This document shows positions 1 through 37,680 of a stretch of 37,680 nt of DNA, piece after piece. The notes below the pieces were generated by a model. That model was not told the DNA's origin. It made no database searches and was given only the letters and a program-made list of their open reading frames with translations. Each line of letters begins with the position of its first letter. Position 1 is the stretch's first letter. Position numbers and translations under genes: made by a program. Source of the DNA: an uncultured Erysipelotrichaceae bacterium (GTDB lineage Bacteria > Bacillota_I > Bacilli_A > Erysipelotrichales > Erysipelotrichaceae); assembly GCA_946537255.1 (NCBI GenBank), contig CAMNFS010000016.1, positions 1-37,680 of the forward strand, given 5' to 3'.

Positions 1-33
1 GGGACTGCATGCATGCATACAGTTCCTTTTTTT
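1..33 (+). terminator. Intrinsic terminator of an upstream gene outside the window
   Basis: A 7-bp stem (GGGACTG at 1-7 with CAGTTCC at 20-26, one G-U pair) is followed directly by seven T residues. It separates whatever lies to the left from the first promoter of the window. Confidence 0.7.
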
Positions 34-47
34 GTGGGAAAACGCTC

Positions 48-75
48 TTTGCACAGAAGCAGAAAGCGATATAAT
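48..75 (+). promoter_or_regulatory. Sigma-A type promoter for the GGDEF/EAL gene
   Basis: A perfect -10 box TATAAT lies at 70-75, with a weak -35 (TTTGCA at 48-53, 16-nt spacer). The predicted start is near position 82, inside the cre-like box at 75-88. The -10 box and the following 13 bases are almost the same as those upstream of glgC. Confidence 0.6.
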
Positions 76-88
76 GTAAGCGGATTCA
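75..88 (+). promoter_or_regulatory. cre-like operator (candidate CcpA/LacI-family site)
   Basis: TGTAAGCGGATTCA fits the relaxed catabolite-responsive element TGNAANCGNNNNCA. It overlaps the end of the -10 box and the expected start site, a position where a bound LacI-family regulator would usually repress. The tenth base is A where the stricter consensus has T. The same box, with one base changed, lies at 28510-28523 before glgC. CcpA itself is not seen in this window. Confidence 0.45.
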
Positions 89-109
89 GAAAGAACCATC
101 GGTGGGGGG

Positions 110-1810
110 ATGGAACACAAGATGTCTGCAGAGAAAAACCTGTACAGTTCCTGCATTGAACTGTTTCTTAGAGTCATTACATCAGGAGACAACAGTATGG
201 AAGCCGCCGGAGCGGCTGTTTTCTCTGTCAGCGAACCGCTGCATATTGCCCGGGCGGAAGGCATGATGGATGTAAGTGTTCTGCCCTATGAGAAAAAAGC
301 GAAGCACCTGCATGTCACTCTGTTTGAAAACCGTACCCGGAAGGCATATGAACCATACTCCTTTGATTTTGTTACAAATGAGCCGGGAAGCGGCTCCTTT
401 GTATTCTATTGTTCGAAAGAAAAGGGGTTCAGCAGCGCCGAGAAGCATGTGCTTGATTCCCTGGGCAGTATTCTGCAGATGTATCTTGGCAAGCTGCGCA
501 TGATTCAGATGATGGAAAAGAGCTCCCGTACCCAGATCATGACCGGACTGCCCAATTCCAACGGCTATCTGCGGGAAGTCGCGAAGTATTTTGCGGATGG
601 CCGCATCAACTGCTACGACGCGTACTATTTCAATCTGAAGGGATTCGGCCTGGTCAACCGCCGGTTCGGACAGAAGGAAGGAAACGAAATCATGAAGCGG
701 TATGTCCGGACGCTTCAGAACTTTTTCAAGGACGATGAACTGCTCGGACATCTGGGCGGTGATAATTTTGTCGCGCTGGTGCGCAAGGGCAGACGCCGCC
801 GGGAATTTCTGAACCTGCTTTCCGGAACAGAGGTGTACGGCATGCATGGCCATGTGAAGGAACCGGTCATGATCCGGGCCGCTGCCGGCATCATGACAGT
901 GAAAATGCCGTGTCTTCTGGACATGATCATTGACGGGCCTTCCATCGCGCTGGTACACGCCAAGCGCACCCGGAAGCCGTACGTTCTGTATACCGAAGAA
1001 CTGAATGATCAGATTACCCGCGGGAAAACCGTGGAACAGCGGTTTGAAAGCGCGCTTGCGAAAGGAGAGTTCGCGGTGTTCTATCAGCCCAAGGTCAATA
1101 CGGTCAGCGGCGAAATCATCGGGGCCGAGGCTCTGACCCGCTGGATGGAACATGGAAGTCCGATTCCCCCGGGCATGTTCATTCCGATTCTGGAACAGTC
1201 GGAAAAAATCACCCGGCTTGATCTTGCCATGATGAAAACAGTATGCAGGGATCTGGCCGCCTGGAAGGGGACGGGGCGTCAGACGGTGCCGGTTTCCGTG
1301 AATTTCTCCAGACGGGATCTTTCGGATCCGGATCTTCCGGAGAAAATCCTTGATATCATCTCGTCCCATCAGGTGGATAAGAAAGACATCATCGTCGAGG
1401 TGACAGAAACAACCAACGAAGAGGAAAAGGAACAGATGACCTCCTTCCTGACCCGGCTTCGCAGGTATGGAATCAAGACGAGTATTGATGATTTCGGAAC
1501 CGGCTACTCCTCTCTTTCCGTGCTTCGGGAATTTCCGGTCAGTGAAATCAAAATCGACCGTTCCTTTATCAACCGGAATCTCGACGCGACAGATGAGATC
1601 ATCATCCGTTCGATTATCGAACTGGCGGAGAAGCTGAAGGTCGATGTCATTACCGAAGGGGTGGAGACGGTTGTTCAGAGAGATTTCCTGCATCAGGTCG
1701 GCTGTGACCGGGTTCAGGGCTTCCTGTATGACCGACCGCTTCCGAAAGACAGCTTTGAGAGCCGTCTTCTCAGCGGATCCTATCAGATTGACAGGAAAAC
1801 AGATGAATAA
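110..1810 (+). CDS. GGDEF/EAL protein, probable cyclic-di-GMP phosphodiesterase
   Basis: Predicted cyclic-di-GMP signalling protein of 566 residues. Residues 1-130 form an unassigned N-terminal sensor-like region with no clear membrane segment. Residues about 140-300 are a GGDEF domain whose signature is GGDNF (216-220); the metal-binding/catalytic acidic position is Asn, so cyclase activity is unlikely. Residues about 315-555 are an EAL domain with the key motifs intact: E340-A-L-T-R, the NFS segment, EVTET, D460-D-F-G-T-G, the KIDRSF lysine, ITEGVE and QGFLYDRP. The protein therefore probably hydrolyses cyclic-di-GMP, with the GGDEF part perhaps acting as a GTP sensor. An alternative start is the ATG at 122: the G-rich ribosome binding site (101-109) abuts the 110 ATG and is 12 nt from 122. 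Monocistronic, ending at a terminator. Confidence 0.85.
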   Translation: MEHKMSAEKNLYSSCIELFLRVITSGDNSMEAAGAAVFSVSEPLHIARAEGMMDVSVLPYEKKAKHLHVTLFENRTRKAYEPYSFDFVTNEPGSGSFVFYCSKEKGFSSAEKHVLDSLGSILQMYLGKLRMIQMMEKSSRTQIMTGLPNSNGYLREVAKYFADGRINCYDAYYFNLKGFGLVNRRFGQKEGNEIMKRYVRTLQNFFKDDELLGHLGGDNFVALVRKGRRRREFLNLLSGTEVYGMHGHVKEPVMIRAAAGIMTVKMPCLLDMIIDGPSIALVHAKRTRKPYVLYTEELNDQITRGKTVEQRFESALAKGEFAVFYQPKVNTVSGEIIGAEALTRWMEHGSPIPPGMFIPILEQSEKITRLDLAMMKTVCRDLAAWKGTGRQTVPVSVNFSRRDLSDPDLPEKILDIISSHQVDKKDIIVEVTETTNEEEKEQMTSFLTRLRRYGIKTSIDDFGTGYSSLSVLREFPVSEIKIDRSFINRNLDATDEIIIRSIIELAEKLKVDVITEGVETVVQRDFLHQVGCDRVQGFLYDRPLPKDSFESRLLSGSYQIDRKTDE

Positions 1811-1811
1811 A

Positions 1812-1841
1812 GAGGAGAATCCGCAGTTTTCTCCTTTTTTT
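1812..1841 (+). terminator. Intrinsic terminator after the GGDEF/EAL gene
   Basis: GAGGAGAA (1812-1819) pairs with the TTCTCCTT segment (1829-1836), the outermost pair being G-U, and the T run continues to 1841. It immediately follows the stop codon. Confidence 0.6.
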
Positions 1842-1904
1842 CTGTCCTTCTGCAACAAATGGATCGGTTTTTGTGTTTTGATTACAGAAAAGAGGGAAAG
1901 AAAC

Positions 1905-2930
1905 ATGAAACGATGGATGAAAGGTATTGCGATTGCTTCACTATTGCTGGCGGCGGGCTGCGGTTCCTCCAGCTCCTTAGCTTCAACCGCTTCGGAACCG
2001 TCCTTTATTGAGGCTCCCGCAGGCAACGCGGCCATGGCTGCAGGAACGTCTGATTATGCGGCAGAAAGCGAATACATGATGGATGAGGCTTCTGACCGCA
2101 AGGAAGCGTCAGAAAGCGGCAGTGAGGCATCCGCCATAACCGGTCAGAAACTGGTATATACCGGCTCAATGACACTGGAAACGCTGAACTATGAGGAAAC
2201 CGCAGCCGCGGTAAGAGAAAGAATCCGGTCCTATAAAGGCATTGTTGAACGGGAAGACGAATGGGATGGCGATCACAGCTGGTATTACACCGACGGCAGA
2301 AAGCGGACAGCCAACCGGACCCTTTCCATGACGGCGCGGATTCCGACCGGAAGCTTTGACGCGTTCATGAATGACATGGACGGAGCCGGCAAGGTGACAA
2401 GCCGTTCGCAGAACGTGGAGAATATTTCCCGCCGCTACAGTGACAACTCCATAGAGATTGAATCCCTTCAGCTGCAGCAGGAAAGACTGCTTCAGATGAT
2501 GGAAAAAGCGGAAACCGTCGAGGATATGATTCAGATTGAAGAGCGGCTTTCCGCTGTACAGACCCAGCTGAATCAGAAAAAGAGCCTGCAGTCGTCAATG
2601 GATACGGATGTGGAGTATTCCACGGTCTATCTGAACATCAATGAAGTGCAGATGTACACACCGGATGTGGATCCCGGGATTCAGATCGGCGGCTTCGGCA
2701 CCAGACTTCTTGAGACGCTGAAGTCCTCCGCCGTACATTTTGTCTACTTCCTGCAGAATCTTGTCCTGGGTCTCATCCGGATCGCTCCGTATCTTCTGCT
2801 GGCGGCACTTGTGGTATTTATCTGGGTGAAATACCGGAAGTCCAAGGGGAAAAGCGTCAATCCGTTTGCCGTGAAAAAGAAGGAACCACAGCAGAAAAAA
2901 GAAACAGATCTTGGAAATGTGAAAAAATAA
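1905..2930 (+). CDS. DUF4349 domain lipoprotein
   Basis: Predicted 341-residue exported lipoprotein of unknown function. The chosen start at 1905 has a GAGGG-type ribosome binding site at 1892-1896 and gives a classic signal peptide, MKRWMKGIAIASLLLAAGC, with the lipobox cysteine at residue 19. Residues 20-85 are a low-complexity Ser/Ala/Glu linker. Residues about 90-270 match DUF4349, including a central helical, coiled-coil-like part rich in Gln and Glu. A C-terminal hydrophobic segment (about residues 285-310) and a basic tail follow. The frame is open further upstream, but an earlier start would lose the signal peptide. The family is common in Bacillota and is probably envelope-associated; no enzymatic role can be assigned. 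Confidence 0.85.
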   Translation: MKRWMKGIAIASLLLAAGCGSSSSLASTASEPSFIEAPAGNAAMAAGTSDYAAESEYMMDEASDRKEASESGSEASAITGQKLVYTGSMTLETLNYEETAAAVRERIRSYKGIVEREDEWDGDHSWYYTDGRKRTANRTLSMTARIPTGSFDAFMNDMDGAGKVTSRSQNVENISRRYSDNSIEIESLQLQQERLLQMMEKAETVEDMIQIEERLSAVQTQLNQKKSLQSSMDTDVEYSTVYLNINEVQMYTPDVDPGIQIGGFGTRLLETLKSSAVHFVYFLQNLVLGLIRIAPYLLLAALVVFIWVKYRKSKGKSVNPFAVKKKEPQQKKETDLGNVKK

Positions 2931-2940
2931 GTCCACAGAA

Positions 2941-2965
2941 AGGAAGGGAGAACCCTTCTTTTCTT
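2941..2965 (+). terminator. Intrinsic terminator after the DUF4349 gene
   Basis: GAAGGG (2943-2948), loop AGAA and CCCTTC (2953-2958) are followed by TTTTCTT. The stem is short but perfect. Confidence 0.65.
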
Positions 2966-3101
2966 GTTCTGCCTTTTGCAAAGCAGAGGACCGCAGTACA
3001 TGCGTGTATGGTCCGGGAAGGAGGCCTGGATGCCCTGAACCCGCATGAATAAAGGCTCTCTCATCATTCTTCGATCTTTTATTCAGAAACTGTTTATTCT
3101 G

Positions 3102-3130
3102 TTGTTTTCGGGCAGACTGCGTTTTACAAT
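3102..3130 (+). promoter_or_regulatory. Promoter for the membrane glycosyltransferase gene
   Basis: TTGTTT (3102-3107), a 17-nt spacer and TACAAT (3125-3130) form a good sigma-A promoter about 50 nt upstream of the coding start. The rest of the 250-base gap before it holds the preceding terminator and a strong but orphan AAGGAGG site at 3018-3024. Confidence 0.6.
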
Positions 3131-3183
3131 GAATTCTGACAGTCAGGTGAAATACCTTTCGAACAATCATGGAGTCAGAAAAA

Positions 3184-4692
3184 ATGATACACATGAAAGA
3201 AAAACGCGAGAGGTTCTGTCTTCTGGCAGGTACTCTTGTCCTCTGTCTTTTCAATATCGGCGCTTCTCCTTTGATCCACGCGATCAGTGCCGACTCGGCG
3301 CTTTTTGTGACGATGGGAAGAGCGATGTGTGCCCAAAGAGTGCTGTACCGGGATATCTTTGACCACAAAGGCCTGTATGTCTTTCTGGTGAACATGGTCG
3401 GAGCCCTGATCAGCGGAAGGAGTCTGAATGGTCTGTTTCTTGTGGAAACCTTTGCCTTATGCTTTGACATCCTGCTGATCTATCGGATCTGCCGAATGAT
3501 TCAGAATCCCGGACAGAGCGTGATTTCCTCGCTGCTGTTCGGCGCGGTGGGAACCAATTATTTTCTGTTTGCGGGCGGAAATCTCGTGGAGGAATACGCG
3601 CTTCCGTTTCAGCTGATCAGTCTGTATCTGATTCTGCGGTACCTTCAAAGACTGCCATCCGCACATCCGGGGAAATACATGTTCATACACGGAATCTGCT
3701 GCGGGTTCTGTCTTTGGCTGCGGGCGAATCTTGTCATGATGTGGATTCCGGCCGTCAGTTTGATTCTTGTAAGGGAAATTGCGGAAAAGCGGTACGCGGA
3801 TGTCTGGCGGAATATCGGCTGGGGTCTTCTGGGCCTTTGTGTCATTTCGGTTCCGGTCCTTCTGTATGGGACAGTGAATCACTGCATGAATGAAATGTTC
3901 TTTGCGGCATTTACCTTCAATTTTCAATATACGGCAGCGCATGGAAACGGCCTCATCGGAAATATTCTGAAAACCCTGTTCAATAAAAATGAATTGGTTG
4001 TTCTGCTTCTCTGTATCGGTTCATGCATTCTGGTATGGAAAAAAGCGGATTCCTGGTTCAGCCGGGGACTGTTTGTTTCGATGTTCGGGTTCTGCTTTCT
4101 TTCCACCGCCCTGTCTGGAAGAGCGTACTGGCAGTACTATGTATATCTTCTTCCCTTCACTCTGCCTTCTCTTTTCGTGATCAGTGAGAAACTCTGTCAG
4201 AAAAAGACGCTGCGGAAAATCAGTCCCTTTCTGATCGTGGGAGCGGGCATCTGTTCCGGGATCCTGCTTCCATCAAGAATACTGGCGGAGTGTTTTGATA
4301 TCCATGTGACGCTCTATGAAAAAAACCGGGTGGATTACAAAACGTGCGCCACTCTCAAGGAAGCGGCCTTTCCCTCCAGTGACAATGTACTTGTGACAGG
4401 GGGAAACTCACAGTTCTATGTTGAAATGAATGTGGTTCCGCAATTGAAATATCCTTTTGCGCTGTCAATGAGCTATGAAGAATTTCCATATCCATATGAG
4501 GAACAGCTGAATTCCATTGTATTGCATCAGGATGATGTGGTTGTGCTTGTCAATGAAAGCTATGACGTAAACCAGTATGAACCGGTATATGACGGCCTCA
4601 GGGAGGAAGAAGTTGAGGACGCGCTGAACCGGTATTACCGGCTGGCATACCGTTCGCCGACAACCGGAACCAGAATGTATTTCCGCAAATAG
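3184..4692 (+). CDS. Multi-pass membrane glycosyltransferase, GT39/PMT-like
   Basis: Predicted integral membrane glycosyltransferase of 502 residues. The N-terminal part carries an acidic first-loop motif (DSALFVTMGRAM, then VLYRDIFDHKGLYVF) typical of bacterial PMT/ArnT-like GT-C enzymes, which use polyprenyl-phosphate sugars. About ten hydrophobic segments follow, ending with a soluble C-terminal domain of about 120 residues. Acceptor and sugar cannot be told from sequence; cell-wall polymer or protein glycosylation are possible. The start at 3184 is preferred because GGAG at 3171-3174 sits 9 nt upstream. The in-frame ATG at 3169, which would add five residues, has no ribosome binding site. 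It appears monocistronic; no strong terminator is visible before the rpsF promoter. Confidence 0.75.
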   Translation: MIHMKEKRERFCLLAGTLVLCLFNIGASPLIHAISADSALFVTMGRAMCAQRVLYRDIFDHKGLYVFLVNMVGALISGRSLNGLFLVETFALCFDILLIYRICRMIQNPGQSVISSLLFGAVGTNYFLFAGGNLVEEYALPFQLISLYLILRYLQRLPSAHPGKYMFIHGICCGFCLWLRANLVMMWIPAVSLILVREIAEKRYADVWRNIGWGLLGLCVISVPVLLYGTVNHCMNEMFFAAFTFNFQYTAAHGNGLIGNILKTLFNKNELVVLLLCIGSCILVWKKADSWFSRGLFVSMFGFCFLSTALSGRAYWQYYVYLLPFTLPSLFVISEKLCQKKTLRKISPFLIVGAGICSGILLPSRILAECFDIHVTLYEKNRVDYKTCATLKEAAFPSSDNVLVTGGNSQFYVEMNVVPQLKYPFALSMSYEEFPYPYEEQLNSIVLHQDDVVVLVNESYDVNQYEPVYDGLREEEVEDALNRYYRLAYRSPTTGTRMYFRK

Positions 4693-4712
4693 AAACGCGC
4701 CAAAAAAACAGG

Positions 4713-4741
4713 TTGCGGTCTGAGTCAGGAACTGTTATCAT
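4713..4741 (+). promoter_or_regulatory. Promoter of the rpsF-ssb-rpsR operon
   Basis: TTGCGG (4713-4718), a 17-nt spacer and TATCAT (4736-4741). The expected start near 4748 places both leader hairpins (4755-4812) inside the 5' untranslated region. Confidence 0.6.
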
Positions 4742-4754
4742 AACCAATGCGAGT

Positions 4755-4812
4755 CGGATGAACTGATTCATCCGTGCTCCTTGCCAGAAATGGCCGAAAG
4801 TCCAGAAGGAGG
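4755..4812 (+). promoter_or_regulatory. Structured rpsF leader, candidate S6:S18 autoregulatory element
   Basis: Two nested structures are visible. First is a perfect 8-bp hairpin, CGGATGAA (4755-4762), loop CTGA, TTCATCCG (4767-4774), not followed by T residues. Second, CTCCTT (4777-4782) is complementary to the rpsF ribosome binding site AAGGAG (4806-4811). Between them is GCCA-GAAA-TGGC (4783-4794), a 4-bp extension capped by a GNRA loop, leaving an 11-nt bulge that begins CGAAAG directly after the paired TGGC. Ribosomal protein S6, in complex with S18, is known to bind a CCG-containing leader structure upstream of rpsF in many bacteria. The CCG at 4794-4796 and the sequestered binding site fit that mechanism. 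The match to the published motif was judged by eye only. Confidence 0.55.
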
Positions 4813-4819
4813 TGTACAA

Positions 4820-5131
4820 ATGAGCAAATACGAAGTCATGTACATCATCAATGCGAATGTCGAAGAAGACAAGCGTGCTGCACTCATCGGACAGCTGGGT
4901 TCCATTATCACCAACGAAGGCGGTAAGGTAACCGGCACAGATGAATGGGGACTGCGCGATTTCGCCTATGAAATTGATGATATGACCAAGGGCTACTATG
5001 TCGTAGTAACCTTTGAGGCCGGAAACGACGCCGTAAACGAGTTTGACCGTCTGATGCGGATCAACCCGAGTGTTGTCCGTTACATGATCGTCAACGTTGA
5101 CGACCGGCCCGAGCCCAAGGAGGGCAAGTAA
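4820..5131 (+). CDS. rpsF: 30S ribosomal protein S6
   Basis: S6 binds S18 and 16S rRNA in the platform of the small subunit. The 103-residue product begins MSKYEVMYIINANVEEDKR and contains the family core GTDEWGLRDFAYEIDDMTKGYYVV, with the usual S6 length. The start at 4820 is supported by AAGGAGG at 4806-4812. An upstream in-frame ATG at 4781 would lie inside the leader structure and is rejected. The stop codon overlaps the ssb start by one base (TAATG), so translation is coupled. First gene of rpsF-ssb-rpsR, the usual bacterial order. Confidence 0.97.
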   Translation: MSKYEVMYIINANVEEDKRAALIGQLGSIITNEGGKVTGTDEWGLRDFAYEIDDMTKGYYVVVTFEAGNDAVNEFDRLMRINPSVVRYMIVNVDDRPEPKEGK

Positions 5132-5616
5132 TGAGCGGTGTTAACAGTGTAGTGCTGGTGGGAAGGCTGACGCGGGATGTAGAAGTCCGCAAGACCGCTT
5201 CCGGCATCTCTTATGCACGGTTTACCGTTGCGTGTGACCGCCGCTATTCAGGCTCAGCGCAGAACAACGGCGCTGCCGGCCAGCAGCAGACAGCGGATTT
5301 CATTTCCTGTGTTGCCTGGCGGCAGAGAGCGGATTTTCTGGGCTCCTATGGAAGAAAAGGAACGATGATTTCCGTTGAGGGATCCATCCAGACCGGAAGC
5401 TATACGGACCGTGACGGCAGAAAGGTGTATACCACTGATGTCGCGGCAGACAATGTTTCCCTTCTGAGTCCCCGGAGCAGCAATGCCTCCCAGGGTACAT
5501 CCTATTCTCAGCCTGAACCGCAGGAAATGTATCCTGCATCGTCCGAACCTGTCAGTGCGGACGAATTCAATACCGGGCCGACGTTTGATATCGCAAGCGA
5601 CGACCTGCCTTTCTGA
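5131..5616 (+). CDS. ssb: Single-stranded DNA-binding protein
   Basis: SSB coats single-stranded DNA during replication, repair and recombination. Residues 1-110 form the OB fold ([21 protein letters not shown], then [21 protein letters not shown]). A Ser/Gln/Pro-rich linker leads to the conserved acidic tip DDLPF (157-161), which binds partner proteins such as PriA and RecO. Length is 161 residues, normal for the family. The binding site AAGGAGGG (5117-5124) lies within the end of rpsF. It is placed between the two partner ribosomal proteins S6 and S18, as in most Bacillota. Confidence 0.97.
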
Positions 5617-5639
5617 CAGATAAAGAAAAGGAGAATACC

Positions 5640-5870
5640 ATGGCTTTCAAGAAACAGAGAATGGGTGGCCGTAAGGTATGCTATTTCACAAAGAATAACA
5701 TTACCTATATCGACTATAAGGATGTTGAGCTTCTGAAGCGGTTCATCAGCGCCAATGGCAAGATCATTCCGCGCCGTGTAACCGGAACAAGCGCCAAGTA
5801 TCAGCGTCAGCTCGCTGTCGCGATCAAGCGTGCCCGTCAGATGGCTCTGCTTCCGTATGTAGCAGACTGA
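5640..5870 (+). CDS. rpsR: 30S ribosomal protein S18
   Basis: S18 (76 residues) forms a heterodimer with S6 on 16S rRNA. It shows the family core [21 protein letters not shown] and the conserved [19 protein letters not shown] block, with a basic C-terminal half. A good AAGGAG ribosome binding site ends 6 nt before the ATG. It is the last gene of the operon; a strong terminator overlaps its stop codon. If the rpsF leader binds the S6:S18 complex, this product is half of the feedback signal. Confidence 0.97.
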
Positions 5871-5900
5871 CCGGTCGGAATTTCCGATCGGTTTTCTTTT
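5870..5900 (+). terminator. Intrinsic terminator of the rpsF operon
   Basis: ACCGGTCGGA (5870-5879) pairs with TCCGATCGGT (5883-5892) in a 10-bp stem with one G-U pair and a 3-nt loop, followed by TTTCTTTT. Confidence 0.88.
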
Positions 5901-5911
5901 GCCCGCATGAA

Positions 5912-5920
5912 TGCTATAAT
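5912..5920 (+). promoter_or_regulatory. Extended -10 promoter of the yybS-gdpP-rplI-dnaB operon
   Basis: TGCTATAAT is a perfect extended -10 (TGnTATAAT). No convincing -35 is present; the only candidate (TTTTCT, 5892-5897) lies in the T tail of the preceding terminator. Directly downstream, GACATTA occurs twice in tandem (5923-5936) around the expected start site. Confidence 0.65.
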
Positions 5921-5957
5921 CTGACATTAGACATTAGTTGTTTCTGGAGGGTGATGC

Positions 5958-6908
5958 GTGAAGAATGATGTGCGCAGACTGACCGACGGCGCGATGATGT
6001 GTGCCATCATCGGCGTTGTTCTGCTGATCAACCGACAGCTCGGAGGGCTGTTTCAGGATATGTTTCTGTTTCTGTTTCCGCTTCCGATGGTTTTTTATTC
6101 GGCGAAATACGGAATGAAGAACAGCTGGGTGGTCTTTGCGGCCATGACGATTCTCGGATTTCTTCTCGGCGGCATTCCGACCATGTTCTATGTCGCCTCA
6201 GAAAGCCTGATCGGAATCATCTACGGCGGCGGCATCTACGCCAAGGAGGACAGCCATAAGCTGGTGCTCTTCACCATGGCTGCCGGCGCGGTGATCAATG
6301 TCATTTCCACGATCATCTTTGCGTCCGTGTTCGGATATGATATCGCGGCGGAGACAAAGGAAATGGAAGCGATGATGAACAATGTGTTCGAACAGACCGG
6401 CGCAGCGATTCCTTCCACGATCAATCTCAGTCAGTATATCCGCACGATCATTGTTGTCTCGGCGGTCTTTACCGGCGTGCTGCAGGGCTTTGTGACGCAT
6501 GTGCTTTCCCGGCTGCTTCTCACCCGGCTGCGCTTTCCGGTGGAACCGATCCGTCCGATCGCGGAATATTTTCCTCCCAAATGGACCGGATATCTTGGAT
6601 TTGCCGGTTTTGTGGCATATTACTGGTCCGTACTGAGACCGCTTCCGGACCCTCTGTATCAGAATATTCTTCAGGGACTCGGCATGTGCGGATTTCTGTA
6701 TCTTCTGTGCTGGGGGTATATCGGGATTACGGTTTTTTATTCCATCTACCGGCCGGGCCACAGGGCAGGCGGCGTTCTGATCGGCATTTTACTGACGTTT
6801 ATCATGCCGGTTTTTCTGGTCATCTTCGGTTTTCTATACATAACGACAGACATTCACAGACGTCTCTTGGAGGGGCGCAAACATGCAGAATCGAATCAGC
6901 AGTCTTAG
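5958..6908 (+). CDS. DUF2232 (YybS-like) membrane protein
   Basis: Polytopic membrane protein of 316 residues and unknown biochemical function. About eight hydrophobic segments are visible, including the first after the charged N-terminus and a long C-terminal pair ending near residue 300. It belongs to the DUF2232/YybS family, members of which sit directly upstream of gdpP in many Bacillota, as here. Its fold resembles S-component-type transporters, but a substrate cannot be named. The start codon is GTG at 5958, supported by GGAGGGTG 7 nt upstream. Its end overlaps the gdpP start by 26 bases, indicating translational coupling. Confidence 0.85.
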   Translation: MKNDVRRLTDGAMMCAIIGVVLLINRQLGGLFQDMFLFLFPLPMVFYSAKYGMKNSWVVFAAMTILGFLLGGIPTMFYVASESLIGIIYGGGIYAKEDSHKLVLFTMAAGAVINVISTIIFASVFGYDIAAETKEMEAMMNNVFEQTGAAIPSTINLSQYIRTIIVVSAVFTGVLQGFVTHVLSRLLLTRLRFPVEPIRPIAEYFPPKWTGYLGFAGFVAYYWSVLRPLPDPLYQNILQGLGMCGFLYLLCWGYIGITVFYSIYRPGHRAGGVLIGILLTFIMPVFLVIFGFLYITTDIHRRLLEGRKHAESNQQS

Positions 6909-8856
6909 AAGAATTCTGATTCTGGTCCTGTTGGCAGAAGCCGGACTTCTGTTCTTCTTCCGGGCCGGACTCGAAAAGGGAATCATGACCGCGACCATTA
7001 TTCTACTGATTCAGGCGGTGCTGTTTTTCTATGTTCTCGACCGTGTGGAAAACTATATTCTGGATCAGAATGCGGCAATCAAGGAAATACTCGGCAGTTC
7101 CGCGGCGGATGCCTTTTCCTATGGAGAGATCGCCATGCTTACCTATGACGATGACTATGTCATCACCTGGATGAGTGATCTGTTTACGCAGCGGGGCATT
7201 GACCGGGTCGGATACAAGGTGCTTTCATGGCTTCCGGAAGCGGATCCGCTGATTTCCGGAAGCGCGGAGAGTGCGCAGGTACAGCTCGATGAAAGAACCT
7301 ACCGCATCTTCCGCAAGCAGGATGAGCCGGTGCTGATCTTCCGGGATATCACCGACGCCCACAACGCGATGCTTCAGTATGATGAAAGCCGGCCGGTCGT
7401 CGGGATTGCCGTTCTTGACAATTATGAGGAGTCCACCCAATACGAGGATGACGCGGCGGTTGCCAATATCAATACCGCGGTACGGACGCCTCTGACGGAT
7501 TATTGCCGGGAGCGGGGAATTCTGCTCAAACGCATTTCCAATTCGCGGTATTATATGTATCTCAATGAGAAAATCTTTTCCGATGTCGCGGCAGATCATT
7601 TTTCCATTCTCAACACCATCCGCCGTCAGGCTCAGAAACAGGACGTCTCCATTACGCTGTCCATGTCGTTTGCCCGCGGCGCCGAGCGGCTGGATGAGCT
7701 GGATGAGACGGCCGCCCGGTTGATGGAAATCGCTCAGAACCGCGGCGGCGATCAGGTGGTGGTTCAGAAAAGCGGCGAGGATGTCAAATTCTATGGCGGA
7801 TCGAGTGAGGCGGCGGAGAAGCGCAGCCGGGTCCGGGTGCGGGTCATGGCCCATACGCTCCGTGATCTGATCAGCCGTTCGGGCAACGTGATTGTCTGCG
7901 GCCACCGGAACATGGATTTCGACTGTCTTGGTTCGGCGATCGGCATCGCAAGAGTGGCCCAGAGCCTGCACAAGCAGACCTGTATTATAGAAAAAACCGG
8001 CGGAGTTGAGGAAAAACTGCTCGCGGTTGTTGAGAAGAATATCGCGGAGCTCAGTGAGGAAGTCCGCTTCGTGACGGAAAATGAAGCGCTCAATCAGCTT
8101 CAGCCCAATACTCTGGTGATCATGGTGGATCATCATATTCTCAAGCAGTCAAACGGCTCGAAGGTGCTCGAAAGTGCCCGCAAGGTCGCCATCATTGATC
8201 ATCACCGCCGTACCGCTGACATGGGAGTCAAACCGATCTTTGTCTATATTGAGGCCGGTGCCTCCTCGGCGTGCGAGCTGATTACCGAGCTGTTTCCTTA
8301 TATCAGCGCGCGGATGGAAATCTCCGAACTCGACGCGAATATCATGCTTGCGGGCATGATGATTGATACCAACCGCTTCCATGTCCGTACCGGAGCCCGC
8401 ACATTTGAGGCCGCCTCCGCTCTGCGAAGGCTTGGGGCCGATCCGATGCAGGTGGATGATTTCCTGAAGGATACCTATGATGAATTCGCGCTGAAGGCTT
8501 CCTGTCTTGCCGTAAGCAGACGGCATGATCATGGCATTGTGACGGTTCCGTATACGAAGAATGAACTGAGCCGGTCCATGATGAGTCAGGTTGCGGACAG
8601 TCTTCTGAATATTCAGGATGTTGAGGCGGTGTTTGTGATCGCGAATGATACGGATGGAGAAACCGCGATTTCCGCCCGCTCCGCCGGCAATGTCAATGTT
8701 CAGGTGATTATGGAAAGCATGAACGGCGGCGGTCATATGACGGCAGCTGCGATGCAGCGGAAGCGCTGCAGTATTGAGGACCTTGAAAAGGAACTGCTGA
8801 ACAGGGTCGATGATTATTTCAGGGAGGTAAAGCATGAAGGTAATTCTGAAAAGTGA
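6883..8856 (+). CDS. gdpP: Cyclic-di-AMP phosphodiesterase GdpP (DHH family)
   Basis: Membrane enzyme that hydrolyses cyclic-di-AMP to pApA. The 657 residues show, in order: two N-terminal membrane helices (about 8-52), a PAS-like domain (about 70-165), a degenerate GGDEF domain (about 170-305, signature reduced to RGGDQV) and DHH/DHHA1 domains. The DHH metal-site motifs are H341-R-N-M-D345-F-D347, a second VDHH, and D439-H-H; the DHHA1 nucleotide motif is GGGH near 615. Length and layout are those of Bacillus YybT/GdpP. The ATG at 6883 follows GGAGGGG within the end of the upstream gene, and the gene end overlaps rplI by 23 bases. Gene order yybS-gdpP-rplI-dnaB is conserved in Bacillota. Confidence 0.96.
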
Positions 8857-9280
8857 TGTCAAGAAACTTGGGAAAAAAGGCGACATTGTGGAAGTCGCGG
8901 ACGGCTATGGCCGCAATTATCTGATCGCAAGGGGGCTTGCGGTAGCTTCGACGGAACGCAGCCGGGAAATACTTGCCGAACAGAAAAAGGAAGAAGCGCT
9001 GAACGAAGAGAAAAACCGCCTGGCAGCGGAAGAAAAAGCGAGACAGCTTGCCAGGGAGATGCTGGAGTTTACAGTGAATACCGGCAAGGACGGCAAGGTG
9101 TTCGGATCGGTGTCCACCAAGCAGATTGCCGAGGAGCTCAGCCGCCGCGGCTATCCGATTGACAAGCGCAAGATTCTCGATACTGCCCCGATCGGATCTC
9201 TTGGTGTGACCAGGGTCCGGATTGAACTGCACAAAGGGGTCATCGGAACCGTGAATGTACAGCTGAAAGGAAAGGAATAA
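8834..9280 (+). CDS. rplI: 50S ribosomal protein L9
   Basis: L9 (148 residues) binds 23S rRNA near the L1 stalk and helps maintain reading frame. The N-terminal domain [36 protein letters not shown] matches the family signature. A long charged connecting helix (about 42-78) and the C-terminal domain follow. The ribosome binding site GGGAGGT lies within gdpP. The stop codon overlaps the dnaB ATG by one base (TAATG). Confidence 0.97.
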
Positions 9281-10641
9281 TGCCGTTTCAGAATCTGCCC
9301 TCAGCACCCGAGGCGGAAGCCGCGCTGCTGGGTACCATTATGGTTTACGGCGGCAGTGCTCAGACTGCCGTTGAAGAAGGCCTGGCGGAGTCGGATTTCT
9401 ACAATGACAGCAACCGCCGCATTTTTCGTGCGGTTTTAAGCCTGTACCGGGAGGGCACGGATGTAGATCCGACCAGTGTCACAACCCGGCTGAAGGATCA
9501 GGGCGATCTGGAGCGGATCGGCGGGACAGCATATATTGCGGCCCTGATGGAATCTGCCGTAACAAGTGCCAATACAAGAAACTATGTTGTGATGATCAAG
9601 GACAAGGCGGTACAGAGAAATCTGATTGAAACCGCTCAGAAGATTGTCGAACAGGGTCTTGAGGGTACCGTAGATATCAACAGCTATCTCGACGAGGCGG
9701 AGCGTTCCGTCCTGAATATCTCCCGCAACCGCAGAACGACGGAATTCCGGGATACGCCGAGTCTGATGAATGAAGTGGTGGATCAGATCCGCCGCATGTC
9801 GGACAACCGCTCGGATGTCACCGGGATCCGGACCGGCTTTACGGATCTTGACCATCTGACCCACGGGTTTCAGCGCGGGGATCTGATCATTCTGGCGGCC
9901 CGTCCTTCGATGGGAAAAACCGCCGTGGCACTGAATCTTGCGATGAATGTCGCGGCTTATCAGCCAAAGGAAGCGGTTGCGATCTTTTCTCTGGAAATGA
10001 GCGCGGAGTCTCTGGCCATGCGTCTTCTTTCGGCCAAAAGCCGGATCGCGGGTGACAGTCTCCGCACCGGACGGATGGCGAACAACGATGACTGGAACCG
10101 GCTCAATGACGCCAGCGACCAGCTCAAGAGCTTCAAAATCTATATCGATGACAAGTCCGTTACCAAAACGGCGGAAATCTTTTCCAAATGCCGGCGGCTC
10201 AAGAGTGAGCAGGGACTTGCCATGATTCTGATTGACTATATTCAGCTGATTACCGGAAGCAGCTCCGGCCGCGCGGAGGTAAACCGCCAGCAGGAGGTTT
10301 CGGAAATCTCAAGAAACCTCAAGGCACTGGCAAGGGAACTGGAAGTTCCGGTCATTGCCCTTTCCCAGCTCAGCCGTAACGTGGAAAGCAGGGAAGATAA
10401 ACGGCCGATGCTTTCGGACCTGCGGGAATCCGGCGCGATTGAGCAGGATGCCGATATCGTCATGCTGCTGTATCGGAAATCCTATTACAGTGAGGAAGCC
10501 AAGGAAGAGGCGGAGCGCACCGGCAGTGAGGAGCTGGAGATCAATGTGGCAAAGCACAGAAACGGCGCTACCCGGCGGGTATACCTCGCCTTTGAGCCTA
10601 AGACCAATGCGCTCATGAGCATTGAGCGGCATGCGGAGTAA
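9280..10641 (+). CDS. dnaB: Replicative DNA helicase DnaB
   Basis: Hexameric ATP-dependent helicase that unwinds DNA ahead of the replication fork. The 453-residue protein has the N-terminal DnaB domain (about 5-105: NLPSAPEAEAALLGTIM), a linker and a RecA-like ATPase domain. The Walker A segment is R208-PSMGKT; the Walker B-like segment is MILIDYIQLI, followed by SQLSRNVE and the arginine-finger region KHRNGATRRV. No intein or insertion is apparent. It is translationally coupled to rplI and followed after 3 nt by the M23 peptidase gene. Confidence 0.97.
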   Translation: MPFQNLPSAPEAEAALLGTIMVYGGSAQTAVEEGLAESDFYNDSNRRIFRAVLSLYREGTDVDPTSVTTRLKDQGDLERIGGTAYIAALMESAVTSANTRNYVVMIKDKAVQRNLIETAQKIVEQGLEGTVDINSYLDEAERSVLNISRNRRTTEFRDTPSLMNEVVDQIRRMSDNRSDVTGIRTGFTDLDHLTHGFQRGDLIILAARPSMGKTAVALNLAMNVAAYQPKEAVAIFSLEMSAESLAMRLLSAKSRIAGDSLRTGRMANNDDWNRLNDASDQLKSFKIYIDDKSVTKTAEIFSKCRRLKSEQGLAMILIDYIQLITGSSSGRAEVNRQQEVSEISRNLKALARELEVPVIALSQLSRNVESREDKRPMLSDLRESGAIEQDADIVMLLYRKSYYSEEAKEEAERTGSEELEINVAKHRNGATRRVYLAFEPKTNALMSIERHAE

Positions 10642-10644
10642 GCT

Positions 10645-12153
10645 ATGAAACGGATTCTGATTGTGATCGGCTGCCTGGCGGCGGCCGTGCTGATCGTTGT
10701 GCTGCCGAGGCTTCTTGGCGCTTCCGAAGCTTCGGTTTTTTCCGTGCCGGATCAGGAAGCGGAGGTTTCGTTACTGAAACAGCCTGCCCGCTCGATGAGC
10801 CGGGACAGCCATGATATCTACAAGCTCTACAGCTCAGGAGAACTGGTCGGGGTGGTCTCGGACCGGCAGGCTCTTGACGCCTTTCTTCGGGAAGTCTATC
10901 GGACGGAGTATCAGGCCGATTACCCGGATTCCGAGGTTGCGCTTGGTACGGATGTCTATCTTACCCAGGAACAGAGCTATCTCACCTATGAGGATATTGA
11001 TGAGAAGATCTTTGAATATCTGCGGGAAAACCACCTGTTTACCCTGAAGTGCACGGGCGTGGAGTTTTCCGATGACAAGGGTGTCTATGCGGAAATCTAT
11101 GTGAGCAGTGAGGATCTTTTCAACCGCGCGATCAATTCCTATATGACCTGCTTCATCAATCCGGAGGAACTCGCGCTGCTCAACCGCGGGGATTCCACTC
11201 CGCCGCTGAAAACCTATGGATCGCGTTCGGTCGGCATTACGGTATCCCAGAACATTACGATGAAGGAAACCTACGCCGCGCCTCAGGAGATCCGGACGGA
11301 TGAGGCAAGCGTGCTTGACTATCTGGAGTATGGCGATAATCAGAACCGGGAATACTACACGGTTCAGAAATACGACACCGTTGCCGGTGTGGGCTCCAAG
11401 AACCACGGTCTTTCCGCGACCCAGATCATGAATATCAACCGCGACAAAATCACCTCTGTCGATCAGATTCTGCCAGAGGGAGAGGAACTCTGCGTTACCT
11501 ATTTCACATCACCGATCGATATCATCGTGACCAAGGAAACGATGAAAAAGGAACCGATCGTCGCCGAGACAATCTATCAGACGGATTCCAGCATCCGGGA
11601 AGGAGAGACCGTCCGCACCCAGATCGGCGTCGACGGATCCAAGAACGCGCTCTATACCGAGCGGTGGATCAACGGGGTGCTGGTCGGCGGTACTCTGACC
11701 TCTTCCGTAGATACTCTGCAGCCGGTCAATGAAATCATCTCCGTCGGAACCTTCGTGATTCCCGGAGTGGGAACCGGTACCTTCCGCTGGCCGGTGGATA
11801 ATCCGACCGTAACATGCCACTGGGGATGTTACTGGGGACACCGGGCGATCGATATTCAGAACGCCTATGATCACTATGGAAACATCTACGCGGCCGACCG
11901 CGGTGTTGTTGAGGAAAACTCCTATAACGGCGTCAACGGCAACTACGTGATCATCAATCACAACAACGGCTATGAAACGTACTATGGACATATGAATATG
12001 AGATCCCCGCTTCAGGTCGGTGATATCGTGGACAAGGGGGATATCATCGGACAGATCGGCATGACCGGTGCCGCAACCGGGCCGCATACCCATTTCTTCA
12101 TCATGTATGAAGGAACGAGGTATGATCCGTGCAACGGCTTCCTTCCCTGCTGA
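10645..12153 (+). CDS. M23 peptidase with LysM-like and G5 domains
   Basis: Predicted membrane-anchored cell-wall endopeptidase of 502 residues. An N-terminal hydrophobic segment (4-24) is an uncleaved anchor or signal. A long spacer domain with no assigned family follows. Next come a LysM-like module (about 233-292, YYTVQKYDTVAGVGSKNHGLS), a G5 domain (about 294-372) and a C-terminal LytM/M23 domain (about 378-502). Zinc ligands are present: H399 and D403 in GHRAID, and the HTH pair at 481-483. It is probably an active metallopeptidase cutting peptidoglycan cross-bridges or stem peptides. It begins three bases after dnaB, so it is cotranscribed with replication genes. Confidence 0.9.
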   Translation: MKRILIVIGCLAAAVLIVVLPRLLGASEASVFSVPDQEAEVSLLKQPARSMSRDSHDIYKLYSSGELVGVVSDRQALDAFLREVYRTEYQADYPDSEVALGTDVYLTQEQSYLTYEDIDEKIFEYLRENHLFTLKCTGVEFSDDKGVYAEIYVSSEDLFNRAINSYMTCFINPEELALLNRGDSTPPLKTYGSRSVGITVSQNITMKETYAAPQEIRTDEASVLDYLEYGDNQNREYYTVQKYDTVAGVGSKNHGLSATQIMNINRDKITSVDQILPEGEELCVTYFTSPIDIIVTKETMKKEPIVAETIYQTDSSIREGETVRTQIGVDGSKNALYTERWINGVLVGGTLTSSVDTLQPVNEIISVGTFVIPGVGTGTFRWPVDNPTVTCHWGCYWGHRAIDIQNAYDHYGNIYAADRGVVEENSYNGVNGNYVIINHNNGYETYYGHMNMRSPLQVGDIVDKGDIIGQIGMTGAATGPHTHFFIMYEGTRYDPCNGFLPC

Positions 12154-12154
12154 T

Positions 12155-12982
12155 ATGATGAAGTTCGCGCTGTTATGCAGCGGGTCCAAGGGAAACTGTT
12201 TCCTTCTGCAGGATGAACACACCAGTATTCTGATTGACTGCGGAAATACGAAGCGATATCTCTCCATGCGGCTGGAGGAGCTGAAGGTCAGAATCGAGGA
12301 TCTCGACGCGCTTTTGATCACCCATACCCACAGTGATCATATTGCCCAGCTGAAGATGTTTGAAGGCGTCAGAACCTTTGCGCCGACGGACATCGGCACA
12401 CCGTATGAGAAAGTGGAGGCGGGCAGAAAATTTCAGATTGAACATCTGACCGTTACTCCGCTGGCCCTTTCTCATGACGCGGAAAACACCGTCGGCTATG
12501 TGTTTGAAAGCTGGCAGGAGAAACTGGTCTATATTACCGATACCGGATATATCAGAGACAGTTACCTGTCCCTGATCAAGGGAGCGGATTATATCGTTCT
12601 GGAGAGCAATCATGATCCGGAGATGCTGATGAAGACCAGCCGCCCGATGTATCTCAAGCAGCGGATTGCCGGCGACAGCGGGCATCTCTGCAATGAAGAC
12701 TGCGCGGCAGTGCTTCGGAAAACAGTGACAAACCGGACGAAGATGATTATCCTGGCGCATATCAGCGAGCAGGCCAATACGCGCGAAAAGGCGCTTGCGG
12801 TCAGCCGCAGTGCGCTGAAGGAACACAGAGAGAAGCGAAAGGACCTTCTTCTGGCCGCCGCCGGACAGAAGGAAATGATTCTTGGAGGAGAGTGGCTGAA
12901 TGAAAAAGTGGATGGCGGCAGCTGCAGCTGTACTCCTGGCATGGATGCTGTGGCTGACCCTGAAGGTGCAGGAGATCAGTGA
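12155..12982 (+). CDS. yycJ: Metallo-beta-lactamase fold hydrolase, YycJ/WalJ family
   Basis: Predicted metal-dependent hydrolase of 275 residues. In Bacillus and Streptococcus the family is linked to the WalKR locus and to coordination of cell division or DNA repair; its substrate is not firmly known. MKFALLCSGSKGN is the usual N-terminus and H57-T-H59-S-D61-H62 the metal-binding motif. The ATG at 12155 (or 12158) follows the M23 stop by one base with no clear ribosome binding site; upstream in-frame starts at 12107 and 12122 lie inside the peptidase gene. The C-terminus is odd: about 27 residues after GGEWLN run into the next gene, an 83-base overlap. No WalRK genes are visible here. Confidence 0.88.
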   Translation: MMKFALLCSGSKGNCFLLQDEHTSILIDCGNTKRYLSMRLEELKVRIEDLDALLITHTHSDHIAQLKMFEGVRTFAPTDIGTPYEKVEAGRKFQIEHLTVTPLALSHDAENTVGYVFESWQEKLVYITDTGYIRDSYLSLIKGADYIVLESNHDPEMLMKTSRPMYLKQRIAGDSGHLCNEDCAAVLRKTVTNRTKMIILAHISEQANTREKALAVSRSALKEHREKRKDLLLAAAGQKEMILGGEWLNEKVDGGSCSCTPGMDAVADPEGAGDQ

Positions 12983-13985
12983 GAAACGGCCGTCTGAACC
13001 GGAGATCGAACTGAATGAAACCGATGAGGCGGCGATTGTTCACAACACGATTGAGGGCTATACAACGGATGTGACGGAAACGGTCGCGAAGGTCCGTCCG
13101 CATATCGTATCCGTAACCGGTCTTACCGAAGACAGGGAGGTCATCAGCAGCGGCGTAGTCTACGCTGTGATCGGCAATGACACCTGGATTCTTTCCTGCG
13201 CGGAATCGGTAAGGGACAACGCGACCTATCTGGTCCGTTTTGACAACGGCCTTTCCGCTGACGCCCAGCTGGCAGGGCATGATCCTCTGACGGATACGGC
13301 GCTGTTTCTGACGCATCCGGAGTTTGAGGTCCGGCCGATTGATCTTGGCACGGCCTCCGCGGTCACCCCGGGAGAATATGTGATCGCCCTTGGGGCGAGA
13401 AATCTGCATACCCAGAGCGGGCAGGCGTGCTTCGGCATCGTATCCCTGCCTGGCATGTATCATCGCCGCAGCGAAGGGAATCTTGAGTGGATCGTGGAAA
13501 CCATGCTTACGGATACCGCGATTCTTGAAGAAACCAGCGGCGGACCGCTGATCAATCTCAGCGGGCAGATGATCGGCATGCTGTCATCGTCCTTCTCGGC
13601 CAACTTCCGCGGGGCGGCAATGGCGGTTTCCGTATCTGAGGTGATCTCCGCGGCCGAACAGCTGCGGCGCACCGGTACGATCAGCCGCGGTTATCTCGGC
13701 ACCGTGACCCGGCCTGTCAGCGACCTTGAACTGTATCAGAAAAGTGCCATGAACATTTCCCTGGATGTAAACAGCGGCCTGGTCATTACCGAAGTGGCAG
13801 AGGGTTCTCCTGCTCAGGAGGCAGGCCTGCAGCCCAATGATGTCATTCTGACTGCGGATGAAAAGGAACTGGCGGATTCCGCGACCCTGCAGCGCATGCT
13901 GTATGAGAAAAATCCCGGAGATCAGCTTGTCATGACCATTCAGCGGCAGAATACGGTCAGTACCGTGACCGCGGAGCTAAGATGA
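12900..13985 (+). CDS. HtrA/DegP-like protein lacking the catalytic histidine (probable pseudoprotease)
   Basis: Membrane-anchored trypsin-like protein with a PDZ domain, 361 residues. An N-terminal hydrophobic segment (5-20) leads to a trypsin-fold domain (about 55-255) and a PDZ domain (about 262-358, NSGLVITEVAEGSPAQEAGLQPNDVIL). Compared with HtrA, the TNNHVV segment carrying the catalytic His reads SCAESV here, so the position is E102. Asp132 (DPLTDTAL) and Ser213 (TSGGPL) remain, but the oxyanion-loop GNSGG has become ETSGG. Proteolysis by the normal triad is therefore unlikely; a binding, chaperone or regulatory role is more plausible. The position between yycJ and rlmH equals that of htrC/yycK in Bacillus. 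Ribosome binding site GGAGGAG at 12884-12890; stop overlaps rlmH by ATGA. Confidence 0.88.
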   Translation: MKKWMAAAAAVLLAWMLWLTLKVQEISEKRPSEPEIELNETDEAAIVHNTIEGYTTDVTETVAKVRPHIVSVTGLTEDREVISSGVVYAVIGNDTWILSCAESVRDNATYLVRFDNGLSADAQLAGHDPLTDTALFLTHPEFEVRPIDLGTASAVTPGEYVIALGARNLHTQSGQACFGIVSLPGMYHRRSEGNLEWIVETMLTDTAILEETSGGPLINLSGQMIGMLSSSFSANFRGAAMAVSVSEVISAAEQLRRTGTISRGYLGTVTRPVSDLELYQKSAMNISLDVNSGLVITEVAEGSPAQEAGLQPNDVILTADEKELADSATLQRMLYEKNPGDQLVMTIQRQNTVSTVTAELR

Positions 13986-14458
13986 TCCGCCTTCTGTCTG
14001 TGGGACGTGTCAAGGAATCCTGGCTGCGGCAGGGGATTGAGGAATACCGCAGAAGGATTTCCGGGTATGAAGCGATCGAGCTGGTGGAAGTCAGGGATGA
14101 AAAAGCGCCGGAATCCAATTCCCAGGCTGAAAACACCATGGTGAAGGAAGTGGAGGGAGAGCGCGTTCTGAAGCAGATCAGGGAAGGGGAATATGTGATT
14201 CTTCTGGACCTGGATGGAACGTGCGTGGACAGCGTGAACCTCTCGAAGCGGATCGAACAGATTCATACCTCCGGAAAAAACCGCATTGATTTTGTGATCG
14301 GGGGATCGCTTGGTGTGAGTGAAGCCCTGCGGAAACGGGCGGATTTCCGCTGGAAGCTCTCGGACAATACTTTTCCCCATCAGCTGTGCCGGCTGATTGT
14401 TCTTGAACAGATCTACCGCGCATTCCGGATTCTGAATCATGAGCCCTATCATAAGTAG
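13982..14458 (+). CDS. rlmH: 23S rRNA (pseudouridine1915-N3)-methyltransferase RlmH
   Basis: SPOUT-class methyltransferase that uses S-adenosylmethionine to methylate pseudouridine 1915 in helix 69 of 23S rRNA, near the decoding centre. The 158 residues match the family end to end. The knotted SAM site includes VIGGSLGVSEALRKRA (from about residue 105), followed by KLSDNTFPHQLCRLIVLEQIYRAFRILNHEPYHK, the typical C-terminus. The ATG overlaps the stop of the HtrA-like gene (ATGA). Last gene of the operon that begins at yybS. Confidence 0.97.
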   Translation: MIRLLSVGRVKESWLRQGIEEYRRRISGYEAIELVEVRDEKAPESNSQAENTMVKEVEGERVLKQIREGEYVILLDLDGTCVDSVNLSKRIEQIHTSGKNRIDFVIGGSLGVSEALRKRADFRWKLSDNTFPHQLCRLIVLEQIYRAFRILNHEPYHK

Positions 14459-14484
14459 CCTGCCTGAAAGCGGTTACTTTTTTT
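14455..14484 (+). terminator. Intrinsic terminator after rlmH
   Basis: GTAGCC plus GC (14455-14463, with a bulged T) pairs with GC plus GGTTAC (14470-14477), followed by seven T residues. The 3' arm can instead pair with GTAACCGCTT (14488-14497), a perfect 10-bp alternative hairpin that would break the terminator. Confidence 0.65.
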
Positions 14485-14495
14485 AATGTAACCGC

Positions 14496-14524
14496 TTGCG
14501 GGATTGAGAACCATGTCGTAAAAT
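14496..14524 (+). promoter_or_regulatory. Promoter of ptsH
   Basis: TTGCGG (14496-14501), a 17-nt spacer and TAAAAT (14519-14524). The -35 hexamer and spacing are the same as at the rpsF promoter. The -35 overlaps the 3' arm of the alternative hairpin at 14468-14497. Confidence 0.65.
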
Positions 14525-14557
14525 GAGTTCATCAATCCACAGGAGGGTAAAAGAGGA

Positions 14558-14824
14558 ATGAAACAGATTTCAGTAACAGTTATTGATCCGGTAGGATTAC
14601 ATGCACGTCCGGCTACCGTAGCTGTCAACGCAGCCAGCAAGTTCAAGAGTGAAGTCAAAGTTGCTTATAAGGGCCGCACCGTAAACATGAAGTCCATTAT
14701 GGGTGTGATGTCCCTGGGTATTCCGACTCAGTCCGAAATCACTGTTACCTGCGACGGTGACGATGAAGAAGTAGCGATCAAGACAATTGAAGAAGTACTT
14801 CGTGCTCAGAAAGTAATCGCTTAA
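14558..14824 (+). CDS. ptsH: Phosphocarrier protein HPr
   Basis: HPr (88 residues) relays phosphate from enzyme I to sugar-specific PTS EIIA proteins. In Gram-positive bacteria it is also the CcpA co-repressor when phosphorylated on Ser46. His15 lies in GLHARPATV and Ser46 in NMKSIMGV; both sites are intact. It is transcribed alone, with its own promoter and a strong terminator; ptsI is not adjacent. It directly precedes the glycogen-metabolism genes. In E. coli HPr binds and modulates glycogen phosphorylase; whether that holds here is unknown. Ribosome binding site AGGAGGG at 14541-14547. Confidence 0.97.
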   Translation: MKQISVTVIDPVGLHARPATVAVNAASKFKSEVKVAYKGRTVNMKSIMGVMSLGIPTQSEITVTCDGDDEEVAIKTIEEVLRAQKVIA

Positions 14825-14839
14825 TCTAATCTGGTTTTT

Positions 14840-14870
14840 GGAAGATGCTGTGAGCATCTTCCGTTTTTTT
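14840..14870 (+). terminator. Intrinsic terminator of ptsH
   Basis: GGAAGATGCT (14840-14849), loop GTG and AGCATCTTCC (14853-14862) form a perfect 10-bp stem, followed by G and seven T residues. Confidence 0.93.
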
Positions 14871-14903
14871 ATCAAAATACATAGAAGAGAAAGGACGGAA
14901 ACG

Positions 14904-16586
14904 ATGTATTTGGATGACTACAAAAGATGGCTGGAAGCTGACCTGATTGATGTTGACCTTCATACGGAGCTTCTGAACATCAAGGATGATGAGGAGGCCA
15001 TCAAGGAACGTTTTGCAGTGGCGCTCAAATTCGGCACTGCCGGTCTTCGCGGCACCCTCGGAGCAGGTACCAACCGGATGAATATCTGGGTTGTCCGTCA
15101 GGCAACTCAGGGAGTCGCGGACTGGGTTAAGACACAGGGCGGAACCCAGACTGTCGCAATCAGCTATGACAGCCGTCTCAAGGGCTGGAATTTCGCAAGA
15201 GATGCGGCCGGTGTTCTTGCGGCAAACGGAATTCATGTACGGATCTATGACGAACTGATGCCGGTTCCGGCACTCAGCTTCGCGACCAGATACTATAACT
15301 GCAATGCCGGCATCATGCTGACGGCAAGCCACAACCCGGCTGTCTACAACGGCTTCAAGGCCTATGGCCCGGATGGCTGCCAGATGACGGATGACGCGGC
15401 TGCGGTTGTCTATGACAGCATTCAGAAGACGGATGTCCTGACCGGTGCGAAGTACATGAGTTTTGCGGAAGGCGTGGAAAAGGGCCTGATTCGTTTTGTC
15501 GGCGAAGACTGCAAGAACGCATTATACAAGGCGATCGAATCCTATCAGGTACGTCCGGGACTGTGCCGGACGGCCGGACTCAAGCTTGTGTACTCTCCTC
15601 TCAACGGAACCGGTCTTGTGCCGGTAACCCGCGTACTCAAGGATATCGGAATTGAAGACATCACGATTGTTCCTGAACAGGAATATCCCAACGGCTACTT
15701 CACAACCTGCCCGTATCCGAACCCGGAAATCTTCGAGGCTCTTGAGAAAGGTCTGAATCTTGCCAAGGAAGTCGGTTCGGATCTGATGCTTGCGACGGAC
15801 CCTGACGCGGACCGTGTAGGTATCGCGATGAAGTGTCCGGACGGCAGCTATGAACTGGTCAGCGGAAACGAAATGGGTGTTCTTCTGCTCGACTACATCT
15901 GTGCCGGACGCATTGAAAAGGGAACCATGCCGAAGAACCCGGTAGCGGTCATGTCCATTGTCTCCACTCCGCTCGCGGACAAGGTTGCGGAGCACTATGG
16001 CGTTGAGCTGCGTCATGTTCTGACCGGATTCAAGTGGATCGGCGATCAGATCGCTCAGCTCGAGGCAGCCGGTGAAGTGGACCGCTTCATCTTCGGATTC
16101 GAAGAGAGCTATGGTTATCTGGCCGGACCGTATGTCCGTGACAAGGACGCAATCATCGGCTCGATGCTGATCTGTGAAATGGCGGCGTACTATCGCTCCA
16201 TCGGATCTTCCATCAAGCAGAGACTGGAAGAGATCTATCAGGAGTACGGCCGTTATCTGAACAAGGTTGACAGCTTTGAATTCCCGGGTCTTTCCGGAAT
16301 GGACAAGATGGCCGGAATCATGAACGGACTCCGTGAAAACGCTCCGACGGAATTTGCCGGCCGCAGAGTCGTCAAGGTCACCGATTACACCAAACCGGAA
16401 GAGACGGGTCTGCCGAAGGCAAATGTTCTGATCTACACGCTGGAAGACGGCGCGAGTGTTGTGGTAAGACCTTCCGGTACAGAACCGAAGATCAAGACCT
16501 ATTTCACAACCCTGGGCAAGGATCTTGCCGAGGCACAGAAGGAAAAGGACGAGCTCGCCGCGGCGTGCAAGCCGATTCTTTCCTGA
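14904..16586 (+). CDS. pgcA: Phosphoglucomutase (alpha-D-phosphohexomutase family)
   Basis: Interconverts glucose-6-phosphate and glucose-1-phosphate, feeding the glycogen genes downstream and the cell-wall precursor pool. The 560 residues match the Bacillus PgcA group. Phosphoserine loop T140-A-S142-H-N-P, Mg-binding loop D299-P-D-A-D303-R, sugar loop GFEESYGYL and phosphate-binding loop RPSGTEPK are all present. The start at 14904 is chosen because AAGGA (14891-14895) precedes it. An upstream in-frame ATG at 14838 lies before the ptsH terminator stem. No clear promoter is visible in the 33 bases after that terminator, so expression may depend on read-through from ptsH. Confidence 0.95.
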   Translation: MYLDDYKRWLEADLIDVDLHTELLNIKDDEEAIKERFAVALKFGTAGLRGTLGAGTNRMNIWVVRQATQGVADWVKTQGGTQTVAISYDSRLKGWNFARDAAGVLAANGIHVRIYDELMPVPALSFATRYYNCNAGIMLTASHNPAVYNGFKAYGPDGCQMTDDAAAVVYDSIQKTDVLTGAKYMSFAEGVEKGLIRFVGEDCKNALYKAIESYQVRPGLCRTAGLKLVYSPLNGTGLVPVTRVLKDIGIEDITIVPEQEYPNGYFTTCPYPNPEIFEALEKGLNLAKEVGSDLMLATDPDADRVGIAMKCPDGSYELVSGNEMGVLLLDYICAGRIEKGTMPKNPVAVMSIVSTPLADKVAEHYGVELRHVLTGFKWIGDQIAQLEAAGEVDRFIFGFEESYGYLAGPYVRDKDAIIGSMLICEMAAYYRSIGSSIKQRLEEIYQEYGRYLNKVDSFEFPGLSGMDKMAGIMNGLRENAPTEFAGRRVVKVTDYTKPEETGLPKANVLIYTLEDGASVVVRPSGTEPKIKTYFTTLGKDLAEAQKEKDELAAACKPILS

Positions 16587-16603
16587 ATCAGATGATTGAT
16601 TCA

Positions 16604-16636
16604 GAGGGTATGTCAGTTGACATACTCTCTTTTTTT
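16604..16636 (+). terminator. Intrinsic terminator of pgcA
   Basis: GAGGGTATGTC (16604-16614), loop AGTT and GACATACTCTC (16619-16629) form an 11-bp stem with one G-U pair, followed by seven T residues. A second small hairpin, TGAATCA/TGATTCA (16584-16603), starts at the stop codon just before it. Confidence 0.92.
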
Positions 16637-16638
16637 CG

Positions 16639-16667
16639 TTTTCAGATAAGCAGGATTGGAGTATTCT
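16639..16667 (+). promoter_or_regulatory. Tentative promoter of glgB
   Basis: TTTTCA (16639-16644), a 17-nt spacer and TATTCT (16662-16667), each matching four of six consensus bases. It is the best candidate between the pgcA terminator and glgB. Confidence 0.35.
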
Positions 16668-16680
16668 GTTAAGGTATTTT

Positions 16681-16697
16681 CCTGTTTTGCAAACAGG
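16681..16697 (+). repeat. 17-bp palindrome upstream of glgB, candidate operator
   Basis: CCTGTTT (16681-16687), TGC and AAACAGG (16691-16697) form a perfect inverted repeat 30 bases before the glgB start. It is not followed by T residues, so it is not a terminator. A dimeric repressor site or a leader hairpin are the likely readings; the palindrome lacks the CG centre of a cre box. Confidence 0.5.
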
Positions 16698-16726
16698 ATC
16701 TGGAAGATGCGGTATGGGGGACAGTC

Positions 16727-18586
16727 ATGGATCAGGAAAGACTGATAACGGAATTTCATCAGGGACAGTGCATTGAAGCCTGGCATCTGTTCGGGGCTCA
16801 TTTTTCGTATGAAGGAGCCCAGGGGGTACGCTTTACGGTTTACGCTCCGCATGCACGCAATGTCAGTGTGATCGGAAGCTTCAATGACTGGGATGATACA
16901 AAAGCGAGAATGGAGCGGACCGGGTTTTCCGGTGTGTGGTCGGTCTTTGTGCCGGGCGTCCGGCAGTGGGATTCCTACAAGTTCCGGATTGAGGATACCG
17001 GCGGGCATAAGATGGACAAATCGGATCCGTATGCCTTCTACAGTGAAACCCGTCCGGAAACCGCGTCCAAGGTGTTCAATCTGCATGATCTGCGCTGGGA
17101 TGACGGTGCCTGGATGGCAGAGAGGAGTGTTGGTTTTGAGAAACCGGTCTCGATCTATGAAGTGTATGCCGGCGGCTGGAAGAAGAATGGAAAGTATCCG
17201 TATACCTACCGCATGCTGGAGGAAAACCTGATTCCCTATGTGAAGGAACATGGCTTTACCCATATTGAGTTCATGCCATTGAATGAATATCCCTTTGACG
17301 GCAGCTGGGGCTATCAGGCCTCGGGTTACTACAGCGTCACCAGCCGCTATGGCAATCCGAGTGAATTCGCTTCGTTTGTCAATGCCTGCCACCGGCAGGG
17401 CATCGGCGTCATTATGGACATGGTTCCGGTTCACTTCGTCAAGGATGCCTTCGGCCTGCGCAAGTTTGACGGCCAGCCGCTCTATGAATACCGCCGGCCG
17501 CAGGATGCGGAAAGCCAGTGGGGTACTCTGAATTTTGATCTGTGGAATGAAGAGGTCCGTTCTTTTCTGATATCAGCGGCGATCTTCTGGTGCCGGATCT
17601 ATCATATCGACGGCATCCGCATGGATGCGGTTTCGAATATGATCTACTGGGGCGGAAACCGGGACCGCGGCACCAATGAAGGGGCGCTGAATTTCATCAA
17701 GCGCATGAACTATTATCTGAAAAAGGAATACCCGTCCGTGATGCTGATTGCGGAGGATTCCTCGGACTTTCCGAAAGTCACCGCCTCTACGCTGGATGGC
17801 GGACTCGGCTTTGACTATAAATGGGATCTTGGCTGGATGAATGACACCCTGAAGTACTATGAGACCGATCCGCTTTTCCGCGTCCATGATCATCACAGGC
17901 TCACTTTTTCGATGGCGTATTTCTACAGTGAGCGGTTTCTGATGCCCCTGAGTCATGATGAAAATGTGCATGGCAAGAAGACGGTGGTTGACCGGATGTG
18001 GGGGAACTATGATCAGAAGTTTGCCCAGGTGAAGAATCTGTATGCCTATATGTTTGCCCATCCGGGCAAGAAGCTGAACTTCATGGGCAATGAATTCGCG
18101 ACCTTCCGGGAATTTGATGAGAAGAAGGAACTGGACTGGTTTCTGCTGGAATACCCCGTTCATGACAGTTTTCTGCGTTTTTTCACCGACCTCAACCGCA
18201 TCTATGTTTCCCACAGTGCCCTGAGTGAAGGAGATTATGACTTCGGGGGCTTCCACTGGATCGATGCGGATAACGCCCGGCAGTCGGTCTTCTCGTTTTA
18301 CCGGGAGGGATCACAGGAATATCTGCTGTGTGTCATGAATCTCACCGGGGCAGGCTATGAGGAGTATGATGTGCCGGTTCCTGCCAAGGGTACCTGGATG
18401 GAGATCATGAACACCGAAAAGGATATTTATTCCGGATGCAATATGTGCAACTATGAACCGCTGCGTACGCGCAGCAGAAAGGAACCCGCGCGCTTTCCCC
18501 AGTTCATTACAATGCGTCTGGCTCCCTTTGCGGCAGTCTGGCTGACCTGTCCGAAGAAGAAAAAGAGAACGAACCGTTCCATGTGA
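16727..18586 (+). CDS. glgB: 1,4-alpha-glucan branching enzyme
   Basis: Makes alpha-1,6 branches in glycogen by cutting and transferring alpha-1,4 chains. The 619 residues form the short branching-enzyme layout: an N-terminal carbohydrate-binding fold (CBM48, about 18-110, with GSFNDWDD), a GH13 barrel, and a C-terminal all-beta domain. Catalytic residues are D300 (DGIRMDAV), E343 (LIAEDSSDFP) and D411 (LSHDENVHG). Motifs GSWGYQASGYY and DMVPVHFVKDAFGL are typical of the family. The C-terminus ends in a basic stretch (PKKKKRTNRSM). It is monocistronic, with a palindrome upstream and its own terminator. Confidence 0.96.
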   Translation: MDQERLITEFHQGQCIEAWHLFGAHFSYEGAQGVRFTVYAPHARNVSVIGSFNDWDDTKARMERTGFSGVWSVFVPGVRQWDSYKFRIEDTGGHKMDKSDPYAFYSETRPETASKVFNLHDLRWDDGAWMAERSVGFEKPVSIYEVYAGGWKKNGKYPYTYRMLEENLIPYVKEHGFTHIEFMPLNEYPFDGSWGYQASGYYSVTSRYGNPSEFASFVNACHRQGIGVIMDMVPVHFVKDAFGLRKFDGQPLYEYRRPQDAESQWGTLNFDLWNEEVRSFLISAAIFWCRIYHIDGIRMDAVSNMIYWGGNRDRGTNEGALNFIKRMNYYLKKEYPSVMLIAEDSSDFPKVTASTLDGGLGFDYKWDLGWMNDTLKYYETDPLFRVHDHHRLTFSMAYFYSERFLMPLSHDENVHGKKTVVDRMWGNYDQKFAQVKNLYAYMFAHPGKKLNFMGNEFATFREFDEKKELDWFLLEYPVHDSFLRFFTDLNRIYVSHSALSEGDYDFGGFHWIDADNARQSVFSFYREGSQEYLLCVMNLTGAGYEEYDVPVPAKGTWMEIMNTEKDIYSGCNMCNYEPLRTRSRKEPARFPQFITMRLAPFAAVWLTCPKKKKRTNRSM

Positions 18587-18615
18587 GGCGCAGGCAGCTG
18601 CGTCTCTTCTTTTTT
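18585..18615 (+). terminator. Intrinsic terminator of glgB
   Basis: GAGGCGCAG (18585-18593), loop GCAG and CTGCGTCTC (18598-18606) form a 9-bp stem with one G-U pair, followed by TTCTTTTTT. The stem overlaps the stop codon. Confidence 0.9.
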
Positions 18616-18645
18616 CGGAGGAAACCGGCGTTTTGGTATATTTCG

Positions 18646-18654
18646 TGATATACT
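18646..18654 (+). promoter_or_regulatory. Extended -10 promoter of glgP
   Basis: TGATATACT fits the extended -10 pattern (TGnTATACT), about 57 nt before the glgP start. No good -35 is seen at the expected distance. Confidence 0.5.
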
Positions 18655-18710
18655 TACGCAGTCAGAAACAAAAAAGGGGCTGTTTGATTTTATTGTGCGG
18701 AGGATAAAAG

Positions 18711-21113
18711 ATGTTCAGGAACAAACAGGAATTCAAGAAAGAGTTCACGCAGAAACTGATTGAATCATATGGAACCACCGTAGATGATACCCATCCGACT
18801 GAAAAATACATGGTGCTTGGTGAAATGGTAAGGGACTATGCGTCCGTTCACTGGAAAGACACCAAAGTTGCGATCCAGCATCAGAAAGCGAAGCAGGTAT
18901 ATTACTTTTCCATGGAGTTTCTGCTCGGACGTTCGCTGACCAGCAATCTGCAGAATCTCGGAATCTATGACATTGTTGTCAGCGGTCTCAAGGACCTTGG
19001 CATCAATTATGAAAATCTCGCGGCGATGGAGCGCGATGCCGGACTTGGCAACGGCGGTCTGGGACGTCTTGCGGCCTGTTTCATGGACAGTGCCGCGACC
19101 GAAAATCTCGCGGTCAACGGCAACTGCATCCGCTATCAGTGCGGTCTGTTCCGGCAGCTGATTGACGGAGAAGGGAACCAGGTTGAGGTGCCGGATATGT
19201 GGATGCGCATCGGCAACCCGTGGGAGGTAAGAAAGCCCAAGCATTCCGTAGACGTCAAGTTCTGGGGAAATGTGGAAGTCAACGGGGATGATCAGGGCAA
19301 TCTGCATTTCAATCACGTCAATGCCGAGCACATTCTCGCGGTGCCGTATGACATGCCGATGGTCGGGGCAAATACCAACATGACCAATACCCTGCGGCTG
19401 TGGTCCGCGGAAGCGGCAGACCGTTCACCGGCCTGGATGGATTATCGGAAATATCTGCAGGAGGTCAATGAGATCTGTCTCAATGTCTATCCGGATGACA
19501 GTACCGAGGAAGGAAAATACCTGCGTCTCAAGCAGCAGTACTTCTTTGTCAGCGCCGGTATTGACTCGATTGTAAAAGCGCATCTCAAGCAGTATGACAG
19601 CCTTGACAATCTGGGTGATGTGGTGGCGATTCAGCTCAATGACACCCATCCGGTTCTGGCAATCCCGGAACTCATGCGGGTGCTGATGGATGACTATGGC
19701 TATCAATGGGACAAGGCGCATGACATTGTCATGTCCGTAATGTCCTATACCAACCATACCGTCATGAGTGAAGCGCTTGAAAGATGGCCGGTAGAGTATG
19801 TGCAGAAGCTTCTGCCCAGAATCTACATGATCATTGATGAAATCAACGGCCGTTACGGACATTACATCTATGAGCGGTTCCCGAATGAATCCAATCTCTG
19901 GTATGATACCCGCATCATTGACAACGGCGTGATTCATATGGCCCGTCTTGCGGTCATCATGTCGCATACCGTCAACGGCGTCGCGGAAATCCATACCGGT
20001 CTGTTGAAGTCGGACCTCTTCCGGGAATACTATCGGATGTGGCCGGAGCGCTTCCAGAACAAGACCAACGGCATCACGCCGAGAAGATGGATGCTCTACA
20101 GCAACCCGCAGCTGCGGGCGATGCTCGATGAGACCATCGGCAAGGGCTATGAGAAGGATTTCGAAAAGATTATCAAACTGATGGATCATGTGGATGATCC
20201 GGAAGTTCAGAAACGGTTCCTGGAGGTCAAGCAGGAACGCAAGGAAATCCTGGCGTCCTATATCCGCCGGGCAACCGGAATTGAAGTGGATGTGAATTCC
20301 ATCTTTGATTCTCAGGCCAAGCGCCTGCATGCATACAAGCGTCAGCTTCTGAACATCATGCATGTCATCTATCTGTACCAGCGCATTCTCGACGATCCGA
20401 ATTTCCGGATCTATCCGCATACCTTCATCTTCGCGGCCAAGGCAGCGCCTTCCTATGTATTCGCCAAGAAGGTCATCAAACTGATCAACTGCGTCGCCCG
20501 GAAAGTCAACAATGATCCGGCGGTGAAGGGAATGATCAAGGTGGTCTTTCTGCCCAACTACAGCGTGACGATGTCGGAATCCCTGATGAACGGTTCGGAT
20601 GTCAGTGAACAGATCTCGACGGCTGGCAAGGAAGCAAGCGGTACCGGAAACATGAAATTCATGATGAACGGTGCCATTACCCTTGGAACTCTCGACGGGG
20701 CAACGGTTGAGATCGACCGTCTGGTCGGCCGGGACAACGATGTGATCTTCGGCCTGACGGTTCCGGAGCTGGATCATTTCCGCCAGTTCTACCGGGCAAT
20801 CGACTATGTCAACGGAGACGGCCGCATCCGCCGGGTCATGAATACGCTGATCGACGGAACATGGAACGGAAACAGCGATGATTTCCGTCCGATCTATGAT
20901 GAACTGATGATGAAGAATGACGAATACCTCGTCTTCGCGGACTTTGATTCCTATGTCAAGGCGCATGAGGAAATCGCGGCCAGATATCAGGACCGCTCTG
21001 CCTGGGCAAAGAGCTGTCTCATCAATATCGCCAAATCCGCATACTTCTCCAGTGACCGCACCATCCGTCAGTATGGTTCCGAAATCTGGAATATTAAGCC
21101 GATTGAACTGTGA
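18711..21113 (+). CDS. glgP: Glycogen/maltodextrin phosphorylase
   Basis: Pyridoxal-phosphate enzyme that releases glucose-1-phosphate from the non-reducing ends of glycogen or maltodextrins. The 800 residues align along the whole GT35 family. Markers are YFSMEFLLGRSL, GNGGLGRLAACF, QLNDTHP, NGITPRRW, RLHAYKRQLLN and the PLP-lysine segment EASGTGNMK (Lys649) followed by GTLDGATVEI. A GGAGG ribosome binding site precedes the ATG. It is flanked by terminators, so it is expressed separately from glgB and pulA. Sequence alone does not separate a glycogen from a maltodextrin preference; the neighbours favour glycogen. Confidence 0.96.
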   Translation: MFRNKQEFKKEFTQKLIESYGTTVDDTHPTEKYMVLGEMVRDYASVHWKDTKVAIQHQKAKQVYYFSMEFLLGRSLTSNLQNLGIYDIVVSGLKDLGINYENLAAMERDAGLGNGGLGRLAACFMDSAATENLAVNGNCIRYQCGLFRQLIDGEGNQVEVPDMWMRIGNPWEVRKPKHSVDVKFWGNVEVNGDDQGNLHFNHVNAEHILAVPYDMPMVGANTNMTNTLRLWSAEAADRSPAWMDYRKYLQEVNEICLNVYPDDSTEEGKYLRLKQQYFFVSAGIDSIVKAHLKQYDSLDNLGDVVAIQLNDTHPVLAIPELMRVLMDDYGYQWDKAHDIVMSVMSYTNHTVMSEALERWPVEYVQKLLPRIYMIIDEINGRYGHYIYERFPNESNLWYDTRIIDNGVIHMARLAVIMSHTVNGVAEIHTGLLKSDLFREYYRMWPERFQNKTNGITPRRWMLYSNPQLRAMLDETIGKGYEKDFEKIIKLMDHVDDPEVQKRFLEVKQERKEILASYIRRATGIEVDVNSIFDSQAKRLHAYKRQLLNIMHVIYLYQRILDDPNFRIYPHTFIFAAKAAPSYVFAKKVIKLINCVARKVNNDPAVKGMIKVVFLPNYSVTMSESLMNGSDVSEQISTAGKEASGTGNMKFMMNGAITLGTLDGATVEIDRLVGRDNDVIFGLTVPELDHFRQFYRAIDYVNGDGRIRRVMNTLIDGTWNGNSDDFRPIYDELMMKNDEYLVFADFDSYVKAHEEIAARYQDRSAWAKSCLINIAKSAYFSSDRTIRQYGSEIWNIKPIEL

Positions 21114-21126
21114 TCTGTGTTAAGAT

Positions 21127-21154
21127 AGGGGCGTTTTCTTACGTCCCTGTTTTT
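21127..21154 (+). terminator. Intrinsic terminator of glgP
   Basis: AGGGGCGT (21127-21134) pairs with ACGTCCCT (21141-21148) with one G-U pair, followed by GTTTTTT. The next gene starts only 24 bases later with no visible promoter, so partial read-through may drive pulA. Confidence 0.75.
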
Positions 21155-21177
21155 CTGAGGGCTCTGGGGGTATTTTT

Positions 21178-23319
21178 ATGGCATCAATGGAAGCGTTTCT
21201 GGACGATTACGGCAAAGTCCAGGTATATGTGTCCCGGAATTTCTTCAACGGGCATACCAGCGGATTCTATCTGACTTCGGAGGAAGGCACCTGCAGTGAC
21301 TGTGTCATCCGCGGGGTGGAGGATCATGAACGGGAAATCCGGTATAACCTGACAATTCCGGCTGATTTCCGGTTCGGATCAATCTACATGCTTCACGAAG
21401 CGCACGGTCAGGCTGTGCAGCTGAAAATCCGGCACATCGTCCGCACCGCGGAGTTTGACCGGCAGTTCACCTATCATGGCGATGATCTTGGCGCGAGATA
21501 TCACAGCAGCTATACGGATTTTGCCCTGTGGGCTCCGACTGCGATTCATGTCTATGTACGCCTGATCGATCATCGGCGGCGCACGGTTCTCTGCGCGATG
21601 ACCCGGGGAGAAAAAGGGGTCTTCCGGACCAGAGTGCAGGGGGATCTGAAACATTATCTTTATGTATATCTGATTGAACGGGACGGCATCACCGTTGAAA
21701 GCATTGATCCGTACGGTCTTTCCTCAGATGCCAACTGCCGTCATTCGGCAGTGATTGACACCTCTGTCATCGAGGAGATTCCGATCCGGGATGTCTCCCC
21801 GGTCATGAACAGTTCCGCTGACGCGGTGATCTATGAATGTTCCGTGCGGGACATGACCAGTTCCCCGGAAACCGGCACCAGCACCAACGGAACCTTCGCG
21901 GCGCTGTGTGAACATGGTACGAGCTGGAAGAGTCATCCGACGGGACTTGACTATCTGGCGAGTCTTGGCGCGACGCATATTCAGCTTCAGCCGGTCATGG
22001 ACTTCTTTACCGTGGATGAGCAGCATCCGGAACGGAACTATAACTGGGGCTATGATCCCTGTCAGTTCTTTACCCTCGAGGGCAGTTATTCAACAGACGC
22101 GATGGATCCGTATGACCGGATGAAATCGTTCCGGCGCTTGGTTGCCGCATTCCATGAATCCGGCCTGAGGGTTACGCTCGATGTGGTGTTCAACCACATG
22201 TATGATGTCAGCCAGTCTTCTTTCGATAAGGTGGTGCCGTATTACTACTACCGCTATACCGACAACGGATGGCTGAGCAACGGCAGCTATTGCGGCAATG
22301 ATCTCGACAGCATGCGGCCGATGGTGCGCAAGCTGTATATCGATGTCATCCGTCTTTACATGAATCTGTATCACGTGGATGGATTCCGGTTTGATCTGAT
22401 GGGAATTCTCGATGTCGATACGATGAACGAAATCTACCGTGCCGCCCGTTCCATCAAGCCGGATGTGCTGATCTATGGGGAAGGATGGGACATGCCGACG
22501 GCGCTGAGTGAAGATCTCAAGGCGAGAATCTACAATCAGCACCGGATGCCGGGCATCGCGCACTTCAACGATACCTTCCGGGATGTTGCCAAGGGACCCA
22601 CCAGTGATGACAGCAAGTATGTCAAGGGCTATCTTACCGGCAATCTTGGAATGGCGTTTGACATGTGCGGCGTCCTCAGCGGCAATACCATGAAGGATCC
22701 GTACTTCCGCCGCTTTGACAATCCGATTCAGAGCATCAACGGACTTGAGACCCATGACAACATGACCGTCTGGGACAAGATGCATGCATGCTGCTCGGAA
22801 GAACCGCGGGAAATCCGGCTCATGCGTCAGAAACTGATGATCGCCGCGACCATGGTGGCGCAGGGTATTCCGTTCCTGCACGCCGGCATGGAGTTCTGCG
22901 GCACCAAGTATGACAACACGAATTCCTACGATGCCGGAGACAGCATCAACCAGATGAACTGGGACAGAATGATTCTCAATCTCGATGTTGTTGCCTATAC
23001 AAGAAAAATGATCGCTCTGCGCCGGGCATGGAAGGCCTTTCGTCTGGATAATGGCGCGCAGGTGGAAAAACAGGTACATTTCTCCATCGGTGAGGGATCC
23101 ACGGTGCTGTATGATATCGACTGCCGGGATGCAGTGCGGCATTCCGACGGCGTGCGGGTGATTTTCAATCCTTCCCGGGATGAACGTTACTTCCATTTTG
23201 AGCGGGAGTGGTCGATCATCGCTGATGAAAACGGGAATCCCCAGCCAGGCAAGCGGGCCGAGATTCATATCGGACCGTGTTCCTGTATTGTTTTGTCCAG
23301 AGAACTTGAGGCGGACTGA
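21178..23319 (+). CDS. pulA: Type I pullulanase (glycogen-debranching enzyme)
   Basis: Hydrolyses alpha-1,6 branch points in glycogen limit dextrins or pullulan. The 713-residue protein has no signal peptide, so it acts in the cytoplasm with GlgP. After an N-terminal beta domain (about 1-95) comes a CBM48-like domain (about 110-205, ALWAPTAIHVYVRL) and a GH13 barrel. The type I pullulanase signature Y288-NWGYDP is intact. Catalytic residues are D406 (GFRFDLMG), E435 (IYGEGWD) and D527 (ETHDNMTVWD). It ends with a C-terminal beta domain. A GGGGGT ribosome binding site (21166-21171) precedes the ATG. It fills the debranching role otherwise held by glgX, which is absent here. Confidence 0.95.
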   Translation: MASMEAFLDDYGKVQVYVSRNFFNGHTSGFYLTSEEGTCSDCVIRGVEDHEREIRYNLTIPADFRFGSIYMLHEAHGQAVQLKIRHIVRTAEFDRQFTYHGDDLGARYHSSYTDFALWAPTAIHVYVRLIDHRRRTVLCAMTRGEKGVFRTRVQGDLKHYLYVYLIERDGITVESIDPYGLSSDANCRHSAVIDTSVIEEIPIRDVSPVMNSSADAVIYECSVRDMTSSPETGTSTNGTFAALCEHGTSWKSHPTGLDYLASLGATHIQLQPVMDFFTVDEQHPERNYNWGYDPCQFFTLEGSYSTDAMDPYDRMKSFRRLVAAFHESGLRVTLDVVFNHMYDVSQSSFDKVVPYYYYRYTDNGWLSNGSYCGNDLDSMRPMVRKLYIDVIRLYMNLYHVDGFRFDLMGILDVDTMNEIYRAARSIKPDVLIYGEGWDMPTALSEDLKARIYNQHRMPGIAHFNDTFRDVAKGPTSDDSKYVKGYLTGNLGMAFDMCGVLSGNTMKDPYFRRFDNPIQSINGLETHDNMTVWDKMHACCSEEPREIRLMRQKLMIAATMVAQGIPFLHAGMEFCGTKYDNTNSYDAGDSINQMNWDRMILNLDVVAYTRKMIALRRAWKAFRLDNGAQVEKQVHFSIGEGSTVLYDIDCRDAVRHSDGVRVIFNPSRDERYFHFEREWSIIADENGNPQPGKRAEIHIGPCSCIVLSRELEAD

Positions 23320-23333
23320 TGTCTGCCTTTTTT
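23309..23333 (+). terminator. Intrinsic terminator of pulA
   Basis: AGGCGGAC (23309-23316), loop TGAT and GTCTGCCT (23321-23328) form an 8-bp stem with one G-U pair, followed by further T residues. The stem begins within the last codons of pulA. Confidence 0.85.
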
Positions 23334-23337
23334 CTTC

Positions 23338-23346
23338 TGTTATAAT
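23338..23346 (+). promoter_or_regulatory. Extended -10 promoter of the DUF885-lipoprotein-ung-folC operon
   Basis: TGTTATAAT is a perfect extended -10, directly after the pulA terminator and 25 nt before the coding start. No clear -35. Confidence 0.65.
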
Positions 23347-23371
23347 TGAAACCTGTAAAGGAGGACTGGCT

Positions 23372-25312
23372 ATGATGAAAAGAATTCTTTCGATCCTTCT
23401 TTCCGCGGTCATGACTGTTTCTTCCGGAATGATTGTCCAGGCTGAAACAGGCAGTGCGGAATTCGATCGTTTTATGGACCAGGAATTTATCGATACCCTT
23501 GCGTCGGATTATCTGACGATGCATTATTCCATCCGGGATTATAAAAGCGCAGGGATTGAAAAACCGGAGCTTACGGTCGGAGATGCCGGATGGGATTCCT
23601 TTCAGGAAGCAGTAACGACCTGTCAGGAAGGACTGGATCGGCTGAAGCAGTTTTCCTATGAATCTCTGAGCGACACGCAGAAACGGGACTATGATGTCTA
23701 TCAATACTATACGGAATGCATGCGGGACATGAACAGATATCCCCAGGCGGCCGGATACTTTGACCCGGGAAGCGGAATTCACGATATCCTGCTCACGGAT
23801 TTTACGGAATTCGTCTTCTATGAAAAAGAGGATGTCAGTGATTATCTGACGGTTCTGGAAGATGTTCCGAACTATCTGGATGACGCGCTTGAAGTAACAA
23901 AGCGGCAGGCGGAGAACGGCTTTTTCCTGACGGACTCCCAGCTGGATGAAACCCTGGACAGCATTCAGAAGTTCACCGCCAAAAAAGAAGACAATGAACT
24001 GATTGTCGTCTTCAACAATAACATGGACAGCCTGTCATTTCTTTCCGAGCAGGAGAAGAAGGAATACCGGGAAAAGAACCGGGAAATCGTTCTGAACCGG
24101 TTTATTCCCGCCTACGAAAAAGTCAGCAAGCAGCTGGAGGCATTGCGCGGAAGCCGTTCCTTTGAAGGGGGTCTCTGCAATTATGAAGACGGCGGTGAGG
24201 AATACTACCAGGCGCTTGTGAAGTACAAGACCGGCAGTTCCGCATCCATTGAATCGCAGCTTCATGAAATGGGATATTTCATGATGGATCTCATTGATGA
24301 GTATGTGGAGCTGTATGAAGCGGATCCCTTTCTTGACTCCAAATATGAAACCAAGACCGTCAAGCTCAAGACCCCTGAGGAAATCCTGAGCTATCATCAG
24401 AATCATCTGCAGGATTATCCGGAAGGCCCCGAGGTATCATACCAAAGCTCCTATCTTGACAAGAGTGTCGCTACGGATACGGTGATTGCCTATTACATGA
24501 CGCCGCCCCTGGATGACTACAGAAACAATGTGATCAAAATCAACGGATCCAATATTGAAGATGAAAACAGTCTGTATGAGACGCTCGCTCATGAAGGGTT
24601 CCCGGGGCATCTGTATCAGACCACCTGGTATCTGAGTCAGAACCCATCCCGTATACGTACGATTATTGATCAGATCGGCTATTCCGAAGGATGGGGCATG
24701 TACGCGGAGGTTTCCAGCTGGGACAATGCCGGTCTTGATCAGAATGTGCAGAGGCTTCATCAGATCTGGACAACACTGGCCTATTGTGAGGACGCGGCCG
24801 TGGATCTTGGCGTCAACGGACTTGGCTGGAGTATTGAGGATACTGCGGAATGGCTGGAAAGCATCGGGTTCAATCCGGATTCGGCCGAATCTCTCTATGA
24901 GTATGTGATGGATCATCCCGGTCTGATTCTGCCGTATGGATTCGGACTGATGCGCTTTCTCAAGCTTCGCAGCACTGCCGAACAGTTCATCGGTTCCGGC
25001 TTCAGCCGGAAGGAATTCAATGAAGTGCTTCTGTCTGGCGGACCGAGACAGTTTGATCTCGTGGAAACGGATGTGGAACGCTATATCGAGGAGAAAACCG
25101 GCATCGGTTCTCTTCAGCAGGGAGGCGCTGCCTCCGCAAAGCCAGAGCAGCCCGGGGGAGAGGAAATCTTCCTTCCATGGGAAGAAGCGTCTGTTCCCCG
25201 CCGCCCTTCGGGCTTTGTTCCCGCATTGATCGGGGCGGGAGTGTTTGCCGTACTTTTAATTGCCGGAATCATTTTTCTGAACCGGCACAGAAAGAAGGAT
25301 CCGCTTGCGTAG
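23372..25312 (+). CDS. DUF885 metallopeptidase-like protein, exported and membrane-anchored
   Basis: Predicted extracytoplasmic zinc peptidase of 646 residues. The N-terminus is a signal peptide (MMKRILSILLSAVMTVSSGMIVQA). The body matches DUF885, with the metal-binding motif H407-E-G-F-P-G-H413 and a downstream glutamate in YSE439-GWGMYAE. Near the C-terminus a Pro/Gly/Glu-rich linker leads to a membrane helix (about 618-640) and a short basic tail, so it is tethered outside the cell. The substrate is unknown; a carboxypeptidase or peptidase role is the family expectation. The start at 23372 is set by AAGGAGG (23358-23364) and the signal peptide; the frame is open upstream into pulA. It is first in a four-gene operon; its stop lies inside the next gene. 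Confidence 0.85.
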   Translation: MMKRILSILLSAVMTVSSGMIVQAETGSAEFDRFMDQEFIDTLASDYLTMHYSIRDYKSAGIEKPELTVGDAGWDSFQEAVTTCQEGLDRLKQFSYESLSDTQKRDYDVYQYYTECMRDMNRYPQAAGYFDPGSGIHDILLTDFTEFVFYEKEDVSDYLTVLEDVPNYLDDALEVTKRQAENGFFLTDSQLDETLDSIQKFTAKKEDNELIVVFNNNMDSLSFLSEQEKKEYREKNREIVLNRFIPAYEKVSKQLEALRGSRSFEGGLCNYEDGGEEYYQALVKYKTGSSASIESQLHEMGYFMMDLIDEYVELYEADPFLDSKYETKTVKLKTPEEILSYHQNHLQDYPEGPEVSYQSSYLDKSVATDTVIAYYMTPPLDDYRNNVIKINGSNIEDENSLYETLAHEGFPGHLYQTTWYLSQNPSRIRTIIDQIGYSEGWGMYAEVSSWDNAGLDQNVQRLHQIWTTLAYCEDAAVDLGVNGLGWSIEDTAEWLESIGFNPDSAESLYEYVMDHPGLILPYGFGLMRFLKLRSTAEQFIGSGFSRKEFNEVLLSGGPRQFDLVETDVERYIEEKTGIGSLQQGGAASAKPEQPGGEEIFLPWEEASVPRRPSGFVPALIGAGVFAVLLIAGIIFLNRHRKKDPLA

Positions 25313-26621
25313 AAATTGGCTGTGCGCTCTGCTTGCCTGCTTACTGTTCAGCGGCTGCGGCGCCGTGAAAAAAGAAGAAACGGCTCAGGATGCGGAACCG
25401 GTGAAGGAAACGCCGGCTGTCATTGCGGAAGAGATGTCGTTCGGCACGCTCAGAAAGCTTGCCGGAACGATCGGAAGAGCGGTTGAAAATGAAGCCTGGG
25501 AGGAACTATCCTCCCTCTTTTGGGATGGTCTTGAAAAAAGACCGGACGCTGTGAATATTGAAGAGGCGTTCTCTGACCTGCATGCAGGGGGAGTGAAGCT
25601 TGCGGATACAGCGGCGCTTATGGATACGGATGTACGCGGAGGATATGCTGTTTTTGAAGGAGAGAACGGAATCTATGAAGCGGTATTTACCGCAGATGAG
25701 AATCTGCATCTGCTTTCACTGGTCTTTGCGGAGCGGCGCACCGGGTCCAGGCCGGAATCCTCCGATACATTTGAGGAATATGAAATCACTGCCGGAAACG
25801 CTCCCAGGATTTCCGGTATGCTTACCATGCCGAAGGAAGCGGAAGAACCCGTTGTCGCGATTCTTCTTCCGGAAGAAATCGATGACGCGATGGATGAATC
25901 CGGCTCAAACCTGACATTTCGAAAGGATCTTGCCCATGGTCTTGCCGAAAAGGGAATCGCCAGTGTGCGCTTTGACATGCGCTGCTGGGAAGATCCGCTT
26001 CTCGTACCGGTTTTCGGCATGAGTTTTGATCGGACCATCTCCCGGGATTTTGCGTCCATTGTTCACACCCTGGAACAGTATCCTGTCAATGCCAGAAAGA
26101 TCATCTATATCGGACATGGTCCGGCGGGATCACTCGGTTACTCCGCTGTGGCTCATCACTATGAAATGGACGGAGGGCTGGTGCTTCTGAACAGCCCCTA
26201 TACCGAAGACGGGGTCCATCTGCTTCAAAGGGCTGCCTGGCTGGAGGAGTCCGCGGCCGAAGAAGCGAAGGAAATGCTGGAAATGGAAAAGGAAGAGCAG
26301 TATGAAATCGCAGGCTTTCCGCCTTCCTTCTGGCAGGCATGGCAGGAACACGGGGCTTTGAACTACACCCGCCGGATTTCCATTCCGATTCTCATTCTGC
26401 AGGCGGAAGCGGACGGCGTCGTCTATTTCAAAAAGGATTATGAAGACTGGAAGAGTCAGAAGGGATCCAATGTGACAATGAAAAGCTACCCGGATCTCGG
26501 TCATGATCTGATCAATAAGGAAGAGGTATTCGAACCGCAGATCTGTGAGGATATCGCGGCATGGATCAACGGGGAGGATATCAACAAAAAGAAAACTTCA
26601 AAAACGGGAGGAAAATCATGA
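25305..26621 (+). CDS. Lipoprotein with DUF3887-like and alpha/beta-hydrolase domains, nucleophile serine replaced
   Basis: Predicted exported lipoprotein of 438 residues. The start codon is TTG at 25305, overlapping the previous gene by 8 bases, with AAGGA at 25295-25299. It gives a clean lipoprotein signal ending LLFSGC18. Residues about 45-145 resemble DUF3887. Residues about 155-425 are an alpha/beta-hydrolase fold of the dienelactone-hydrolase type. The nucleophile elbow, normally GxSxG, reads G270-H-G-P-A-G275, so the serine position is Gly272. The later acid (QAEADG) and histidine (LGHDLI) motifs are present. It may be inactive or use another residue. The upstream neighbour is an exported DUF885 peptidase; downstream ung starts within its stop (ATGA). 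Confidence 0.8.
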   Translation: MRRNWLCALLACLLFSGCGAVKKEETAQDAEPVKETPAVIAEEMSFGTLRKLAGTIGRAVENEAWEELSSLFWDGLEKRPDAVNIEEAFSDLHAGGVKLADTAALMDTDVRGGYAVFEGENGIYEAVFTADENLHLLSLVFAERRTGSRPESSDTFEEYEITAGNAPRISGMLTMPKEAEEPVVAILLPEEIDDAMDESGSNLTFRKDLAHGLAEKGIASVRFDMRCWEDPLLVPVFGMSFDRTISRDFASIVHTLEQYPVNARKIIYIGHGPAGSLGYSAVAHHYEMDGGLVLLNSPYTEDGVHLLQRAAWLEESAAEEAKEMLEMEKEEQYEIAGFPPSFWQAWQEHGALNYTRRISIPILILQAEADGVVYFKKDYEDWKSQKGSNVTMKSYPDLGHDLINKEEVFEPQICEDIAAWINGEDINKKKTSKTGGKS

Positions 26622-27286
26622 TTCATAATGAATGGTTCCCATGGCTGAAACAGGAATGGGATCAGCCGTATTTCAGAGAACTCTCCGCTTTTCTGAAGAC
26701 ACAGTATCAGACAAAGGAAATCTATCCGCCCCGGACACTGGTATTTTCCGCGTTTGAAGCGTGTGATCTTCCGGATATAAAGGCTGTAATTCTTGGCCAG
26801 GATCCATACCATGAGCCAGGCCAGGCACATGGCATGTGCTTCTCTGTGAATCCCGGCGTGGAGATTCCGCCCAGCCTTCAGAATATCTATCAGGAGCTGA
26901 AAAGCGACTGCGGCTGCTTTATTCCGAATAACGGATATCTGATGCCCTGGGCGAAGCAGGGAGTGTTTCTTCTCAACACGGTCATGACAGTGGAAAGAGG
27001 CCGGGCCAACAGCCATCAGGGGCGGGGCTGGGAAACCTTTACGGACCATGTGATCGCAAAGATCAATGAAAAGAAAGAGCCGACCGTATTTCTTCTCTGG
27101 GGAAGAAATGCCCGTTCCAAAATACCGATGATCGATGAGTCCCGGCATCTGGTTCTGGAGGCGGCACATCCATCCCCGCTCAGTGCCTACCGGGGATTCT
27201 TCGGCTGCCGTCATTTTTCAAGAGCCAACGCATTCCTGAAACAGAACGGAAGAGAGCCGATCGACTGGCAGGTACCGAACTTATGA
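26618..27286 (+). CDS. ung: Uracil-DNA glycosylase, family 1
   Basis: Removes uracil from DNA at the start of base-excision repair. The 222 residues show the catalytic water-activating loop GQD62-PYHEPGQAHG and the minor-groove loop H184-PSPLSAYRGFFGCRHF, both diagnostic of family 1, with the usual length. The start at 26618 is supported by GGGAGG and by the ATGA overlap with the lipoprotein gene; an upstream in-frame ATG at 26561 has no binding site. Its stop overlaps the folC start by ATGA. Confidence 0.97.
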   Translation: MIHNEWFPWLKQEWDQPYFRELSAFLKTQYQTKEIYPPRTLVFSAFEACDLPDIKAVILGQDPYHEPGQAHGMCFSVNPGVEIPPSLQNIYQELKSDCGCFIPNNGYLMPWAKQGVFLLNTVMTVERGRANSHQGRGWETFTDHVIAKINEKKEPTVFLLWGRNARSKIPMIDESRHLVLEAAHPSPLSAYRGFFGCRHFSRANAFLKQNGREPIDWQVPNL

Positions 27287-28509
27287 GATTTGAAACGTAC
27301 GAAGAGGCAGCCGCTTACGCGGCAGGCAGAAGTAATATGGAATGCCGGTTTGAGAATTTCCGTGACGCGATAAACGAAATCGGCAATCCGCAGAATTCCG
27401 TACCATGCGTGCATGTGGCCGGGACAAACGGGAAGGGCAGTACCTGCAGGTATCTGTATGACATTCTTAAAACAGAATACACGTCGGTCGCTCTGTATAC
27501 GTCTCCGCATCTTGTCGATGTCCGTGACAGGATAAGGATCGATGATGAATGGATTCCGAAGGAACAGTTTACGGAATACATGAATGAAATCCTGCCTCTG
27601 GTTGAAAAGTATTCCCTTTCTCAGGTGGCAATTTACACCATGATGTTTTTCCTGTGGTGTCAGAAGAAAAAGCCGGATATTGCGGTGGTGGAAGTATCTC
27701 TTGGCGGCCGCTGGGATACCACAAATGTGATTGCCTCGCCGCTGTGCTCGGTTATCACCACGATTGATTATGATCACATGCACTGCTTAGGAAATACGAT
27801 TGAACTGATCGCCGGCGAAAAAGCCGGAATCATCAAATACGGCTGTCCGGTACTGCTTGGCAATGTCCGCAGGGAAGCGCAGAGCGTAATCCGGGAATGT
27901 GCCGCCGCCATGCATGCAGAGGTACATGAAAGTCTTCCCTATGAGGACAGTCCGGATGGCGTATGGATCAGGGACAGGTTCTTTCCGGTCTCTGGAAGCG
28001 GGTATCAGCGCATGGATGCGGTGTTTGCCCTGTCCGCAGCGGATCTGATCGGCATTGACATCTTCAGTGAATCCGTAATGGAAGCGGTTCGTGGGTCCTT
28101 CTGGCCCGGACGGTTTGAAACGGTCTCGCTGAATCCGCGGATCATTCTCGATGGATCTCATAATGAGGAAGGCATCCGGGCTCTGATTCAGGAGATTCCG
28201 AATCTTCCCCGACCGGTTATCGCTGTCTTCGCGGTTCTTGCGGACAAGCAGGGAAAAAAGATGGCCGCGATGCTGAGAGAAGCGGCAGACGAACTGATTG
28301 TGACGGAGTTCAGACATGCCCGGGCAGACCGCGCGGACCATGTCGCATCATCCGATGACCTGGTGGTGAATGATTACCGAAGAGCGATAGAGACGGCGGT
28401 AAGCCACGCTGGCAATGGAACGGTTCTGATCACCGGCAGTCTGTATTTTATTGCGAGAGTTCGAAGAGAATTGAAAATTGAAGATAAAACAACCGAAAAT
28501 TGTATATAA
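27283..28509 (+). CDS. folC: Folylpolyglutamate synthase / dihydrofolate synthase
   Basis: ATP-dependent Mur-ligase-family enzyme that adds glutamate to folates and may also make dihydrofolate from dihydropteroate. The 408 residues contain the P-loop [10 protein letters not shown] (about 45-54), the substrate segment [13 protein letters not shown] and the [15 protein letters not shown] motif (usually GLGGR.DATN). The C-terminal ligase domain begins [10 protein letters not shown]. It is translationally coupled to ung. The last bases overlap the glgC promoter, and no terminator is seen, so read-through into glgC is possible. Confidence 0.93.
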
Positions 28510-28523
28510 TGTAAGCGTATTCA
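28505..28523 (+). promoter_or_regulatory. glgCDA promoter with cre-like operator
   Basis: TATAAT (28505-28510) overlaps the cre-like box TGTAAGCGTATTCA (28510-28523). There is no good -35 at 16-18 nt; TTGAAG at 28478-28483 is 21 nt away. The segment 28504-28523 is identical at 19 of 20 bases to 69-88 before the GGDEF/EAL gene. A poor -35 with a regulator-type box suggests regulated expression. Confidence 0.55.
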
Positions 28524-28555
28524 AATTTTATTGTTCAGGGAGGCAAATTATAATC

Positions 28556-29689
28556 ATGAGAGCGAACAGTATGGTGGCCATGATTCTTGCGGGCGGAAGA
28601 GGATCCCGTCTGTATGATCTGACCAAGAAAGTTGCGAAGCCGGCTGTCCACTTCGGAGGCAAGTACCGGATCATCGACTTTCCACTCAGCAACTGCGCGA
28701 ATTCGGACATCAAGACCGTTGGCGTGCTGACGCAGTACGAATCAGTACTTCTTAATTCCTATGTCGCACGGGACCACTACTGGGGTCTGGATACGTACGA
28801 CGGCGGCGTTTACGTACTGACACCGCGGGAAAGAGACACATCGAATCTCGAAGTATACCGCGGCACGGCAGATGCGATCACAGCAAACATCGACTTCTTA
28901 GACAACATCAATCCGGAATATATTCTGATTCTTTCCGGAGACCACATCTACAAGATGAACTATGACAAGATGCTTGCATACCACAAGGAAAAGAATGCCG
29001 ACGCGACGATCGCCGTACGTGAGGTTCCCCTCAAGGAAGCGACACGTTTCGGAATCATGAACTGCGATGCGGATGATATGATCATTGACTTTGAGGAAAA
29101 GCCGGCAAAGCCGAAGAGCAATCTCGCTTCGATGGGTATTTACATCTTCACTTACAAGACTCTCCGCAAATATCTGGTGGCTGACGCTAAGAATCCGGAC
29201 AGCAATCACGATTTCGGAAAGGATATCATTCCGCAGTATCTGAGAGACAAGAAGCGTCTGACTGCGTTCCGTTTCCGCGGCTATTGGATGGACGTTGGTA
29301 CGGTCAACTCCCTCTGGGAAGCAAACATGGATCTTCTCAAGGAGAACGCAGAGCTTGATCTCGGTGATCCGACCTGGAAAATCTACACGGAAGATGTCAA
29401 CGCGCTTCCTCAGTTCATCGGCAAGGATGCTCATGTGGAACACTGCTACGTTACTCAGGGCAGCGTGATTGAAGGAGATGTCAAGAACTCCGTCATCGGC
29501 ACCAATGTCGTGATCGGCAAGGGCGCCAAGGTTGTGGACTGTGTCATTCAGCCGGGTGCTGTGATCGGTGAAGGCGCAACCGTCACAAGATGCATCGTCG
29601 CAGATGATGTCGTGGTTCCGCCGAATGCAGTATTCGGATCCGCCAAGAGCGAGGATATTCAGCTCGTTGCGGACAAGGTAAGTGAGTAA
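28556..29689 (+). CDS. glgC: Glucose-1-phosphate adenylyltransferase, catalytic subunit GlgC
   Basis: Makes ADP-glucose from ATP and glucose-1-phosphate, the committed step of glycogen synthesis. The 377 residues carry the nucleotide loop [33 protein letters not shown], the catalytic SG128-D129-H-IYKMNYD segment, and a C-terminal left-handed beta-helix with hexapeptide repeats ([21 protein letters not shown]). The start at 28556 has GGGAGG (28538-28543) 12 nt upstream; the ATG at 28571 is an alternative. It is followed by glgD and glgA in one operon, the arrangement of Geobacillus stearothermophilus and many Bacillota. Confidence 0.96.
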
Positions 29690-29707
29690 GGGAAGGAGAT
29701 TGAAGAT

Positions 29708-30820
29708 ATGCGTGCATTAGGAATTATCAGTTTTGAAGACAACACGGCCAATATCGAAGGTCTCTGTGATCATCGTCCGGTTCCGGCGATTGCATTCATG
29801 GGCCGTTACCGTATCATTGACTTCATTTTGAGCAACATGACCAACAGCGGTATCAACAACGTTCAGGTTTACTGCAAGGAAAAACCCCGCAACCTGATTG
29901 AACACCTCGGTGATGGAAGTCACTACAATATCAACTCCAAGCGCGGAAAGCTCCGCATCCTCTATGGTGAGAAGAGCTTCTCCTCCGATGTGTACAACCA
30001 CGACGTCGCCAACTACATGCTCAACATGCAGTATATCGAAGAGGATCCGAATCCGTATGTCGTCGTAGCGCCGAGCTACTTCGTATATCCGATTGACTTC
30101 AACGATGTACTCAAGCAGCATGTGGACAGCCGTGCCGATGTCACGATTCTCTATACCTCCGCAAAAGACGCCAAGAATCAGTTCCTTGGATGCGATGTTG
30201 TAAAGCTTGACAAGTTCAAGACAGTGACCGGATTTGAAAAGAACCGCGGCAAGCTCAAGAGCCAGCAGATTTCTCTTGAGGCCTATGTCATGACAAAGAA
30301 ACTGTTCATCGAACTCGTTACCAAGGCAGCGGAGACTTCCTCTCTGTACTGGTTCAAGGATGTTCTGGCGGACTCCGTTGACGAGCTGACCATGAAGGGG
30401 TATCAGGTCAAGGGTTATGTGGCATGCCTGAACTCTCTGTCTGAATACTTCCGTGTCTCCATGGAACTCATCGACCACAAGAAGGCGCTTCAGCTGTTCA
30501 AGCCGGGATGGCAGATCTACACCCAGACCAACGACAGCTGCCCGACCACATTCTCCGAAAGTGCCCGGGTCACCAACAGCGTTGTCGCCAACGGCGCCGT
30601 GATCGAAGGCAAGGTGGAAGGCTCCATCATCAGCCGCGGCTGCACCATCCGCAAGGGTGCTCAGCTGAAGAACTGCATCCTTCTGCCGGGCGCTTATATC
30701 GGTGAGAATGCCAAGCTGGACCATGTGGTTGTGGACAAATATGCGATTGTACATCATGTCAAGAAGCTGGAAGGCACCGACCAGCAGCCGGTATATGTAC
30801 AGCGCCGCGACCGTATCTGA
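29708..30820 (+). CDS. glgD: Glucose-1-phosphate adenylyltransferase subunit GlgD
   Basis: Partner subunit that stimulates GlgC in the heteromeric enzyme of Bacillota. The 370 residues share the nucleotidyltransferase and beta-helix layout, but the catalytic motifs are lost. The GGRGSRL loop is absent (ALGIISFEDNTANIEGL), and the SGDHIY segment is replaced by APSYFVYPIDF. It is thus expected to be non-catalytic on its own. A good ribosome binding site (AAGGAG) precedes the ATG; the spacing to glgC is 18 bases. Confidence 0.95.
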   Translation: MRALGIISFEDNTANIEGLCDHRPVPAIAFMGRYRIIDFILSNMTNSGINNVQVYCKEKPRNLIEHLGDGSHYNINSKRGKLRILYGEKSFSSDVYNHDVANYMLNMQYIEEDPNPYVVVAPSYFVYPIDFNDVLKQHVDSRADVTILYTSAKDAKNQFLGCDVVKLDKFKTVTGFEKNRGKLKSQQISLEAYVMTKKLFIELVTKAAETSSLYWFKDVLADSVDELTMKGYQVKGYVACLNSLSEYFRVSMELIDHKKALQLFKPGWQIYTQTNDSCPTTFSESARVTNSVVANGAVIEGKVEGSIISRGCTIRKGAQLKNCILLPGAYIGENAKLDHVVVDKYAIVHHVKKLEGTDQQPVYVQRRDRI

Positions 30821-30835
30821 CGGAAAGGATATTTT

Positions 30836-32290
30836 ATGGGAAGATCAATTCTCTTCGTCGGCGGTGAAGCGCTTCCGTTCATCAAGACGGGAGGGCTCGC
30901 TGACGTCATGGCAAGTCTGCCCAATGCGCTGGTAAAAAGAGGACATGATGCCAGAGTTGTGATTCCTCTTTACAGCAAGATCATAGAAAAGTACTATGAC
31001 CGACTGGAGCGGATCGGAACCATCCAGGTACACAGCGGATGGATTGATCAGCCGGCAACCTTCTATACCGCAACCGTAGACGGCGTTGTCTACTACTTCA
31101 TCGAACACCAGCACTACTTTGAGCGGGAAGGTCTGTATGGCTATGAGGATGACGGTGAACGGTTTGCCTTTTTCCAGAGGGCTGCGCTCGACATGATCTA
31201 TTTCATCAACTGGTGGCCAAACATCATCCACAGCAATGACTGGCAGGCCGGCATGATTCCGCTGCTGTGCCACGCATGCTACGCGGATGATCAGAGATAC
31301 CAGGCGATCAAGCATGTCTTCACGATTCACAACCTCGCCTTCCAGGGCAACTTCGGCGTTGACATGCTGCCATCATGCCTTGGTCTGGATTACTACTATT
31401 TCGACAACGGTTCCATCAAGTTCGATACCGGCATTTCCTTCATGAAGGCGGCCCTGGTCTATGCGGACAAGATCACAACCGTATCGCCGACCTACTCCAG
31501 TGAGATTCTGACGCAGACCTATGGCGAGAAGATGGACAGCATCCTTCGCTATCGCCGGGATGATCTCTGGGGCATTGTCAACGGCATTGACACCAGGGAA
31601 TGGGATCCCAAGACGGACAAGCAGCTGGCAAAGAACTATGATGTCAAGAGTTACGCCAGCGGCAAGAAAGCAAACAAGCTTGCTCTGCAGAAACAGCTCG
31701 GACTCAAGGAAACCAATGATGTCTGCGTGATCGGCATTGTCTCAAGACTGACCAATCAGAAGGGAATCTATCTGATTACGGACCGTCTCCAGGAAATCAT
31801 GGGCATGGATATCCAGTTTGTGGTTCTCGGTACCGGTGAAACCAACGCGGAGAATGCGTTCAAGTGGATGGAGAACGAGTACAAGGGCAAGGGAGTATAC
31901 TACTGCGGATACAATGAGGAGCTTGCGCACCTCATCTATGCAGGATGCGACCTGTTCCTGATGCCTTCTCTCTATGAGCCATGCGGCATCGGTCAGCTGA
32001 TTGCCATGCATTACGGAACTCTGCCGCTGGTCCGTGAAACCGGCGGACTCAAGGATACCGTACATCCTTACAACCAGTATACGGGTGAAGGAAACGGCTT
32101 CAGCTTCTGGGCCGCGAATGCGGATGACATGATGTATACGCTTCGCTGGGCAGTCGAACAGTACTATGACAACAAGCCAGGCTGGAAGGGACTCATCAAG
32201 AGTGCCATGACAACGGATGTCTCCTGGGAGAAATCCGCAGGCATTTACGAGCAGCTCTACTACCAGCTGTGCAACTGGCCTGACAACTGA
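30836..32290 (+). CDS. glgA: Glycogen synthase (ADP-glucose type, GT5)
   Basis: Transfers glucose from ADP-glucose to the non-reducing end of the growing alpha-1,4 glucan. The 484-residue GT-B fold has the N-terminal ADP-glucose loop K17-T-G-G-L-A-D-V, HSNDWQAGMIPL, TIHNLAFQGNF, the hinge signature IVSRLTNQKG, and the C-terminal catalytic segment LMPSLYE381-PCGIGQL followed by TGGLKDTV. Length is standard. It ends the glgCDA operon before a terminator. Confidence 0.96.
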   Translation: MGRSILFVGGEALPFIKTGGLADVMASLPNALVKRGHDARVVIPLYSKIIEKYYDRLERIGTIQVHSGWIDQPATFYTATVDGVVYYFIEHQHYFEREGLYGYEDDGERFAFFQRAALDMIYFINWWPNIIHSNDWQAGMIPLLCHACYADDQRYQAIKHVFTIHNLAFQGNFGVDMLPSCLGLDYYYFDNGSIKFDTGISFMKAALVYADKITTVSPTYSSEILTQTYGEKMDSILRYRRDDLWGIVNGIDTREWDPKTDKQLAKNYDVKSYASGKKANKLALQKQLGLKETNDVCVIGIVSRLTNQKGIYLITDRLQEIMGMDIQFVVLGTGETNAENAFKWMENEYKGKGVYYCGYNEELAHLIYAGCDLFLMPSLYEPCGIGQLIAMHYGTLPLVRETGGLKDTVHPYNQYTGEGNGFSFWAANADDMMYTLRWAVEQYYDNKPGWKGLIKSAMTTDVSWEKSAGIYEQLYYQLCNWPDN

Positions 32291-32298
32291 GCATGAGA

Positions 32299-32335
32299 AA
32301 ACCGTGTGTGCAGAACGCACGGTTTCTTTCTCTCC
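32299..32335 (+). terminator. Intrinsic terminator of glgCDA
   Basis: AAACCGTGTG (32299-32308) pairs with CGCACGGTTT (32316-32325) in a 10-bp stem with one G-U pair and a 7-nt loop, followed by a pyrimidine-rich tail (CTTTCTCTCC). The tail is a weak T run. The rest of the 250-base gap up to pgk holds short inverted repeats but no gene. Confidence 0.65.
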
Positions 32336-32449
32336 TGTAAACATGCAAGCATGGTTGGCGGCCGGGTGATCCGGAAATCATGCCATATGAAGAAGCAGTG
32401 AAATCACCGCTTACGGCGGCTCGCTCTGGGAGAAAGAAAAAAATATGAT

Positions 32450-32492
32450 CTTTTCCCGGTAAAAATCACGCTTTCCTCGTTTACGGGAAAAG
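32450..32492 (+). repeat. Long inverted repeat spanning the pgk -35 region
   Basis: CTTTTCCC-(G)-GTAAA (32450-32463) pairs with TTTAC-GGGAAAAG (32480-32492): 13 bp with a single bulged G and a 16-nt centre. No T run follows on the + strand and the minus-strand run is not adjacent, so it is a poor terminator. It covers the region where the pgk -35 box would lie, which suggests an operator. Confidence 0.5.
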
Positions 32493-32500
32493 GGGTCAGA

Positions 32501-32509
32501 TGGTATAAT
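32501..32509 (+). promoter_or_regulatory. Extended -10 promoter of pgk-tpiA-eno
   Basis: TGGTATAAT is a perfect extended -10, 34 nt before the pgk start. The -35 at the usual distance (TTACGG, 32481-32486) is poor and lies in the right arm of the inverted repeat at 32450-32492. Confidence 0.7.
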
Positions 32510-32542
32510 GAGTTGACTTAATAAGGAGGAGATTCATAATCT

Positions 32543-33724
32543 ATGTCTAAGGTTACTGTTAAGGATCTGGACGTTAAGGGCAAGCACGTTATTGTACGTG
32601 TGGATTTTAACGTTCCCCACAAGGGAGATGTCATTACAGATGACAACCGCATTCAGGCGGCTCTCCCGACCATCAATTACCTGACAGAGAATGGCGCAAA
32701 AGTTCTGCTCTTGAGCCATCTCGGCAAGGTGAAGACGGACGAAGACAAGGCGAAGAACGACATGAGCATCGTCGCAAAGCGTCTCGCGGAAGTTCAGAAC
32801 GCGCCGGTTACCTTCGTCAACGCAACCCGCGGCGAGGAACTTGAAAACGCAGTCAAGGCACAGGAAGAGGGATCCATCGTTCTGATGCAGAACACCCGTT
32901 ATGAAAAGGGTGAATCCAAGAACGATCCGGAACTCGGCAAGTACTGGGCAAGCCTTGGTGATGTGTTTGTTGAAGACGCATTCGGAAGTGTTCACCGTGC
33001 CCACGCATCCACAGTCGGCATTCCTTCCAATCTGAAGGAAGTCGCAGTCGGTTTCCTTGTTGAAAAGGAACTGAATGTTCTCGGCAAGGCACTGAATGAT
33101 CCGCAGAGACCGTTTGTCGCAATTCTTGGCGGCGCGAAGGTTTCTGACAAGATCGGTGTCATCGACAATCTGCTCAAGATCGCTGACAAGGTTCTGATCG
33201 GCGGCGGCATGTCCTACACATTCGCAGCTGCTAACGGCGGCAAGATCGGCACTTCCCTGCTGGAAGCGGACAAGATGGATCTCGCCAAGGAATTCATGGC
33301 CAAGGGCGGCGACAAACTCTGCCTGCCGGTTGACACCGTTGAGGCAAATGATTTCTCCAACCCGACCGAGATCAAGACGGTCAAGGCCGGTGCGATCGAT
33401 GACGGCTTCATGGGCCTCGATATCGGTCCGGAGACCGTTGCGTTCTTCCAGAAGCAGCTCGAAGGCGCAAAGACCGTATTCTGGAACGGCCCGATGGGCG
33501 TGTTCGAGGATCCTCGCTTTGCGGTAGGAACCGAAGAAATCTGCAAGACACTCGCAGGTCTTGAAGGCGCAACCACAATCATCGGCGGCGGCGACAGCGC
33601 AAGTGCTGCCAAGAATCTCGGCTTCGCGGAGAAGTTCAGCCACATTTCCACAGGCGGCGGTGCGTCTCTCGAATATATGGAAGGAAAGGAGCTCCCGGGT
33701 GTAGCAATCATCCCGGAGAAATAA
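32543..33724 (+). CDS. pgk: Phosphoglycerate kinase
   Basis: Makes ATP from ADP and 1,3-bisphosphoglycerate in glycolysis. The 393 residues match the family: VRVDFNVPH and [12 protein letters not shown] at the N-terminus, [14 protein letters not shown]-like segment [33 protein letters not shown] and the nucleotide loop GGGDSASAA. Ribosome binding site AAGGAGG at 32523-32529, a rather long 13 nt from the ATG. It heads a three-gene glycolytic operon; gapA is not directly upstream. Confidence 0.97.
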
Positions 33725-33728
33725 TCTC

Positions 33729-34481
33729 ATGGCAAGAAAACCTATTATTGTCGGTAACTGGAAAATGAACAAGACCCCTTCTGAAGCAGAAGAATTCATG
33801 AAGGGAATTGAGCAGGTTCTTACCGGAAACGAAGCTGCGGACTATGGTGTCGGCGCTCCGTTTGTTGATCTTGATGTCTGCGTGAAGAACGCGAAGAATC
33901 TGATCATCGCGGCAGAGAACTGCAACGAAAAGGATTCCGGTGCCTATACGGGTGAGGTTTCCGTTCCGATGCTCAAGGAAGTAGGAATCACCTACTGCAT
34001 CATCGGCCACAGTGAGCGCCGTACTTACTATGCCGAGACAGATGCGCACTGTGCTGCCAAGGCGAAGAGACTGCTTGCGGACAACATCATTCCGATTCTC
34101 TGCATCGGTGAAACGGAAGCGCAGTATGATGCCGGCGAAACCGCTGATGTCATCAAGAGCCAGCTGGCCGGATCTCTGGCAGGTCTTACCGGTGAAGAAG
34201 TAGCGAAGATGGTAATTGCCTATGAGCCGATCTGGGCGATCGGAACCGGCAAGTCCGCTGATGAGGCAACAGCAGAAAACTGCTGCAAGCTCGTCCGCGA
34301 CACAGTAAAGGATCTCTATGATGAAGCAACAGCCGAGGCTGTCCGCATTCAGTACGGCGGAAGCGTAAAGCCGACCAACATCAAGTCCTATATGGCATGC
34401 CCGGATATTGACGGTGCATTAATCGGAGGCGCGTCCCTCAAGGTTGATTCCTTCAAGGAAATCATCGACGCAACCAAGTAA
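33729..34481 (+). CDS. tpiA: Triosephosphate isomerase
   Basis: Interconverts dihydroxyacetone phosphate and glyceraldehyde-3-phosphate. The 250-residue TIM barrel has all catalytic residues: Lys12 in NWKMN, His94 in IIGHSERR and Glu166 in AYEPIWAIGTGK. The phosphate-binding segment YGGSVKP is also intact. It begins four bases after the pgk stop, using a GGAG within pgk. Confidence 0.97.
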   Translation: MARKPIIVGNWKMNKTPSEAEEFMKGIEQVLTGNEAADYGVGAPFVDLDVCVKNAKNLIIAAENCNEKDSGAYTGEVSVPMLKEVGITYCIIGHSERRTYYAETDAHCAAKAKRLLADNIIPILCIGETEAQYDAGETADVIKSQLAGSLAGLTGEEVAKMVIAYEPIWAIGTGKSADEATAENCCKLVRDTVKDLYDEATAEAVRIQYGGSVKPTNIKSYMACPDIDGALIGGASLKVDSFKEIIDATK

Positions 34482-34483
34482 GG

Positions 34484-34509
34484 TTTCAGGAAGACTCGGT
34501 CTTCTGAAA
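34484..34509 (+). other. tpiA-eno intergenic hairpin
   Basis: TTTCAG-(G)-AAGAC (34484-34495), loop TCG and GTCTT-CTGAAA (34499-34509) form an 11-bp stem with one bulged G. It lacks a following T run. It may stabilise or mark processing of the pgk-tpiA transcript, altering eno levels relative to tpiA. Confidence 0.55.
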
Positions 34510-34520
34510 TATGAAGCTAA

Positions 34521-35936
<1,416 letters not shown>

Positions 35937-35957
35937 TTTCACGGCATAAATGACACT

Positions 35958-35998
35958 TCAGAAGAGCTGGTCCTCATCCGGATCAGCTTTTCTTCTGA
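35958..35998 (+). terminator. Intrinsic terminator of pgk-tpiA-eno
   Basis: GCTGGTCC (35966-35973), loop TCATCC and GGATCAGC (35980-35987) form an 8-bp stem followed by TTTTCTTCT. The flanks TCAGAAGA and TCTTCTGA can extend the stem around a TT bulge. Confidence 0.85.
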
Positions 35999-36014
35999 GG
36001 ACCGCGGATTGTTG

Positions 36015-36020
36015 TATGAT
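36015..36020 (+). promoter_or_regulatory. Tentative -10 box for the CARF protein gene
   Basis: TATGAT lies 24 nt before the coding start. No convincing -35 is present. Confidence 0.3.
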
Positions 36021-36043
36021 GGATAGAAAGGCGGAGAGAAAAG

Positions 36044-37210
36044 ATGATTGTAAATTTTGAATTCCTGGCGGTGGAACCACTGGAAAATGTGATCACATGC
36101 ATGCATTATGCCGTGGATAAAGTTGTTTTTTTCGGCTATGACCGGATTATGGATATCATGGAGGAAAAGACAAGCCGGTTTCTGAAGAAGCGCTGTCAGG
36201 TAAAGGAAGTGGAATATGTCCGTCTTCCCCGGGAGGATTTCCAGAAGGTGAAAATGGAAATGCGCCAGGCAATTCTTCGGGAAATTGCCATCGGGAACGA
36301 GTGCTATTTCGATATCACCGGCGGCGACAGTCTGATTCTCGTTGCCTTTGGTCAGCTTTCAAAAGTGCTGAACTGCGCCATGCACATGTATGATGTTGCG
36401 GAAGACCGACTGGTGGAATTCGAGGAAAGCGGAGTCCATCTGCTTTCCAATGCCAGAAAGCGGAAGGTGCAGATGAATCTCGATCTGTTCATTGAGATGC
36501 GCGGAGGCGTGATCAACTATCAGCTTCAGAAGGAGCTCAAGTCAAACAGTGATCCGGCTCTGGCTGAGGAAATTGACGGGATCTTTGATGTCGCCAGGGA
36601 GAACTGGGAACTCTGGAATCCGTTCTCAGAACTGCTGCGGACGAAATTTGTTCCGCAGAAGAATCTGAGTTTCACATCTGATACGGATACCGTGGCAAAG
36701 CTGATCCGCCAGAACGGGGGAAGACTGCGGCGGATTGAGGAGTTCACCCGCATCATAGACGGTCTTGCGGCAAATCATGTTCTGCTGGATGTAAGACATG
36801 ACGAAAAGATCTATACTTTCCGGTTCAAGAACAGACATGTCCGGGAATGTATCTGGGAAAGCGGAAGCATACTGGAGATGAATGTGTATGGAAAGGAAAA
36901 GCAGGTCAGCGATGACTGCCGGGTAGGAGTGCATCTTGACTGGGATGGCGTGGTGCATGATAAAAACTGGGAAGACGTTCTGAACGAAATCGATGTGCTT
37001 TCTCTTAATGGCAACGTAGCGACCTTTATCTCCTGCAAGAGCGGGAAGATGAGCGGTCAGTCTTCTCTCCATGCCCTGTATGAGCTTGACACGGTTGCCA
37101 GAAGATTCGGCGGCAGGTATGCACGCAAGGTTCTGGTCAGCGCTCAGCCGCTGAATGATATCTACATGCAGAGAGCCAGGGAAATGAAAATCGAAGTTCG
37201 AAGTGAATGA
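36044..37210 (+). CDS. Stand-alone CARF/DUF1887 protein, Card1/Can2-like
   Basis: Predicted cyclic-oligoadenylate-sensing protein of 388 residues. Residues about 1-150 look like a Rossmann-type CARF domain with the ligand-loop motif D90-ITGGD. A winged-helix-like middle region follows. The C-terminal part (about 285-388) is a PD-(D/E)xK nuclease-like domain with NE315-I-D317-VLSLNGNVATFISCK332. Characterised Card1/Can2 enzymes carry ExK at the last strand; here it reads S330-C-K332, so the acidic residue is missing there or supplied from elsewhere. The family is known mainly from type III CRISPR defence, but no CRISPR array, Cas10 or other cas gene is in this window. It has its own short transcription unit between enolase and a convergent GH94 gene. 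Confidence 0.8.
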   Translation: MIVNFEFLAVEPLENVITCMHYAVDKVVFFGYDRIMDIMEEKTSRFLKKRCQVKEVEYVRLPREDFQKVKMEMRQAILREIAIGNECYFDITGGDSLILVAFGQLSKVLNCAMHMYDVAEDRLVEFEESGVHLLSNARKRKVQMNLDLFIEMRGGVINYQLQKELKSNSDPALAEEIDGIFDVARENWELWNPFSELLRTKFVPQKNLSFTSDTDTVAKLIRQNGGRLRRIEEFTRIIDGLAANHVLLDVRHDEKIYTFRFKNRHVRECIWESGSILEMNVYGKEKQVSDDCRVGVHLDWDGVVHDKNWEDVLNEIDVLSLNGNVATFISCKSGKMSGQSSLHALYELDTVARRFGGRYARKVLVSAQPLNDIYMQRAREMKIEVRSE

Positions 37211-37253
37211 AAAAGAGACATCGGCAGATCTCCTTTCCTTTGCGGTGAACAGG

Positions 37254-37282
37254 AAAAAGGGCCGGCAGACTGCCGGCCCTTT
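37254..37282. terminator. Bidirectional terminator between the CARF gene and the GH94 gene
   Basis: AAAGGGCCGGCA (37256-37267), loop GAC and TGCCGGCCCTTT (37271-37282) form a perfect 12-bp GC-rich stem. Read on the minus strand it is followed by five T residues, so it is strongest for the GH94 gene. On the plus strand the tail is only TTT. Confidence 0.88.
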
Positions 37283-37294
37283 CACGGGAGGAAG

Positions 37295-37680
37295 TTATCC
37301 CATTGTGACAACGACGTCTGCTTCACTTACGGAAGCATCCATCGGGATCACGTTTCCCTCTACGGCATTGCCGTTGACGGTCATGGATCTGACGCCCTTC
37401 TGAACATTGTCCGGATTCTTTACGGAAATGTGGTAGGTGACGCCGCGGTATTTTCTCGTGACGGTGAAATCACCGAAGCCTTCCGGCACGCACGGATCAA
37501 CAGACAGTCCGTTCAGAGTCGGATAGATACCGAGAATATACTGTGAAATATCAGTGAAGGTCCATGCGGCAGTTCCGGTAAGCCAGGAGTTCTTGCCCTG
37601 GCCGAAGAACTTCGCATCCTTGCCGGCAACCATCTGGCTGTAGACATACGGTTCGGTGCAGTGGATTTCACTGATGTCCT
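37295..37680 (-). CDS. GH94 glycoside phosphorylase, C-terminal part (cellobiose/cellodextrin phosphorylase-like), cut by the window edge
   Basis: The frame on the minus strand is open to the right edge of the window, so only the last 128 codons are seen. They read [16 protein letters not shown], then [15 protein letters not shown], then [22 protein letters not shown], all typical of the C-terminal half of GH94 phosphorylases (cellobiose, cellodextrin, chitobiose or laminaribiose types). A beta-sandwich end domain completes it. These enzymes split beta-linked disaccharides with phosphate, yielding a sugar-1-phosphate. The catalytic Asp and the specificity residues lie outside the window, so the substrate cannot be set. 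The ATG at 37633 is internal to the protein, not the start. Confidence 0.9.

Follow-up and report, generated by a model that had tools for sequence, protein, structure and literature searches.

The window, that is, the whole stretch of 37,680 nucleotides that was analysed, carries dnaB, a G5 and M23 peptidase gene, a yycJ-type gene, an HtrA-like gene and rlmH in this order. The original prediction had placed the HtrA-like gene in a yycJ-rlmH locus, and this is confirmed by its neighbours, a yycJ-type metallo-beta-lactamase gene and rlmH. The features of the locus are listed below.

10645..12153, forward strand: G5 and M23 (LytM-type) peptidase, 502 aa, upstream in the array, with the zinc-site motifs HxxxD and HxH present.
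12158..12982, forward strand: yycJ/walJ-type metallo-beta-lactamase-fold protein; the ORF list starts it at 12068 (GTG), and 12158 is the likely start.
12900..13985, forward strand: HtrA/HtrC-like putative pseudoprotease, 361 aa, with an N-terminal helix, a trypsin-like domain and one PDZ domain (from the ORF, Pfam and the model).
12903..12983, forward strand: N-terminal helix, residues 2-28 in the model, presumed to insert as a membrane anchor.
13203..13205, forward strand: E102 (GAA), at the catalytic His position.
13293..13295, forward strand: D132 (GAT), at the catalytic Asp position.
13527..13544, forward strand: E210-E211-T212-S213-G214-G215, the GNSGG segment, with S213 as AGC at 13536-13538.
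13686..13700, forward strand: R263-G-Y-L-G267, the presumed PDZ peptide-carboxylate loop, a function assumed from HtrA/DegP biology.
13982..14458, forward strand: rlmH (SPOUT_MTase, 178.5 bits).

The yycJ-type gene and the HtrA-like gene overlap by 83 nt, and the HtrA-like stop and the rlmH start overlap in ATGA. The same gap of -4 was found in 56 of the 65 loci of the genus, where yycJ was detected in 64/65 and rlmH was overlapping or 1 nt off in 65/65. The ORF starts were assigned mechanically, and rows such as L033 carry an upstream extension that is probably untranslated. Elsewhere in the window, two adjacent GlgC-like nucleotidyltransferases (28478-29689 and 29708-30820) are located among glycogen genes, with NTP_transferase scores of 238.7 bits for the former protein and 45.6 bits for the latter. 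The weaker one presumably resembles the GlgD regulatory subunit.

Pfam comparison of the window protein identified Trypsin_2 at residues 84-227 (54.8 bits, cut-off 27.6) and PDZ_2 at residues 266-360 (61.1 bits, cut-off 27); the latter bears out the earlier statement that the PDZ domain is intact. When phmmer was run against DegP, MucD and DegQ chains, the segment WILSCAESV was paired with the YILTNNHVV-type segment, which places E102 on the catalytic His. The His-Asp-Ser triad is absent from the window protein, which has E/D/S instead, and ETSGG replaces GNSGG. The codons and the phmmer alignment thus agree with the original reading of Glu at the catalytic His, of D132 and S213 as retained, and of the altered loop before the Ser. 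The NCBIfam models degP_htrA_DO (133.1 bits, cut-off 416.2) and SerProtHtrA (111.4 bits, cut-off 470) were both below cut-off, a shortfall that alone says little on catalysis, as the scores refer to the window protein only.

AlphaFold2 was used to predict the structure of the window protein, with a mean pLDDT of 88.7 and a pTM of 0.78. The best match of the model (VIA) was DegQ 3pv2_B, with Z 32.3 and rmsd 3.9 over 282 aligned residues. Similarly, a D/G/Y-type member from the other half of the genus was predicted with a pLDDT of 86.9, and its best match was again DegQ 3pv2_B (Z 31.8, rmsd 4.7, 281 aligned). When given a family alignment, AlphaFold is prone to reproduce the family fold, and the predictions were not blind to this fold, since both input alignments contained a few active HtrAs. 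Residues 16-360 of the window protein also matched PHROG family 11383, which contains phage proteins of unknown function (E 5e-36); an HtrA-like protein of such a layout may therefore occur in some phage or prophage records.

The genus set consisted of 70 genomes, namely the window genome (G000, 2.44 Mb) and 69 congeners, and all 70 were matched in the homology search. Full-length same-locus orthologues were obtained from 65 of them. Two further genomes, G140 and G119, gave contig-edge pieces only, and the remaining three (G031, G075 and G165) matched canonical HtrA only. Neither rlmH nor a same-locus copy was found in G165. His was present at position 102 in 0/65 full-length orthologues, and the triad was complete in 0/65. 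Both pieces from G140 span position 102 and are also without His; the piece from G119 ends short of it. The same position is His in 42/42 active same-locus orthologues, where active is defined by the triad itself. Among the 65 genus rows, Asp is kept in 28, Ser in 4, and both in 3 (the window protein, L033 and L047), so that the window protein is among the least degraded members of the genus.

The His position is occupied by S, D, E, Q, R, K, N, A or T across the genus, with a gap in two full-length rows, and 11 different residues were found at the nucleophile position. Glu, which might have been fixed among relatives, was found in only 8/66 genus rows; with nine different residues at this position, it is not a fixed replacement. 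At position 132, Asp is changed to Gly in 30/66 genus rows (among L062-L098); most of these rows belong to one half of the clade, which looks as though it had fixed a new residue at this site. Relatives in named records comprise 24 loci with 30-64% identity, deposited under Solobacterium sp., Erysipelotrichaceae and, in one case, Lachnospiraceae. They are mostly MAGs, and many carry titles that point to the gut of sheep, cattle, deer or goat.

A second, canonical HtrA of 484 aa is encoded in the window genome, with TNNHVV and GNSGG. It is a distant paralogue on another contig, with 29% identity over query residues 74-352. The H, D and S residues of canonical HtrA are kept in 61/61 genus genomes examined (the window genome and 60 further ones), and the second intact htrA that had been proposed as a check is thereby found. 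The nine other genomes comprise seven without a second search match, most of which are incomplete, and two (G126 and G163) in which the second match was unread. Wherever the canonical copy was read it is intact, so that only the yycJ-rlmH copy is affected by the loss. The yycJ-rlmH copy itself is reduced in G031 to a stub with the N-terminal 81 aa, which ends on rlmH (L163:1256-1501), and in G075 to a stop-ridden remnant (L162:1974-2245, minus strand). In both of these small genomes, yycJ and rlmH still flank the stub or remnant. These two small-genome congeners indicate that the function is dispensable in some members.

The comparison was extended to the family, in which 115 genomes were searched and 107 had a match. 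Outside the genus, an orthologue was counted as same-locus when yycJ or rlmH was detected on the same strand; 42/52 such orthologues are H/D/S-intact and 10/52 are not. Close relatives with an intact TNxHV motif had been named in the original prediction as a sign of a strain-specific error. None was found inside the genus, where His is absent throughout; intact orthologues predominate in the other genera of the family. The ten inactive orthologues fall in eight other genera, and intact congeners are present in three of these (g18, g19 and g35). Their altered triads are Q/D/A (L018), K/D/A (L025), F/G/N (L108), S/D/N (L116), S/D/T (L117), N/G/R (L118), N/D/G (L120), D/S/V (L127) and H/D/T (L006 and L014). 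The inactivity of L006 and L014 is less sure, because only Ser is changed to Thr and His and Asp are kept. In the second family of the order, TNxHV and GNSGG were present in 20/20 HtrA sequences from any neighbourhood, and the Asp pattern in 6/20.

Phylogenetic analysis was performed with the catalytic columns removed. The 130-row tree is a quick tree, from which the partial rows L040, L089, L100 and L137 were left out; its warnings concern long branches (L117, L120, L127, L128 and L077) and odd letter make-up in 11 rows. All 65 genus rows form one clade in this tree (SH-aLRT 98*). For the active or inactive label, the minimum is 8 changes, of which well-supported (starred) branches force 5. 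A branch with 100* parts 122 rows, including 5 without detected yycJ or rlmH, from 8 canonical rows. The grouping of the window protein with the active same-locus HtrAs, apart from canonical HtrA, identifies it by sequence relationship as an HtrC-type orthologue. A 66-row tree was built with 20/65 genus rows and 4 canonical rows, with near copies (L009, L013, L020, L024, L106 and L121) and very-long-branch rows (L117, L120, L127 and L128) dropped. The genus clade of 20 rows has 100* in this tree, and the label needs 6 changes. That all inactive same-locus HtrAs share one origin was rejected by the AU test on this tree (p 2.3e-17). The simplest reading of these trees would be a single early loss in the genus and several later, independent losses elsewhere.

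Selection was measured by Nei-Gojobori dN/dS in 19 genus orthologue pairs (>75% identical), which gave values of 0.023-0.172 with a median of 0.103; these pairs share lineages and are therefore not 19 independent tests. The values for 7 pairs of active homologues were 0.029-0.144 with a median of 0.044; in one of these pairs (L102/L104), neither yycJ nor rlmH was detected. The higher values of the genus indicate a somewhat weaker constraint. The protease-like part had a dN/dS below the PDZ value in 14/19 genus pairs. The overall pattern of these estimates speaks against neutral decay.

The residues that are conserved were compared between the two groups. In the 42 active orthologues, 42 columns are at least 85% conserved, and in the genus 11 of these drop to less than 50%: H102, Q203, P244, F241, S213, G211, D132, L224, E223, G309 and N116. 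Gly211, for example, is present in 9% of the 65 genus rows vs 98% of the 42 active orthologues. A hypergeometric P of 0.014 on the conserved columns is post hoc and descriptive only. G85, D128, G158, G214 (65/65), G222, G293, W15 and V70 are 100% conserved in the genus, and K2 is, like W15, an invariant residue of the N-terminal helix across the 65 rows. Nine residues are conserved in at least 80% of the genus rows but in less than 50% of the active rows: L13, Y54, D115, P140, Y160, R167, F178, G264 and L330. The residues around R167 and F241-P244 would, on our assignment from DegP and DegS work, belong to the LD and L2 loops. The PDZ loop of HtrA binds C-terminal peptides, as is known from DegP and DegS, and this loop is kept in the genus with R263 in 64/65, L266 in 61/65 and G267 in 54/65. 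Both Trypsin_2 and PDZ_2 were found in 31/31 members scanned, 29 of them genus rows. At the level of the alignment, conservation extends to the glycine scaffold, the motif of the N-terminal helix and the PDZ loop, but not to the catalytic and nearby active-site residues.

The M23 domain of the array was found in 61/67 genus locus records, and the other six records end at a contig edge within about 0.9 kb upstream. One or more M23 zinc-site residues are lost in 5/61 genus loci (L091, L092, L095, L096 and L097), and the zinc site is intact in 48/48 loci of other genera; L100, L162 and L163 are genus loci and stand outside these 48. L162, the locus with the decayed HtrA-like gene, has Gly for the last His of the zinc site. 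These cases of M23 co-loss are too scarce and too clustered for any conclusion. The C-terminus of the M23 protein was considered as a PDZ ligand and was rejected. Its Cys-containing end (e.g. PCxGFLPC) is common to active and inactive lineages, and therefore does not discriminate between them. No match to YycI or YpeB was found in any of the 70 genus genomes.

Several explanations can be given for an HtrA-like gene without a triad. Sequencing or assembly error has a negligible probability. Many of the relative genomes are fragmented drafts with many contigs, but His is gone in genomes of 65 species, one per species, which also rejects a strain-specific mutation; the frames are open, and canonical HtrA is intact in most of the same genomes. 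It is very unlikely that the protein retains protease activity by means of an unusual active site, with a relocated His or with Ser or Thr served by another base. Asp and Ser are both retained in the window protein, L033 and L047, but the variety of residues at the nucleophile and His positions across the genus and the scarcity of the oxyanion-loop Gly211 argue against such a site. Another histidine in the triad had been raised earlier as a possible objection. No column has His in half of the 65 genus rows (the best has 26/65), and no candidate for a relocated catalytic His emerges from this alignment. It is also improbable that the gene is a relic of a dispensable protease in slow decay towards loss, held in place by its overlaps with yycJ and rlmH. 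The stub in G031, the remnant in G075 and rates above those of active pairs would fit such a decay, and an open frame might be under selection because of the ATGA shared with rlmH. A constraint that keeps the frame would not, however, preserve amino acids, and this disfavours decay: the ORFs are full-length in 65 genomes, dN/dS is 0.02-0.17 in 19 close pairs, and both invariant and genus-specific conserved residues occur, the former protein-wide.

Two further explanations assign the protein a specific partner. The first partner is the intact canonical HtrA, with which the protein could form mixed trimers or which it could activate, as MamO does for MamE. This is possible, but we consider it rather unlikely. 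The canonical HtrA is intact in all 61 genus genomes examined, and MamO promotes MamE proteolysis according to PMC4794232; the same paper states that a physical MamO-MamE interaction was undetected by its authors. Moreover, the canonical HtrA is only distantly paralogous and is encoded on another contig, it also accompanies an active same-locus HtrA (G024: L131 and L103), and seven genus genomes have no second HtrA match in the search. The other partner is the M23/G5 peptidoglycan hydrolase of the array, which would be bound and controlled but not cut, an echo of the action of HtrC on YpeB-SleB. We give this only a modest chance as well. It is favoured by the frequent M23 neighbour, by the five loci with lost zinc-site residues, and by the cleavage of YpeB, the partner of SleB, by Bacillus HtrC, as reported in PMC13393411. 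An obligatory M23-HtrA pair is nevertheless disfavoured, because M23 also adjoins active HtrAs of other genera and persists after loss of the HtrA-like gene (L162 and L163); YpeB itself was not found in the genus genomes. In a wider and more speculative version, which we regard as doubtful, the whole M23-yycJ-HtrA-rlmH array would be turning from enzymes into a regulatory scaffold. HtrC would have lost catalysis once in the ancestor and become a PDZ-bearing membrane organiser of the LytM-type hydrolase, whose zinc site then went in a few lineages, and the yycJ-rlmH HtrA would be a family-wide hot spot for such conversion.

These data indicate that the window protein belongs to a long-lived pseudoprotease under purifying selection and is no error, as judged from genome comparison. 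It is close to certain, from the residues predicted at the active site, that the protein cannot cut by the HtrA mechanism. The shape and the genome place are kept without the cutting machinery, which suggests that the protein probably has a useful job that does not involve cutting. The original prediction of a non-proteolytic role, drawn from a lost triad with fold, PDZ domain and locus kept, gains support from the missing His, the single clade, the purifying selection and the intact paralogue; the role itself stays a probable one, and its assignment to envelope quality control a hypothetical one. We favour, with some reserve, an HtrC-type pseudoprotease of the genus that acts as a non-cutting peptide-binding scaffold, holdase or regulator. 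The catalytic His would have been lost once in the ancestor of the genus, after which drift or replacement affected what remained of the catalytic centre. The protein kept the HtrA fold under purifying selection, and the separate canonical HtrA kept the full triad where examined. The pseudoprotease would be anchored in the membrane through its N-terminal helix, facing the cell wall. Its PDZ loop and protease-like groove may bind C-terminal or unfolded peptide segments of another envelope protein, for which the pseudoprotease would serve as scaffold, holdase or regulator; the intact HtrA and the M23/LytM-type hydrolase of the same array are candidate partners.

Such a protein would represent a natural separation of function, in which the protease was removed from one HtrA and the remainder was kept in dozens of species. 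It may show which HtrA surfaces are retained once there is no need for cutting, and could yield test proteins for the non-proteolytic function of HtrA. The annotation 'serine protease HtrA' at the yycJ-rlmH locus would mislead across the genus. Among the titles and abstracts retrieved from open-licence literature, none reports a pseudo-HtrA for Erysipelotrichaceae or for the yycJ-rlmH locus.

Among known systems, the Bacillus HtrC gene, for which we assume YyxA to be a further name, presumably adjoins yycJ/walJ. HtrC (HtrA3, YycK) is an HtrA adjoining rlmH according to PMC12826053, and one PDZ domain with a membrane helix is given for Gram-positive HtrAs in a review. Like HtrC, the window protein has one PDZ domain, an N-terminal helix and rlmH as a neighbour, and the same-locus orthologues of the family are mostly H/D/S-intact and in this respect HtrC-like. 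Unlike HtrC, the genus orthologues are all without the catalytic His and usually without the Ser, and the genus genomes are without a YycI or YpeB match. The window protein also shares its predicted fold (Z about 27-32) and PDZ domain with the S1C HtrA proteases DegS, DegP and DegQ, but the genus protein is without their catalytic triad and GNSGG loop. The closest precedent is MamO and the degenerate MamE copies, which are described in PMC4794232 as HtrA pseudoproteases that occur next to an active HtrA-type protease and stem from several independent losses. Similarly, the genus pseudoprotease is retained without a triad beside an active-looking HtrA-type protease. The window protein, however, scores 21.2 bits for MamO and 50 bits for MamE, with cut-offs of 800 each. 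As for the surface di-His metal site of MamO, the alignment shows only that no genus column reaches His in half of the rows. The genus losses also sit in a locus that active orthologues occupy as well, and not in a newly duplicated copy. HtrA pseudoproteases are thus already known from magnetotactic bacteria, and the genus-wide HtrC-type pseudoprotease adds a variant to them.
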